From positions 124,001-188,000 of the forward strand of contig NZ_VSZS01000064.1 of the NCBI RefSeq assembly GCF_008180155.1: a DNA stretch of 64,000 nt, in the 5' to 3' direction. The notes beneath the pieces are model-generated. The model was not told where the DNA came from. It saw only the letters and a program-made list of their open reading frames with translations, and did not search any database. Origin of the DNA: Neoaquamicrobium microcysteis (GTDB lineage: Bacteria > Pseudomonadota > Alphaproteobacteria > Rhizobiales > Rhizobiaceae). A program made the position numbers and the translations under genes. The stretch's first letter is position 1; each line of letters starts with the position of its first letter. Shown piece by piece: positions 1-64,000 of the stretch.

Positions 1-1072
1 TCTTGGTTTCCAGCGAGTGATCCAGCTCTCGCGGATCGACATGATCGTATTCGATGGCGTAGCCGGGCTGCGTTATGACCGCCCGCTCCAGGCCGGGGAT
101 CGACGCGATCAGCGCCTCTTGCGCGTCGCGAGGCAGCGAAGTCGAGATACCGTTCGGATAGACGGTGTCATCGTCCAAACCCTCTGGCTCGAGGAAAATC
201 TGGTGGCCGTCGCGATCGCCGAACTTGACGATCTTGTCCTCGATCGAGGGACAGTAGCGCGGGCCGATACCCTCGATCGAACCGGAATACATCGCCGAGC
301 GTGAGAGATTCGCGCGGATGACGTCGTGAGACTTTATAACCGTTCGGGTGATACCGCAGGCGATCTGGGGGTTGCGGATGGTATCCGTCAGCAAGGAGAA
401 AGGAACGGGATCATCGTCGGCGTGCTGCTTGTCAAGCGAGGCCCAATCTATGGTCCGCCCGTCGAGGCGTGGCGGCGTGCCGGTCTTCAGGCGACCGAGC
501 GCAAACCCCAGCCGGCTCATCGATGCAGACAGCCCGGTCGATGCCTGTTCGTTCATGCGGCCTGCGGGAAAACGCTCGTCACCAATGTGGATGAGGCCGC
601 GCAGGAACGTTCCAGTCGTCAGCACCACGGCGGCACAGCGTATGGCGCGCCCGTCGGCGAGCGTGACACCCGCTATGCGGCCGGCCTCGATCACCAGATC
701 GAAGACTTCACCTTCGACAACATCGAGATTCGTGTGATCCGCTATCGCTTCCTGCATGGCCTGACGATAGAGCTTTCGATCCGCTTGGGTTCGCGGGCCG
801 CGCACGGCCGGACCCTTTCGGCGATTGAGCAGGCGGAACTGGATGCCGGCGGCATCGGCCACCCGGCCCATCAGCCCGTCCAGCGCATCGACCTCGCGCA
901 CGAGATGCCCCTTGCCGAGCCCGCCGATTGCCGGGTTGCACGACATGACACCGATGGTGTCGCGCTTCATGGTGACGAGCGTGGTCCTGGCGCCGGCACG
1001 CGCCGAGGCCGAAGCGGCCTCGCAACCTGCGTGGCCGCCGCCAATCACGACAACGTCGTAGCTGAGCGTCAT
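1..1072 (-). CDS. mnmG: tRNA uridine-5-carboxymethylaminomethyl(34) synthesis enzyme MnmG (GidA), 3'-truncated by the window edge
   Basis: MnmG is the FAD- and NADH-using partner of MnmE; together they modify U34 in the wobble position of several tRNAs in the cytoplasm. The gene reads leftward from ATG at 1072 and runs off the window, so only about 357 of an expected 620 or so residues are present. The N-terminal FAD dinucleotide-binding loop GGGHAGCE is at residues 11-18, and the family signatures [11 protein letters not shown] and [11 protein letters not shown] are readable in the reverse complement near 440-470 and 245-270. mnmE lies 160 bp upstream on the same strand, the standard alphaproteobacterial order; rsmG, parA and parB would be expected beyond the left edge. 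No frameshift is seen in the visible part. Confidence 0.96.
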
Positions 1073-1144
1073 TGCCCGTTCCTCATATGTTGAGCCGCAC
1101 AGATGTTATCGGGAAACCAGCAAGTCAACAGAAAATCTGCAGGT

Positions 1145-1160
1145 CGTTTCACGTGAAACG
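1145..1160. other. parS-type centromere site 1 (perfect 14-bp palindrome)
   Basis: The core GTTTCACGTGAAAC at 1146-1159 is a perfect palindrome and matches the widely conserved bacterial ParB-binding parS core. It lies between mnmG and mnmE, next to where parAB normally sits in this group. A function in ParB loading is inferred from motif and location. Confidence 0.85.
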
Positions 1161-1181
1161 CAAAGTCGAGCCCCGCGGAGC

Positions 1182-1197
1182 TGTTTCACGTGAATCA
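1182..1197. other. parS-type centromere site 2
   Basis: The sequence tGTTTCACGTGAATCa matches the parS core at 13 of 14 positions. It is centred 37 bp from site 1 in the mnmG-mnmE spacer. Close clustering of several sites is typical for ParB nucleation next to the origin. Confidence 0.8.
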
Positions 1198-1219
1198 TGC
1201 TGCTTTTCGGGGTGAGCAA

Positions 1220-1235
1220 TGTTTCACGTGAGTCA
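1220..1235. other. parS-type centromere site 3, overlapping the mnmE stop codon
   Basis: The sequence tGTTTCACGTGAGTCa matches the core at 12 of 14 positions. Its right edge includes the mnmE stop codon (TCA at 1233-1235 on the plus strand). The weaker match may reflect this coding constraint. Confidence 0.6.
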
Positions 1236-2555
1236 TTTGCCGATGCAGAACTCTGAAAAGATGACGCCGAGAAGGTCTTCGACATCGATCGCTCCGGTGA
1301 TTCGACCCAGCGCGTCGCCGGCCAGCCTCAACTCCTCGGCGCGCAACTCAAGACCATGGCCATCACGCAGCGCTGACTTAACATGGCTTCGACATGCGCG
1401 CAGCAATTCGACCTGCCGGAGGCGAGATGGGACGGTAGCGCCGGCCGGTGCCGCCGCCCCGCGCGCCCTTCTCGCAATCTCGGCGATGAGTTCCGCCATC
1501 CCGATGCCCGTCAACGCAGAGATGGCTTGGCCTTCATGTTCGGGTGTCCCGCCTTTGTCCGCCTTCGTCCAGACGCGAATAGTTGGTGCATCCCAATCGC
1601 CACAGGCCTGAGCAACCTCACCGGCCGGATCGATCAGCTGGACCACGAGATCGGCGCGCGCTGCGGCCTCTAACGCGCGGTCTACCCCGATCCGCTCAAC
1701 GACATCGCTTGTCGACCGGATTCCGGCCGTGTCGGTGACGAGAACCTTCATCCCATCCAAATCCAGCGCGACCTCCACAAGGTCGCGAGTTGTCCCCGGC
1801 ACATCGGTCACGATGGCGACGTCGCGTCGAGCCAGCGCATTGAGAAGACTGGATTTTCCCGCATTGGGCGCGCCGACGAGCACGACGCGGAAGCCGTCGC
1901 GGACGATTTCCGCAGCGCGATAGCCGTCGATATGGTTACCGATTTCTTGCGCCAGCGCCGCCATGTCGGCCCATACCGTTCCGGAAACAGACCCGGGTAC
2001 GTCGGCCTCGTCGGCGAAATCCAGCTCGGCCTCGATCATCGCCCGTGCATGCAGCAGCCTGTGCCGCCAGCCCGAGTACAGTTGCGCTTGTCCGCCCTCC
2101 GCGTTGGCGAGCGCCATTCGGCGCTGCGTCTCCGTCTCGGCCGCGATCAGATCGGCCAGGGCCTCCGCACCTGTCAGATCGATCTTGCCGTTTATGAAGG
2201 CGCGGCGGGTAAACTCGCCAGCTTCGGCGGCCCGCAATCCAGGCAGCGCGGCAAGCGCGGCAAGGGTGGCCGACACGACCGAGCGGCCGCCATGAAGGTG
2301 GAGTTCGGCACAGTCTTCGCCAGTAAAGCTCTCCGGGCCTTGAAAGAAGAGTACGAGACCCCTGTCTATCGGCGCTCCGGCAGCATCGAGAATGCGGCGC
2401 AGCACTGCTCGCCGCGGCGCGGGCACGCCGCCAGCCAAGCCTTCAAGCGCAGGCGCTACGTGTTGGCCCGATATGCGTATGACCGCCACGCCCGACGGCA
2501 GGCCGCCGGTCGACAGCGCGAAGATCGTATCCGGGAAGTGTGATTGTCCGGCCAC
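1233..2555 (-). CDS. mnmE: tRNA uridine-5-carboxymethylaminomethyl(34) synthesis GTPase MnmE (TrmE)
   Basis: MnmE is the GTPase and folate-binding partner of MnmG in wobble-uridine modification. The 440-residue protein has the usual three parts: an N-terminal TrmE fold starting with DTIFALSTG, a helical domain, and an inserted G domain with Walker A GAPNAGKS near residue 226, the PGTTRD switch region and the DTAG motif. The C-terminus ends in FCIGK, the conserved Cys-x-Gly-Lys that completes the active site. Length is normal for the family. The start ATG at 2555 gives the expected N-terminus. It is followed on the same strand by mnmG, the parS cluster lying between them. Nothing looks broken. 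Confidence 0.97.
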   Translation of the reverse strand: MAGQSHFPDTIFALSTGGLPSGVAVIRISGQHVAPALEGLAGGVPAPRRAVLRRILDAAGAPIDRGLVLFFQGPESFTGEDCAELHLHGGRSVVSATLAALAALPGLRAAEAGEFTRRAFINGKIDLTGAEALADLIAAETETQRRMALANAEGGQAQLYSGWRHRLLHARAMIEAELDFADEADVPGSVSGTVWADMAALAQEIGNHIDGYRAAEIVRDGFRVVLVGAPNAGKSSLLNALARRDVAIVTDVPGTTRDLVEVALDLDGMKVLVTDTAGIRSTSDVVERIGVDRALEAAARADLVVQLIDPAGEVAQACGDWDAPTIRVWTKADKGGTPEHEGQAISALTGIGMAELIAEIARRARGAAAPAGATVPSRLRQVELLRACRSHVKSALRDGHGLELRAEELRLAGDALGRITGAIDVEDLLGVIFSEFCIGK

Positions 2556-2981
2556 CGCCTACACCCAAAGCCTGGTCGAGAAAGACAGGGGGCACATGTC
2601 CTTCTTATCGCTGAAACCTGCTCAGCCGCGAAACCGCCTGTTTGTAGTTCCAACGAGTACACCCGCCTACGTTTGAACATCAAGGCCGATCGCGAGGAAC
2701 CAACGTCATCGATCGCCTTTGGATGGCAATCTAACGCAACTGGTTGTTTCGTTGCCGAATCGATGTGGCTACCGCTCGGCTTGCGCGCCATCAGGTGCCG
2801 GTAACTGGCGTGGAACGACGCGCCGGTCGCCGTGGTCATTGAGAGGAAAGGCTTGTTTCGGAAGCGAATCGGCCGGCGTCGCACGCATTGAATATCGCGC
2901 TTCGCGTGGTCGGAGTTTAGTTGCTTGCCAACAGTCCGGTGCCAGAGGAGCGGGCAACTCCTCCGATACCGACGCTGTGCG
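2556..2981. other. Intergenic region between rho and mnmE, no convincing gene
   Basis: This 426-bp spacer is visibly less GC-rich than its neighbours and has no open frame with convincing codon bias. A minus-strand frame from 2884 to 2456 is open but runs 100 nt into mnmE in another frame and resembles no family I know. A short inverted repeat, GAGGAG-7nt-CTCCTC at 2945-2963, lies just downstream of the rho stop but has no T-run. It presumably holds the mnmE promoter, which I could not place. Confidence 0.5.
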
Positions 2982-4247
<1,266 letters not shown>

Positions 4248-4406
4248 GATGCGGACTCTGGGATAGGCGGTAGGAAGAGGGTGCGGGCGGCAGTGTACGC
4301 GAGGAGCGCCTGTAGAGGACAGAAAGCACTACGCCATGCGGGGAGAGAGGATGAGACTCTTATCCCTCATCCTTCCAAAGCGCAATATGGGAATTCCGGT
4401 CCGATT

Positions 4407-4934
4407 TTAGAAGGGCTTCACCACGACCAGGATGACGATGACGATCATCAGCACCGTCGGGATTTCGTTGACGATGCGCCAGTGACGTGCGGGCTTCTCA
4501 TTGCGATCGTCCGCGAAGCGGCGCACGGAGGCCGAAAGATAACCGTGGACGCCCGACAAAAGCAGCACCGCGAGAATCTTGGCGTGTAGCCATCCGCCGG
4601 CAAAGTCGAAGCCGGACCATGCGAGCCACAGCCCCAGAACCCAGGTGACGACCATCGCCGGGTTGATGATGGCGCGCAGAAGCCTGCGTTCCATCACCTT
4701 GAAGGTCTCGGATTTCTCCGAGCCGGGCTGTGCCTCCGCATGGTAGACGAAAAGCCGCGGCAGATAGAGCATGCCCGCCATCCACGAGATCACCGCGATG
4801 ACATGCAGGGCCTTGATCCAGGGGTAGAGCCCCTGTGGATCGAGCCATAAGAGCAGCACCGTCAGCACTGCGACTATGGCCAGGCCCGCCACCGCGCGAA
4901 CCGCCACATTGCCGCTGTCGGAACCCTGCGTCAT
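4407..4934 (-). CDS. hemJ: Protoporphyrinogen IX oxidase HemJ
   Basis: HemJ is the membrane-bound, heme-containing protoporphyrinogen oxidase that replaces HemG or HemY in many alphaproteobacteria, forming protoporphyrin IX late in heme synthesis. The 175-residue protein shows four to five hydrophobic segments and the conserved stretch [20 protein letters not shown], with the histidine family members use to hold heme, followed by a second conserved arginine- and histidine-containing loop. The start overlaps the hemE stop by 4 nt (4931-4934), so the two are translationally coupled in a small heme operon. This fits a family (formerly UPF0093) usually found beside hemE. No other protoporphyrinogen oxidase gene is seen in the window. 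Confidence 0.93.
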
Positions 4935-5962
4935 CGACCTGCCCCCCGAACCAGCGCAATCATCTTCTCGACATGCGCGATCGGGGCTTCCGGCGTGATG
5001 CCGTGCCCGAGATTGAAGACCAGCGGTCCGTTACCGAGCTCGCGCAGGATCGCCGCCACGCCTTCTTCCAGCGCCTGGCCGCCGGCCACGAGCCTGAGCG
5101 GGTCGAGATTGCCCTGTATCGCGCCCTCTGCCTGAAGTGCGCGCGCCTGGCTCCAGGGCACGCTCCAGTCGAGCCCCAGCGCCGTCACGCCCGTCCTTGC
5201 CCGGTAGGAACCGTAGAGGGCTCCAGCGCCCTTCGGAAAGCCGATGATCGGCACGTTCGGGTGAACGGCACGGACCTTTTCCACGATACGCGCCACCGGA
5301 CGAACGCAATATTCCTCGAAGCAGGCCTCATCGAGCACGCCCGACCACGAATCGAAAATCTGCACGGCATCCGCGCCCGCATCGATCTGTCGGATCAGAT
5401 ACTCGCCAGACTGCTCGGCAAGCAGACCAAGCAGATCGCGCATCTTATCGGGATGGCGATAACCGAATAGCCGCGCCGGCGCCTGATCCGGCGTTCCATG
5501 CCCGGCGATCATGTAGGTCGCCACCGTCCACGGCGCGCCGCAGAAGCCCAGCAGCGTCGTGGTCGCCGGCAACTCACCACGCAGCCGCCGCACCGTCTCG
5601 TAGACCGGGGCCAGATGGTCGTGAAATCCTTCGCCGTCGAGCTTGCCGATCTCGGCAGCCTCGATGGGCGTCATCAGCGGCCCGCGTCCTTCCTCGAAGC
5701 GAAGATCGCGGCCAAGTGCGTGAGGCACGACGAGGATGTCGGAGAACAGGATCGATGCATCAAAGCCGAAACGGCGGATCGGCTGAAGGGTCACCTCGAC
5801 TGCCAGGTCGGGATTGTAGCAGAGGTCGAGAAAACTTCCCGCCTTTTTGCGCGTTTCCCGATACTCGGGAAGGTAGCGTCCAGCCTGACGCATCATCCAG
5901 ATCGGAGGGGGAAAGACCGCTTCCCCGTTCAGGACGTCGAGGACGATCCGTTTCTCGGCCAT
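4931..5962 (-). CDS. hemE: Uroporphyrinogen decarboxylase
   Basis: HemE removes four carboxyl groups from uroporphyrinogen III to give coproporphyrinogen III in the cytoplasm. The 343-residue protein carries both family signatures: [15 protein letters not shown] at residues 20-34 and [12 protein letters not shown] in the middle. The catalytic aspartate in FSDILVVP is Asp75. The ATG at 5962 begins [11 protein letters not shown], which fits homologues. It reads away from the predicted origin at 5963-6364, as in Caulobacter and rhizobia where hemE marks one side of oriC, and it overlaps hemJ by 4 nt downstream. Origin-proximal control by CtrA or DnaA is plausible but inferred. Confidence 0.97.
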
Positions 5963-5996
5963 GCTGTACCTCTGCGAACCGGGCGCCAGAAAACAA

Positions 5997-6011
5997 GTAA
6001 GATTCTTTTAA
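5997..6011 (+). promoter_or_regulatory. Candidate CtrA-binding site
   Basis: GTAA-N7-TTAA matches the alphaproteobacterial CtrA consensus TTAA-N7-TTAA at 7 of 8 positions. A third, poorer half-site (TTCT) follows seven bases further on. The location within the AT-rich part of the origin resembles Caulobacter, where CtrA silences initiation. It is only a short motif, so false positives are possible. Confidence 0.4.
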
Positions 6012-6045
6012 ATGAATCTTCTGATTCTATGACTCTGTTGGAATC
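6001..6045. other. Cluster of five GANTC (CcrM methylation) sites in the origin
   Basis: GATTC at 6001, GAATC at 6014, GATTC at 6023, GACTC at 6031 and GAATC at 6041 are the recognition sequence of the cell-cycle methyltransferase CcrM. About one per 256 bp is expected with even base use, so five in 45 bp is a strong cluster. Confidence 0.8.
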
Positions 6046-6203
6046 GGCGATTACGGCTTGTCCACGCTCGGCCGCCAAAACTCAATGCGCAAAGCGCCGC
6101 AGCCGCCGTGTACCGCCATCGGTGAATAGTGGGGAAAGTTCCGGAAATCGTTGCCGGATCAGCTGCTTGCCGACCACCCCCATCTGCGTCCGAAAACGTC
6201 CAT

Positions 6204-6212
6204 TGTGGATGT
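6204..6212 (-). other. Weak DnaA box
   Basis: On the minus strand this reads ACATCCACA, 7 of 9 matches to TTATCCACA. It lies in the origin region in the same orientation as the box at 6272. Confidence 0.4.
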
Positions 6213-6271
6213 CGACGTTCTATCCCCGTTTTCCCGCACACGGGCGCAACGATTTCCGATGCGGGGTGAAT

Positions 6272-6280
6272 TGTGGATAG
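6272..6280 (-). other. DnaA box
   Basis: On the minus strand this reads CTATCCACA, 8 of 9 matches to the DnaA consensus, within the hemE-ppsR spacer. Confidence 0.7.
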
Positions 6281-6329
6281 ATCGGGGTCTGATACAGTCC
6301 GCCTCCGCGGCGCGGCGAATTTCCGCCCG

Positions 6330-6338
6330 TTATCCACA
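6330..6338 (+). other. Perfect DnaA box
   Basis: TTATCCACA matches the DnaA consensus exactly and sits 27 bp upstream of the ppsR start within the predicted origin. Confidence 0.85.
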
Positions 6339-6364
6339 CCAGCCAACAGGGCAGCATCCGGCCT

Positions 6365-7186
6365 GTGAACAAACCGCAGAGCTTCTTTCATCTCCACCTG
6401 ATCTCCGATGCCACCGGCGAGACGTTGCTGGCGGCAGGCCGCGCCGCGTCCGCGCAATACAAGGATGCGCGCGCCATCGAGCACATCTACCCGCTCATTC
6501 GCACCGAAAAGCAGCTGCTGAAGGTGCTGGAGGAGATCGACGAGACGCCGGGCATCGTGCTCTACACGGTGGTGGACCAGGAGCTGGCGCAGCTCATCGA
6601 TACGCGCTGCGCGGCGATGGGCCTGCCCTGCGTTTCGGTCCTCGAGCCGGTTCTGGGCGTGTTCCAGTCCTATCTCGGCGCACCGGCCGGCCGCCGGGTC
6701 GGCGCGCAGCACGTCCTGGATGCGCAATATTTCCGCCGCATCGACGCGCTGAACTTCACCATGGAGCACGATGACGGCCAGCTTCTCAATGATGTCGAGG
6801 AAGCCGACGTCGTGCTGATGGGCATCTCGCGAACGTCGAAGACGCCGACAAGCATCTATCTGGCCAATCGTGGCATCAAGACCGCCAACATCCCTATCGT
6901 GCTGGGTGTGCCGGTTCCCGAAAGCGTCATCTATGCCAAGCGCCCGCTGGTGGTGGGACTGGTGGCGACGGCCGAGCGCATCTCGCAGGTGCGCCAGAAC
7001 AGGGTGCTCGGCAGTTCGGTGGGTTACGATTCGCAGACCTATATCGACCGCACCGTCATCGCGCAGGAACTGGCCTATGCAAGGCAGCTCTGCGCCAAGC
7101 ACGGCTGGCCGATGATCGATGTCAGCCGCCGTTCCATCGAGGAAACGGCTGCGGCAATCGTTGCGCTGAAGGCAAAGACGCGCTAA
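6365..7186 (+). CDS. ppsR: Kinase-pyrophosphorylase (DUF299), regulator of pyruvate phosphate dikinase
   Basis: This family phosphorylates (with ADP) and dephosphorylates (with Pi) a threonine on pyruvate phosphate dikinase or PEP synthetase, switching it off and on. The 273-residue protein starts [14 protein letters not shown] after a GTG codon at 6365 and has the P-loop-like [11 protein letters not shown] near residue 160 that defines the family. It is the first gene to the right of the predicted origin and faces hemE across it, as its homologue does in Caulobacter. The GTG is preceded by a poor ribosome-binding site. The target dikinase is not in this window. Identification is firm; the substrate is inferred. 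Confidence 0.93.
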
Positions 7187-7212
7187 CGCCTGCGCGCCAG
7201 GGAGATTGCGCA

Positions 7213-7812
7213 ATGGCGACTACAATCGTGCTGGCCTCGGGCAGTCCGTTCCGGCGCAAGATGCTGGAAGACGCCGGACTGGTCTTCGAGGCGGAAAAAC
7301 CCGAGATCGACGAACGCGCCGTGGAAGCGGCGGTGGAGGGCTCGGGCGTCACGCCCGAAGACCTCGCGCTGATCCTTGCCGAAGCCAAGGCTCTCGACAT
7401 TTCCCAGAACCGGCCGGGCGCACTGGTGATCGGCACGGACCAGACGCTCTCGCTGGGCGACGAGGTTCTGCACAAGCCGCGCGACATGGAAGAAGCGCGC
7501 CGCCGGCTGCTGGCCCTGTCGGGCAAAGCCCATCAGCTCAACAGTGCCGTCGTGCTGATGCGCGACGGCGACGTGATATGGAGCCATGTCGGCGTCGCCC
7601 GGCTGACGATGCGCGACCTCGAACCCGGTTTCGTCGGCCGCCATCTGTCGCGCGTGGGCGACAAGGCTCTTTCCAGCGTCGGGGCTTACCAGATCGAGGG
7701 CGAGGGCATCCAGCTCTTCGAAAAGATCGAGGGCGATCATTTCACCATCGTCGGCATGCCGCTGCTGCCGCTGCTTGCAAAGCTGCGCGAGCTCGGGGCG
7801 CTGGATGGCTGA
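7213..7812 (+). CDS. Maf family nucleoside triphosphate pyrophosphatase
   Basis: Maf proteins hydrolyse non-canonical or pyrimidine nucleoside triphosphates to monophosphates, cleaning the nucleotide pool or slowing division. The 199-residue product begins [14 protein letters not shown], a variant of the family's ASxSPRR phosphate-binding loop, then has GTDQTLSLG and KPRDMEEAR motifs and [12 protein letters not shown], all in the usual order. The start ATG at 7213 follows GGGAGATT at 7200-7207. Its last 8 nt overlap aroE, so the two are translated together. Which subfamily (YhdE, YceF or YhdE-like) it belongs to cannot be told by eye. Confidence 0.92.
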
Positions 7813-8647
7813 ACCGGTCAGGGCTTTCGTGATCGGCCACCCGATCGCGCACTCCCGCTCACCCCTCATTCACGGCCACTGGCTGGAAAGATACGGCATC
7901 GCCGGCAGCTACGAGCGCATCGACGTCGCGCCGCAGGCGCTGGAGGGTTTCGTCAGGAGCCTTCCAACAAGCGGATTTGCCGGCGGCAATGTCACGATCC
8001 CGCACAAGGAGGCGGCATGCCGGCTGGCCGACCGGCTGGACGCGGCGGCGCAAACCATAGGCGCGGCCAACACGCTTTGGCTGGAAGACGGGCTTGTCTG
8101 CGCCGGCAATACCGATGCGGAGGGTTTCGCAGCCGATCTCGACCAGCGGGCGCCGCGCTGGCGGCAGGCGCGAAGCGCGCTGGTGCTGGGGGCCGGCGGC
8201 GCCGCGCGCGCCATTCTCTTTGCCCTTCGATCGGCCGGCATTTCCGACATACGCATCGTGAACCGCACGGTCGCGCGGGGACAGGAACTGGCGGATCATT
8301 TCGGCGGAGGCATAACCGCCCATGGGTGGGAAGCCGCCGACGAGCTGGCGGGCGATGCGGCACTCGTCGTCAACACCAGCGCCGCGGGGCTGAAGGGTGA
8401 TGGCGGCTCGGGGCTCGACGTGTCGCGTCTTCCCGCTTCCGCAATCGTCACCGATATCGTCTACACGCCGCTACAGACGCCATTGCTTGCGGCGGCGGCA
8501 CAGCGCGGTCTTCACACGGTGGATGGGCTGGGCATGCTGCTTCATCAGGCCGTTCCGGGTTTCGAGCGCTGGTTCGGCGTGCGCCCCGAGGTGACCGCCG
8601 AGCTGCGCGACAGGATCGTTGCCGACATCGAGGGCCGTCCGGCATGA
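7805..8647 (+). CDS. aroE: Shikimate dehydrogenase (NADP+)
   Basis: AroE reduces 3-dehydroshikimate to shikimate in aromatic amino acid synthesis. The 280-residue protein begins [20 protein letters not shown], where the SRSP loop binds shikimate; NVTIPHK holds the catalytic lysine, and GAGGAARAI is the NADP-binding loop. I chose ATG 7805 rather than an upstream in-frame start at 7775, because 7805 gives the canonical N-terminus and a short overlap with maf. The stop overlaps the coaE start by 4 nt (ATGA at 8644-8647). The maf-aroE-coaE-dnaQ order is standard next to the origin in alphaproteobacteria. Confidence 0.96.
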
Positions 8648-9237
8648 TCGTTCTGGGTCTCACCGGCTCCATCGGAATGGGCAAATCCACCACCGCCGGC
8701 ATGTTCCGCGAGGCGGGCGTGCCGGTGCACGATTCCGACGAGACGGTTCACCGCCTTTATTCCGGCATCGCCGCACCGCTGATCGAAGCCCGCTTTCCGG
8801 GCACCGTGGTCGACGGCAAGGTCGATCGCGACCGGCTGGCCGCTGCCGTTCTGGGCAAGCCGGAAGCGCTGAGGGAGCTGGAGAAGATCGTCCATCCGCT
8901 GGTGCGGGCCGACGCCGACGCATTCCTCGCGCGCCATCGCGAGGCTGGCGCTCCGCTGGCGCTCCTCGACATCCCGCTGCTCTTCGAGACCGGCGGCGAA
9001 GACCGGGTCGATCGCATCGTCGTGGTGACGGCGCCGGCGGAAATCCAGCGCGAACGCGTGCTGGCGCGACCGGGCATGACCAAAGACAAGTTCGAGGCGA
9101 TCCTCGCGCGGCAGGTGCCCGATGCGCAAAAGCGTGCAAGGGCCGATTTCGTCATAGACACCGGCAAGGGGATGGAAGCGGCGCGGCAGGCCGTGCACGC
9201 CATCGTTGCCGAATTGACCGGGGACAGCGCCGGCTAG
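8644..9237 (+). CDS. coaE: Dephospho-CoA kinase
   Basis: CoaE performs the last step of CoA synthesis, phosphorylating the 3'-hydroxyl of dephospho-CoA. The 197-residue product starts [16 protein letters not shown], with Walker A at residues 8-15, and retains [10 protein letters not shown] and the [10 protein letters not shown] motif of the family. Its ATG overlaps the aroE stop by 4 nt. The gene is complete and normal in length. It continues the maf-aroE-coaE run and is followed by dnaQ after 51 nt. Confidence 0.97.
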
Positions 9238-9288
9238 ACCTTGTCGCGGCCGCGGGCACCGCCCATTCTGTCCCGAAGGAGCGAATCC

Positions 9289-10011
9289 ATGCGCGAGATC
9301 ATCTTCGATACGGAAACGACCGGGCTCGACGCGCGCGAGGACCGCGTCATCGAGTTCGGCGGTATCGAGCTGGTCAACAAGTTTCCGACCGGGCGCACCT
9401 TCCATCATTACATCAACCCGCAGGGCCGGGCGGTTCACCCCGAGGCGCTGGCCGTCCACGGCATCGGCGACGACCAGCTCGTCGGCAAGCCGACCTTCAA
9501 CGAGCTGGCCGGGGAACTGGCGGCGTTCCTGGATGGGGCGATGCTGGTCGCGCACAATGCGAATTTCGATATCGGCTTCCTGAATGCCGAGTTTGCCCGG
9601 CTGGGCATGCCGGCCGTCGATCCGGGCGTGGTCATCGACACGCTGGCGCTCGCGCGGCGCAAGCATCCGATGGGTCCCAACTCGCTCGACGCGCTCTGCC
9701 GGCGCTACGGCATCGACAACAGCCACCGCGAAAAGCACGGGGCGCTACTCGATTCGGAATTGCTGGCAGAGGTCTATATCGAGCTGATGGGTGGCAAGCA
9801 GGCCGCGTTCAGCCTCGAGATCCAGAGCCAGACTGTCATCGTCGAAAGCGAAGTCGATGTCGTGGCTGCGGTTCGCATGCGCGACCGGCCGCTGGCCCCC
9901 CGGCTGCAGCCGGAAGATTTGGAGGCGCACCGCGCCCTTGTCGCCAGGCTCGGCAGTGGCGCGGTCTGGAAGCAGGTCGATCAAGCCTATGCGGACGAGG
10001 CCTCGGCCTGA
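9289..10011 (+). CDS. dnaQ: DNA polymerase III epsilon subunit (3'-5' proofreading exonuclease)
   Basis: DnaQ edits mismatches behind the replicative polymerase as part of the Pol III core. The 240-residue protein begins MREIIFDTETTGLD, where Asp7 and Glu9 form exonuclease motif I; motif II lies in LVAHNANFDIGFLN and motif III in HREKHGALLDSELL, giving a DEDDh enzyme. The ATG at 9289 is preceded by GAAGGAG (9274-9280); an in-frame upstream start would add 16 unrelated residues. The C-terminal part, which binds the polymerase, is less conserved. A bidirectional terminator separates it from convergent secB. Confidence 0.96.
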   Translation: MREIIFDTETTGLDAREDRVIEFGGIELVNKFPTGRTFHHYINPQGRAVHPEALAVHGIGDDQLVGKPTFNELAGELAAFLDGAMLVAHNANFDIGFLNAEFARLGMPAVDPGVVIDTLALARRKHPMGPNSLDALCRRYGIDNSHREKHGALLDSELLAEVYIELMGGKQAAFSLEIQSQTVIVESEVDVVAAVRMRDRPLAPRLQPEDLEAHRALVARLGSGAVWKQVDQAYADEASA

Positions 10012-10037
10012 GCCGGAGCAGTGCGCGGCGACGCTGC

Positions 10038-10051
10038 GATTCACGTGAAAC
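10038..10051. other. parS-like site between dnaQ and secB
   Basis: GATTCACGTGAAAC matches the parS core at 13 of 14 positions and lies in the short dnaQ-secB spacer, about 4 kb right of the predicted origin. Confidence 0.6.
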
Positions 10052-10061
10052 CATTACTGCA

Positions 10062-10096
10062 TAGAAAAAAGGCCCGGATCGCTCCGGGCCTTTCTC
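10062..10096. terminator. Bidirectional terminator, dnaQ / secB
   Basis: A perfect 8-bp stem GGCCCGGA...TCCGGGCC (10071-10090) is flanked by an A-tract on the left and T-rich sequence on the right, so it can serve both convergent genes. Confidence 0.85.
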
Positions 10097-10114
10097 GTTT
10101 GAAACGGCTGCGCC

Positions 10115-10636
10115 TCAGGCGGTGCCGCTTGCCTGCACCTTGGCGCGGGCCTGCTCTTCGGCCATGCGCTGCTGGAACATCTGCGCGAAATCGATCGGAT
10201 CGATCATCAGCGGAGGGAAGCCGCCATTGCGGGTGCAGTCGGCGACGATCTGGCGGGCGAAGGGGAATAGCAGTCGCGGGCATTCGATGAACAGGATCGG
10301 CAGCATGTGCTCCTGCGGGAAGCCGACCGCGCGGAAGACGCCGCCATAGACCAGCTCGACGTTGAACAGAACGTCCTTGTCCGCGCCCGCCTTGGCGTTC
10401 AGCGTCAGCGTCACGTCGTACTCGGTATCCGAAATCGGATTGGCGTTGACGTTGACGTTGATGTTGATGCCCGGCGCCTTGTCGCGGCTGCGCAGCGAAT
10501 TGGGGGCGTTGGGGCTCTCGAAGGAAAGGTCCTTGATGTACTGGGCAAGGACGTTGAGCGACGGCTGAACGCCGTTTCCGGCCGTTGCGCCGCCTGCCGG
10601 GGGCGGGGTGGTGGTTTCTTCTGGTTTCTTGGCCAT
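10115..10636 (-). CDS. secB: Protein-export chaperone SecB
   Basis: SecB is the cytosolic tetrameric chaperone that keeps precursor proteins unfolded and hands them to SecA. The 173-residue product has the family core, including [19 protein letters not shown], a variable acidic/asparagine-rich strand, and [23 protein letters not shown] with the conserved aromatic and cysteine positions. An alanine/proline-rich N-terminal tail of about 25 residues precedes the core, as in other rhizobial SecB. It lies convergent to dnaQ and 94 bp downstream of fxsA on the same strand. Confidence 0.97.
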
Positions 10637-10730
10637 CAGCCGGAATCCTCTTTGTACAGCCGTTCCCGGCCGGGAATGAAAACGCGGCGTTGGCTACCAT
10701 GGCACGTCCGGCGTGACAAGCTTGGCCGCC

Positions 10731-11231
10731 TCAGCGGTCGTCTTCGATCCGGGGGCGGCGCGGCGGGCTTTGCGGCTCCTCATCCATGTCGCGCGCATAA
10801 TCGCCCGTGTCGAGGTCGATGGTGCGTCCGCGACCACGCCTGTTCGCGAAACCGGGGCCGGCCGTAGCCGTGACGACGGTGATGCGGCTCTTGATCAGCC
10901 GCCAGCCGAGGTCGCGCACCGGCGGAATGAACAGCAGCAGGCCGATCACATCGGTGATGAAGCCGGGCACCAGCAGCAACACGCCGGCCAGCATGATCAT
11001 GAGGCCGTGAACCAGGTCTCGGCCGGGCGACCCGCCCGCGTCCATGGTTTCGCGCATGCGGGCGAGAATGCCGAAACCCTGAATGCGCAGCAGCACCGCA
11101 CCCAGGATCGTCGTGGCCACCACCAGGCCGATGGTGGCGAGCACGCCGATATGGCTGCCCACCAGCACGAAAACGGCGATTTCGGCCAGCGGCAGCGCAA
11201 GCATCAGGAGAGGAACGATCGGGAACGCCAC
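10731..11231 (-). CDS. fxsA: FxsA family inner-membrane protein
   Basis: FxsA-type proteins are small cytoplasmic-membrane proteins; E. coli FxsA affects exclusion of phage T7 by the F plasmid, and a general role is unknown. The family core is clear: PLAEIAVFVLVGSHIG, then a glycine-rich second segment, RIQGFGIL, and VPGFITDVIGLLLFIPPVR. About three to four membrane segments are followed by a charged cytoplasmic tail. I place the start at GTG 11231, which has GGAAAG about 9 nt upstream and matches homologues; upstream ATGs at 11255 and 11273 would add 8-14 residues. Divergent from the Tim44-like gene. Confidence 0.88.
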   Translation of the reverse strand: MAFPIVPLLMLALPLAEIAVFVLVGSHIGVLATIGLVVATTILGAVLLRIQGFGILARMRETMDAGGSPGRDLVHGLMIMLAGVLLLVPGFITDVIGLLLFIPPVRDLGWRLIKSRITVVTATAGPGFANRRGRGRTIDLDTGDYARDMDEEPQSPPRRPRIEDDR

Positions 11232-11385
11232 GTTGAGGTCTTTCCGGGTTGGCATGGTTCGAGTGCGAGGCAATTAGATAGTGATGCTGCGCTTTGATTT
11301 GAATGATGACGGGATGCGTTCTATATGCAAGGGAACATCCGGCTGAAGGGGGATCTTCACCGGGCAAGAGGTTTTGGCGGACGCT

Positions 11386-12084
11386 ATGGAATTTCTCGAC
11401 TTCGGCACGATATTCTTCCTGATTGCAGCGATTGTGATCTTTTTCCAGCTGCGGAACGTGCTCGGCCGTCGTACCGGGAACGAACGGCCGCCATTCGATC
11501 CCTATACCGCGGCGCGCACCGGCGAGAAGACCGAGGGCACCCCGTCGGAGAACGTCGTGTCCCTGCCGCGCCGCAAGGGCGACGCCGAGGCGACCTATGC
11601 GGCCATCGATGCATTCGCCAAGCCGGGCACGGACCTCAACAAGGGCCTGCGCGCCATCCGCGACGCGGACCCCTCCTTCGAACCCAAGACTTTCGTCGAC
11701 GGCGCCAAGATGGCCTATGAGATGATCGTCATGGCCTATGCCGACGGCGACCGCCGGACGCTCAAGAACCTGCTTTCACGAGAAGTTTATGACGGCTTCG
11801 TCGCCGCCATCGCTGACCGCGAAAGCCGCTCGGAAAAGATCCAGTCGTCCTTCGTCGGCATCGACAAGGCCGATATCGTCAATGCCGAGATGAAGGGCAG
11901 CGAGGCGCATGTGACGCTGCGCATCGTCAGCGAGCTGATTTCGGCCACCCGCAACAGCACCGGCGAGGTGATCGACGGCGATCCCGAAACCGTCGCCGAG
12001 GTCAAGGATGTGTGGACCTTCGCGCGCGACACACGCTCCCGCGACCCGAACTGGAAGCTGGTCGCCACCGAAGCCGACGACTGA
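11386..12084 (+). CDS. Tim44/TimA family membrane-associated protein
   Basis: The 232-residue protein starts MEFLDFGTIFFLIAAIVIFF, a single N-terminal membrane anchor, followed by a linker rich in charged residues and a C-terminal Tim44-like domain from about residue 80 to the end. In Caulobacter the related TimA is peripheral to the inner membrane and linked to protein traffic; a role here is inferred. A TTG codon at 11374 also opens the frame, but ATG 11386 gives the usual N-terminus. It lies divergent from fxsA and 35 bp before mltA, in the order secB-fxsA-timA-mltA common to rhizobia. Confidence 0.88.
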   Translation: MEFLDFGTIFFLIAAIVIFFQLRNVLGRRTGNERPPFDPYTAARTGEKTEGTPSENVVSLPRRKGDAEATYAAIDAFAKPGTDLNKGLRAIRDADPSFEPKTFVDGAKMAYEMIVMAYADGDRRTLKNLLSREVYDGFVAAIADRESRSEKIQSSFVGIDKADIVNAEMKGSEAHVTLRIVSELISATRNSTGEVIDGDPETVAEVKDVWTFARDTRSRDPNWKLVATEADD

Positions 12085-12119
12085 GTTTCGCGGCCGGATC
12101 GCGCGACGGAGCCCGCGCC

Positions 12120-13223
12120 GTGCCGCTTTCACCCCTTTTCAGGCAGGCACGCTACGCCGAACTGCCGGGCTGGGCCGGTGACGACCACGCAGCAGCCTTT
12201 GCAGCGTTCCGGCGAAGCGCGCTGCATGCGTGCGAAAAGTCCTACAAGAGCGGATCGCTCGGCATCGAGGCGCAGGCGTTCACAGACGCCTTTTCCGCAG
12301 CTCGCGGCGTCCCCGAAATTGACGCTGAGGCGGCGCGTCGCTTCTTCGAGGATCATTTCCTTCCTTTCCGCATCGTGCCCGACACGGCTGATGGCGGCTT
12401 CGTCACCGGTTTCTATGAGCCCGAGGTGGAGGCATCCGACAAGCGCACCCACAGGTTCGGGGTGCCGTTGCTGGGTGTCCCGAACGATCTGGTTAAGGTC
12501 GACGATGACAGCCGCCCTGCCGGGCTCGATCCCTATCTGGCCTTCGGCAGGAAGATGCCCGACGGCATTGTCGAATATTTCGACCGCGCGGCGATAGAAG
12601 CCGGCGCCATCGAGGGCAGGGCGCGGCCGCTCGCATGGCTGGCCGACCCCGTCGATGCGTTCTTCATTCATGTGCAGGGTGCGGCGCGCCTTCATATGCG
12701 GGACGGTACGGTGCGGCGCGTGACCTACGCCGCCAAGTCCGGCCAGCGTTTCACCGGGGCCGGACGGGTGCTGGTGGACATGGGAGAAATTCCGCCGGAG
12801 GACGTGACCATGCAGTCGATCCGCGCATGGTTTCGCGACAACCCGACCCGCATCGCCGAAATCCTGCACCGAAACCGTTCCTACATCTTCTTTCGCGAAG
12901 CGCCGGTGGATGACCCCTCGCTCGGGCCAGTCGCCGCCGCCAAAGTCCCGCTCACGCCCGGCCGCTCTGTCGCGGTGGACAGGCTTCTGCATACCTTCGG
13001 CACGCCCTTTTTCATCAGCGCCCCGACGCTCCACGCCTTCGGAGAGCCGTTCTCCCGGCTCATGATCGCGCAGGACACCGGCTCGGCCATCGTGGGTCCC
13101 GCGCGGGGGGACCTGTTTGCGGGCTCGGGCGATGCAGCGGGCGAGATCGCCGGCGTCGTGCGCCATGGCGCCGACTTCTTCGCGCTCGTGCCGCGCACCC
13201 TGGTCGAAGGGCGGGCGGCATGA
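12120..13223 (+). CDS. mltA: MltA-type murein lytic transglycosylase
   Basis: MltA cleaves the glycan strands of peptidoglycan, forming 1,6-anhydro-muramyl ends. The 367-residue product contains the MltA barrel domain (about residues 90-260, including GFVTGFYEPEVEAS) and the C-terminal 3D domain with the Asp-rich QDTGSAIVGPARGDLF motif that holds the catalytic aspartate. The frame is open further upstream, but GTG 12120, with GACGGAG 10-16 nt ahead, gives the conserved start. No clear signal peptide or lipobox is visible, so export is not explained by this start. The stop overlaps the smr start by 4 nt. Confidence 0.9.
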   Translation: MPLSPLFRQARYAELPGWAGDDHAAAFAAFRRSALHACEKSYKSGSLGIEAQAFTDAFSAARGVPEIDAEAARRFFEDHFLPFRIVPDTADGGFVTGFYEPEVEASDKRTHRFGVPLLGVPNDLVKVDDDSRPAGLDPYLAFGRKMPDGIVEYFDRAAIEAGAIEGRARPLAWLADPVDAFFIHVQGAARLHMRDGTVRRVTYAAKSGQRFTGAGRVLVDMGEIPPEDVTMQSIRAWFRDNPTRIAEILHRNRSYIFFREAPVDDPSLGPVAAAKVPLTPGRSVAVDRLLHTFGTPFFISAPTLHAFGEPFSRLMIAQDTGSAIVGPARGDLFAGSGDAAGEIAGVVRHGADFFALVPRTLVEGRAA

Positions 13224-13771
13224 GCGGGCATGCCGACAGGAAGCTTTCGCTGGAAGACCGGATCCTGTGGGGCAAGGTCGCACGTTCCGCGACGCCGCTG
13301 CCGGGCAAGGCCCATGAGGAGGAGCCGGCAGTAGCCGAGGATTTCAGCAGCATGCTCGATGCGCCGAAGGCCCCTTCGGCCAGAACCGAGCCCGCCGCTC
13401 CCGCGCGCCCGAAAACACAGGTTCATCACCGCCAGCACGGCATCGACATGCCCACCCGCGAGAAGCTCGCCAAGGGTCGCCTGCCCATCGAGGGCAAGGT
13501 GGATTTGCACGGCCTGACGCAGGCCGAGGCGCACAGCCTGCTGCTCTCCTTCCTTCATCGCGCCTATGCAGACGGCCGCCGCCACGTGCTGGTCGTGACC
13601 GGCAAGGGCTCGTCGCTCGGCTCCGACGGCATCTTGCGGCGCGCGGTGCCTGCATGGTTCGCCACACCTCCGTTTCGCGCCCTCGTCGCCGGCCATGAAG
13701 ATGCGGCGCGCCGGCATGGCGGCTCGGGGGCGCTCTATGTGCGGCTGCGAAGGCAGGGCAGCGCGTCATGA
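13220..13771 (+). CDS. Smr/MutS2 domain protein
   Basis: The 183-residue protein has a proline- and alanine-rich N-terminal half and a C-terminal Smr domain (about residues 90-175) with the marks KVDLHGLTQAEA, the VVTGKGSS loop and HGGSGALYVRLRR. Smr domains bind nucleic acid and some are nucleases acting on RNA or branched DNA; the substrate here is unknown. It overlaps mltA by 4 nt at its start and the XRE regulator by 4 nt at its end, making a tightly coupled three-gene unit found widely in rhizobia. Confidence 0.9.
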   Translation: MSGHADRKLSLEDRILWGKVARSATPLPGKAHEEEPAVAEDFSSMLDAPKAPSARTEPAAPARPKTQVHHRQHGIDMPTREKLAKGRLPIEGKVDLHGLTQAEAHSLLLSFLHRAYADGRRHVLVVTGKGSSLGSDGILRRAVPAWFATPPFRALVAGHEDAARRHGGSGALYVRLRRQGSAS

Positions 13772-14130
13772 CGCCCTTCGGTGAAAAGATGCGCGAGCTG
13801 CGCGCCAGAAAGGCTGTCTCGCAAAAGGAAATGGCTTTAGCGCTCGGTGTCAGCGCTGCCTACCTCTCGGCGCTCGAGCATGGCCGCCGCGGCGCGCCCA
13901 GTTGGGCGCTGGTGCAGAAGATCGTCGGCTATTTCAACGTCATCTGGGACGATGCCGAGGAATTGCAGCTTCTGGCCGAAATCTCGCATCCGCGCATCGT
14001 CGTCGACACGTCGGGTCTGTCGCCCAGGGCGACTCGGCTCGCCAATCGCCTGGCCGCCGACATCGGCAAGCTCGACGACGAGACGCTCGACATGCTCACC
14101 GACATGCTGGATTCGCGCAAAAAATCGTAG
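13768..14130 (+). CDS. XRE-family helix-turn-helix regulator
   Basis: The 120-residue protein has a Cro/CI helix-turn-helix in residues 5-60: SQKEMALALGVSAAYLSALE followed by HGRRGAPSW. The C-terminal half (residues 65-120) is a small helical region without a recognised ligand domain. It overlaps the smr gene by 4 nt, so it is made with MltA and the Smr protein. Its target is unknown; control of its own operon is a reasonable guess only. Confidence 0.85.
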   Translation: MTPFGEKMRELRARKAVSQKEMALALGVSAAYLSALEHGRRGAPSWALVQKIVGYFNVIWDDAEELQLLAEISHPRIVVDTSGLSPRATRLANRLAADIGKLDDETLDMLTDMLDSRKKS

Positions 14131-14190
14131 CGCCTGTCGGAAGCCCGGCAGCTGCAACGTCCTTCGATCACAAATCGAGGGAGACGACCA

Positions 14191-14580
14191 ATGTCCGAAC
14201 GCGCCATGACCATAACCGGCTGGCTTCTCACCGGGCTCTTTTCGCTGTTCATGCTGGGCGCGTCCATCGCGCCGAAGCTCGTCGGCGCCGAGGTGGCCGA
14301 CGAGACGATGCGCCAGCTCGGCTGGCCGGACGGCTACGTCCTGATGATCGGCCTGATCGAGCTGGCCTGCGTCCTGCTCTATCTCTACCGGAAGACGAGC
14401 GTGCTCGGCGCCATGCTGATGATGGCGGTGCTGGGTGGCGCGATGGCGACGCAGATACGCATCGGCAATCCGCTGTTTTCGCACATCCTGTTTTCGCTCT
14501 ATCTGGGCCTGTTCATGTGGGGCGGCCTTTGGCTGCGCGATCCGGCGCTGCGCCGCCTATTCCCTTGGCGGCGCGACTGA
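14191..14580 (+). CDS. DoxX-like small membrane protein
   Basis: The 129-residue protein has four hydrophobic segments at about residues 8-28, 48-68, 73-92 and 98-116, and the pattern LGWPDGYVLMIGLIELACVLLYL seen in the DoxX-like family. A good ribosome-binding site (GGGAGACG) precedes ATG 14191. The function of this family is mostly unknown. The gene is 60 bp downstream of the XRE regulator and convergent with the DUF1402 gene, whose stop is only 6 bp away. Confidence 0.7.
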   Translation: MSERAMTITGWLLTGLFSLFMLGASIAPKLVGAEVADETMRQLGWPDGYVLMIGLIELACVLLYLYRKTSVLGAMLMMAVLGGAMATQIRIGNPLFSHILFSLYLGLFMWGGLWLRDPALRRLFPWRRD

Positions 14581-14586
14581 GCCGCT

Positions 14587-15546
14587 TCAGAACAGCTCTT
14601 TCAGCTCGTCCAGCCTGTCGTTGACCAGCCAGCCGTAATAATTCTCTTCGGGAAGGCGCGGCGCCTGGCCCGCGGCGCGGCGCTTGCGGTTCTCCGCCCG
14701 CAGCGCCTGTGCCCGCTGTTCGGGGTTGCCGACATTGTAGAGCGTGGCGGTGATGCCGGGGTTCTTCGAAATGTCGTAACCCGCGATGTCGCGATAGGCG
14801 TCGATGGACTTCTTCAGCGTCGCCGCGACGTAGTTCAGCGTCAGGTCGGGGTCCATGATGGTCCGGTAGACCTGCTGCGCGTCGTTGTGATCGAGCTTGG
14901 GCAGGCCCGACACCTTCGCCACCAGATCGCTCATCTGCAGGGCCGTCAGCGGGTTCAGCTGGCCGATGCCGAAGGTCTGCCCGGCATAGAAGGGCTGGAA
15001 GAAGACGGCGCTGAAGCGGTCGTTGGGGAAGCGCTTGCCGTCCACGGTCTTGTTGCGGAAGTCCTTTTCCCAGACGGTCTCGCGGCAGGACCAAAGCTTG
15101 TAGCTTTCCGAAATGCCGGCGCATTTCTCGAACTGCGCGCGCTCGACGAAATCGCCGACCGCTTCCCCGCCATAGGAGAAGCTGAAGCTGGTCTGGAGGT
15201 ACGAAACCGCCTTGACGTAGTATGTCTGGAGACGGTCGTAGGCATCCACATTGTAGGTGTGCTCGCCGACGATCGCGCCGGCCATGTGCAGCGGGTCGAT
15301 ACCGTATCTCTTGGAGATCGAGACGATCTTGGAGCGCAGCGCGCTGTCGGTCTTCAGCAGCGCATAGACCTTGGCGTATTTGGCCTCGTAGGTCGAGCGC
15401 GACGCGCGCGTGCGGCTGGCCGACGCCGCCGGCACCCCGGGCTGCGTGGCGAAGCGGTTGCCGGGCGGCACGAGCGTGGCGGCATCGGCCGGAACGACCG
15501 TCGCGACGAGGCAAAGGCTGGCAAGGAGCCGCGTTGCAGAGTTCAT
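14587..15546 (-). CDS. DUF1402 family exported protein
   Basis: The 319-residue product begins with a clear signal peptide (hydrophobic residues about 5-22, likely cleavage after VVPADA). The rest matches DUF1402, a family largely restricted to rhizobia, with features such as KRYGIDPLHMAGAIVGEHTY that resemble the goose-type lysozyme/transglycosylase fold. A role in peptidoglycan cleavage is therefore possible but unproven. I chose ATG 15546, which follows AAGGTCAG, over an upstream ATG at 15567. It is 154 bp downstream of hslU on the same strand. Confidence 0.82.
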   Translation of the reverse strand: MNSATRLLASLCLVATVVPADAATLVPPGNRFATQPGVPAASASRTRASRSTYEAKYAKVYALLKTDSALRSKIVSISKRYGIDPLHMAGAIVGEHTYNVDAYDRLQTYYVKAVSYLQTSFSFSYGGEAVGDFVERAQFEKCAGISESYKLWSCRETVWEKDFRNKTVDGKRFPNDRFSAVFFQPFYAGQTFGIGQLNPLTALQMSDLVAKVSGLPKLDHNDAQQVYRTIMDPDLTLNYVAATLKKSIDAYRDIAGYDISKNPGITATLYNVGNPEQRAQALRAENRKRRAAGQAPRLPEENYYGWLVNDRLDELKELF

Positions 15547-15699
15547 CACTGACCTTATGAAGATCAAGCCCGATAGACCCTTATCCGGGTCTAGAGCGGC
15601 GAAAATAGTTGCAGCCGTAGATCAAGTCGAGAGCCGCGGCGTTCAAACTCACGTCATGACTCTCGAAAACTTGAACGGCTTCCCGCCGCGGACGCTCCC

Positions 15700-17007
15700 T
15701 TACAGGATGAAGCGCGACAAGTCAGTATTTTTCGCAACGTCGCCGACATACTTCGCGACATAGTCCGCGTCGATGACCAGTTCGGCGCCCGATTTGTCGG
15801 GGGCGTTGAATGAGATGTCGTCCAGCACGCGCTCCATCACCGTCTGCAGGCGGCGCGCGCCGATGTTCTCGACGCTGGCATTGAGGTCGACCGCGATGCC
15901 GGCAAGGCTGTCGATGGCGTCGTCGGTGAAGTTCAGCGTCACGCCTTCGGTGCCCATCAGCGCGATATACTGCTTGATGAGGCTGGCCTCCGTCTCCGTC
16001 AGGATGCGGCGGAAATCGTCCTTCTCCAGCGCCCGCAGTTCGACGCGGATAGGCAGGCGGCCCTGAAGCTCGGGCAAAAGGTCCGACGGCTTGGCGACAT
16101 GGAATGCGCCGGAAGCGATGAAGAGGATGTGGTCCGTCTTCACCGGCCCGTACTTGGTCGCCACCGTAGTGCCCTCTACCAGCGGCAGCAGGTCGCGCTG
16201 CACGCCCTCGCGCGAGGGGCCGCCCGAAATGTCGCTGCGGGCCGCCACCTTGTCGATCTCGTCGAGGAAGACGATGCCGTCGTTCTCGGTCGATTCCAGC
16301 GCGCGGCGCACAACCTCGTCCTGGTCCAGAAGCTTGTCGGACTCATCGTTGATGAGCAGGTCGTAGGATTCCTTGACCGTGGTCTTGCGCGTCTTGGTGC
16401 GCTGGCCGCCCATCGCCTTCTGCATCATCTCGCTGAGATTGATCATGCCGACGCCGCCCGGCATGCCGGGTATCTCGAACCCGGGCATGCCGCCGGAGCC
16501 GGTGTCGGCCACCTCGACCTCGATTTCCTTGTCGTCCATGCTGCCTTCGCGCAGCTTCTTGCGGAAGGAATCGCGCGTCGCGGGGCTGGCATTCTTGCCG
16601 ACCAGCGCTTCCAGCACGCGCTCTTCGGCGTTGAGATGCGCGCGGGCCTTCACGTCCTCGCGCATCTTTTCGCGCGTCAGGCCGATGGCGGCCTCGACCA
16701 GATCGCGAATGATCTGCTCCACGTCGCGGCCGACATAGCCGACCTCGGTGAACTTTGTTGCCTCCACTTTGATGAAGGGGGCGCCCGCCAGCTTTGCGAG
16801 ACGGCGCGAGATCTCTGTCTTGCCGACACCGGTGGGGCCGATCATCAGGATGTTCTTGGGCATCACCTCCTCGCGCATCTGGCCTTCGAGCTGCTGGCGC
16901 CGCCAGCGGTTGCGCAGGGCGATGGCCACGGCGCGCTTGGCGTCCTTCTGGCCGATGATGTAGCGGTCGAGCTCGGAAACGATCTCGCGGGGGGAAAAAT
17001 TGGTCAT
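15700..17007 (-). CDS. hslU: ATP-dependent protease HslUV, ATPase subunit HslU
   Basis: HslU is the AAA+ unfoldase that feeds substrates into the HslV peptidase. The 435-residue protein has Walker A GPTGVGKT at residues 57-64, the pore motif GYVGRDVE, the inserted I domain (about residues 110-240, here with a Gly/Pro/Met-rich segment), Walker [10 protein letters not shown], and the C-terminal DLSRFIL tail that docks into HslV. The true start is ATG 17007; the frame is open to 17427 but that part is antisense to or overlaps the GNAT gene. The stop lies in a 150-bp spacer with a short inverted repeat. Confidence 0.97.
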
Positions 17008-17012
17008 CAGGG

Positions 17013-17525
17013 TCAAATCTCTCGGGGGGCGTCCAGCGCCATCATCAGGGCCGGACCATATTGTGTGGTTCTGGTGTCGAAGGGGCGAAACCCGGCCTTC
17101 TCGTAGGCGCGGATCGCGCGGGCGTTCGCTGGGTCGGGGTCGATGATGAGCCGCGGCGCGCCCTCGTCGAAAAGCTGCGCCGCAAACTGCCGGATGATCG
17201 CCGAACCGTGGCCCTTGCCGACGAGCGCGGGATCGCCGATCGACATGTCGAGACCCAGCGTTCCGGTCGGCTGGTCCTGATAGGGATGGCCGTCCTCCAG
17301 ATGCGGATCGTAGTTCTGGAGGTAGGCGATGGGCTTGCCGTCCAGCTCGACGATCAGCGGCTCGGTCGAGATGTCGTCGATGGCCGCCTCGATTTCCTCG
17401 ATGGCTTCCACCGGGTCGCCCCACCATTCCTTCAGGTGCGGCTCTTCCAGCCAGCGCGCGACCATCGGCAGGTCGCGCGGCGTCAGAGCCCGAAACGTGT
17501 AGCGCGCCACGCCGCTACTCCGCAT
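17013..17525 (-). CDS. GNAT family N-acetyltransferase (RimJ/AAC(6')-like), between hslV and hslU
   Basis: The 170-residue product has the GNAT fold: [22 protein letters not shown] at the start, a WWGDP motif, and the acetyl-CoA loop [12 protein letters not shown], with late motif [19 protein letters not shown]. These resemble aminoglycoside 6'-acetyltransferase and RimJ-type enzymes, but resistance cannot be inferred from similarity. ATG 17525 overlaps the hslV stop by 11 nt; GTG 17510 is an alternative that removes five residues. Only 5 bp separate its stop from the hslU start, so it is surely co-transcribed with hslVU. Its substrate is unknown. Confidence 0.88.
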
Positions 17526-18063
17526 CCAGCGTTTCGACGACGAAATTGCCGTTGGTGTAGACGCAGATCTCGGCCGCGATCTCCATCGCCTTGCGGGCGA
17601 TCTCCTCGGCGTCCTTGTCGGTGTCGATCAGCGCGCGGGCCGCAGCCAGCGCATAATTGCCGCCCGAGCCGATGGCCATGACGCCGTGCTCGGGCTCCAG
17701 CACGTCGCCGGTGCCCGTCAGCGCCAGCGTGACGTTTTTGTCGGCCACCAGCATCATGGCCTCGAGCCGGCGCAGGTAGCGGTCGGTGCGCCAGTCCTTG
17801 GCGAGCTCGACGCAGGCGCGGGTGAGCTGGTCGGGATATTGTTCGAGCTTGGCTTCGAGCCGCTCCAGAAGCGTGAAGGCATCGGCGGTCGCCCCGGCGA
17901 AGCCGGCGATCACGTTGCCCTTGCCGAGCCGGCGCACCTTGCGTGCGTTGCCCTTCATGATGGTCTGGCCGAGGCTGACCTGTCCGTCGCCGGCGATCAC
18001 CACCTTGTTGTCCTTGCGCACCGTGACGATGGTCGTCGCGTGCATGGTCAGTTCATTCGACAT
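17515..18063 (-). CDS. hslV: ATP-dependent protease HslUV, peptidase subunit HslV
   Basis: HslV is the proteasome-like threonine peptidase of the HslUV complex. With the start at ATG 18063 the protein has 182 residues and a short propeptide; the catalytic threonine begins [20 protein letters not shown] at Thr10 (an internal ATG at Met7 would leave a two-residue leader). The stretch [17 protein letters not shown] and the [14 protein letters not shown] motif are typical. It is the first gene of hslV-GNAT-hslU, divergent from hisB with 164 bp between. Heat-shock control is usual for this locus, but I could not locate a convincing RpoH promoter. Confidence 0.96.
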
Positions 18064-18227
18064 ATCAACTCCGATACTGCCTTCGGTCGGCCTATGGGAA
18101 ATGCAGCGCCGGCCGCATGATCGCTTATGTATGCGCGCCGGGCGCGAATGCAAATCGCGCCGCGCTGGCAATCGCTTTGCCATGCTGGTAAGAGGCTGTC
18201 GCTTCGAGGCAAAAGAGGTCGCACGGC

Positions 18228-18833
18228 ATGGCGAATACCGACCGCAAGGCGAGCGTTTCGCGCAAGACGAAGGAAACCGAGATCGCGGTCAGCGTCGATC
18301 TCGACGGCAAGGGCGCGTCGAGCATCTCGACCGGCGTCGGCTTCTTCGACCATATGCTCGACCAGCTTTCGCGCCATTCGCTCATCGACATGAAGGTCGA
18401 GGCCAAGGGCGATCTGCACATCGACGACCACCACACGGTGGAAGATACCGGCATCGCGATAGGCCAGGCCATCGCGAAGGCGCTGGGCGAGCGGCGCGGG
18501 ATCGCGCGCTACGCCTCGATCGACCTTGCCATGGACGAGACGCTGACCAAAGCTGCCGTCGATGTGTCTGGCCGGCCGTTCCTCGTCTGGAACGTCGCTT
18601 TCTCATCGCCCAAGATCGGCACCTTCGACACCGAACTGGTGCGCGAGTTCTTCCGGGCGCTGGCGCAGAACGCCGGCATCACGCTGCATGTCATGAACCA
18701 CTACGGCGCGAACAACCACCATATCGCCGAGACGTGCTTCAAGGCTGTGGCGCGCGCCTTGCGCAGTGCCGTCGAACCCGACCCGCGCCAGAAGGGGGCC
18801 ATCCCCTCGACCAAGGGCACGCTGAACGGATGA
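18228..18833 (+). CDS. hisB: Imidazoleglycerol-phosphate dehydratase
   Basis: HisB (IGPD) converts imidazole glycerol phosphate to imidazole acetol phosphate. The 201-residue single-domain protein lacks the phosphatase half found in enteric HisB, as usual in alphaproteobacteria. Metal-binding motifs are present twice: [15 protein letters not shown] and [10 protein letters not shown] early, then [15 protein letters not shown] late. It opens the his cluster hisB-DUF2628-hisH-DUF1330-hisA-hisF-hisE, divergent from hslV. The next gene follows after 6 nt. Confidence 0.97.
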
Positions 18834-18839
18834 ACGGCA

Positions 18840-19334
18840 ATGGCTAGCTATGTGGTGATGGAGCCGCCCGGTCGTGGCGGCGAGGAACGCGCCGTTCTGG
18901 TTCGCGACGGCTTCCATTTCCTTGCCTTCCTGCTGCCGCTCGTCTGGCTGCTTTTCAACCGGCTGTGGATCGAAGCACTGGCGGTATTTGCCGCCGGCGC
19001 GCTCATTGGCGCTCTGGGGTCGTGGTTCGGCGCAGGCGCGGCCGCATCCGTCGTCTCGGTCCTGCTGGCGCTCTTCGTCGGGCTTGAAGCTGCGTCGCTG
19101 AAGATCGCCGCCTTGCGCCGCCGCGGCTGGCGCGAATGGGGCGTGGTGGAAGCCGACAATGCCAGCAATGCCGAAATCCGCTTCGCGGCCAGCCTCGAGA
19201 CGCAACTGGCGGACGAGTTCGTGCCGGCTGAAGATATAGCGCAGCCGCAACTGCCTCCGAGCCGGCCGGCGACACACCCTGCGCGGCCGACGGGCCCGGT
19301 GCTGGGCATGCTCGGCTATCCAGGACGGAACTGA
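18840..19334 (+). CDS. DUF2628 family membrane protein within the his cluster
   Basis: The 164-residue protein has two or three hydrophobic segments (about residues 26-45, 46-60 and 64-85), then a soluble tail ending in a proline-rich region and GMLGYPGRN. The opening [20 protein letters not shown] is the DUF2628 signature. The function is unknown. It lies 6 nt after hisB and 1 nt before hisH, so it is co-translated with histidine enzymes; such placement is common in rhizobia but unexplained. Confidence 0.85.
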
Positions 19335-19335
19335 C

Positions 19336-19986
19336 ATGCGCGTCGCCATCATCGACTACGGCTCCGGCAATCTGCGTTCGGCGACCAAGGCTTTCGAGCG
19401 CGCCGCGCGCGAAGGCGGCATCGCTGCCGAGATCGACCTGACCGCCGACCCGAACCGCGTGTGCACGGCCGACCGCATCGTGCTGCCCGGCGTCGGCGCC
19501 TATGCCGACTGCAGCGCCGGGCTTCATGCGGTGGAAGGCATGGTCGAGGCGATCCGGGACGCGGTCGAAAATCAGGGGAGACCATTCCTCGGCATCTGCG
19601 TCGGCATGCAGCTCATGTCTTCGCGAGGCCTCGAAAAGACGATCACTCAGGGTTTCGGCTGGATCGAGGGCGACGTGAAGGAGATCACGCCGTCCGACCC
19701 GTCGCTGAAGATCCCGCAGATCGGCTGGAACACGATTCACGTGAAACACGACCATCCGCTTTTCGCCGGCATCCCGACGGGGGATGATGGGCTGCACGCC
19801 TACTTCGTGCATTCCTATCATCTGGACGCGGCGCGGCCGGGCGACGTTCTGGCCACCGCCGACTATGGCGGCCCGGTCACGGCCGCCGTTGCGCACGGCA
19901 ACAAGGCCGGAACGCAGTTTCACCCCGAAAAGAGCCAGAAGCTCGGTCTGGCGTTGATAACCAATTTCCTGCGATGGAAGCCATGA
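19336..19986 (+). CDS. hisH: Imidazole glycerol phosphate synthase, glutamine amidotransferase subunit
   Basis: HisH releases ammonia from glutamine and passes it to HisF to form imidazole glycerol phosphate and AICAR. The 216-residue class I glutaminase has the nucleophile Cys88 in GICVGMQLM and the His-Glu pair in FHPEKSQ near the end. DYGSGNLRS at residues 7-15 is the usual N-terminal loop. A parS-like palindrome lies in the coding sequence at 19734-19747. HisF is encoded three genes downstream, with DUF1330 and hisA between. Confidence 0.97.
19734..19747. other. parS-like site inside hisH
   Basis: GATTCACGTGAAAC matches the parS core at 13 of 14 positions and is the same variant as at 10038. 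It encodes part of WNTIHVKHD in HisH, so both functions would have to be compatible. Confidence 0.5.
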
Positions 19987-19996
19987 GGAGGATGCC

Positions 19997-20287
19997 GTGA
20001 GCAAGAAGGGCTACTGGATGGGTATGGTGGACATCACCGATGCCGAGGGCTACCCGCAATACATCGCGGCCAACGCTGCTGCGTTTGCCAAATACGATGC
20101 GAAGTTTCTCGTGCGTGGCGGGCAGGGCGAGGTGTTCGAGGGACCGGCAGCTTCCCGGCTGGTGGTGATCGAGTTCGACAGCTACCAGAAGGCGCTCGAC
20201 TGCTACCATTCGCCGGAATATCAGGCGGCGCTCGCGCTGCGCCAGAAGTTCGCGAAGGTGCATTTCGCGGTCGTGGAAGGCGTCTGA
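19997..20287 (+). CDS. DUF1330 domain protein within the his cluster
   Basis: The 96-residue protein begins with GTG at 19997 and matches DUF1330, a small ferredoxin-like alpha/beta-barrel fold: [22 protein letters not shown], and [21 protein letters not shown]. The family is related to dimeric alpha-beta barrel proteins; enzymatic activity is not established. It lies 10 nt after hisH and 4 nt before hisA. A GAGGAGG ribosome-binding site precedes the GTG. Confidence 0.88.
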
Positions 20288-20291
20288 TCCC

Positions 20292-21029
20292 GTGATCCTG
20301 TTTCCGGCCATCGACCTCAAGCAGGGTCAGTGCGTTCGCCTGAAGCTGGGCGAAATGGACAGTGCGACGGTCTACAACCCGGACCCGGCCGCACAGGCGC
20401 GCGCCTTCGAGGAGCAGGGGTTCGAGTGGCTTCACGTGGTCGATCTCGATGGCGCATTTGCCGGCGAGAGCCGGAACGGTGATGCCGTCGAGGCGATCCT
20501 TAAAGCGACGAAGAACCCGGTGCAGCTCGGAGGCGGCATCCGCACGCTGGCGCATATCGAGGCGTGGCTGGCCAAGGGCCTCGCCCGCGTCATCCTCGGC
20601 ACTGTGGCCGTGCGCGATCCCCAACTGGTGAAACAGGCCTGCAAGGCGTTTCCGGGCAAGGTCGCGGTCGGCATCGACGCGCGCGGCGGCAAGGTTGCCG
20701 TGGAAGGCTGGGCCGAGGCGTCTGCGCTTGGCGCGATCGAACTGGCAAAGAAGTTCGAGGGCGCCGGCGTTTCCGCGATCATCTACACGGACATCGACCG
20801 TGACGGTGTGCTGACCGGCATCAACTGGGAGGGAACCATAGAGCTGGCTGACGCCGTATCTATCCCTGTCATCGCCTCGGGAGGCCTCGCCTCGCTCGCC
20901 GATATCGTTCGCATGACGATGCCGGACGCGCGCAAGCTGGAAGGCGCGATCTCCGGCCGCGCGCTTTATGACGGAAGGATCGATCCGGCCGAGGCGCTGG
21001 AAATCTTGGGCAAGGCGAGGGCAGCATGA
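20292..21029 (+). CDS. hisA: Phosphoribosylformimino-5-aminoimidazole carboxamide ribotide isomerase
   Basis: HisA opens the ribose ring of ProFAR by an Amadori rearrangement to PRFAR. The 245-residue (beta/alpha)8 barrel begins [18 protein letters not shown] at a GTG codon (20292); catalytic aspartates are in PAIDL (Asp8 region) and in YTDIDRDG. The phosphate-binding loops GGGIRTL and ASGGLASL are present. The stop overlaps the hisF start by 4 nt. Confidence 0.97.
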
Positions 21030-21808
21030 CCCTCAAGGCCCGTGTCATTCCCTGCCTCGACGTGCATAACGGCCGCGTGGTCAAGGGCGTCAATTTCGTC
21101 GATCTCATCGACGCGGGCGATCCGGTCGAGGCCGCGCGCGCCTATGACGCCGCAGGCGCAGACGAGCTCTGCTTCCTCGACATCACGGCATCGTCCGACA
21201 ACCGCGAGACCATCTTCGACATCGTGGCGCGCACGGCCGAGCAGTGCTTCATGCCGCTGACGGTGGGGGGCGGCGTGCGGCAGGTCGCCGACATCCGCAA
21301 GCTTCTGCTGGCGGGCGCCGACAAGGTGTCGATCAACACGGCTGCGGTGAACAACCCGGATTTCGTCTCCGAAGCCGCCGACAAGTTCGGCAACCAGTGC
21401 ATCGTGGTGGCCATCGACGCCAAGAAGGTTTCCGGCTCAGGCGAGGCCGATCGTTGGGAAATCTTCACCCATGGCGGGCGGCAGCCGACCGGCATCGACG
21501 CGGTCGATTTCGCGGTCTCGATGGTAAGGCGTGGAGCCGGCGAAATCCTGCTCACCTCGATGGACCGGGACGGCACCAAGGCCGGCTACGACATCTCGCT
21601 CACCCGTGCGATTGCCGATGCAGTTCGTGCCCCCGTCATCGCGTCCGGCGGCGTCGGTAATCTCGATCACATGGTCGAAGGCATCCGCGATGGCCATGCG
21701 ACGGCGGTGCTTGCCGCATCGATCTTCCACTTCGGCACCTACACCATTGCACAGGCCAAGGCCCACATGGCAAAAGCGGGCTTGGCCGTGCGGCTCGACG
21801 CCGCCTGA
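21026..21808 (+). CDS. hisF: Imidazole glycerol phosphate synthase, cyclase subunit
   Basis: HisF takes ammonia from HisH and forms imidazole glycerol phosphate and AICAR from PRFAR. The 260-residue barrel begins [20 protein letters not shown] with the catalytic Asp of PCLDV and a second catalytic Asp in [21 protein letters not shown] and ASGGVGNL are the phosphate loops. It overlaps hisA by 4 nt and is followed by hisE after 19 nt. Confidence 0.97.
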
Positions 21809-21827
21809 CGCTCGGGAGGACAGGTCT

Positions 21828-22151
21828 TTGGCCGGATTTTCGCTGAACGATCTCGAACGGATCGTGGCCGAGCGCGGGGCGTCGGGAGCGGCCGATTCCT
21901 GGACCGCCAGGTTGTTTGCCAAGGGCACCGAAAAGGCCGCCCAGAAAATGGGCGAGGAGGCGGTCGAGGCCGTCATCGCTGCCGTGAAGGGCGATCGCGC
22001 CGGCCTCGTTTCCGAGAGTGCCGACCTTCTTTATCATTGGCTCGTCGTGCTGGCGCTCGAAGGCGTGAAGCTGGACGACGTGATGGCCGAACTGGAGGCG
22101 CGCACGGCGCGGTCGGGCGTCGCCGAAAAAGCCTCGCGCGACGCCGGTTGA
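21828..22151 (+). CDS. hisE: Phosphoribosyl-ATP pyrophosphatase
   Basis: HisE hydrolyses phosphoribosyl-ATP to phosphoribosyl-AMP, step two of histidine synthesis. The 107-residue protein begins at a TTG codon (21828) preceded by GGGAGGA at 21813-21819; this start gives the conserved [10 protein letters not shown] opening, while the frame is falsely open to 21531. The metal-binding [10 protein letters not shown] and [12 protein letters not shown] helices of the MazG-like fold are present. It is the last his gene; coaA follows after 20 nt. hisI and hisG are not in the window. Confidence 0.95.
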
Positions 22152-22171
22152 CCCTGTCGGGACCGAGACGG

Positions 22172-23140
22172 ATGCCCATGGACCAGTTCACACCCGGCGA
22201 GAAATACTCCCCCTATCGCATCTTCACGGCCGAGCGATGGGCCGAGTTTCGCGCCGACACGCCGCTGACCTTGACCGAAGACGAGGTGCGGCGGCTGCGC
22301 TCGCTCAACGATCCGGTCGACCTCGATGAAATCCGGCGCATCTACCTCTCGCTGTCGCGGCTGCTCTCGGCCCATGTCGAGGCGAGCCAGCTGCTGTTCC
22401 AGCAGCGCCGCGTGTTCTTCAATGCCGACAACGAGGTCAAGAAGACGCCCTTCATCATCGGCATTGCCGGTTCGGTGGCCGTCGGCAAGTCGACCACCGC
22501 GCGCGTGCTGAAGGAGCTTTTGCAGCGCTGGCCGTCGAGCCCGAAGGTCGATCTCATCACCACAGACGGTTTCCTGCTGCCGAACGACGTGCTGCGCCGC
22601 GAGAACCTGATGGAGCGCAAGGGCTTCCCCGAAAGCTACGATGTCGGCGCGCTGCTGCGGTTCCTTTCGGCCATCAAATCCGGACAGCCCGATGTCCAGG
22701 CCCCACTCTACTCGCACATGACCTACGACGTGCTGCCGGGCGCCTATGTCACCATCGACCGGCCCGACATCCTCATCTTCGAGGGCATCAACGTGCTCCA
22801 GCCGCGCCAGCTGCCGCCGGACGGCAAGTTCGTGCCCTTCGTGTCGGACTTCTTCGATTTCTCGATCTACATCGACGCCGACGAAACCATGATCCACCAA
22901 TGGTACATCGACCGCTTCATGCGGCTGCGCGAGACCGCGTTCAAAAACCCGGAATCCTTCTTCCACCGCTATTCGCAGCTCTCGGAAGAGGCCGCGCGCG
23001 CCATCGCCGAAGGGCTCTGGTCGAACATCAACCTGAAGAACCTGCGGGAAAACATCCTCCCCACCCGCCCCCGCGCCGACCTCGTGCTGCGCAAGGGCGC
23101 GGATCATCTCGTCGAGGAAGTGGCGCTCAGGAAGCTGTGA
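22172..23140 (+). CDS. coaA: Type I pantothenate kinase
   Basis: CoaA phosphorylates pantothenate, the first and controlling step of CoA synthesis. The 322-residue protein has Walker [10 protein letters not shown] (about residues 101-109), TTDGFLLPN, and the C-terminal PanK motifs DFSIYIDAD and [10 protein letters not shown]. Start ATG 22172 (or 22178, two codons on) gives the normal [16 protein letters not shown]-terminus; the frame upstream overlaps hisE and is spurious. It closes the his operon. Its last 14 nt overlap the 3' end of the convergent PAP2 gene. Confidence 0.96.
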
Positions 23141-24239
23141 GGGTCGCGCCGGGTGCGGGCGAGGGGGCAGGCACCGTGCCGGCAGCCTCCTTTTCCCTTC
23201 GCGCCATAGCCTTCACCGCGTAGTGGATGATCGCGACCAGCACGATCGAGGCGTAGCCGTCGATCGCGTAGTGCCAGGCCAGATAGACCGAGCTTGCAAC
23301 GATGAAGCCAAGATAGGCCCATGCCATCAGGCCAAGCCGGCGCGAATATTCCGCAATGAAGATCGCATTGAGCGCGACAAGCCCGACATGGATGCTGGGA
23401 AAGGCCGATATGCCCGAGCCGAAGCTGGTGGCGCCGGCCTCGTGCAGCGACCACAGATAGTCCTGATAGGCGACGGCCGAGTTGGGGTTGGCCGCGCCCT
23501 GTGCAAGAAAGGCCAGCTGCTCGGCGAACCGCGCCTCGTCTCCCGTCACCGCGCCGTAGAAGGCGGGGCCGGCCGAAATGAACATCACCGCGAAGATGTT
23601 GCCGCATACGATCCAGACCAGCATGAAGCAGGCGAGATAGCGGCCCCTGACCTCTATGGCGCGAGGCGAGGTGACGACGAAGAAAAGCGCGCCGAAGCAA
23701 AGCACGAACCACAGCACGTTGTAGTTCCACTCTACGACGGTCCGCGTCAGGTCGTTTTCGCCGAAGGCGAAGAGCAGCCGCCACGGATCGACGCCGAAAT
23801 GCAGCCATTTGTCGATGTCGGCCTGCACGCGGTCGTGCAGGAAGCCGCCCTGCCAGTACACCATCGCGTTCTTCAGCGAGGTGAAAGTACCCTGGAACAG
23901 CACGAACGCCATCAGCAGCGCCGCACCGGCCAGCAGCCAGGCGACGCGCTTTTGCGAAAAGGCGCGGCTGAACGCCAGCTTTCGGCGGCGGTCGAACCGG
24001 TGGACGACCATTGCGCCGTCCGCGATCAGCGCCACCAAGGGGAAGAACAGGCCGAAGACCACCGCCCATTTGGCAAAATACACGCCATAGGTCGCCCGGT
24101 CGTCCGCGCCCGTCCATTGTAGCAGGAGCAGGCCGAGCGTCGTATAGAGCAGGATCGCCAGATAGAATCCGGCATCCGCGCGCACGTTGCGCGCCGTTTC
24201 GGCCAATGTTGCCGCGCCCCAGCGCGCAAGCTTCGTCAT
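23127..24239 (-). CDS. PAP2 superfamily (AUR1-like) membrane protein
   Basis: The 370-residue protein has about six to seven membrane segments. The phosphatase motifs of the PAP2/AUR1 group are present: [12 protein letters not shown] (motif 2, with Ser and His) and [15 protein letters not shown] (motif 3, catalytic His and Asp). This group includes lipid phosphatases and the inositol phosphorylceramide synthase family, so a role in phospholipid or sphingolipid headgroup transfer at the periplasmic face is likely, substrate unknown. It is convergent with coaA, overlapping by 14 nt. No gene follows it closely on the same strand. Confidence 0.85.
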
Positions 24240-24301
24240 GGACTGCGTTCCGGCCGCTGTCTCCGATCGGCAGACGCTAGCGCCAAAATCTCAACATTCT
24301 C

Positions 24302-24934
24302 CTAGCGGGGCGCGGTCACCCGCCGCAGCGTGAGGTTGATGCGGCCGCCGTTCTTCAGCAGCGTCGACGTGCCGGGATAGATGCGGTCCACGCCGTGAAA
24401 GGCGAGGCGGCCTTCCCCGCCCAGCACCACGAGGTCGCCGCTCGCCAGCTTGAACGAAGCCGTCGGCCCCTGCCGCGTCGTTCCGCCCACCCTGAAGCGG
24501 CAGCTGTCGCCGAGCGAGACGGAAAGCACGGGCGCGTCGAAATCCTGCTCGTCGCGGTCCTGGTGGAGGCCCATCTTCGCGGTGGAATCGTAGAAATTGA
24601 CGAGGCATGCCTGCGGCGGCGCTGGATATCGCGCCACCTCGTCCCACAGCTCGAGCAGGCGAGCGGGTATCGGCGGCCAGCTTTCGCCCGTCACCGGATG
24701 CTCCGGCTGGTAGCGATAGCCGCGGTCCTTGTCGGTTACCCAACCGAGCTCGCCGCAATTGGTCATGCGCACGCTCATCGGCTTGCCGGTGCGCGGCATC
24801 GCCGGCACGAACAGCGGGGCTGCCTGCACCACGGCGCGGATGTCCTCGACCAGCGCCTCCTGCGCGGCGCGGTCGAGATGGTCGGGAATGTGCCGCACGC
24901 CGTGCGGAAGATCATGGGCCATGGTCGTCGTCAT
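24302..24934 (-). CDS. alkB: Alpha-ketoglutarate-dependent dioxygenase AlkB
   Basis: AlkB repairs N1-methyladenine and N3-methylcytosine by oxidative demethylation. The 210-residue product has the Fe(II) site His-x-Asp in MGLHQDRDEQDF, the distal His in AFHGVDRI, and the 2-oxoglutarate-binding arginines in RINLTLRRV. NFYDS precedes the first motif, as in E. coli AlkB. It begins at ATG 24934. A terminator hairpin separates it from the LysM/BON gene upstream. No ada gene is adjacent. Confidence 0.94.
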   Translation of the reverse strand: MTTTMAHDLPHGVRHIPDHLDRAAQEALVEDIRAVVQAAPLFVPAMPRTGKPMSVRMTNCGELGWVTDKDRGYRYQPEHPVTGESWPPIPARLLELWDEVARYPAPPQACLVNFYDSTAKMGLHQDRDEQDFDAPVLSVSLGDSCRFRVGGTTRQGPTASFKLASGDLVVLGGEGRLAFHGVDRIYPGTSTLLKNGGRINLTLRRVTAPR

Positions 24935-24967
24935 AAAAGAATTTCGGCGGCATCGAAGCCGCCGAAA
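24935..24967 (-). terminator. Terminator of the LysM/BON gene
   Basis: A perfect 10-bp stem TTTCGGCGGC...GCCGCCGAAA (24942-24967, 6-nt loop) is followed on the minus strand by TCTTTTA. It lies between the lysM gene stop and the alkB start. Confidence 0.75.
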
Positions 24968-24991
24968 ATGGTTCTCATGGATGCCCGCTTG

Positions 24992-25456
24992 TCAGGCCTT
25001 GTCGAGTTCCGGAATGCGCAGCACCTGCCCGGGATAGATCTTGTCGGGGTGCTTAAGCATCGGCTTGTTGGCCTCGAAGATCACGTCGTGCTTCGCGCCC
25101 TTGCCCTTGCCGTAATGCGCCTCGGCGATCTTCCAGAGGTTGTCGCCCTTCTTCACGGTGTAGAAGACGGGGGCCTTCTCGGCCTTGTCGGGGGCGGCTT
25201 CAACCGTCAGCGCCGTTTCCACCTTCTCGACGCCGAGCGTGTTGCCCACGGCAACGACAGCCTTTTCGAGCGTCGCCTGGTCTGCGACCGAGCCTTTGAG
25301 CACGGCCTTGTTGCCCACCACCTCGATCTGCACCTTGTCGGTTCCGAGCCCGTGCGAATCGAGCTCCTTCTTCAGCTCTTCGACCTTGGGTTCGTCATCG
25401 TCGCCGCCGATGCCAAGCTTCTTGCCGATGGACTTCGCAAAATCGAACAAACCCAT
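24992..25456 (-). CDS. BON and LysM domain protein (YgaU/Kbp-like)
   Basis: The 154-residue protein has a BON domain (about residues 25-85, VEVVGNKAVLKGSV-type pattern) and a C-terminal LysM domain (about 97-150, FYTVKKGDNLWKIAE to YPGQVLRIPEL). This arrangement matches E. coli Kbp (YgaU), a cytoplasmic potassium-binding protein; no signal peptide is present, which fits. The N-terminus MGLFDFAKSIGKKLG is typical. Potassium binding here is inferred from the family. It stands alone between two terminator-like regions. Confidence 0.9.
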   Translation of the reverse strand: MGLFDFAKSIGKKLGIGGDDDEPKVEELKKELDSHGLGTDKVQIEVVGNKAVLKGSVADQATLEKAVVAVGNTLGVEKVETALTVEAAPDKAEKAPVFYTVKKGDNLWKIAEAHYGKGKGAKHDVIFEANKPMLKHPDKIYPGQVLRIPELDKA

Positions 25457-25556
25457 GAAAGGTCTCCCTGCAACATTGGATCATCGCCCCAGTGGACTGT
25501 GACGCAGGCAGGTCGAAATTGAAAGCGGGATTCGTTGGACCGGCGTTTGCCGAAGA

Positions 25557-25994
25557 TCAGTCGGACGAAATCTTGCCGCGCATCTTCTTGATGCCGGATC
25601 TGCCCGCCTTTTCCTTAAGCCGCCGCTCGACCGCCCCCTTGGAGGGCCTTGTCTTCTTGCGTGGCTTCGGCGGCGGTTCGGCGGCCTTCGCCAGCAGCTC
25701 GGCAAGGCGGCTGCGCGCATCGGCGCGGTTCTGCTCCTGGGTGCGGAAGCGGCTCGCCTCGATGACGATGACGCCGTCCTTCGTGGCGCGCTGGCCGGCG
25801 AGCGATATAGCGCGCAGGCGCACGCGCTCGGGCAGTCCCTGCGCATTGGCCGCGTTGAAGCGTAGCTGGACTGCGGTCGCGACCTTGTTGACGTTCTGGC
25901 CGCCCGGTCCCGACGACCGGATGAAGTTCTCTTCCAGCTCGTCCTCGCCGACCTCGACGCCGGGCGCGATCTGCAACCCCTTCTCCGCGCTCAT
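25557..25994 (-). CDS. arfB: Alternative ribosome-rescue factor ArfB (peptidyl-tRNA hydrolase)
   Basis: ArfB releases stalled ribosomes that lack a stop codon, using a GGQ loop and a basic tail that enters the empty mRNA channel. The 145-residue product has the GGQ motif in SSGPGGQNVNK (about residues 27-37) and a lysine- and arginine-rich C-terminus from about 108 on (PKPRKKTRPSKGAVERR), exactly as in ArfB/YaeJ. Normal length. It lies 71 bp from the end of the chemoreceptor gene, on the same strand. Confidence 0.94.
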   Translation of the reverse strand: MSAEKGLQIAPGVEVGEDELEENFIRSSGPGGQNVNKVATAVQLRFNAANAQGLPERVRLRAISLAGQRATKDGVIVIEASRFRTQEQNRADARSRLAELLAKAAEPPPKPRKKTRPSKGAVERRLKEKAGRSGIKKMRGKISSD

Positions 25995-26065
25995 GCCCCA
26001 GCCTCCGTTCCAGTCCCGAAAGGACCGGCACTACATAGGACGATGCGGGACGTGCGAAAAGCCCG

Positions 26066-28303
26066 TCAGAATTCCTCCCAGCCGTCCTCGGCCGTTTCCA
26101 CCGCCACTGCCGCTGCCGTGGCTGCACCCCCGCCACGCGACATTGTCGCGATGCGCTGGCTTACCGCACGAACCTGTGGCCGGTCGGGCGCGGCGGCAGG
26201 CTGCTGCACCGGATGGGCGCGCTGGGCCGTTTCGCGGCCGAGCTTGAACTGCGACAGCAGGTCGTTGAGCGCGCTGGCCTCGCCTGCCAGCTTGTGGCTT
26301 GCGGCCGTGGACTCCTCCACCATCGCCGCGTTCTGCTGCGTGCCCTGGTCGATGCGGCTGACGGCGATGTTGATCTCGTTGAGCCCCGTCGCCTGCTCGC
26401 GCGACGCCTCCACAATGGCCACCACGTTTTCGCTGATTTCCTTGACCTCGACCACGATGGTGTTCAGCGCCTGGCCTGCCTCGCCCACGAGCGACACGCC
26501 GGATTTCACGTGCTCGCCAGAGGCGCTGATGAGGGTATTGATCTGTTTGGCCGCGTTGGCGGCGCGCTGCGCCAGCTCGCGAACCTCCTGCGCGACCACG
26601 GCGAAACCGCGGCCCGCCTCGCCGGCGCGCGCGGCTTCGATGCCGGCATTGAGCGCCAGCAGGCTGATCTGGAAGGCGATCTCGTCGATCACGCCGATGA
26701 TCGTGCCGATCTGCGTGGACGACTGTTCGATGCGGTCCATTGCCGCCACAGCGTCCTGCACGATCACGCCGGAGCGCTCCGCGCCGGCACGGGTGCGGGC
26801 CACCAGCGCGCCCGCCTCGTCGGCGCGGCGGCTGGAATCCTGCAGCGTGGTCACCAGCTGTTCCAGCGCGGCTGCCGTCTGCTCGACCGAGGCGGCCTGC
26901 TGTTCCGTGCGTTTCGACAGGTCGTCCGACGCGTTGCGGATTTCCTCGGAGCCGGCATGGATGGCGTTGGCATTCTCGCCCACGGCCTGAAGGGCGGCCT
27001 GCAGCCGTGCCGCGGAATGGTTGAAGTCGGCGCGCAGCTTTTCCATCGATTGGGTGAAGGGCTCTTCCAGCCTTTGCGCCACATCGCCGTCGGCAAGCCG
27101 GCTCAGCGCGCCGGCCAGCATCTCTACCGCGTGCTCCAGCTCGCGGGCGTGCATTTCCTTTTCGGCGCGTTCGCGCTCCTCGCGCTCGTGCGCCTGCCGC
27201 TGGCGGGCGTCCTCGGCGTCGCGCTCCTCGTTGACCTTTCGGACGGTGTTCTCGCGAAACGCATCGAAGGCGCTGGCGATCTCGCCGATCTCGTCGCGGC
27301 GTCCGAGCCCAGGCACCTCCACGTCGAGCCGTCCGGAAGCCAGTTCCCGCATCGATCCCGCGGTGCGCGAGATCGGCAGCGCGACAGAGCGCCAGACGAG
27401 AAATCCACCAACGATCACGGCCAGCAGGATACCGCCCACCGAGATCATCACGATCCGCTCGATCGACGCCGACGTGGACGCCTTGGCGGCGGCTACCTCG
27501 GCCTGCACGCGGTCGATGGCTGCGCGGATGCGTACGAAGCCCGGCTCCAGATCGGCGAAGGTCGCGGCCACGCGCGTCTGCAGCTGAACATTGCGCCCGG
27601 TGGTCGAGGCGAAGTCCTCGAACGTTCCCTGGTAGGCATCGAGCGTCGCCATCACGCCGCCATACATATCGGAGGTACCGAAGACGCCGCGCGGCTTCTT
27701 GCGCAGGGTTTCGATCGCGGCTGCGACATTGGCGTGGTTTGCGTCCGTCGGGCTCAGCACGAAATCCTTCTCGGCCGAGAATATGGCGGCGGCATCGACG
27801 CGGAGCGGCGGATAAGGAATCGTTGAAAGCTGCCTGGCGAGCGTGTCGTTGGCCGTGCGCATGTCCTGCTGCAGGCCCGATTGCGGGTTCAGGCCGAGCC
27901 TCCGGCTCGCGTCCACCGATCTGCCGAAGGCTTGCATGTAGCGCTGGAATCCGGAGGTCAGCGCGCCTTCCTCGGGAATGTCGCGATGCTGGTTGCGCGC
28001 GACGATCACCTCCAGCGTCTCCAGCGTCTGCTCCACCTCGCCGCCGAGCGCGGCATGCGCCTCGATCAGGCTTTCTCCCTTGTTGAGAAAGAAGTCCTTC
28101 TCGATGGTCCGCAGCCGGAAAAGCTGATTCTCCAGCGTGTTCGTCACGTCTCCGGCGATCTGCGCCTCGGCCTGAAGCTGGTCCTGCGCGCGCATCACAT
28201 TGCGCTCATGCAGGAAAAGTCCCGAAACCGCGACGACGCCGACGACGCCCACCAGGGCGATCAGCGCGATGCGGTGGGAGATGCGAAAGGCGGGAAGCTT
28301 CAT
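26066..28303 (-). CDS. Methyl-accepting chemotaxis protein with CheR/CheB tether
   Basis: The 745-residue receptor has a membrane segment at about residues 9-30, a roughly 250-residue helical periplasmic sensor, a second membrane segment near 285-308, a HAMP domain ([14 protein letters not shown] region), and a long signalling domain with the conserved hairpin tip [20 protein letters not shown]. The C-terminus ends GWEEF, close to the NWETF pentapeptide that recruits CheR and CheB. The ligand is unknown. No other che gene is nearby. The terminal alanine-rich linker is normal for such tethers. Confidence 0.93.
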
Positions 28304-28509
28304 TGTCGAACCTTGGGGGCTTCGCGTCCGTCTTCACCGGGGAAGCGGACGGCGATTTCTTCAGGATGGAAGAATGCTGGTGACATGCCGAACGCGGCAG
28401 AGGCTCGACGTCATGTCTGCCCGGACGTTTCGCCCGGACCCCCGCGATCACAAGAAACGGATTTCATTAAATCCGCGTGAACGGCAGACCGCGTTACCGC
28501 TTCTGCGAC

Positions 28510-28545
28510 GTTTAAAAGCAAAGGCCCGGCTTTCGGCCGGGCCTC
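28510..28545 (-). terminator. pckA terminator
   Basis: Stem GGCCCGGC...GCCGGGCC at 28523-28543 with a T-rich tract (TTTGCTTTT) on its minus-strand 3' side, 27 bp after the pckA stop. Confidence 0.8.
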
Positions 28546-28569
28546 TGGAAGACAACGAGCGCGGCGTGC

Positions 28570-30180
28570 CTACTCCGCCGCTTCCTGGTAACGCGGTGCT
28601 GCACTGAGCGTGCTGGCGTCCACATGCGCCTCGAACTTCCCGAAATTGTCGACGAACATGCCGACCAGCCGGCGGGCCTGCCGATCATAGGCCCCAATGT
28701 CGGCCCAGGTGGAGCGCGGGTCGAGAATGGCGCTGTCCACGCCCGGCACGGCGACGGGAACCTCGAAGCCGAAATTGGCGTCGGTGCGAAACTGGGCATC
28801 ATTCAGCGAGCCGTCGAGTGCGGCCGACAGCAGCGCCCGCGTCGCCCTGATCGGCATGCGGTGGCCGATGCCGTAGGCGCCGCCGGTCCAGCCGGTGTTC
28901 ACCAGCCAGCAGTTCACCCCGTGGCGCGCGATCAGCTCGCGCAGCAGGTTGCCGTATTCTGAAGGGTGACGCGGCATGAATGGCGCGCCGAAGCAGGTGG
29001 AGAACGTCGCTTCCGGTTCGGTGACGCCCTTCTCCGTGCCGGCAACCTTGGCGGTGTAGCCGGAAAGGAAATGGTACATCGCCTGCGCCGGCGTCAGCCG
29101 GGCGATGGGCGGCAGCACGCCGAAGGCGTCGGCCGTCAGCATGATGATGTTCTTCGGGTGCCCGGCCTGCCCGCTCGCGCTGGCGTTGGGGATGAAGTCC
29201 AGCGGATAGGCGCAGCGGGTGTTTTCCGTGAGCGAGCCGTCGTCGAAATCGGGAATGCGGTTCTCGTCCAGCACGACGTTCTCGAGCACGGTGCCGAAGC
29301 GGCGCGTGGTCGCGAAGATTTCGGGCTCCGCCTCGGCCGACAGCTTGATCGTCTTGGCGTAGCAGCCGCCCTCGAAATTGAAGATGCCGTCTTCGCCCCA
29401 GCCATGCTCGTCGTCGCCGATGAGCGTGCGCTTCGGGTCGGCCGACAGCGTGGTCTTGCCGGTGCCCGACAGGCCGAAGAAGACGGCCGCGTCGCCCTGC
29501 GGGCCGACATTGGCGGAGCAGTGCATCGGCATGACTTCGCTGGCCGGAAGCAGGTAGTTGAGCGCGGTGAAGACCGATTTCTTCATCTCGCCCGCATAGG
29601 AGGTGCCGCCGATGAGCACCAGCATCCGCGAGAAGTCGATGGCGATGACGGTCTCGGTGCGGCATCCGTGGCGCGTGGGGTCGGCGCGGAAGGACGGCAG
29701 GTCGATGATCGTCATCTTCGGCGCAAACGAGGCGAGTGCCGCGCGATCCGGCCGGATCAGCAGGTTGCGGATGAACTTGGAGTGCCAGGCATATTCCGTC
29801 ACCACGCGCGTCGGCAGGCTGTTGCGCTCGTCGGCGCCGCCGATCAGGTCCTGCACATAGAGGTCCAGCCCGGCCGCATGCGCTATCATGTCGTCGTAGA
29901 GCGTCTGGAAATGCTCCGGCGACATCGGCTTGTTGTTGTCCCACCAGACGTGGTCCTCGGTGGACGCGTCGCGCACCACGAACTTGTCCTTGGGCGAGCG
30001 GCCGGTGTGCTGGCCCGTATAGGCGACGAGTGCGCCATGGGCCGTCAGCTTCGCCTCGCCGCGCGCGATCGCGTGCTCGGCGAGTTCGGCCGGGCCGAGA
30101 TTGTAATGGACCGTGCCCGTCGTCTTCAGACCGCAGGTTTCGATCCCGTTGCCGGGATTGCGCAGGCCGATTTCTGTCAT
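28570..30180 (-). CDS. pckA: Phosphoenolpyruvate carboxykinase (ATP)
   Basis: PckA converts oxaloacetate and ATP to PEP, the first step of gluconeogenesis on C4 acids. The 536-residue protein has kinase-1a [11 protein letters not shown], the [12 protein letters not shown] metal site, and the oxaloacetate/Mn-binding RSPKDKF and [10 protein letters not shown] motifs. I chose ATG 30180 ([15 protein letters not shown]), which matches rhizobial PckA; the frame is open 11 codons upstream to 30213. It is divergent from chvI. In Sinorhizobium, pckA is regulated by the LacI-type PckR and borders chvI-chvG as here. Confidence 0.97.
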
Positions 30181-30529
30181 CCTCACCACCAAATACCGGA
30201 GCCGAACTTGCAACGCTTCGCTCGTGGGCTTGGGCGGAATGGGGCCGGCCTCACTGAAGGTCGTCTGGTTCAGAAACAGAAAAGCTTATTGATTTCAAAT
30301 CATTAATCGATTTAAAGAATCCAGTTCCAGTTTAAATCGTTTGTAAGTGTTTAAATCTCGGCGGGTTGGCCACATATTGGGCAGCAATTGCCGGGTCGAC
30401 GGGCAGGCCCGCATCGATTTGCCGGGTTGATCTTGGCCCCGGCTCTGCGCCACAATTTGTACCCAATTTGTCCGTCTACAGCCCTTTCTTTATGCAGGAA
30501 GGGACCCGCTCATGAGGGAGCCGCTTGAT
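30181..30529. promoter_or_regulatory. Divergent regulatory region, pckA / chvI
   Basis: This 349-bp spacer holds both promoters and an unusually AT-rich core at about 30280-30360. The palindrome AATCGATT (30305-30312) lies within TTAATCGATTTAA (30303-30315), a shape suited to a LacI-family operator. TTTAAATC occurs as direct repeats at 30331-30338 and 30350-30357, 19 bp apart, with an inverted copy at 30309-30316. No small open frame is convincing. Confidence 0.5.
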
Positions 30530-31231
30530 ATGGCAACGATCGCGCTAGTCGATGACGACCGGAATATTCTCACGTCCGTTTCGATCGCGCTGGAGTCCGA
30601 GGGCTATCGGGTGGAGACCTATACCGACGGCGCTTCCGCGCTCGAGGGCCTTGCCGCCCGCCCGCCGAACCTCGCCATCTTCGACATCAAGATGCCGCGC
30701 ATGGACGGGATGGAGCTGCTGCGCCGGCTGCGCCAGAAGAGCGACATGCCCGTCATCTTCCTCACCTCCAAGGACGACGAGATCGACGAGCTGTTCGGCC
30801 TCAAGATGGGGGCCGACGATTTCATCCGCAAACCGTTCTCGCAGCGCCTTCTGGTCGAGCGCGTACGCGCCGTCCTGCGCCGCGCCAATGCCCGCGAAGC
30901 CGGCGTCAAGGCGCCCAGCCAGCAGGCACGGTCGCTCGAGCGCGGCCAGCTCGTGATGGATCAGGAGCGGCACACCTGCACCTGGCGCGGCGAGCCGGTG
31001 ACGTTGACGGTCACCGAGTTCCTCATCCTGCATTCGCTGGCCCAGCGCCCAGGCGTGGTCAAGAGCCGTGACGCGCTGATGGATTCGGCCTATGATGAGC
31101 AGGTCTACGTCGACGACCGCACCATCGACAGCCACATCAAGCGGCTGCGCAAGAAGTTCAAGGCGGTCGATGACGATTTCGACATGATCGAAACGCTTTA
31201 TGGAGTAGGCTACCGCTTCCGCGAGGCATGA
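30530..31231 (+). CDS. chvI: Response regulator ChvI
   Basis: ChvI is the OmpR-type regulator paired with ChvG; in rhizobia it controls exopolysaccharide, envelope and acid responses and is often essential. The 233-residue protein has an N-terminal receiver domain with acidic pocket DDD at 8-10 and phospho-acceptor Asp52 in [10 protein letters not shown], then a winged-helix DNA-binding domain (about 130-230, ending [17 protein letters not shown]). The ATG at 30530, preceded by GAGGGAG, places the aspartate at 52 as in Sinorhizobium; an ATG at 30512 would add six residues. The kinase gene follows after 26 nt. Confidence 0.96.
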
Positions 31232-31257
31232 GGCCTGCGGGCGCAATGCAGGGCTGA

Positions 31258-33048
31258 ATGTCGGCAGAGTTCGAGACCTACGAGACGCAGGCCGCCGAGG
31301 CGAAGGCCGAGGCGCGGCGCGGCCCCCGCCCGTGGAGCCGCCGCATCGTCGTGCCGTTCCGCCGCATTCTCGGCCACTACGTGTTTTCCAGCCTCACGCG
31401 CCGCATCCTGGTTCTCAATCTCGCCGCGCTCGGCGTGATGGTGATCGGCATCCTCTACATCAACCAGTTCCGCGACGGGCTGGTGCAGGCTCGCATCGAG
31501 AGCCTGATGATACAGGGCGAGATCATCGCCGGCGCGATAGCCGCGTCGGCAACGGTCGAGACCGACTCGATCACCATCGACCCGGAAAAGCTACTCGAGC
31601 TGCAGGCCGGCGAGAGCCTTCCGCCCGGCACCGGCCAGCTTGAAAGCCTCGACTTCCCGATCAATCCGGAGCGCGTCGCCCCCGTGCTGCGACGGCTGAT
31701 TTCGCCGACGCTCACGCGCGCGCGCATCTTCGACCGTGACGCCAACCTGCTGCTGGATTCGCGCGCTCTCTATTCGCGCGGCCAGATACTGCGCTACGGC
31801 CTGCCGCCGGTGGCCGAGGAGGAGCCCGGCCTCCTCAAGCGGGTGGAGCGCTTCGTGTTCGGTCTGTTCAACCGCTCCGACCTGCCGGTCTATCGCGAGC
31901 AGCCGGGCGGCAGCGGCACCGCCTTTCCCGAGGTGATGAGCGCGCTGCAGGGCAGCCCCTCCTTCATCGTGCGGCGTAGCGAGCAGGGCGAGCAGATCGT
32001 CTCGGTGGCGGTACCGGTCCAGCGCTTCCGCGCCGTGCTGGGCGTGCTGATGCTGTCGACGCAGGGCGGCGACATCGACAAGATCGTGGCGGCCGAGCAG
32101 CGCGCCATCCTGCGCGTCTTTGCAGTGGCCGCCGTCGTCAACGCCATCCTGTCCATGCTTCTGGCGTCCACCATCGCCAATCCGCTGCGCCGTCTGGCCG
32201 CAGCCGCCGTCAGGGTGCGGCGCGGCGTCAAAAGCCGTGAGGAAATACCCGATTTCTCCGATCGACAGGACGAGATCGGCAATCTCTCGGTCGCCCTGCG
32301 CGACATGACCAATTCGCTCTACGCGCGCATCGAGGCGATCGAGAGCTTCGCGGCCGATGTCAGCCACGAGCTCAAGAACCCGCTTACCTCGCTGCGCAGC
32401 GCCGTCGAAACCCTGCCATTGGCCAGGAACGAGACATCGCGCGCCCGGCTGCTGGAGGTGATCCAGCACGATGTGCGCCGCCTCGATCGCCTCATCACCG
32501 ACATATCCGATGCCTCGCGCCTCGATGCCGAGCTGGCGCGCGACGACGCGCAGCAGGTCGATCTGCTGACGCTGGTGACCGAGATCGCAGACGCATCGAA
32601 GGATGCCGGCCGCCACAAGAAGGCGGTGGAGATCGAGGTGCGCACGGGCAAGAAGGGGCAGGCGGCGCGCGAGTTCTTCGTGTCCGGCCACGACCTTCGC
32701 CTCGGGCAGGTCATCACCAACCTCATCGAGAACGCCCGCTCCTTCGTGCCGGAGGAGGGCGGGCGCCTGCTCATCACGCTGTCTCGCACGCCCCGCCACG
32801 TCGTCGTCACCGTGGACGACAACGGCCCCGGCATCCGCGTCGACAATATCGAGCGCATCTTCGAGCGGTTCTACACCGACCGGCCTTCCGGCGAGGCATT
32901 CGGCCAGAATTCGGGCCTCGGCCTGTCGATCAGTCGCCAGATCGTCGAAGCCCATGGCGGCCGGCTGACCGCCGAGAACATCCCCGGCGCCAAGCCTGGC
33001 GAGTTCAAGGGCGCCCGCTTCGTCATGACCCTACCGGCCGAGAGCTAG
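31258..33048 (+). CDS. chvG: Sensor histidine kinase ChvG
   Basis: ChvG is the membrane kinase for ChvI, restrained by periplasmic ExoR in rhizobia. The 596-residue protein has membrane segments near residues 54-76 and 282-304, a periplasmic domain between them, HAMP, a HisKA domain with His370 in DVSHELKNPLTSL, and a C-terminal ATPase domain with N (NLIENARSF), G1 (DDNGPGI) and G2 (GLGLSISRQIV) boxes. It lies directly after chvI, followed by hprK after 8 nt. exoR is not in the window. Confidence 0.96.
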   Translation: MSAEFETYETQAAEAKAEARRGPRPWSRRIVVPFRRILGHYVFSSLTRRILVLNLAALGVMVIGILYINQFRDGLVQARIESLMIQGEIIAGAIAASATVETDSITIDPEKLLELQAGESLPPGTGQLESLDFPINPERVAPVLRRLISPTLTRARIFDRDANLLLDSRALYSRGQILRYGLPPVAEEEPGLLKRVERFVFGLFNRSDLPVYREQPGGSGTAFPEVMSALQGSPSFIVRRSEQGEQIVSVAVPVQRFRAVLGVLMLSTQGGDIDKIVAAEQRAILRVFAVAAVVNAILSMLLASTIANPLRRLAAAAVRVRRGVKSREEIPDFSDRQDEIGNLSVALRDMTNSLYARIEAIESFAADVSHELKNPLTSLRSAVETLPLARNETSRARLLEVIQHDVRRLDRLITDISDASRLDAELARDDAQQVDLLTLVTEIADASKDAGRHKKAVEIEVRTGKKGQAAREFFVSGHDLRLGQVITNLIENARSFVPEEGGRLLITLSRTPRHVVVTVDDNGPGIRVDNIERIFERFYTDRPSGEAFGQNSGLGLSISRQIVEAHGGRLTAENIPGAKPGEFKGARFVMTLPAES

Positions 33049-33056
33049 ACCCGGGA

Positions 33057-33512
33057 ATGACGCGCACCAATGTTCACGCGACCGCGCTGGTGGTGGGCGC
33101 GACCGGCCTGCTCGTCGTCGGCCGCTCGGGCGCGGGCAAGTCGATGCTGGCGCTCCACATGCTCGGAATCCTCCATGCGCGCGGGATATTTGCGGCGCTG
33201 GTTGCAGACGATCAAATCTGGCTCGACATCAGGGGCGACCGTCTCGTCGCCGAAGCGCCGCAGACCATTGCCGGCATGATCGAGGTGCGCGGTTACGGAC
33301 CTGCGTCGATCGCCTTCGAGAAGCAAGCCGTGATCGACCGGGTCGTCGCGCTGGTCGATCCGGCCGAGGCGCCGCGGCACCGTGAGGACGCGATCGAGAC
33401 GATCCTCGGCATTCCCCTGCCGCGCCTCGACCTTCCGCACGGCGACGCGCCTGCGTCCGCGCGCGCCGTCTTCGCCTGGCTCGGCCTTTCGCCGGCGGGT
33501 GGGCGCTGTTGA
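33057..33512 (+). CDS. hprK: Short HPr kinase/phosphorylase
   Basis: HprK phosphorylates HPr on a serine and removes it again. This 151-residue form lacks the N-terminal domain of Gram-positive HprK, as is usual in alphaproteobacteria. Walker A GRSGAGKS is at residues 22-29; RGYGPASIAF is a second conserved block. It lies between chvG and the EIIA gene, and the target serine is present on the nearby HPr (Ser57). The chvI-chvG-hprK-EIIA-HPr arrangement suggests a link between envelope signalling and carbon or PTS regulation. Confidence 0.9.
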   Translation: MTRTNVHATALVVGATGLLVVGRSGAGKSMLALHMLGILHARGIFAALVADDQIWLDIRGDRLVAEAPQTIAGMIEVRGYGPASIAFEKQAVIDRVVALVDPAEAPRHREDAIETILGIPLPRLDLPHGDAPASARAVFAWLGLSPAGGRC

Positions 33513-33796
33513 GCCGAATCTTCGCCGAACTGCGGCAATTTGGCTTCCTTCGTGGCAATTTTGGGCTTGTCAAAGGCCAAACCGCTGACAAGATAGCGCT
33601 CCTTGTCGTCCGGGCTCCATGAGCCGGGTCTGCCGGCAGCAGGGTCTGGGAACGGAGGCGGGTCGCGCGAATCGCAGGATGCTCGTGCCGAACGCGTGTG
33701 ACGGGAGTGGGTGTTGACCAGTTCTGACAGTGCCGGGGGTCGCCGCGCGTGCAGCGTGGACCCGTCGAAACCGTCTGCCGCGGCGCGGTTTGCCGC

Positions 33797-34198
33797 ATGA
33801 TCGGCCTTGTGCTCGTGACACATGGCCAGTTGGCCGTCGAGTTCCGCCACGCCGTCGAGCATGTGGTGGGGCCGCAGCAGAATTTCGAGACCGTGCCCAT
33901 CGGCGCCGACGACGACATGGAGCAGCGCCGCACCGACATCGTCGATGCGGTCGACCGCGCCGACACGGGCGCCGGCGTTATCATTCTCACCGACATGTTC
34001 GGCGGCACGCCTTCCAACCTCGCCATCTCTGTCATGAGCCCCGGCAGGGTCGAGGTGATCGCGGGCGTCAACCTGCCGATGCTCATCAAGCTCAGCAGCG
34101 TCCGCGCCACCGACGACATGACGGCCGCGCTGGAGGAAGCGCAGATGGCGGGGCGCAAATACATCAACGTCGCAAGTCAGCTTCTGAGCGGTAAATGA
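33797..34198 (+). CDS. PTS mannose-type EIIA-like regulatory protein (EIIA-Man family)
   Basis: The 133-residue protein has the EIIA-Man fold with phospho-acceptor His9 in GLVLVTHGQLA and the conserved DMFGGTPSNLA loop. In rhizobia it acts as a regulatory phosphate acceptor rather than in sugar import, since no EIIB or EIIC is present. The ATG at 33797 is chosen; upstream in-frame codons add a GC-rich unrelated leader. It follows hprK after 284 bp and overlaps ptsH by 4 nt. Confidence 0.92.
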   Translation: MIGLVLVTHGQLAVEFRHAVEHVVGPQQNFETVPIGADDDMEQRRTDIVDAVDRADTGAGVIILTDMFGGTPSNLAISVMSPGRVEVIAGVNLPMLIKLSSVRATDDMTAALEEAQMAGRKYINVASQLLSGK

Positions 34199-34497
34199 CC
34201 CAGCCAGCGGACGCCGGGGCGGACGGCACGATCAGGCGCGAGCTGACGATCGTCAACAAGCGTGGCCTGCATGCGCGCGCCTCGGCCAAGTTCGTCCAGC
34301 TCGTCGGCGGCTACGACGCACAGGTCGAGGTCGAGAAGGATGGCGTCAAGGTGGGCGGCACCTCCATCATGGGCCTTATGATGCTGGCTGCCAGTCCCGG
34401 CTGCGGCATCACCGTCACGGCCCGCGGCCCGCAGGCGGCCGCCGTCATGCAGGCGCTTGAAGAGCTGGTCGCAGAGCGTTTCGGCGAGGAATGCTGA
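34195..34497 (+). CDS. ptsH: Phosphocarrier protein HPr
   Basis: HPr accepts phosphate from EI on histidine and from HprK on serine. The 100-residue protein has His26 in NKRGLHARAS and Ser57 in GGTSIMGLMML, the two regulatory sites. It starts at ATG 34195, overlapping the EIIA stop by 4 nt, with an N-terminal tail of about 12 extra residues compared with E. coli HPr. EI (ptsP-type) is not in the window. Confidence 0.95.
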   Translation: MTQPADAGADGTIRRELTIVNKRGLHARASAKFVQLVGGYDAQVEVEKDGVKVGGTSIMGLMMLAASPGCGITVTARGPQAAAVMQALEELVAERFGEEC

Positions 34498-34529
34498 AGG
34501 CCGGTCGTCCGCTTCCTCCATATGTACGA

Positions 34530-34545
34530 ATAAAGATTTCTTTAT
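34530..34545. promoter_or_regulatory. Inverted repeat upstream of ahcY, possible SahR-type operator
   Basis: ATAAAGA-TT-TCTTTAT is a perfect 7-bp inverted repeat with a 2-bp centre, in the 155-bp ptsH-ahcY spacer. Its place and AT-rich palindromic form would suit an ArsR-type methionine-cycle regulator such as SahR; that assignment is from memory of the family and unproven. Confidence 0.5.
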
Positions 34546-34652
34546 ATGCCATTGCCGAAATGCCGGTTTTCTGCTAGTCGGCGGACCAAATATGCGCGCT
34601 GTGTATACAGGGCGGCGCGCGCCATGATTTCAAGGGATTTGGAGCGAACGCC

Positions 34653-36050
34653 ATGAGTGGCCAGGATTACATCGTTGCAGACATCTCGCTTGCCGACTGG
34701 GGTCGCAAGGAGATCGAGATCGCCGAAACCGAAATGCCCGGCCTGATGGCCAGCCGAGAGGAGTTCGGCGCGAGCAAGCCGCTCAAGGGTGCGCGCATCA
34801 CCGGCTCGCTGCACATGACCATCCAGACAGCGGTTCTCATCGAGACGCTGCAGGCGCTGGGTGCGGAGGTTCGTTGGGCCTCGTGCAACATCTTTTCAAC
34901 CCAGGACCACGCCGCAGCCGCCATTGCGGCCGCCGGTACGCCGGTCTTCGCCGTGAAGGGCGAGACCCTGACGGAATACTGGGAATACACCGACCGGATC
35001 TTCCAGTGGGCCGATGGCGGCCTGACCAACATGATCCTCGACGACGGCGGCGACGCCACCATGTATATCCTCATCGGCGCGCGCGCCGAGGCCGGAGAGG
35101 ACGTGCTTTCCAAGCCGGGCAACGAGGAAGAGGAAATCCTCTTCGCCCAGATCAAGAAGCGCATGCAGGCCTCGCCCGGCTTCTTCACCAAGCAGCGCGA
35201 AGCGATCAAGGGCGTGACGGAGGAGACGACGACGGGCGTCAACCGCCTCTACCAGCTCCAGAAGAAGGGCCTGCTGCCCTTCCCCGCCATCAACGTCAAC
35301 GACAGCGTCACCAAGTCGAAGTTCGACAACAAGTACGGCTGCAAGGAATCGCTGGTCGATGGCATCCGCCGCGCCACCGACACCATGATGGCCGGCAAGG
35401 TCGCCGTCGTCTGCGGCTATGGCGATGTGGGCAAGGGTTCGTCGGCATCGCTGCGCGGCGCGGGTGCGCGCGTCAAGGTCACCGAGGTCGATCCGATCTG
35501 CGCGCTGCAGGCTGCCATGGACGGCTATGAGGTCGTCACGCTCGACGACGCGGCCGCTTCCGCCGACATCGTGATTACGACGACCGGCAACAAGGACGTC
35601 ATCACCATCGAGCACATGCGCAAGATGAAGGACATGGCGATCGTCGGCAACATCGGTCACTTCGACAACGAGATCCAGGTCGAGGCGCTGCGCAACCTGA
35701 AATGGACCAACGTCAAGCCGCAGGTCGACCTCGTGGAGTTCCCCGGCGGCAACCGCATCATCCTTCTGTCGGAAGGCCGCCTGCTCAATCTCGGCAACGC
35801 GACCGGCCACCCCAGCTTCGTCATGTCGGCTTCCTTCACCAATCAGGTGCTGGCGCAGATCGAGCTCTGGACGAAGGGCGAGCAGTACAAGAACGAGGTC
35901 TACGTTCTGCCCAAGCACCTCGACGAGAAGGTCGCGCGCCTGCATCTCGACAAGGTCGGCGCCAAGCTCACCGAGCTTTCGACCGAGCAGGCCGCCTATA
36001 TCGGCGTGACTCAGCAGGGTCCGTTCAAGCCGGAACACTACCGCTACTGA
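34653..36050 (+). CDS. ahcY: Adenosylhomocysteinase
   Basis: AhcY hydrolyses S-adenosylhomocysteine to adenosine and homocysteine using bound NAD, relieving product inhibition of methyltransferases. The 465-residue protein has the substrate-binding [14 protein letters not shown] block, the NAD loop [16 protein letters not shown], and the C-terminal KPEHYRY of the family. Length is that of the bacterial long form. It follows the PTS genes and is ended by a strong terminator at 36080-36112, before divL. Confidence 0.98.
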
Positions 36051-36079
36051 TTTATTAACCATTCGACACAACATATTGA

Positions 36080-36112
36080 GGCCGGACGATTGACTTTCGT
36101 CCGGCCTTTTTT
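36080..36112 (+). terminator. ahcY terminator
   Basis: A 9-bp stem GGCCGGACG...CGTCCGGCC (36080-36106) is followed by six T residues. Confidence 0.9.
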
Positions 36113-36257
36113 GCGTCCGGCTCACCTTCACGGCGATTCGCTCGCACGGTACAGTGGTGTGATTCGTAACGCCTCCGTCTCCGGTGAGGGGAAACTGGAA
36201 GGGGCGCGACCTTTCTGGGCGGTTATGGCGCTCATGCGGCGGAGAGGACATTTGCAC

Positions 36258-38822
36258 ATGCCAGGGGTGCACCCACTGGATGCGGGGAAATCCGGCACCG
36301 GCAGCCGGAAGGATTCGATGCCGGGCTTTGCGCCGTTGCCGCGGCGCGGCACTGTTCGCGCACTCGCGGCCCGTGCACGCGGCGGCGTTGCCGCGGCCCT
36401 GACGCTGGCGGCAATGCCTGCCACCGCACTGGCCCAGTCGTCGGACGGGTCGCCGCTCGGCGGGCGCATCTCCGTGGGCGCCATGGAGGTCATCCAGCTG
36501 GCGCTGTTCGCCGGCATCACCGGCGCCGCGATGATCTCGGCCATTCTGCTTATCCGCGAACGCACGCGCACGGCCGCCGAGAACGTGCGCCTGCGTGAGC
36601 GCATCGCCGAGATCGGCAACACCCTGCAGCGTTCCGAAGCTTTGCTCAACCTGAAGGACCAGCGCATCCTCGTCTGGTTCGGCGACGAGAAGAAACCCGA
36701 GCTGGTGGGTTCGCTCGCCGGTGCCGACGCGCCCGAGGATCGGGCCACCTTCCTCGCCTTCGGCCGCTGGCTGGCTCCGCGCAGCGCCTCGCGTCTGGAG
36801 CGCGCCATCGCCGCGTTGCGCGAAGGCGGCCAGTCCTTCGATCTCGTGGCCGAGACCAGCAAGGGCGTGTTCCTCGAGGTGCAGGGGCGCATCGCTACCG
36901 GCCACGTCGCGGTAAGGTTCTTCTCGCTCTCGGACGCACGGCGCGAGCACGCCGAGCTGCGCGTCGAGCACCAGCAGCTTCGCAACGAGCATGACACGCT
37001 GCGCCACCTTCTCGACGCACTCCCCATGCCCGCCTGGCTGCGCGGCGACGATGGCCGCCTGAGCTGGGTCAACGCGGCCTATGCGAGAGCCGTCGAGGCG
37101 CCGAGCGCCACGGTCGCGATGAGCGAGAACCGCGAATTTCTCGGCACCGCGGCGCGCGAGCAGATCGCCCGCGATCATCTCTCCGCGCCGGTCTTCCAGC
37201 AGAGCCTCTCCACCGTCATCGGCGGCGACCGTCGTATCTTTGCCGTCACCGATGTCGTCGGCAGGGAAAGCTCGGCAGGTCTGGCGCACGACACCAGCGA
37301 CATGGAGACCATCCGCGAGGAGCACGAGCGCACGGTGCGCAGCCACGCCGATACGCTCGACCAGCTCAACACCGCGGTCGCCATCTTCGATACCGACCAG
37401 AAGCTGCGCTTCTTCAACCAGGCGTTCCAGAAGCTCTGGGAGCTCGATATCGGCTTCCTCACCAGCGCGCCCGACAACACGCTGCTGCTCGACAGGCTGC
37501 GCAGCGACGGCAAGCTGGCCGAGCAGCCGGAATGGCGGCGATGGAAGGAGAACCTTCTGGGCGCCTACCGTGCGGTCGAGCCGCAGGAGCATCTGTGGCA
37601 CCTTCCCGACGGCCAGACGCTGCGCGTCGTCGCCAACCCGCAGCCCAAGGGCGGCGTGACCTGGGTGTTCGAGAACCTGACCGAGAAGATCAATCTCGAA
37701 AGCCGCTACAACACCGTCGTGCGGGTGCAGGGCGTGACGCTCGACAATCTGGCCGAGGGCGTCGCCGTGTTCGGGCCCGACGGGCGGGTGCGCCTTTCCA
37801 ACCCCGCCTTTTCCACGCTTTGGGGCCTGCCCGAGGGGCTGGTCAAAGCCGGCACGCATATCTCCGTCATCAAGGCCGCCTGCCAGACGCTGGCCAAGGC
37901 GAGTCCATGGGGCGAGTTCGCCGCCTCCGTCACCGGCTTCGACGAGGAACGCAGCGACGGCCACGGCCAGGTCGAGCTTTCCGACGGCAACATCCTTCGC
38001 TACGCCGTCATCCACCTGCCCAACGGCCAGGTGATGACCACCTTCATCGACGTGACCGACAGCGTCAACGTCGAGCGCATGCTGAAGGACAAGAACGAGG
38101 CGCTGGAGCGCGCCGACCAGCTGAAGAACGATTTCGTGCGACACGTCTCCTACGAGCTGCGCTCGCCGCTGACCACAATCAGCGGTTTCGCCCAGCTTCT
38201 GGCGCAGGATGCGGCCGGGCCGCTCAACGAGCGCCAGCGCGACTATGTCGATCACATCGCCTCGTCGTCCTTCGAGCTCGAAACCATCGTCGACGACATT
38301 CTCGACCTTGCCACCGTCGATGCGGGCATCATGGAGCTCGACATCGGCGAGGTCATGATCGAGCAGGCGGTGAAGTCGGCGGCCGACCTCGTGGCCGAAC
38401 GTCTGCGCGAGCACGACATCAGGCTGGAGATCGAGCTGGCCCAAGCGCCGGCCTCCTTCCACGCCGACGAGAACCGCATCCGCCAGATCCTGTTCAACCT
38501 GCTCAGCAACGCGGCCAATTTCGCGCCCGAGGGCTCCGCCATTCGACTCTCCTGCTTCCGCGATCCCGGCGGCGTGGCCTTCGCCGTGCATGATGACGGG
38601 CCGGGCATTGCGCCCGACGTGCTCGACGGCATTTTTCGGCGCTTCGAGCCCCATGCCAATGGCGGTCGCCGGCGCGGCGCGGGCCTCGGCCTTTCCATCG
38701 TCAAGAGCTTCGTGGAACTGCATGACGGGTCGATCGAGATCGACACCGGCGAAGGACGCGGCACGACGGTGATCTGCCGTTTCCCGATGGCTCCCGAAGG
38801 GTTCAGGGCGGCGGCGGAATAG
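36258..38822 (+). CDS. divL: DivL-type cell-cycle kinase with tyrosine in place of the H-box histidine
   Basis: The 854-residue membrane protein has two N-terminal hydrophobic segments (about residues 40-60 and 77-98), a coiled region, PAS-like sensor segments (about 250-600) and a dimerisation/ATPase module. The H-box reads VSYELRSPLTTI, so the phospho-acceptor position is Tyr632 instead of His, as in Caulobacter DivL, a kinase-like regulator of CckA and hence CtrA. ATPase motifs NLLSNAANF, DDGPGI and GAGLGLSIVK are intact. I chose ATG 36258, with GGAGAGGA 10-17 nt upstream; the frame extends back into the ahcY terminator. It is next to ahcY as in Sinorhizobium. Confidence 0.9.
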   Translation: MPGVHPLDAGKSGTGSRKDSMPGFAPLPRRGTVRALAARARGGVAAALTLAAMPATALAQSSDGSPLGGRISVGAMEVIQLALFAGITGAAMISAILLIRERTRTAAENVRLRERIAEIGNTLQRSEALLNLKDQRILVWFGDEKKPELVGSLAGADAPEDRATFLAFGRWLAPRSASRLERAIAALREGGQSFDLVAETSKGVFLEVQGRIATGHVAVRFFSLSDARREHAELRVEHQQLRNEHDTLRHLLDALPMPAWLRGDDGRLSWVNAAYARAVEAPSATVAMSENREFLGTAAREQIARDHLSAPVFQQSLSTVIGGDRRIFAVTDVVGRESSAGLAHDTSDMETIREEHERTVRSHADTLDQLNTAVAIFDTDQKLRFFNQAFQKLWELDIGFLTSAPDNTLLLDRLRSDGKLAEQPEWRRWKENLLGAYRAVEPQEHLWHLPDGQTLRVVANPQPKGGVTWVFENLTEKINLESRYNTVVRVQGVTLDNLAEGVAVFGPDGRVRLSNPAFSTLWGLPEGLVKAGTHISVIKAACQTLAKASPWGEFAASVTGFDEERSDGHGQVELSDGNILRYAVIHLPNGQVMTTFIDVTDSVNVERMLKDKNEALERADQLKNDFVRHVSYELRSPLTTISGFAQLLAQDAAGPLNERQRDYVDHIASSSFELETIVDDILDLATVDAGIMELDIGEVMIEQAVKSAADLVAERLREHDIRLEIELAQAPASFHADENRIRQILFNLLSNAANFAPEGSAIRLSCFRDPGGVAFAVHDDGPGIAPDVLDGIFRRFEPHANGGRRRGAGLGLSIVKSFVELHDGSIEIDTGEGRGTTVICRFPMAPEGFRAAAE

Positions 38823-38825
38823 TCC

Positions 38826-40322
38826 ATGGCAGGACGCATGCTCCGCCTCCCGCTGCCCGACGAGGACGCTTCGCGCAGGTTCGGCGAAGACCTCGCCGCG
38901 ATCCTCATGCCCGGCGACGTGATCGCGCTCGAAGGCGATCTCGGCATGGGCAAGACCACGCTCGCCCGCGCCATCCTGCGCGCTCTTGCCGGCGATCCGG
39001 CGCTTGAGGTGCCGAGCCCAACCTTCACGCTGGTGCAGGCCTATGCGGGTCGCGTGCCGGCCCAGCACTTCGACCTCTACCGCCTGTCGTCGCCCGACGA
39101 GCTTGAAGAGCTGGGACTTGGCGAAGCGATCCGCGAAGGCGTCGTGCTGATCGAGTGGCCTGAACGTGCCGGCGACGCCCTGCCCGCGGACCGCGCAACC
39201 ATCGCCTTGTCGGAAGAAGGCGCCGGCCGTGCGGCCGAAATCTTCGCCCTGCCCGCCTTTCTCGACCGGCTCGAGCGCACGCTGGCGATCAGGAATTTTC
39301 TCGCTCAGTCGGGCCTGGGCGATGCGACGCGCCGCTTCCTCACGGGCGATGCGTCCGCCCGCGCCTATGAGACCGTAGAGCTGCCGGGCGGCCCTGCCGT
39401 CATCCTGATGAACACGCCGCGCCGGCCCGACGGCCCGCCGATCCGCGACGGCAAGCCCTACAGCCAGATCGCTCATCTGGCCGAATCCGTCGTTCCCTTC
39501 GTGGCGATCGCAGAGACGCTGCGGGGGGAGGGTTTCTGCGCGCCGCAGATCCATGCAGCCGATCTCGAACGCGGCCTGTTGCTGGTCGAGGATCTGGGGC
39601 GCGAAGGCGTGCTCGACGCCGAAAGCCGGCCCATCCCCGAGCGCTACCTCGCCAGCGCCGAATTGCTGGCTGCGATGCACCGCCGCACGTGGCCCTCGCA
39701 TATCGAGGTGGCACCCGGCTTCTCGCATGATGTGCCGGCTTACGACCGGAGCGCGCTCGCTATCGAGACCGAGCTTCTGACCGACTGGTATCTGCCGCAC
39801 GTGTCGGGCCGCGATTCAACCCCGGCGGATCGCGAAGCCTATGCGGCAGCGTGGACCGCAGCCTTCGATGTGCTTGACCGGACCGAAAAAAGTCTGGTGC
39901 TGCGCGACTTCCATTCGCCCAACATCATCTGGCGCGCCCATGCCGAGGGGCATGACCGCGTCGGGCTCATCGACTTTCAGGACGCTCTGATCGGCCCGTC
40001 AGCCTACGATGTCGCGTCGCTGGCGATGGATGCACGGGTGATGGTCGAACCCACGCTCGAGCGCGAAATCGTCGAGGCGTATTGCCGGGCCAGAGAGGCC
40101 GCTGGCGCTTTCGACCGCGCGGGCTTCGATGCGGCCTACGCCATCATGGCCGCGCAGCGGAACTCCAAGATTCTCGGCATCTTCGTGCGGCTCAACATGC
40201 GCGACGGCAAGCCCGGCTACATGAAGCACCTGCCGCGCATCCGCGGATACATGGAGCGTGCGCTGGTGCACCCTGCCCTTGCGCCGGTGCGCGCGCTGTA
40301 CCAGCGGCTTGGCGTCATATGA
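38826..40322 (+). CDS. tsaE: Fusion of TsaE (tRNA t6A synthesis ATPase) with a phosphotransferase (AmgK-like) domain
   Basis: The 498-residue protein has two domains. Residues 1-150 are TsaE, with Walker A EGDLGMGKTTLAR and the PSPTFTLVQ block, the ATPase that helps TsaBD form threonylcarbamoyl-adenosine at tRNA position 37. From about 160 on is an APH-like kinase with FLTGDASARAYE, the catalytic LVLRDFHSPNIIW and the DFG-like LIDFQDALIG. The kinase resembles AmgK, which phosphorylates MurNAc/GlcNAc at the anomeric position. The next gene is MurU-like, AmgK's usual partner. A 3-nt gap separates it from divL and 4 nt overlap the next gene. Such fusions are known in rhizobia. Confidence 0.92.
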   Translation: MAGRMLRLPLPDEDASRRFGEDLAAILMPGDVIALEGDLGMGKTTLARAILRALAGDPALEVPSPTFTLVQAYAGRVPAQHFDLYRLSSPDELEELGLGEAIREGVVLIEWPERAGDALPADRATIALSEEGAGRAAEIFALPAFLDRLERTLAIRNFLAQSGLGDATRRFLTGDASARAYETVELPGGPAVILMNTPRRPDGPPIRDGKPYSQIAHLAESVVPFVAIAETLRGEGFCAPQIHAADLERGLLLVEDLGREGVLDAESRPIPERYLASAELLAAMHRRTWPSHIEVAPGFSHDVPAYDRSALAIETELLTDWYLPHVSGRDSTPADREAYAAAWTAAFDVLDRTEKSLVLRDFHSPNIIWRAHAEGHDRVGLIDFQDALIGPSAYDVASLAMDARVMVEPTLEREIVEAYCRAREAAGAFDRAGFDAAYAIMAAQRNSKILGIFVRLNMRDGKPGYMKHLPRIRGYMERALVHPALAPVRALYQRLGVI

Positions 40323-41041
40323 AAGACGGGCCGCGCACGGCGATGGTGCTCGCAGCCGGCCTCGGCAAGCGCATGCGCCCGCTGACCGACACGAAGCCGA
40401 AGCCGCTGATAGAAATAGCCGGCAAAACATTGCTCGACCGCGGGCTCGACGCACTCGCGCGTGCCGGCGTCGAACAGGCCGTCGTCAACGTTCATTACCT
40501 TGGCGGACAGATCGTCGCCCACACGGCCGGCCGGTCTTCCCCGGCCGTCACGATATCGGACGAAACCGACCAGCTTCTCGATTCGGCAGGCGGCATCGTC
40601 AGGGCGCTGCCGCTTCTCGGCGGCGATCCGTTCTTCGTGCTCAACGCCGATACGTTCTGGATCGACGGAGATCTGGCCAATCTTCAACGGCTTGCCCTTG
40701 CATGGGATGGCGCGCGCATGGATATTCTTCTCATGCTCGCCCGCCTCGAAGACGCCACCGGCCACAGCGGCACCACCGATTTTCTGCTCGACGGCGAAGG
40801 CCGCCTGTCGCGCGCAAAAGGCGCGCCGCACGGCCTGATCTATGCGGGCGCGGCGATCGTCCACCCCCGCATCTTTGAGGGCGCAAGCGCTCAGCCGCAT
40901 TCGCTCAACGCCTATTTCGACCGCGCGATCGCAGCCGGCCGGCTTTTCGGCATGGCCATGCAGGGCCACTGGATCACTGTCGGCACGCCCGACGCCGTGG
41001 CAGAGGCGGAAGCCGCCATCGTGCGGCATGGCGGGTCATGA
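40319..41041 (+). CDS. murU: MurU-like sugar-1-phosphate nucleotidyltransferase
   Basis: The 240-residue protein has the nucleotidyltransferase signature AMVLAAGLGKRMRPLTDTKPKPL at residues 8-30 (Lys of KPKPL included) and the metal-binding NADTFW. MurU makes UDP-MurNAc from MurNAc-1-phosphate in the AmgK/MurU cell-wall recycling route, and adjacency to an AmgK-like domain supports this role. Other sugar nucleotides cannot be excluded. ATG 40319 overlaps the fusion gene stop by 4 nt and its own stop overlaps addB by 4 nt. Confidence 0.82.
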   Translation: MKDGPRTAMVLAAGLGKRMRPLTDTKPKPLIEIAGKTLLDRGLDALARAGVEQAVVNVHYLGGQIVAHTAGRSSPAVTISDETDQLLDSAGGIVRALPLLGGDPFFVLNADTFWIDGDLANLQRLALAWDGARMDILLMLARLEDATGHSGTTDFLLDGEGRLSRAKGAPHGLIYAGAAIVHPRIFEGASAQPHSLNAYFDRAIAAGRLFGMAMQGHWITVGTPDAVAEAEAAIVRHGGS

Positions 41042-44000
41042 GCGTCGGCCGGCAGCCGCGCGTTCTGTCCATTCCCGCCGGCGCGCCCTTTCTGCCCACC
41101 TTGGCCGACGGCCTTCTCTCGGGGCGCATCGTTCCGGGCTTCGGCTATGACGGCGACCCGCTGAAGCTTGCCGAGGCCACCATCTACGTGCCGACCCGCC
41201 GTGCCGCGCGCGCGTTGCGCGATGCATTCGTGGAGAGGCTGGGCGGCGTCTCGGCCATTTTGCCGACCGTGCGCCCGCTTGGCGAGTTCGACGAGGATGC
41301 TGCGGTCTTCGAGGGCGGGCAGGCCGACGAACTGGCGCTCGCGATGCCAATCGAGGCGCTGGACCGGGTGCTGCTGCTGGCGCCGCTGGTTCAGGCGTGG
41401 AAGCGCCGTCTGCCGGCGCACCTCGCCGCGCTCTTCGGCGAGGACGTGGTTGTCCCCGCCTCGCTGGCCGATGCCGTCTGGCTCGCGCGCGACCTTGCCG
41501 CGCTCATGGACGAGATCGAGACCGGCGGTGCGGAATGGGCGCGGCTTGCGGGCCTGGTCCCGGCCGATCTCGCCAATTGGTGGCAGGTCACGCTGGAATT
41601 TCTCGACATCGTCACCGGGGCGTGGCCGCAGCTTCTGGCGGAGCGCGACCGCTCCAACCCGGCGGCCCACCGCAACGCGATGATCCTTGCGGAGGCCGAG
41701 CGGCTCTTGCGCAATCCGCCCCCGGGCCCGGTCATCGCTGCCGGTTCCACGGGCTCCATCCCGGCCACCGCGCAGCTTCTGGCGGCGATCTCGCGCCTGC
41801 CTTCGGGCGCGGTGGTGTTGCCGGGGCTCGACTGCGCCATGGATGAACGCAGCTGGCTGGAGATCGGCAACGCCGAGCTTCCGCCCGCAAGCTTCGGTCA
41901 CCCGCAGGCGGGCCTGAAAAAGCTTCTTGGCGTGCTTGGCATCGAACGCCGCGACGTAGACGAGGTCGCCTCCGCTCCCCCAGCCATCGCCGCCCGCGTT
42001 GTGATGGTGAGTGAGGCACTGCGTCCCGCCGAGACGACCGACGTGTGGGCGGAGCTCGGTCCTGCATCCGATCCAGCGGCGCTTGAGGGTGTGACGCTGG
42101 TCGAGGCGGCCAACGAGCGTGAGGAAGCGCTGGTGATCGCGGCCGCCCTGCGCCTCGCGGTCGCCGGGGGAAAAAGCACGGCGCTGGTCACGGGCGACCG
42201 CGCGCTGGCGCGCCGCGTGGCAAGCGAGCTTCGCCGCTTCGGCATCGAGGCCGACGATTCGGGCGGTGTGCCGCTCGTCCAGACGCCGCCGGCCTCGTTG
42301 TTCCGACTGATGCTGGATGCGGCCTTCGCGCCGGGTGACCCGGTCGCCATCATGGCGCTGCTGAAGCATCCGCTGCTGCGCCTTGGCATGGAGCGCGCCC
42401 GTCTGCGCGAGGCCGCCGAAACCGTCGATCTCGTCGCCCTGCGCGGCGGCACGGGCCGGCCGGATATCGGCACGCTGGCAGCCGATTTCGACAGGCGGCT
42501 GCAGGCGCGGCGCGACGACCCTCGAAAGCCGTTCTGGCTGGTGCGCCTGAACGCCGACCGCATCGCCGCCGCACGCGCAGCGCTGGCAGGGCTCGAGGCG
42601 GCCATGGCCCCCTTGTGTGCATTGCGCGGCCGCGACACGGACCTTGCCGGGATCGCCCGCGCCTGCGTTGCCTGCTTCGAGGCGCTCGGCCGCGACGAGA
42701 GCGGCACGCTGGCGGAGCTCTATCGCGGCGATGCCGGCGAGGCTCTGGCGTCGTTCCTGCGCTCGCTCGTCGGCGCGAATGTCGATTTTCCTGTCAGGGC
42801 CGAAGAATGGCCTGATGTCTTCGCGGCACTCGTTGCGGGCGCGTCGGTCAAGCCGTCGCTTGCCGGCGACAGCCGCGTCGCCATCTGGGGTGCGCTGGAG
42901 GCCCGGCTCCAGAGCGTCGACCTGCTCGTGCTTGGCGGGCTCAACGAAGGCTCGTGGCCACGTAAGGCCGACCCCGATCCCTTCATGTCGCGCTTCATGA
43001 AGGCAGGCATGGAGCTGGAGCCTCCGGAGCGGCGCATCGGCCAGGCGGCGCACGATTTCATCATGGGGATGGGCGCGAAAGAGGTGGTGCTCACCCGCGC
43101 GGCGAGGGCTGGCGACGCCCCGGCGCTGGCCTCGCGCTGGCTGCAGCGGCTGAAGACATTTGCCGGCGAAGCAAACGTCAGGCTGATGACCGAGCCGGGC
43201 CGGGCGCTGCTGCACTGGGCGCGCGACCTCGACAGCGCGGAGCCGGTGGATTTTGCACCACGTCCCAGACCGTGCCCGCCTCTGGACCTTCGGCCGAAAG
43301 CCTTTTCGGTCACCGAGATCGAGACGCTACGCCGCGACGCCTATGCCGTCTACGCCCGGCGCATGCTGCGGCTGGAGCCGCTGGAACCGCTGTTGCGCGA
43401 TCCCGGCGCGGCCGAGCGTGGCAATCTGTTCCACGACATCGTTCACCGCTTTGCCGTCGATGAGGTTGACCCCTTCGCGGCCGACGCCGAGGCGAGGCTG
43501 GTCGAGATCGGACGAACGGTTTTCGACGCTTATGCGCTGCCGCCCGATATCGACGCCGTGTGGTGGCCGCGTTTCGTGCGCATGGCCGGCCATTTCATCG
43601 TGTGGGAGCGCGGCCGTCCCGCCGGCATCAAGCAGCGTCTGGCCGAGGCGCGCGCGGCACCGACGCCCATCGGCGCTACCGACGCGACGCTTCGCGGACG
43701 TGCCGACCGCATCGACCTTCGCGCAGCCGACATGGCCGACATTCTCGATTTCAAGACCGGTTCGTCGCCGTCCAAGGCCCAGGCCCACACGCTGCTTTCG
43801 CCCCAGCTTGCCCTTGAAGGCGCGTTGCTGATGCGTGGCGCCTTCGCGGATCGCGCATATACGCCGTCCGAGCTTGCCCATGTGCGCATGAAGGCCAATG
43901 GCGAGGTCCACGAGGAATCGATCCTCGAATACAATCGCCAGTTCAAGTCGGCGCGCGAGCTCTCGTCCGAAGCATGGGAACGTCTGGAGCGCCTGATCGC

Positions 44001-44148
44001 TTATTACGGTGTCGAAACGAATGGCTATTTGTCTCGCGCCCTGCCGTTCCGCGAGGGCGATGCGGGCGGTGACTACGACCATCTGGCGCGGGTGCTCGAA
44101 TGGTCGGCGGGTGGCGATGCCGCGGCCGAGGAAGGCGGTGGCGAATGA
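41038..44148 (+). CDS. addB: Double-strand break repair protein AddB (alphaproteobacterial type)
   Basis: AddB is the second nuclease-bearing subunit of the AddAB helicase-nuclease, which resects DNA ends for RecA. The 1036-residue protein resembles alphaproteobacterial AddB throughout, with VPTRRAARALRDAF early, GLNEGSWP in the middle and the PD-(D/E)XK nuclease motif ADILDFKTG late (about residue 900). No Walker A GKT loop is visible near the N-terminus, and the cysteines that hold an Fe-S cluster in Bacillus AddB are not visible near the nuclease domain (FSVTEIETLRRDAYAVYA lacks the Cys). It overlaps murU and addA by 4 nt each. Confidence 0.95.
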   Translation: MSVGRQPRVLSIPAGAPFLPTLADGLLSGRIVPGFGYDGDPLKLAEATIYVPTRRAARALRDAFVERLGGVSAILPTVRPLGEFDEDAAVFEGGQADELALAMPIEALDRVLLLAPLVQAWKRRLPAHLAALFGEDVVVPASLADAVWLARDLAALMDEIETGGAEWARLAGLVPADLANWWQVTLEFLDIVTGAWPQLLAERDRSNPAAHRNAMILAEAERLLRNPPPGPVIAAGSTGSIPATAQLLAAISRLPSGAVVLPGLDCAMDERSWLEIGNAELPPASFGHPQAGLKKLLGVLGIERRDVDEVASAPPAIAARVVMVSEALRPAETTDVWAELGPASDPAALEGVTLVEAANEREEALVIAAALRLAVAGGKSTALVTGDRALARRVASELRRFGIEADDSGGVPLVQTPPASLFRLMLDAAFAPGDPVAIMALLKHPLLRLGMERARLREAAETVDLVALRGGTGRPDIGTLAADFDRRLQARRDDPRKPFWLVRLNADRIAAARAALAGLEAAMAPLCALRGRDTDLAGIARACVACFEALGRDESGTLAELYRGDAGEALASFLRSLVGANVDFPVRAEEWPDVFAALVAGASVKPSLAGDSRVAIWGALEARLQSVDLLVLGGLNEGSWPRKADPDPFMSRFMKAGMELEPPERRIGQAAHDFIMGMGAKEVVLTRAARAGDAPALASRWLQRLKTFAGEANVRLMTEPGRALLHWARDLDSAEPVDFAPRPRPCPPLDLRPKAFSVTEIETLRRDAYAVYARRMLRLEPLEPLLRDPGAAERGNLFHDIVHRFAVDEVDPFAADAEARLVEIGRTVFDAYALPPDIDAVWWPRFVRMAGHFIVWERGRPAGIKQRLAEARAAPTPIGATDATLRGRADRIDLRAADMADILDFKTGSSPSKAQAHTLLSPQLALEGALLMRGAFADRAYTPSELAHVRMKANGEVHEESILEYNRQFKSARELSSEAWERLERLIAYYGVETNGYLSRALPFREGDAGGDYDHLARVLEWSAGGDAAAEEGGGE

Positions 44149-47100
44149 GCGACCGCCCCAACATTCCCGAAGACACGCGCGCCGCGCAGTCTGCCGCAGC
44201 CACCCCCGGCGTGTCTGCCTGGGTGTCGGCCAATGCCGGGTCCGGCAAGACCCATGTGCTGGCCAGTCGCGTGATCCGGCTGCTGCTGGGCGGGGCGGAG
44301 CCGTCGCGCATCCTGTGCCTCACCTATACGCGTGCGGCGGCCGCCAACATGGCGGCCCGCGTCTTCGCCAATCTGGCGCGCTGGACCACGCTGGCCGAAG
44401 AACGCCTCGCAGCCGAACTGACGGAGCTTGAAGGCCGCCGTCCGGACGCCGCCCGCATCCGTCTGGCACGCAGGCTTTTTGCCCATGCGCTTGAAACGCC
44501 GGGCGGGCTCAAGATCCAGACCATCCATGCCTTCTGTGAGGCGGTGCTGCACCAGTTTCCGCTGGAAGCCAACATCGCCGGCCATTTCGAGATGCTGGAC
44601 AGCCAGATGGAAGCTGCCCTCGTGGCCGAGGCGCGGCGCGAGATGATCGCCCATGCCGCAGCCGATGCGGGCGCCGATCTGGCCGAGGCCTTCGCCGTCG
44701 TGCTGGAGCATGGCGGCGAGAGCGGACTTGAAAGCCTGCTCGGAGGCATCGTCGCCCAGCGCGACGCGCTTAGGGCTTTCATTGCGCAGGCGGGCGAGGG
44801 CGATGCCCGCTTCCGCCCCTTTTTCGAGGAATTCGGCTTCGCCGAAACCGACACGACCGCTTCTCTGGCCGGCGCGATCTGGCCCGATCCCTATTTCAAC
44901 CGCGGTCTGGCGGTCGCCATCGGCAGCCGCGCCGCCGCCGCAGGCAAGTCGATCGCCGAAACCTTCGCCTCCGACCTGACCAATGCCTGTGCGCTGGCCG
45001 ATCCCGTCGAGCGTCTCGACGCCTTGCGCGGCCTCCTGCTGACGAAGAAGAGCGGCGGCGTGTGGGCGGCAAAGTCGGCGTCGCGGATCATGGCGAAGGG
45101 CGTGGGCGAATACTTCCCCGACTTCGTACCCGAGTTCGAGCGTTTCGCCGGCGCGATCGACGCGGCATGCGACCGCAAGGCCCTGCTGGCGATGTTGCAG
45201 GCGACGCGCGCCGCCCTCGTCATTGCCGACTGGCTGATCCTGCGCTACCAGCGGCTCAAAAGTGCGCGCGGCTTCCTCGACTTCAACGACCTCATCACCC
45301 GCACTGCCGCGCTTCTTGCGCGCAACGATGCTGGCGCATGGGTGCAGTACAAGCTCGACAAGGGCATCGACCACATCCTGCTCGACGAGGCGCAGGATAC
45401 CAGCCCCGACCAGTGGGCGGTGGTCAACGCGCTGGCTTCGGAGTTTTTCGCCGGCATCGGCGCACGCGAAGGGCGCACGCGCACCGTCTTCGCCGTGGGC
45501 GACGAGAAGCAGTCGATCTACTCTTTCCAGGGTGCCGAGCCCGAATCCTTCGCGCTCAGTGGGCGCACCTTCCGCGAGCGCGTTGAGGGTGCCGAGGGAC
45601 GGTTCGAGCATGTGAGGCTGACACGGTCCTTTCGTTCCACCGAGGACGTGCTTTCGGCGGTCGATCTTGTGTTTGCGAGCGAGACGAATCGCGACGGCCT
45701 GACCCGCGATCCCGAGCCGATCGAACACCTCGCCATCCGCGAGAACGCGCCGGGCCATGTCGAGCTGTGGCCGTCGCTCAGCCCCACCGTCGTCGAGGAA
45801 CCCGACGATTGGACGCAGGCCATCGACCACGCGTCCGCCCCGGCCGTGCGGCTGGCGCAGCAGATCGCGTCCACCATCGCGCACTGGCTTTCTTCCGGCG
45901 AGGTGATCGCCGGCAGGGGCAGGCTGCTTGCGCCCGGCGACGTCATGGTGCTCGTGCGCAAGCGCGACCGTTTCATCCATGCGCTGGGTCGCGAGCTGAA
46001 GAACCGACGCATTCCGGTGGCCGGCGCAGATCGCCTCATGCTCACCGGCCATATCGCCGTTCAGGATCTGATGGCGGCAGCGCGCGTCGCGCTTCAGCCC
46101 GAGGATGACCTGTCGCTGGCGGCGCTGCTCAAGAGCCCGGCCTTCGGCTTCGACGAGGATTTGCTGTTCGAGCTCGCGGCAAGAAGGCCGGCGGGCCAAT
46201 CGCTGCTGAGCGCGCTGCGCGCTTCCCATTCCACCGACGGGCGGGTGACGACGGCTCTCGAAACCGTTTCGCGCTGGCGGAACGAAGCCGGCTACAAAAG
46301 GCCGTTCGAGTTCTTCGCCGGCCTGCTCGCGCGCGATGGCCTGCGTCGAAAGTTCATCGCCCGCCTTGGGCCTGAGGCCGGTGATGTGGTCGACGAGTTC
46401 CTCAATTTCTGCCTGGTGGCCGAGCGCAGCGGCGTCGTCGGGCTGGAGGCGCTGATCGCGCTGCTGGACGGCGGCGGGCCGGAGATCAAGCGCGAGATGG
46501 ACCAGACGCGCGGCGAGGTGCGGATCATGACCGCCCATGCTGCGAAAGGCCTGGAAGCGCCGGTCGTGTTTCTGGTCGACAGCGGGGCTGCGGCCTTTTC
46601 CGACAGCCACCTGCCGCGCCTGATGCCGTTCGAGGCTCCGCAGCGCGGCTGGCGGGGCAAGGGGTTCCTCTGGCGCGCCACCTCGGACATGAACAATTCT
46701 TTCGCGCAGGGGCTTTCGGCAACCGCGCGCCGCAAGGCCGAGCAGGAATACCGCCGGCTGCTCTATGTCGGCATGACGCGGGCGGAAGACCGCCTTGTCG
46801 TCTGCGGCTATCACGGCAAGCGCGGCCAGCCCGAAGGGGCTTGGCACGTCATGGTGCGCGACGCGCTGGCTGGCTCGCCCGCCACGCGTGAGATCACCCA
46901 TCCGGCCACCAGCGAGACGATCCTGCGCTATCAGGTGACACCCTCTGGGCCCGTCGCGCTCAAGGCCGAGCAGGCGGGCGTCGCGCCTACGGTGCCGCCC
47001 CTGCCTCCCGCGCTCATGGAAGACGTTCCGCCCGCACCCGTCCTTCCGCGGCCGCTGTCGCCCTCCAGCGCCGGCGTGGTGATCGAGCCCGGCCCGGATG

Positions 47101-47672
47101 CCGTCCAGTCTCCCCGTTCGCCGGTTCTCGATGCCGATGCCGTCGGTTCGTTCGGCATAGAGCGCGGGCTTGCCGCCCACCGCCTGCTGCAGATCCTGCC
47201 GACGCTGCCCGGCGACCAACGCGATGCCGCCATGCGGCGCTATCTCGACCGTGTCGGCAGAGACTGGACACAGGGCGAGCGCGAGAAGCTGGGCGCCTCG
47301 GTGGCGGCCCTGCTGGCCGATGCGCAGTATGCGCCGATCTTCGCGCCGGGCTCCCGCGCGGAGGTCGCCATCATGGGTCGGGTGACCATCGGTTCCGTCG
47401 AACGCGCGGTGTCTGGAAAGATCGACCGGCTGGTGGTCACCGACGACGCCGTGCTCATCGTCGACTACAAGACCAACCGTCCGCCGCCGGCCGCGCCGGG
47501 CGAGGTTCCGCAGGCGCATATCGCCCAGATGGCGCTCTATCGCGCGCTTCTGGCGCCGCTCTATCCGGGCAGGCCGGTGCGCGCCGCACTGGTCTACACC
47601 GAGCGCCCTATCCTCGTTCCGGTTTCGCCCGAGACGATGGATGCCGCGCTTGCCCGACTCACCCATGCGTGA
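44145..47672 (+). CDS. addA: Double-strand break repair helicase AddA
   Basis: AddA is the UvrD-type helicase and nuclease of AddAB. The 1175-residue protein has Walker [16 protein letters not shown], the [15 protein letters not shown] motif Ia, [14 protein letters not shown], motif V/VI blocks ([17 protein letters not shown] and [17 protein letters not shown]) and a C-terminal nuclease with [15 protein letters not shown] 44145 overlaps the addB stop; the frame begins 15 codons earlier only inside addB. This is the normal AddB-AddA order. Confidence 0.96.
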
Positions 47673-47742
47673 GAGAAGGGTGCTTGAAGCACGCCTGCGC
47701 GCGCACCACATAGCTGCTGACACAATCCATCAGGAGACCGCC

Positions 47743-48066
47743 ATGGCCACCGTCACAACCGACAAGAACAACTTTCAGGCCGATGTGCTGCAGGCTGCCG
47801 AGCCCGTCGTCGTGGATTTCTGGGCCGAGTGGTGCGGCCCCTGCAAGATGATCGCCCCGGCTCTGGAAGAGATTTCGGCTGAACTCGGCGGCAAGGTGAA
47901 GATCGCCAAGCTGAACATCGACGAGAACCCGGAGCTCGCCGCCCAATACGGCGTGCGTTCCATCCCGACGCTCATGCTCTTCAAGGGCGGCGAGGTTGCC
48001 GACATGAAGGTCGGCGCCGCGCCCAAGACCGCGCTTTCGGCCTGGATCGGCGGCGCCGTCGCCTGA
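47743..48066 (+). CDS. trxA: Thioredoxin 1
   Basis: Thioredoxin reduces protein disulfides in the cytoplasm with electrons from TrxB. The 107-residue product has the active site AEWCGPCKM and the cis-proline loop RSIPTL. The ATG at 47743 follows CAGGAGACCG, giving MATVTTDKN; an open stretch back to 47641 overlaps the addA end and is spurious. It lies 70 bp after addA and ends in a terminator. Association with addA is common in rhizobia. Confidence 0.97.
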
Positions 48067-48091
48067 ACAGGCCTGAAATTGAACTGAGAAC

Positions 48092-48120
48092 AGCCCGGCC
48101 TCTGCGCCGGGCTTTTTCTT
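48092..48120 (+). terminator. trxA terminator
   Basis: Stem AGCCCGGC...GCCGGGCT (48092-48113) followed by a T-run. Confidence 0.88.
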
Positions 48121-48308
48121 GGAGCCTTTCATGTTACCCGGAATGGTTCTGCCGGAGGAAATTCGGGACAAGGTCGAGGGCTTCGGCGAAGGTCGTATCG
48201 GGATACGGCCAAGTCCGAAGACCGAAGGATTTGGCCCGAATTGACCCGGCCCACGGATCGCTTCGTCATCGCCGAAACAGAACCGTTTCCGTGTAACGAT
48301 GAAAGGCT

Positions 48309-49646
48309 CTAGGCGGGCGGCGTGCCGTTCTTACGCAGCACCTCGCCGACGAGGTAGAGCGAGCCCGAGATAAGGATGCGCGGCGGATGATCGATGTCGT
48401 CCCAACCGTCACGCAGCAGCATAAGCGCGTTCTCCACCGATGCGACCGGCTCGGCCGGCAGGCCCGCGGCCGCTGCTCTTGCCGCCAGCTCGTCATTGGG
48501 CACGCCGGCATCGCTTTCGTTGACGGGAACGGTGAATACGCGCCGCGCCATGCCGACGAAATTGTGGAAGTAACCCGTCTGGTCCTTGGTGTTTATCATG
48601 CCCGCGATCAGCACCAGGGGCCGCGGCCGCTTTTCCTCCTGATCGGCCAGCATCTCGGCCACCACCGCGCCCGCGCCCGGGTTGTGCCCGCCGTCGATCC
48701 AGATTTCCGCGCCGCGCGGCGCAAGCGCGACGAGGCTTCCCTCCGTCAGCTTCTGCATCCGGCCGGGCCACTCGACCCGCGCCATCGCCGCATCGGCGAC
48801 GCGGTGGGTGATGCCGAAGCCGGCGGCCTTCACGGCGGCTATGGCGGCGGCAGCGTTGGCATACTGGTGCCGGCCCGGCAGGCGCGGCGGCGTCATGTCG
48901 AACAGCCCGTCATCGTCCTGATAGATCATGCGGCCGTTTTCCTCGAAGGCAAGGAAGTCCTGTCCGTAGACGAGCAGCGGGCAGTCGAGCCGGTCTGCGG
49001 TTTCGATCAGCACGTCGCGCGCCGGCTCGTATTCCTGCGCGCCGATCACCACCGGGCGGCCCGGCTTAATGATGCCGGCCTTTTCCGCCGCGATCAGTTC
49101 CACCCGGTCGCCCAGATAGGCTTCGTGGTCGAGCGAGATCGGCATGATGAGGCTGACGGCCGGCGAGGCGATCACGTTGGTGGCGTCGAAGCGTCCGCCG
49201 AGCCCCACCTCCACGATGGCCGCATCCGCCGGGTGCTCTGAAAACAGCACGAACATCGTTGCGGTGAGGATTTCGAAGACGGTGATCGTCTCGCCGCGAT
49301 TGGCTTCCGCCACGCGCGAGATCGCTTCGGCCAGCACGGTGTCTTCAACGAGGCTGCTGCCGCGTGGCCCACCGATGCGGTAGCGCTCGTGCCAGTTGAC
49401 GAGGTGCGGCGAGGTGTGGACGTGGCAGGTCAGCCCTGCCGCCTCCAGCAGCGCGCGCGAAAATGCGGCGGCCGAGCCCTTGCCGTTGGTGCCGGCGATG
49501 TGGATCACCGGCGGCATCCGGTCCTGCGGGTTGCCGAGCCGGTCGAGCAGCCGCCCGATGCGGTCGAGCGACAGGTCGAAACCCTTTGGATGGAGTGACA
49601 TCAGCCGCTCGATCTCGCGGTCGGCGGCGTGTGCTTCGATGGTCAT
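48309..49646 (-). CDS. folC: Bifunctional folylpolyglutamate synthase / dihydrofolate synthase
   Basis: FolC adds glutamate to dihydropteroate and extends polyglutamate tails of folates. The 445-residue Mur-ligase-like protein has P-loop HIAGTNGKGSAAAFSRA, SPHLVNWHERYRIGG and a VEVGLGGRFDATNV block, with DGGHNPGAGAVVAE near the C-domain. It is the last gene of trpF-trpB-trpA-accD-folC, 40 bp after accD. The accD-folC pair is conserved in many proteobacteria. Confidence 0.96.
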   Translation of the reverse strand: MTIEAHAADREIERLMSLHPKGFDLSLDRIGRLLDRLGNPQDRMPPVIHIAGTNGKGSAAAFSRALLEAAGLTCHVHTSPHLVNWHERYRIGGPRGSSLVEDTVLAEAISRVAEANRGETITVFEILTATMFVLFSEHPADAAIVEVGLGGRFDATNVIASPAVSLIMPISLDHEAYLGDRVELIAAEKAGIIKPGRPVVIGAQEYEPARDVLIETADRLDCPLLVYGQDFLAFEENGRMIYQDDDGLFDMTPPRLPGRHQYANAAAAIAAVKAAGFGITHRVADAAMARVEWPGRMQKLTEGSLVALAPRGAEIWIDGGHNPGAGAVVAEMLADQEEKRPRPLVLIAGMINTKDQTGYFHNFVGMARRVFTVPVNESDAGVPNDELAARAAAAGLPAEPVASVENALMLLRDGWDDIDHPPRILISGSLYLVGEVLRKNGTPPA

Positions 49647-49686
49647 GGCGACCGTCCCCGGTGTCGCGGCTGTGAAGGCAGTGGTA

Positions 49687-50613
49687 TCAGGCCTGCGCCA
49701 CGGTTTCGGCGACGGCGGTCGGCGGCGGCAGGATTTCCGGCTCGATGGGCTTTGCCGCGCTGGCCTTCTGCTTGAGCAGTATCTTCAGCAGCCGCGCCAC
49801 CGTTTCCTTCATCTCAAGGCGCGAGACGACCATGTCGACCATCCCGTGCTCCATCAGATATTCGGAGCGCTGGAAGCCTTCGGGCAGCTTTTCGCGGATC
49901 GTCTGCTCGATAACGCGCGCGCCGGCAAAGCCGATCACCGCGCCCGGCTCGGCGATGTGGATGTCGCCCAGCATCGCGTAGGAGGCGGTCACGCCGCCGG
50001 TGGTGGGGTTGGTCAGCACGACGATGTAGGGCAGGCCTGCTTCCTTCAGCCGGTCGACTGCGACCGTGGTGCGGGCAAGCTGCATCAGCGACAGGATGCC
50101 TTCCTGCATCCGCGCGCCGCCCGAGGCCGAAAACAGCACCAGCGGACGCTTCAGCTCGATCGCCTTCTCGAATCCCCTGACGATCGCCTCGCCGGCCGCC
50201 ATGCCCAGCGACCCGCCCATGAAGGCGAAGTCCTGCACGGTGACGACGATCGGCAGATCCTCGATCGTGCCGGTCCCCGACAGCACGGCGTCCTCAAGCC
50301 CGGTGCGCGACTTGTAGTCCTTGAGGCGGTCGGTGTAGCGCTTCTCGTCGCGGAACTTCAGCGGATCGACCGGAACCTTGGGGCTTTCCAGCAGCTCGTA
50401 CGCGCCGTTGTCGAAGAACGCCTTCAGCCGCTCCTTGGCCGAGATCTTCATGTGGTAGCCGGAAGACGGGATCACCCACTGGTTGCCCTCCAGCTCGGTA
50501 TGGAACACCATCTCGCCGGTCTCGGGATCCTTGATCCACAGGTTCTCGGGCATGTCGCGCCGGCCAAGAAACGAATTGATCTTGGGGCGGACGAAATTGG
50601 TGATCCAGTTCAT
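49687..50613 (-). CDS. accD: Acetyl-CoA carboxylase carboxyltransferase subunit beta, lacking the zinc-ribbon cysteines
   Basis: AccD with AccA transfers CO2 from biotin to acetyl-CoA, giving malonyl-CoA. The 308-residue product shows the carboxyltransferase core ([48 protein letters not shown]). The N-terminal zinc-ribbon region is present in length ([20 protein letters not shown]) but has no cysteine, and I see none in the whole protein, whereas E. coli AccD binds zinc with four. Rhizobial AccD proteins share this loss. It lies 48 bp after trpA. Confidence 0.96.
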
Positions 50614-50661
50614 TGCAGTATCCTCGGCTGCTTGTGCAACTCGGTCTAGATGGGACGACTA

Positions 50662-51501
50662 TCAGGCAGGAGCAAGGCGCGCGTCGCGCACGCCGTGCGC
50701 CAGCCCGTCCACCAGCGTGGCGACGGCCTCGGCAGGATCGGCCACCATCTTGCCGTCAGGGCCGATCACGTTGGCGACCGCGTTGACGATGGCGGTACCG
50801 ACCACCACGCCGTCGGCCGATGCGCCGATGGCGCGCGCCTGGCTTGCCGTCTTGACGCCGAAGCCGACGCAGACCGGCAGGCCGGTATGCGCCTTGATGC
50901 GCGACACGGCGCCGGCAACCTTGCTGGTGTCGGGCAGCGCCGAGCCGGTGATGCCGGTCATCGACACGTAGTAGACGAAGCCCGACGTGTTCTCGAGAAC
51001 CTTGGGCAGGCGCTTGTCGTCGGTTGTGGGTGTCGCCAGCCGGATGAAGTTGATGCCGGCTTTCAGCGCTGGGATGCACAGCTCGTCGTCCATCTCGGGC
51101 GGCAGGTCGACGACGATCAGCCCGTCGATGCCCGATGCCTTCGCATCGGCCAGGAAGCGCTCGACGCCGTAGATGTAGATCGGGTTGTAATAGCCCATCA
51201 TGACGATCGGGGTCTCGTCGTCTTCCTTGCGGAAGTCGGCGGCCATCGCCAGCGTCTTGGCCAGCGTCTGGCCGCTTTTCAGCGCGCGCAGGCCCGCCGC
51301 CTGGATGGCGGGGCCGTCGGCCATCGGGTCGGAGAACGGCATGCCCAGCTCGATGACGTCCGCACCCGATTTCGGCAGCGCCTTCATGATGCGCAGCGAC
51401 GTCTCGTAGTCCGGGTCGCCGCCCATGAAGTAGGTCACCAGCGCCGGGCGGCCTTCCTGCTTCAGCTTCGCCATGCGGCGGTCGATGCGGGTATTCGTCA
51501 T
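50662..51501 (-). CDS. trpA: Tryptophan synthase alpha subunit
   Basis: TrpA cleaves indole-3-glycerol phosphate to indole and glyceraldehyde phosphate, channelling indole to TrpB. The 279-residue barrel has catalytic Glu in [16 protein letters not shown] and Asp in [12 protein letters not shown], plus the [10 protein letters not shown] phosphate loop. ATG 51501 is the true start, 2 bp after the trpB stop; a longer frame to 51675 is inside trpB. Confidence 0.97.
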
Positions 51502-51503
51502 CG

Positions 51504-52724
<1,221 letters not shown>

Positions 52725-52749
52725 GGCCGGTCTCCTCGGGGTGGTGCCG

Positions 52750-53409
52750 TCAGGCGGCGCTTGCGTTGCGCGCGGTCCTCACGGCCTGGAAGAAATCTGC
52801 TATCAGCGCCGCGTCCTTGACGCCCGGCGCGCTTTCCACGCCCGACGAGATGTCGATGCCGGGCGGAGTGGCAAGGCGCAGCGCGTCGCCGATATTGGCG
52901 GCGTTGAGCCCTCCCGAAAGCATGTAATCGATGCCGGGGTCAAGGGCCGCCAGCAGTCGCCAGTTGAACGACACGCCGTTGCCGCCCGGCAGGTCGGAGC
53001 CCTTCGGCGGCTTGGCGTCGAAGAGGAAGCGGTCGGCCACGCCGCGGAACGGCTCAATCTTGTCCAGATCGGCCGCCTCGCTGATGGCGAAAGCCTTCAT
53101 AACCGGCAGGCCGTAGCGCGCCTTCACGTGTGCGACGCGCTCCGGCGGTTCCTTGCCGTGAAGCTGCAGCATGTCGGGCGACATGGCCGCAACGATGCCG
53201 TCGAGGATGCTGTCGTCGGCATCCACCGTCACCGCCACCGCCTGCGCATGCCCCCGCGCGGCCGCGCGCAGTGCTCCGGCCGTCTGGGGCTCCACGTTCC
53301 GCGGGCTCCTGGCAAAGAAGATGAAGCCGACATGCGAAGCGCCGCCCGCCAGCGCGGCGTCCAGCGCGTCCGGCGTCTTCAGGCCGCATATCTTGATGTC
53401 GAGGCTCAT
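52750..53409 (-). CDS. trpF: Phosphoribosylanthranilate isomerase
   Basis: TrpF rearranges phosphoribosylanthranilate to CdRP. The 219-residue barrel starts [19 protein letters not shown] with catalytic Cys8 and ends with the Asp-containing [13 protein letters not shown] and [14 protein letters not shown] blocks. I used ATG 53409; the frame is open far upstream to 54264 but that part is antisense to or out of frame with other genes. It is the first gene of trpF-trpB-trpA-accD-folC. Confidence 0.96.
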
Positions 53410-53441
53410 GGCCTCCTTATCGGCATGAAAAGCGGCGGATT

Positions 53442-54101
53442 TCAAGAAGCCGCGACAAGTCCGAGCACGATCCCGCCAAAGGTGCCGAGCAGGAGAACGG
53501 CGGGCGCCAGCAGCAGCGCGCGCAGCGCCGTCTGTCGCGCATAGTCCCGAAAGAATATGTACTGCACGGCGAGGAACCAGAGCGTCACCGCCGCGAACGC
53601 GGCATAGACGGACCATGAATCGTGCTGGATGTTCACCAGCGTCGGCGACGCGATCAGCGCGAACGGCGCGCAGATGTAGCATTGCAGGTAGAACGGCGTG
53701 CGCAGCGTTTCGCGAGAGACCGGACCGGGCGTCAGCAGGTCGAGCAACAGCGCGCCGCAAAGCGGAAACAGCGAAAACACCACCATCCGGTAGAAGACGA
53801 GGAAGAACCACGATGTCGTTACGAGGCTGCCGATGGGTGTGCCCTCGAGCAGGGCGCGCTGGTCGGCGCTGAACGGGGCCAGGAAGGTGCCTATCGCGAT
53901 GGAGATGAAGATCAGCAGCGCCGGGCGGATCGCTTCCGCGAAAGCCGAGTCCTGGTCCTTTCGCGCCTCGGCATAGACATATTGCAGCGTCGAGGCCGGA
54001 AAGATGATCATGCGCAGCAGGGTGAGCGGATAAAACAATATCCACATCATCACGTCGTAGATGCCCTGCTCGACCGCCTTGGCGAAGTTGAAGAAGTCCA
54101 A
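53442..54101 (-). CDS. Six-segment membrane protein of unknown function (Yip1/permease-like)
   Basis: The 219-residue protein has a short amphipathic N-terminus, then about five to six hydrophobic segments (about residues 23-38, 63-80, 95-125, 137-155, 165-185 and 190-215). RTPFYLQCYICAPFALIASP recalls Yip1-domain proteins, but the match is only a pattern. It lies 32 bp upstream of trpF on the same strand and may be read with it. I cannot name a function. Confidence 0.7.
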   Translation of the reverse strand: MDFFNFAKAVEQGIYDVMMWILFYPLTLLRMIIFPASTLQYVYAEARKDQDSAFAEAIRPALLIFISIAIGTFLAPFSADQRALLEGTPIGSLVTTSWFFLVFYRMVVFSLFPLCGALLLDLLTPGPVSRETLRTPFYLQCYICAPFALIASPTLVNIQHDSWSVYAAFAAVTLWFLAVQYIFFRDYARQTALRALLLAPAVLLLGTFGGIVLGLVAAS

Positions 54102-54242
54102 TCCGGCCTCCGCGGTCGTGCGACATATGACGCAACGCTTGCCACGAAACGCCCCTCAAGTCGAGGAAACCCGCCCGGTTCAATCCGCCGCCGTCTTGGT
54201 CTAGGCTGTACCGGCTGGCGACAAGGCGGGAGGATGCGATCC

Positions 54243-54461
54243 ATGAGCGACAATGAGACGACACGGCTGCGCGCCAAGCTCGAGCAGGCCCGCGCGGTGA
54301 TAGCCGAGCTGGTCGGCACGCAGGGCGCGCTGGGCTCCGAAGGAGACCGAGCCCTCGACTATTTTGCCGACGATCGCTTCGATCCCGGGTTTCTGCCCTG
54401 GCCGCGCCACGCCGCCGAAGGTACGCGGCCTGAAGACCTCAACGCCGCCAACGACGATTGA
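54243..54461 (+). CDS. Small hypothetical protein
   Basis: A 72-residue protein from ATG 54243, with GCGGGAGG about 10-17 nt upstream. It has a short coiled segment (LRAKLEQARAVIAELV) and a tail with DYFADDRFDPGFLPWP. It resembles no family I recognise. It sits alone between a minus-strand membrane-protein gene and the minus-strand YgjP-like gene; the stop is 19 bp from the end of the latter. Start context and codon bias support it as a gene. Confidence 0.6.
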   Translation: MSDNETTRLRAKLEQARAVIAELVGTQGALGSEGDRALDYFADDRFDPGFLPWPRHAAEGTRPEDLNAANDD

Positions 54462-54480
54462 CGCCAATTCAAGCCGGCCC

Positions 54481-55245
54481 TTAGTCGAACTGGATAGCCT
54501 GCAAGGCGTTGCCGTTGCGCTTGAGCCAGGCGCGCGCCTCTTCGGTGCGCGGGCATAGCTCCCTGCACAACGCCCAGAATTTCGGCCCGTGGTTCATCTC
54601 GCGCAGATGCGCCACCTCGTGTGCGACGAGGTAGTCGATCACCGTCGGCGGCGCCATCATGATGCGCCACGAGAAGGAAAGGCTCCCGTCGGCCGTGCAC
54701 GACCCCCAGCGCGACGAGGTGTCCTTGAACCGGATCGCCTTGGCGGGCCGGCCCACGCTTGCGGTGTGCTTCGCCACCAGCGCATCGATGTCGCGCTTCG
54801 CCTCGCGTTTGAGGAAATCGGCCAGCCGCCGCGGCAGATGCCGCCGCTCGCCGTGCACCAGCAGCGCCGGCACGCCTTCCTCCTCGCCTTGCGTGACCGT
54901 GCCGCGCCGTCCTGGCTCGTGCACGATCAGGTGCGGCACGCCGCGCAGCGGCAGCCTGATGCCGGGGCGCACCTGCGGCCGGTCCGGCACCTTGGCGAGC
55001 TTCGTTTCGAGCCAGCCCTGATGCCGGTCGAGGAAGCGCTCCACCTCGCCGCGCGCCAGCCCCGGCGGAATGGTGATGCGCAGGCCCTTGCCGCCGGCGT
55101 CGATGCGCAGTGTCAGACGCTTGGCGCGGTCGTTCTCGACGATCCGCAGCGGCAGTTCGCGGTCGGCCACGACATGCGTGCGCTCGAGCGGCGCGGCCCG
55201 GGGCGCAGGGCGCGACGCGATCTTTCTGAGGAAGCCGAACGACAT
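54481..55245 (-). CDS. YgjP/DUF45 family zinc metalloprotease-like protein
   Basis: The 254-residue protein has an N-terminal basic segment, then a SprT-like domain with FKDTSSRWGSCTADGSL and the zinc motif YLVAHEVAHLREMNHGPKFW (HExxH plus a later His). This is the YgjP (M48-like, formerly DUF45) family. Its natural substrate is not established. It starts at ATG 55245 and its stop lies 19 bp from the small hypothetical gene on the opposite strand. Confidence 0.9.
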   Translation of the reverse strand: MSFGFLRKIASRPAPRAAPLERTHVVADRELPLRIVENDRAKRLTLRIDAGGKGLRITIPPGLARGEVERFLDRHQGWLETKLAKVPDRPQVRPGIRLPLRGVPHLIVHEPGRRGTVTQGEEEGVPALLVHGERRHLPRRLADFLKREAKRDIDALVAKHTASVGRPAKAIRFKDTSSRWGSCTADGSLSFSWRIMMAPPTVIDYLVAHEVAHLREMNHGPKFWALCRELCPRTEEARAWLKRNGNALQAIQFD

Positions 55246-55297
55246 GAAGCCAGTCTACCCGATTCGCGATGATGGTGGAGCGACGCAACCCTCCTGT

Positions 55298-55335
55298 AAA
55301 ACCGAAAACGGCGCCGGATTTCTCCAGCGCCGTTT
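55298..55335 (-). terminator. Likely terminator of the DUF2852 gene
   Basis: Stem AAACGGCGC...GCGCCGTTT (55306-55335) is followed on the minus strand by TCGGTTTTA, about 35 bp after the DUF2852 stop. Confidence 0.65.
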
Positions 55336-55367
55336 CCGGGAGGATGCACTCGCGTGCAAGCCTTGGT

Positions 55368-55802
55368 CTAGACGTCGTCGAGCAGGCCTTCGCCCTTCCT
55401 GGGCTTGCGCGGCGCGGGCGTCGTCTTGGAGCGGTCGGCCATGAAGCGGTCGAACTCCTGCTGGTCCTTGGCGCGGCGCAGTTCGCTCAGGTACGAGTCG
55501 AATTCGGCGCGCATTTCGTCCAGCTTGCGGCGCTCTTCCTCGATGCGCTCCAGTTCCTTCTGGCGCCAGTCGTCGAAGGCGACGTTTCCGGTGCGTCCAT
55601 ACATGGCAGGCCCTTTGCGGCACGATCCAAAGAAGTTCTCGCGTGCTTTGCTCCAGTCGCCTTTGAAACCATCGAGGCGATCGCCCCAGATGATGTAGGC
55701 GAGCATGGCAAGGCCGAGCGGCCAGAAGACCATGAAGCCCACGACCATCAGCGCAATGGTGGCTGGCGTCCATGCGGGACGGATCAGAGCGGTTTTTGTC
55801 AT
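55368..55802 (-). CDS. DUF2852 family membrane protein
   Basis: The 144-residue protein has one or two N-terminal membrane segments (about residues 16-40, TIALMVVGFMVFWPLGLAML), then a charged coiled region (EEERRKLDEMRAEFD) and a basic tail. This matches DUF2852, common in rhizobia and of unknown function. ATG 55802 is the start; the frame is open upstream because it is antisense to the BenE gene. It is 107 bp downstream of benE on the same strand. Confidence 0.87.
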   Translation of the reverse strand: MTKTALIRPAWTPATIALMVVGFMVFWPLGLAMLAYIIWGDRLDGFKGDWSKARENFFGSCRKGPAMYGRTGNVAFDDWRQKELERIEEERRKLDEMRAEFDSYLSELRRAKDQQEFDRFMADRSKTTPAPRKPRKGEGLLDDV

Positions 55803-55909
55803 GAATATCCGTTCCTTCCAGTTCGGGCGCAGCCCCGTTTGGCTGCATGATTTCGAAATGGGAACGGCAAAATGGCGATTCAAGATGGCCCTGTGTAAAA
55901 CCGGGCAAC

Positions 55910-57064
55910 CTATTGTTTCGGTTGGCGCATTTTCATCCGGTCGAGCGCCAGCACGATCAGGCCCGCCACGAGCCCCCAGAAAGCCGCACCTATTCCGCCC
56001 AGCGTCAGCCCCGAGGCGGTGACGGCGAAGGCCACCGTCGCCGCGATCCTGTCGCCCGGATCGGTCATCGCTATCGACAGCGCGTTGGCGAGCGGGGCGA
56101 GCAGGCCCAGACCCGCCACCAGCACGATCAGGCTTGGCGGCAGCACCGCGAACAGGGCCACCAGCGATGCCCCGAACAGCGCGAAGACCAGATAGGTCAG
56201 GGCGTAGAACGGCCCCGTCAGCCAGCGCTTGTCGGGGTCGGGGTGCGCGTCCGGCCCGGTGCAGATGGCGGCCGAGATCGCGGCGAGGTTGGTGGTGATC
56301 GCGCCGAAGGGCGCGGTGAGCAGCGATACGCCCCCCGTCACCGCGATCAGCGGCCCGGCCGGCGGCTGGTAGCCCGATGCGCGAAGCACTGCTAGGCCCG
56401 ACAGGTTCTGCGAGGCCATCGTCACCAGATAGAGCGGTATCGCCAGCCCGATCACCGACGCCGGCGAGAACGACGGCGCGATCCATGTCAGCGTGGAGAT
56501 TTCCAGCGCCGGGAGTTCGGGCACCCGTCCGGTGAACCATGCCAGCAGCGCCCCTCCCACCAGGACCAGCAGCACCGACAGCGCCGGGCTGAACAGCCTG
56601 ACGACGAAGAACCCGGCCAGCAGCGGCAGCACCAGCGCCGCGTCGGCCTGCACGCTGCGCGCGGCCGCCATCACGAAGGTCACGACGATGCCGGCGAGCA
56701 TTCCAGATGCGATGGATGCCGGAATCCGCGAGATCAGGCGCGTCAGCGGCCCGAACAGGCCGGTGGCGACCAGCAATATGGCGGCGACGATGAACGCCCC
56801 GATCGCCTCCTCGACCGAAAAGCCGACGCTGGCGGCCACGAGTGCCGCGCCCGGCGTCGACCACGCCGTCACGATCGGCATGCGATAGCGCCATGACAGC
56901 CAGGCCGTCTCCACCGCCATGGCAAGGCACACCGCCGCCACCCAGCTCGTCGTCTGCGCGCGGTCTGCGCCCACGGCGCTGGCGGCGGCGATAATCAGGG
57001 CCAGCGTCCCGCCGAAGCCGACGATGGCCGCCACGAAGGCGGAAGCCGGCACCGATGCCCTCAT
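55910..57064 (-). CDS. benE: BenE family transporter (benzoate/aromatic-type)
   Basis: The 384-residue protein has about 11-12 hydrophobic segments and the BenE-family features: GFGGTLALIIAAASAVGA at the start, TPGAALVAAS, and TAPFGAITTNLAAISAAICTG. Characterised members import benzoate by proton symport; the substrate here is not shown, and no benzoate-degradation gene is near. Its start overlaps the alpha/beta hydrolase stop by 4 nt (57061-57064), so the two are co-translated. Confidence 0.88.
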   Translation of the reverse strand: MRASVPASAFVAAIVGFGGTLALIIAAASAVGADRAQTTSWVAAVCLAMAVETAWLSWRYRMPIVTAWSTPGAALVAASVGFSVEEAIGAFIVAAILLVATGLFGPLTRLISRIPASIASGMLAGIVVTFVMAAARSVQADAALVLPLLAGFFVVRLFSPALSVLLVLVGGALLAWFTGRVPELPALEISTLTWIAPSFSPASVIGLAIPLYLVTMASQNLSGLAVLRASGYQPPAGPLIAVTGGVSLLTAPFGAITTNLAAISAAICTGPDAHPDPDKRWLTGPFYALTYLVFALFGASLVALFAVLPPSLIVLVAGLGLLAPLANALSIAMTDPGDRIAATVAFAVTASGLTLGGIGAAFWGLVAGLIVLALDRMKMRQPKQ

Positions 57065-57852
57065 CGCTGCAGTTCCGCTGCCCGCGCGACGAGGCCTTCC
57101 AGCGCCGAGACGATCATGGCGAGATCTTGCGGGCGCGACAGGCGGTGGTCGCCGTCGCGCACCAGCGACAGCGTCACGTCGTCGGCCGGCAGGTGCTCCA
57201 CCAGCTTAAGCGCGTGGGTGTATGGCACGTCGGGGTCGTCCATGCCTTGCAGGATGTGCACCGGACAGTGCGTATCGACCACGCCGGTCATCACGCGGTT
57301 GGCCCGCCCGTCCTCGAACAGCGCGCGCGTGTAGATGTTGGGCTCGGGTGAATATTCCGAGTGCTCCTCGAAATATCCCTTCTCAGCCAGGTCGCGGCGC
57401 TGCGCATCGTCAAGCTGCGGTTCCATCAGCTCGGCGGTGAAGTCCGGCGCGGGCGCGAGCAGCAGCAGGCCCGCCAGCCGTTCGTGTTCACCCGCTTTGT
57501 GCAGTTCCTGCACCATGCGCAACGCGATCCACGCGCCCATCGACGAGCCGACGAGGATTTGCGGCCCTACGGTGCGCTGGCGGAAGACCGCAAGGCTCTG
57601 GGCCAGCCAGCGCGAGATGGTGCCGTCGGCAAATGCGCCGCCAGACTCGCCATGGCCCGAATAGTCGTGGCGTGTAAACGCGCGTCCGTGTCCTGCCGCC
57701 CAGGCGTCGAGCGTCTCGGCCTTGGTGCCCAACATGTCGGATCGGTAGCCGCCCAGCCACACCACGCCGGGCGTCCTGCCGTTGCGATGGCGCAGCGCGA
57801 TCCGGTCGCCGTCGACGGTCAGGAATGTGGGCTCTGCTGGCGTCGTGGACAT
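57061..57852 (-). CDS. Alpha/beta hydrolase (ABHD10-like)
   Basis: The 263-residue protein has the alpha/beta hydrolase fold: oxyanion region VVWLGGYRSDMLGTKA, nucleophile elbow VGSSMGAWIA, catalytic Asp in LQGMDDPDVPYTHA and His in RDGDHRLSRPQD. It resembles ABHD10 palmitoyl-thioesterase-like proteins. The natural substrate is unknown. It is the first gene of a two-gene unit with benE and is divergent from infC. Confidence 0.87.
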   Translation of the reverse strand: MSTTPAEPTFLTVDGDRIALRHRNGRTPGVVWLGGYRSDMLGTKAETLDAWAAGHGRAFTRHDYSGHGESGGAFADGTISRWLAQSLAVFRQRTVGPQILVGSSMGAWIALRMVQELHKAGEHERLAGLLLLAPAPDFTAELMEPQLDDAQRRDLAEKGYFEEHSEYSPEPNIYTRALFEDGRANRVMTGVVDTHCPVHILQGMDDPDVPYTHALKLVEHLPADDVTLSLVRDGDHRLSRPQDLAMIVSALEGLVARAAELQR

Positions 57853-58065
57853 CGCGGACTGGCTTTCCTATATCTTTGCGGAGGGAACCTCTGCCACGCC
57901 GGAAGCTTTTCTTGAAGCCGGCTGCGCTGTCGTGCACGAGTTTGTGCCGACCCGCGTGATTCTTTTCCGGTCCTGTGTTAAAGACGGTCGCGAAATGCGA
58001 CCGCTTGAGGCGTTTCGCGCTGCGTTACACACATTTCACATCAACGATTCGAGGAGTTTACGACC

Positions 58066-58602
58066 ATTCGCAGACCATTCAAAGCTACGGCGCCCGTCAA
58101 GGAGGGCCCGCGCTCCAATCTTGAGATTCGCGTCCCCCAGGTTCAGCTGATCGACGCTGAAGGCCAGAATCGTGGCATCGTTTCGATCAACGACGCGCTG
58201 CTTATGGCTGAAGATGCCGGTATGGATCTGGTCGAGATCGTGCCCCACGCACAGCCGCCAGTCTGCAAGATCACCGATCTTGGCAAGATGAAGTATCAGA
58301 GCCAGAAGAAGGCCGCCGAGGCGCGCAAGCGCCAGAAGACCATCGAGATCAAGGAGATCAAGATGCGTCCGAACATCGACACCCACGACTATGAGACGAA
58401 GATGAAGGCCGTGCGCCGCTTCTTCGACGAAGGCGACAAGGTCAAGCTGACCCTGCGCTTCCGTGGCCGCGAGATGGCGCATCTGGAGCTCGGCATGCAG
58501 CTTCTCAACAAGGTCAAGGAAGACGTCGGCGAGATCGCCAAGGTCGAGGCCGAGCCCAAGCTCGAAGGCCGTCAGATGATGATGGTCCTCGCCCCGAAAT
58601 AG
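58066..58602 (+). CDS. infC: Translation initiation factor IF-3, beginning at an ATT codon
   Basis: IF-3 binds the 30S subunit and checks start codon and initiator tRNA. The 178-residue product begins [18 protein letters not shown] at ATT 58066 with GAGGAG at 58051-58056. No ATG, GTG or TTG lies between the upstream in-frame stop (58006) and 58204, which would remove 46 conserved residues. ATT is the known E. coli infC start and underlies autoregulation. The C-domain shows [16 protein letters not shown] and the MMVLAPK end. Confidence 0.94.
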
Positions 58603-58616
58603 TCATGTTTCCAGAT

Positions 58617-58645
58617 GAGCGTCGCCTTGATCGTGGGCGACGCTC
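58617..58645 (+). terminator. Stem-loop between infC and the next gene
   Basis: A perfect 10-bp stem GAGCGTCGCC...GGCGACGCTC with a 9-nt loop, no T-run. It could stabilise the infC end, attenuate or simply mark the intergenic gap. Confidence 0.5.
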
Positions 58646-58655
58646 TGGTGGAACC

Positions 58656-59276
58656 GTGAACCCTGAAAATCCGAAGACCTTGTCGCGCTTCCAGACGGTG
58701 CGGAAGCAGGTGCTTGCGCTCCTCATCGTGCTGGCCTTCGCCGTTCTCGTCTTCGGCGGCTCGGCGCACGACGAACTCACGCACGAGCACATCGAGACGC
58801 TGGGGCTGGCGCTCATCATGGTCGGCATCGGCGGCAGGCTCTGGGCCACGCTCTACATCGGCGGGCGCAAGTCCGCAGAGGTGGTGTCCACCGGCCCCTA
58901 TTCGATCACCCGCAATCCGCTTTACCTGTTTTCGACCATCGCGGCCGCAGGCGTCGGCGCGCAGACCGGCAGCTACGTCATCACCGTCGTGTTCATGGTG
59001 CTGTGCGCGGCCGCCTTCCATCTCGTCGCGCTGCGGGAGGAACGCTACCTCTCCGCGACGCTGGGGGATGAATACCGCGCCTATCTCCACCGGGTCCCGC
59101 GTTTCCTTCCCAACCCGCTGCTTTACCGCGACGATCCGGAAGTGACGTTCCAGACCGGCCGCCTGCGCGCGACGCTGCTCGACGGTCTGGTGTTTCTTGC
59201 CGCCATCCCGGTGCTCGAGGCGATGGAAACCGCGCAGGAGATGGGTTGGGTTCCGGTTCTTTTCGCGTTTCACTGA
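58656..59276 (+). CDS. Isoprenylcysteine/phospholipid methyltransferase-like membrane protein
   Basis: The 206-residue protein has about four to five membrane segments and the ICMT/PEMT signature: YIGGRKSAEVVSTGPYSITR, NPLYLF, and a late EERYLSATLGDEYRAY-type stretch for SAM. The substrate is unknown. I place the start at GTG 58656, after the stem-loop; ATG 58605 opens the same frame, but those 17 codons have poor third-position GC. It sits between infC and rpmI, which are normally adjacent. Confidence 0.82.
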   Translation: MNPENPKTLSRFQTVRKQVLALLIVLAFAVLVFGGSAHDELTHEHIETLGLALIMVGIGGRLWATLYIGGRKSAEVVSTGPYSITRNPLYLFSTIAAAGVGAQTGSYVITVVFMVLCAAAFHLVALREERYLSATLGDEYRAYLHRVPRFLPNPLLYRDDPEVTFQTGRLRATLLDGLVFLAAIPVLEAMETAQEMGWVPVLFAFH

Positions 59277-59432
59277 ACCCTGTTGCGCTTTTCCGGACTC
59301 ACCGGTATATAGCGCGCGTTCAAAAGAGCCGCCCGGCAGGGCATGCCGTGGCGGTTTCTTATGCTTTTCAGGCTCTGGTCGGCCTGAAGCACATTCGCCC
59401 CGACAAGCGGGGCGCACAGAAAGGAAAGCAAA
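59277..59432 (+). promoter_or_regulatory. rpmI-rplT leader with two stem-loops
   Basis: This 156-bp leader contains TTCAGGC...GCCTGAA at 59367-59388 and CGCCCC...GGGGCG at 59396-59413, the second just before the ribosome-binding site GAAAGGAA. Such paired stems suit a ribosomal-protein autoregulatory leader (L20 in other bacteria), inferred. Confidence 0.45.
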
Positions 59433-59642
59433 ATGCCCAAGATGAAGACCAAGTCGGCCGCCAAGAAGCGGTTCAAGATCACCGGCACGGGCAAGGTGAA
59501 AGCCGCCGCCGCCGGTAAGCGCCACGGCATGATCAAGCGCTCCAACAAGTTCATTCGCGACGCTCGCGGCATGATGGTTCTCGCCGAACCCGATGCCAAG
59601 AAGGTCATCAAGAATTTCCTGCCTAACGGCGGCGGCCTCTGA
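59433..59642 (+). CDS. rpmI: 50S ribosomal protein L35
   Basis: L35 is a small 50S protein. The 69-residue product begins [20 protein letters not shown] and has [12 protein letters not shown], fully typical. GAAAGGAA precedes ATG 59433. rplT follows after 36 bp. Confidence 0.98.
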
Positions 59643-59678
59643 GCCGGTTGGAACCAGAGTTTTTAAGGAGATCATGAC

Positions 59679-60080
59679 ATGGCACGCGTAAAGAGAGGCG
59701 TTACCGCCCACGCAAAGCACAAGAAGGTTCTGGCCAAGGCCAAGGGTTTCTACGGCCGCCGCAAGAACACTATCCGCATCGCCAAGCAGGCGGTCGAGAA
59801 GTCGCTGCAGTACGCCTACCGCGACCGCAAGAACCGCAAGCGCAATTTCCGCACTCTGTGGATCCAGCGCATCAACGCCGCGGTTCGCGAGCACGGCCTC
59901 ACCTATGGCCGATTCATCGACGGCCTCAACAAGGCTGGCATCGAGATCGACCGCAAGGTTCTGTCCGACATGGCCATCCACGAGCCGCAGGCATTCGTGG
60001 CCCTCGTCGCCAAGTCGAAGACCGCGCTCGAATACCTCAAGGACACCACCCCGAACGCTTTTGAAAGCGCTGTCGCCTAA
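59679..60080 (+). CDS. rplT: 50S ribosomal protein L20
   Basis: L20 helps early 50S assembly and, in other bacteria, represses its own operon. The 133-residue protein has [40 protein letters not shown] and the [17 protein letters not shown] block, with a short C-terminal extension usual in alphaproteobacteria. The TAAGGAG site precedes ATG 59679. A strong terminator follows at 60121-60153. Confidence 0.98.
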
Positions 60081-60120
60081 GGCCGCCGCGTTTCCCAAGC
60101 ACTCGGAAATCTGATTTGGG

Positions 60121-60156
60121 AAACCCGCGCCGGCTGGGCTGGCGCGGGTTTTTCTT
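60121..60156 (+). terminator. rplT terminator
   Basis: A 10-bp stem AACCCGCGCC...GGCGCGGGTT (60122-60150) followed by TTTCTTT. Confidence 0.9.
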
Positions 60157-60193
60157 TGAGCCGATGCTCTTCAAAGGGCCATTCAGCAACCGC

Positions 60194-60207
60194 GTTTCAC
60201 GTGAATC
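60194..60207. other. parS-like site upstream of pheS
   Basis: GTTTCACGTGAATC matches the parS core at 13 of 14 positions (same variant as the site at 1183), about 54 kb to the right of the predicted origin. Confidence 0.5.
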
Positions 60208-60232
60208 TGACCGCAGGAAGTGACCGCAAGAC

Positions 60233-61330
60233 ATGAGCGCAGCACAAGCCGAACTGGAACAACTCGAAGCATCGCTGCTGTCCGACATCGCTTCGGCCGG
60301 CGACGAGCAGGCGATCGAGGCCGTGCGCGTCGCGGCTTTGGGCAAGAAGGGCTCGGTCTCCGAAAAGCTCAAGACCCTGGGCGCGATGAGCGCGGAGGAA
60401 CGCCAGGTCATGGGCCCGGCCATCAACGGGCTGAAGGATCGCGTCGCCGCCGCACTGGCAGAACGCAAGACCGCGCTGCGCGATGCCGCCATCGAGGCGC
60501 GGCTGGCTTCCGAGAAGCTGGACGTGACCCTGCCCGTGCGCCAGAGCCCGGCCGAGCGCGGCCGCATCCACCCCATCAGCCAGGTGATCGACGAGATCGC
60601 GGCCATCTTCGGCGATCTCGGCTTCGCCATCGCCGAGGGGCCGGATGTCGAGACCGACCACTACAATTTCACCGCGCTGAACTTCCCCGAAGGCCACCCG
60701 GCGCGCGAGATGCACGACACCTTCTTCTTCCAGCCGGACGACAACGGCGAGCGCAGGCTTTTGCGCACGCACACCTCGCCCGTGCAGATACGCACCATGG
60801 AAGCGCAGAAGCCGCCGATCCGCATCGTCATCCCCGGCAAGACCTACCGGCAGGATTCAGACGCGACGCACTCGCCGATGTTCCACCAGCTCGAAGGGCT
60901 GGTCATCGACAGGACGGCCAACGTCGCCAACATGAAGTGGGTGCTCAGCGAGTTCTGCAAGGCCTTCTTCGAGGTGCCGAGCGTCAACATGCGCTTTCGC
61001 CCGTCCTTCTTCCCGTTCACCGAGCCGTCGCTGGAAGTCGACATCCAGTGCGACCGCTCGCGGCCGGGCGAGGTGCGCTTCGGCGAGGGCAACGACTGGA
61101 TGGAGATCCTCGGCTGCGGCATGGTGCATCCCAACGTGCTGCGCCATGGCGGGCTCGATCCCGACGAGTATCAGGGTTTCGCCTGGGGCATGGGCATCGA
61201 CCGCATCGCCATGCTGAAATACGGCATGCCCGACCTGCGCGCCTTCTTCGACGCCGACGTCCGCTGGCTCCAGCACTACGGCTTCCGCCCGCTCGACCTG
61301 CCGACGCTGTTCGGAGGGCTCAGCCAGTGA
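60233..61330 (+). CDS. pheS: Phenylalanyl-tRNA synthetase alpha subunit
   Basis: PheS carries the class II catalytic core and pairs with PheT as an alpha2-beta2 enzyme. The 365-residue protein has the N-terminal coiled arm and motifs [39 protein letters not shown] and the GWGMGIDR-like [13 protein letters not shown] motif 3. ATG 60233 is the start. Its stop overlaps the GTG start of the GFA gene by 4 nt, so pheT is separated from it by that insert. Confidence 0.97.
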
Positions 61331-61728
61331 CGAAGCTGCACGCCGGCGCATGCCGCTGCGGGCTGATCTCGGTCGAGATCGGGTCGGAGCCGCTGCTGCG
61401 CTCCTACTGTCACTGCCGCGACTGCCGCAAGCAGACCGGTGCGCCGGTCATGGCCTTCGTCGCCTTCCGCGACGAGGCGGTCGAATGGTTCGGCACGCCC
61501 AAGACCTTCCGCTCTGCGGGCGTGGAGCGGTCGTTCTGCGAGCATTGCGGCAGCCAGATCGGCTATCGCGACGACCAGCTGCCGGGCGAGATCTATTTCA
61601 CGCTCGGCTTCATGGACGACCCCGAGCGCTATCCGCCGATGTGGCACGCCTTCGAGCAACGCCGCCTGCCATTCCTGCACATTCAAGACGACCTGCCGCG
61701 CTATGACGGCTTCTCCGTAGAGCGATAG
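61327..61728 (+). CDS. GFA family (glutathione-dependent formaldehyde-activating) zinc protein
   Basis: The 133-residue protein has the GFA zinc-binding cysteines: [24 protein letters not shown] and [12 protein letters not shown]. The fold binds zinc; some members condense formaldehyde with glutathione, but most have unknown roles. It begins at GTG 61327, overlapping the pheS stop by 4 nt, and lies 20 bp before pheT, between two subunits of one enzyme. Neither neighbour suggests a formaldehyde function. Confidence 0.9.
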
Positions 61729-61748
61729 ATCGAGCCGAGGACACAGAC

Positions 61749-64000
61749 ATGAAATTCACCCTTTCCTGGCTGAAGGACCATCTGGAGACCGACGCCTCGC
61801 TGGACGAGATCGTCGAAAAGCTGACCATGATCGGCCTGGAGGTCGAGAGCGTCGACGACAAGGCTGCACTCCGGCCCTTCGTCATAGCCAAGGTGCTGAC
61901 GGCCGAAAAGCACCCCGACGCCGACAAGCTGCGCGTGCTGACGGTCGATACCGGCTCCGGTGATCCGATCCAGGTGGTCTGTGGCGCGCCCAATGCGCGC
62001 GCGGGCCTCGTCGGCGCGTTCGCGGCTCCCGGCACATACGTTCCGGGCATCGACGTGACGCTGTCGGTCGGCAACATCCGCGGCGTCGAAAGCCGCGGCA
62101 TGATGTGTTCGGAGCGCGAGCTCGAGCTTTCCGACGAGCATGACGGCATCATCGACCTGCCCGCCGATGCGCCGGTCGGCACGCCCTACGCGACATGGGC
62201 CAAGCTCGACGATCCCGTCATCGAGATCAACCTCACGCCCAACCGCCCCGACGCCACCAGCGTCCACGGCATCGCGCGCGATCTGGCCGCTGCCGGCCTC
62301 GGCACGCTGAAGACCGCCCCGGTCGAGCCCGTCAAGGGCGACGGCGCATGCCCGGTCAAGGTCACCATCGAGGCACCCGATCTGTGCCCCGGCTTCGCGC
62401 TGCGTCTGGTGAGGGGCGTCACCAACGGGCCGTCGCCCAAGTGGATGCAGCAGCGGCTGATCGCCATCGGCCTGCGCCCCATCAACGCGCTGGTCGACAT
62501 CACCAACTACGTCACCTTCGACCGTGGCCGCCCGCTGCACGTCTTCGACGCGGCGAAGGTCGCGGGCGACCTCGTGGTGCGCCGCGCAAACGACGGCGAG
62601 ACGGTGCTGGGCCTCGACCAGCGCGAATACACGCTGACGCCGGAGATGTGCGTCATCGCGGATCGTAACGGCGTCGAATCGATCGCCGGTATCATGGGTG
62701 GCGAGCATTCGGGCTGCGACGAGACCACCACCGACGTGCTGATCGAATCGGCGCTGTGGGACCCCATCACCACGGCGCGCACCGGCCGCACGCTGGGCAT
62801 CATCACCGATGCCCGCTACCGTTTCGAGCGCGGCGTCGATCCCGAATTCATGGTGCCCGGTCTCGAGCTCGCAACCCGGCTCGTGACGGAGTTGTGCGGC
62901 GGCACGCCCAGCGAGGCGGAAGTGGTCGGCTATGCGGGCCACACGCCGAAAATCGTGTCGTTCCCCTTCTCGGAGGTCAGGCGCCTCACCGGCATCGACG
63001 TGCCGGCCGACGAAAGCCGTTCGATCCTGACGCGCCTCGGCTTCACGGTGTCGGGTGCGGTCGAGATGAAGGTCTCGGCTCCCGGCGGCCTCGCCGAGCT
63101 CATGCCGTCCAGCGGCGTGCATGCGGTGCCGGCGGGCGACCGTGTGGATGTCGCCGTGCCGTCATGGCGCCCCGATGTCGAGGGCAAGGCCGATCTGGTG
63201 GAGGAGGTGATGCGCATTCACGGCGTCGACAACATCGCGCCGCAGCCGCTCGCCTCGCACGACGCCGTCAACGGCCGCATCCTCACCACGCTGCAGATAC
63301 GCACCCGCAACGCCCGGCGCGCTCTGGCCGTGCGCGGCATGATGGAGGCCGTCACATGGTCGTTCATCCCGGCGAAGCATGCCGAGCTGTTCGGCGGCGG
63401 GCAAAGGACGCTCAAGCTCGCCAACCCCATCGCCGCAGACATGTCCGACATGCGGCCTTCGCTGCTGCCTGGTCTGCTTGCCGCGGCCCAGCGTAATGCA
63501 GATCGCGGCTTCGCCGACGTGGCGCTGTTCGAGGTTTCGGGCACCTATGAGGGCGACCGGCCGGAACAGCAGCGCCGGGTGGCCGGTGGCGTGCGTCGTG
63601 GCACCGCCCGCCTTGACGGGCAAGGCCGCGACTGGGCGGGCAACGCCGCCCCCGTCGGCGTGTTCGACGCCAAGGCGGACGCGTTCGCCGCTCTCGAGGC
63701 GGCCGGCGCGCCGGTGGACAAGCTTCAGGTCGAGGCCGGCGGTCCCGGCTGGTACCACCCCGGCCGTTCGGGCACGATCAAGCTCGGTCCGAAGGTCGTG
63801 CTCGGCACCTTCGGCGAGTTCCACCCAAGGACGCTGGAGGCGCTCGACGTGTCCGGCCCGCTCTGCGGCTTTGAAGTGTTCATCGACGCGGTCCCGGAAT
63901 CCAAGGCCAAGCCGACCCGCACCAAGCCCCGGCTCGACCTGTCGCCGTTCCAGGCGGTGCGGCGTGACTTCGCCTTCGTGGTCGACAAGGCGGTGGAGGC
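61749..64000 (+). CDS. pheT: Phenylalanyl-tRNA synthetase beta subunit, 3'-truncated by the window edge
   Basis: PheT is the large editing subunit of phenylalanyl-tRNA synthetase. The visible 750 residues start [16 protein letters not shown] at ATG 61749 and contain the tRNA-binding EMAP-like domain (about residues 40-150, [16 protein letters not shown]), the B3/B4 editing region ([20 protein letters not shown]), the B5 helix-turn-helix part and the catalytic-like core. Roughly 50 residues, including the end of the anticodon-binding FDX-ACB domain, lie beyond the window. No frameshift is visible. Confidence 0.96.

Follow-up and report, generated by a model that had tools for sequence, protein, structure and literature searches.

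The question raised by this locus is whether the gap between the divergent genes hemE and ppsR is the origin of replication of the chromosome and, if so, which part of it is worth following. Unless a contig or locus is named, positions refer to the window, i.e. the whole stretch of 64,000 nucleotides that was analysed (G000:C43:124001-188000). The assembly comprises 4.84 Mb in 68 contigs. Contig C43 has 351,674 bases, 348,000 of which were read for the DnaA box and stability scans.

The hemE-ppsR gap in this genome and its relatives

The gap occupies positions 5963-6364 (C43:129963-130364) and is exactly 402 bp long. On one side, hemE (4931-5962, minus strand) encodes a uroporphyrinogen decarboxylase (Pfam URO-D PF01208, E 1.9e-109). 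On the other side, ppsR (6365-7186, plus strand, GTG start), a DUF299/COG1806 gene, matched Pfam Kinase-PPPase (PF03618, E 2e-87), a family that we take to be the same as DUF299. The lengths, the orientation and the Pfam matches agreed with the original prediction of a 402-bp gap between divergent hemE and a DUF299 gene. The Pfam-matched neighbours were mnmE, rho, maf, coaE, a DnaQ-type exonuclease gene and secB. The GC content of the gap was 57%, compared to 66% for the window. Judged by PpsR, the closest named relatives were an Aquamicrobium MAG and Mesorhizobium sediminum, with 93% identity each.

The oriC of Sinorhizobium meliloti has reportedly been mapped experimentally next to hemE, at the same location as the gap studied here. 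The Caulobacter origin, Cori, is described as sitting between hemE and COG1806 (PMC1914354), so the predicted likeness to Caulobacter was borne out by the flanking genes. Besides these genes, DnaA boxes, an AT-rich stretch, an IHF site and GANTC sites are reported for Cori of Caulobacter crescentus and are also found in our gap (PMC1914354, PMC3973325).

For comparison, 110 loci were fetched, made up of 80 named loci and 30 from sampled genomes (our own included; some of the latter were the same places as named loci). A divergent hemE stood beside ppsR in 109 of the 110, the exception being L019, where no hemE was found. Distinct gaps numbered 105 and measured 363-748 bp, 84 of them falling at 380-420 bp (88 of 109 without removal of duplicates). 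A ppsR match was absent from 12 of the 60 sampled genomes, and those were left out of further comparison. The set of 93 gaps used below consists of those, out of the 105, that hold the GANTC core described further on (up to 4 mismatches). They are mostly from Mesorhizobium, and the 12 core-less gaps came from genomes with PpsR 59-71% identical. In several Mesorhizobium loci (L026, L028, L034, L057 and others) the core lay about 90-350 bp farther from hemE than is usual, with its distance to ppsR unchanged.

Origin elements and the probable start of the chromosome

DnaA boxes were searched as TTRTCCACA, and those with up to one mismatch were regarded as near-consensus. The 348 kb of C43 held 36 such boxes. 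Four of them begin inside the gap (6058 plus, 6272 minus, 6330 plus and 6364 minus), and the gap was the only 402-bp window of the scanned sequence with more than one. Box C (6330-6338, plus strand) is TTATCCACA, the perfect box that had been predicted, and it is the sole perfect one in the 348 kb. As TTRTCCACA it was exact in 69 of the 93 gaps and one base off in 17, i.e. within one mismatch in 86. The two further opposite-strand boxes of the prediction fared differently. Box B at 6272-6280 (minus strand, CTATCCACA) is a good box with one mismatch, and its pattern TGTGGANAA was exact in 82 gaps and had one mismatch in the other 11. The box at 6204-6212 (minus strand, ACATCCACA) is weak, with two mismatches. 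In that part of the gap a TGTGGAT-type box was nevertheless found within one mismatch in 70/93 gaps versus 5.8% of shuffles, mostly about 10 bp off the 6204 place in the relatives. Two boxes had been overlooked. Box A at 6058-6066 (plus strand, TTGTCCACG, one mismatch to TTRTCCACA) was weakly conserved (up to two mismatches in 25/93 gaps versus 4.4% of shuffles). The other, TTGTTCACA at 6364-6372 (minus strand, one mismatch in our sequence), starts at the final base of the gap, from which it extends over the ppsR start codon. Caulobacter is different in its boxes, for which TGATCCACA is reported (PMC4285127), whereas those of our gap are of the TTRTCCACA type.

An IHF-like site, GATCAGCTGCTTG, with one mismatch to WATCARNNNNTTR, was found at 6157-6169 (plus strand). 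It recurred within one mismatch in 71 of the 93 gaps versus 2.4% of shuffles, and its position is conserved. The motif TCTGATACAGTC at 6288-6299 (plus strand) was exact in 75/93 gaps and could be the -10 region of a promoter for ppsR; a consensus scan for a sigma-70 promoter of ppsR found none. The conservation levels of box B, box C, the IHF-like site and TCTGATACAGTC were matched by shuffled segments in at most 2.4% of cases, for patterns that were picked after the alignment had been viewed. The stretch 6271-6299, in which TTGTGGAYAA is followed by TCTGATACAGTC, was among the best kept; a promoter of ppsR may overlap with a DnaA box here.

The box pair TTGTGGA...TTRTCCACA occurred once in our whole genome, at the gap. 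The exact pair was present at the locus in only three of eight same-genus genomes; this speaks against the origin reading, as does the absence of ppsR matches from 12 sampled relatives. As a general origin finder the pair was rejected, since only 7 of 30 genomes contained it. Four of these (G000, G003, G005 and G014) had it at the ppsR locus and two (G006 and G016) on a contig other than that of ppsR, and the seventh, G037, had no ppsR match. Because of this distribution the pair marks the gap in our own genome yet is no general tool.

No conserved CtrA site was found in the gap. A one-mismatch TTAA-N7-TTAA at 5997-6011 was, on visual inspection of the alignment, not conserved among the relatives, and the CtrA sites of Caulobacter Cori thus differ in having no conserved equivalent here. 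Some origins of Wolbachia and Ehrlichia are described as having a weak CtrA feature or none (PMC1914354), and CtrA sites were therefore not taken as defining.

The predicted AT-rich core was confirmed at the hemE side. The probable DNA unwinding element (5989-6045) is 70% AT, compared to 34% for the window. By nearest-neighbour energy, the 50 bp from 5989 formed the third least stable separate stretch in the 348 kb, and ranked sixth when 80 bp were considered.

Sites of parS type were also located nearby, as predicted. Four parS-like sites lie at 1145-1160 (2 mismatches), 1182-1197 (1 mismatch), 1220-1235 (2 mismatches) and 19733-19748 (2 mismatches). With two 3-mismatch sites, at 10037 and 60193, the window held six sites of parS type, against 0.07 expected from shuffles. 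Genome-wide, six parS-like sites with up to 2 mismatches were found, all on C43; five of them are no more than 14 kb from the gap, and the sixth is 134 kb away. The genes parB and parA (L118:8817-9695 and 9735-10532) lie 7-9 kb from the gap. In our genome and the seven others of the genus (8/8), the sites with up to one mismatch shared a contig with ppsR and were no more than 10 kb from it. In G054, which is a single contig, both one-mismatch sites were 5-7 kb from ppsR, and in G033 three perfect sites were 11-13 kb from ppsR, with three weaker ones up to 65 kb.

A GC-skew switch had been expected at the gap, and a minimum elsewhere had been named as a result that would refute the prediction. 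The minimum of the contig was instead at C43:271986, about 142 kb from the gap and not within 129963-130364. At 20, 100, 130 and 200 kb the skew did not change sign across the gap, and the 50-kb values differed in the wrong direction. Nor did the polarity of GGGNAGGG switch there on our contig. With skew values of at most 1.6% on both flanks, the GC-skew counter-evidence is weak, and skew is reported to be insufficient for several alphaproteobacteria (PMC1914354). Skew was also sampled in three relatives with long contigs (G022, G005 and G060; 20 stretches of 20 kb each), their contigs being handled as circles, with circularity unproven for G005 and G022. In G022, of the same family, the best GC-skew origin was the orthologous locus, and over 400 contiguous kb the minimum lay 17 kb from this locus. 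The best fit was elsewhere in G005 (0.0152 versus 0.0114 at the locus) and in G060 (0.0065 versus 0.0051). The GGGNAGGG polarity values at the locus and at the best position were 2.55 and 2.65 for G022, 1.85 and 2.15 for G005, and 1.45 and 1.45 for G060.

The skew minimum at C43:271986, together with a weak parS-like site at 263941 of that contig, would suit a chromosome that starts elsewhere, either there or near dnaA, with the hemE-ppsR gap being a conserved double promoter region. We consider this very improbable. C43:260001-280000 holds just two single boxes, 946 bp apart, so that the skew minimum was rejected as an origin. The gene dnaA lies on contig C47, and no box with up to one mismatch was present in the 3,486 bases around it; the dnaA upstream region, which contains eight scattered GANTC sites, was also rejected. 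In addition, five of the six parS-like sites and parAB are located by the hemE-ppsR gap, and the box pair is unique to it in our genome.

Since the gene context, the box cluster, the unstable AT-rich end, parS/parAB and the conservation in relatives agree, and the dnaA locus has no box cluster, we are confident that the gap is the oriC of the primary chromosome, of the alphaproteobacterial hemE/COG1806 type. Such an origin is in itself ordinary, at the place expected from relatives. Its location fixes coordinate zero of the primary chromosome and helps in placing oriC in relatives. The predicted coordinate zero holds for the primary chromosome alone, because three genes for RepC-type initiators sit on other contigs (C16:7604-8125, C38:151734-152255 and C19:3282-3785). 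These genes suggest that the genome has further replicons, perhaps as many as three of a repABC-like type, each of which would have an origin separate from that of the chromosome.

A GANTC array in the probable unwinding region

The original prediction did not mention that the unstable AT-rich end carries five GANTC sites, of CcrM type, within 45 bp (6001-6045). They are GATTC at 6001-6005, GAATC at 6014-6018, GATTC at 6023-6027, GACTC at 6031-6035 and GAATC at 6041-6045, and the second to fourth are referred to below as core sites 1 to 3. GANTC is scarce in the window (89 observed versus 322 expected from shuffles), and the next tightest non-overlapping five on the contig span 528 bp. When the local 120 bp were shuffled, at most three GANTC per 45 bp were reached, in 15 of 5,000 shuffles. 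Across the 105 gaps the maximum per 45 bp was five in 8 gaps, four in 23, three in 60, two in 13 and zero in 1. Outside the gaps, three per 45 bp were reached once in the sequence flanking 80 of the loci, which measured about 6 kb for most of them.

The core, GANTCTTNTGATTCTNNGASTCTGT, had a single match in our genome with up to 3 mismatches, at the array, and one in each of the seven same-genus genomes. At the same threshold the 25-base core was present in 19 of 60 genomes, 16 of which had it at the ppsR locus. It was on another contig in G048 and G058, G035 had a second match elsewhere, and G034, which had the core, gave no ppsR match. By information content the core was the best-kept part of the gap, a ranking that the core-based choice of the 93 gaps favours. 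The three core sites were intact in 83, 81 and 93 of the 93 gaps, respectively, the middle base being free in site 1, always T in site 2, and C or G in site 3. The outer sites were kept less often. A site like the first (GANTC within 20 bp outside the core) was present in only 22/93 gaps, and the fifth was intact at the same spacing in only 28/93.

In our genome the cluster is at most about 85 bp away from the hemE start, gcrA is present, and GcrA is reported to favour promoters with methylated GANTC (PMC8116508). The cluster could therefore be a CcrM/GcrA-controlled hemE promoter that merely adjoins the origin. The spacing in the 93 gaps weakened this reading, which we regard as unlikely. The distance from the core to ppsR was 343-368 bp (sd 2.7) and that to box B was 249-274 bp (sd 2.5) when the box B match was sought near ppsR; when the whole gap was searched and the earliest of the best matches was taken as box B, the distance was 113-260 bp (sd 21.8). 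In contrast, the distance from the core to hemE ranged from 29 to 395 bp (sd 47) and exceeded 70 bp in 14 gaps. Because the ppsR distance is nearly constant and the hemE distance varies, we assign the array to the origin and not to the hemE promoter.

Base changes were counted on the ppsR tree of the 93 gaps. At core site 3, no changes were inferred in GA and TC, versus 8 in the middle base. At core site 1 the middle base had 12 changes, versus 3-6 at the four fixed bases. Core site 2 was reversed, with a fixed middle base and 5 and 3 changes in GA. As the middle base changes more than GA and TC, sites 1 and 3 fit a methylase target, whereas the opposite pattern of site 2 points to a different cause for the conservation of part of the block. 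The counts support putative selection on the GANTC letters at two of the core sites and not at the middle one.

The same counts bear on another explanation, by which single-strand DnaA contacts (DnaA-trio-like, as judged by eye) or plain melting would account for the conservation of the block, the GANTC letters being a by-product. The middle GATTC is consistent with this, having an invariant middle base and a TTCT part kept better than its GA. The outer GANTC sites come and go, and the more distant gaps retain part of the block only, several of them as TTCTTAGAGTC. However, a by-product would not lead one to expect a third core site with 8 changes in its middle base and 0 in GA/TC, or a first one with 12 middle-base changes against 3-6 at each of its fixed bases. 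We give this explanation somewhat less than an even chance. In the third core site (6031-6035), the middle base was C or G and never A or T in the 93 gaps, and the core selection pattern favours C or G.

Possible role of methylation in initiation

The array lies where the origin would open. By analogy with E. coli and Caulobacter, DnaA would bind the boxes on the ppsR side at 6272 and 6330, and perhaps those at 6204, 6364 and 6058, with assembly aided by an IHF-like bend at 6157. The DnaA filament would then open the AT-rich end on the hemE side (5989-6045), where the helicase would be loaded, and ParB on the parS sites a few kb away would segregate the new origins. CcrM would methylate the five GANTC sites of the opening region towards the end of the cell cycle, and they would remain hemimethylated once the origin has fired. 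The methylation state of the unwinding element could thereby discourage re-initiation or facilitate the next round.

In E. coli, oriC is flanked by other genes, and the order of its parts is like that of our gap. That origin is reported to open at three AT-rich 13-mers, the left of which contains one of its Dam GATC sites, and to be held by SeqA when hemimethylated (PMC5145175, PMC4285127). Methylase sites in the opening region, an IHF site and TTATCCACA boxes are thus common to both origins (PMC5145175, PMC4285127), the difference being GATC and Dam there versus GANTC and CcrM here. By this analogy, CcrM methylation of the unwinding element may prime or time initiation, as Dam and GATC do in E. 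coli.

A more specific form of the proposal is that in Mesorhizobium and Aquamicrobium the unwinding element is an array of CcrM targets whose full methylation late in the cycle licenses one initiation per cycle, either by lowering the cost of opening or by removing a reader of hemimethylated DNA. We put this forward tentatively and hold it to be rather doubtful. A CcrM-type methylase gene is present in our genome (one match with a RAMA domain; among 14 control genomes only Caulobacter has one), and so is a GcrA gene. We know of no protein that reads hemimethylated DNA at this origin, and GcrA is no more than a candidate for the reader of origin methylation. In Agrobacterium, CcrM depletion is reported to have hardly changed the duplication of ori1 and to have affected the RepC-dependent ori2 (PMC11514494). 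The ori1 result, together with the retention of the outer GANTC sites in a minority of gaps, counts against the methylation step. The repABC origins (Agrobacterium ori2 and pTiR10) share with our gap a GANTC-rich replication region for which control by CcrM has been proposed (PMC11514494, PMC6090056). They differ in being RepC-dependent and of plasmid type, and the three RepC matches of our genome are on contigs other than that of the gap.

If correct, the licensing proposal would describe a counterpart of Dam and GATC at the E. coli oriC, reached with a different methylase. It could also be one reason for the essentiality of CcrM in several rhizobia and relatives; CcrM is reported to be essential in several alphaproteobacteria besides Caulobacter (PMC6090056). 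An origin with GANTC sites is no novelty as such, because several of these motifs have already been described for that of Caulobacter and its close relatives (PMC3973325). No GANTC array of the present kind was found for this group in the titles and abstract openings that made up the literature searched, with subscription papers mostly outside it. Unlike the ordinary origin around it, the conserved array in the unwinding end is the part worth following. It provides a short and sharply defined target for the question of whether CcrM methylation acts directly on a DnaA-dependent chromosomal origin here. The GANTC sites upstream of dnaA, eight in about 0.9 kb (L111:181-1066), may mean a CcrM-linked control of dnaA.
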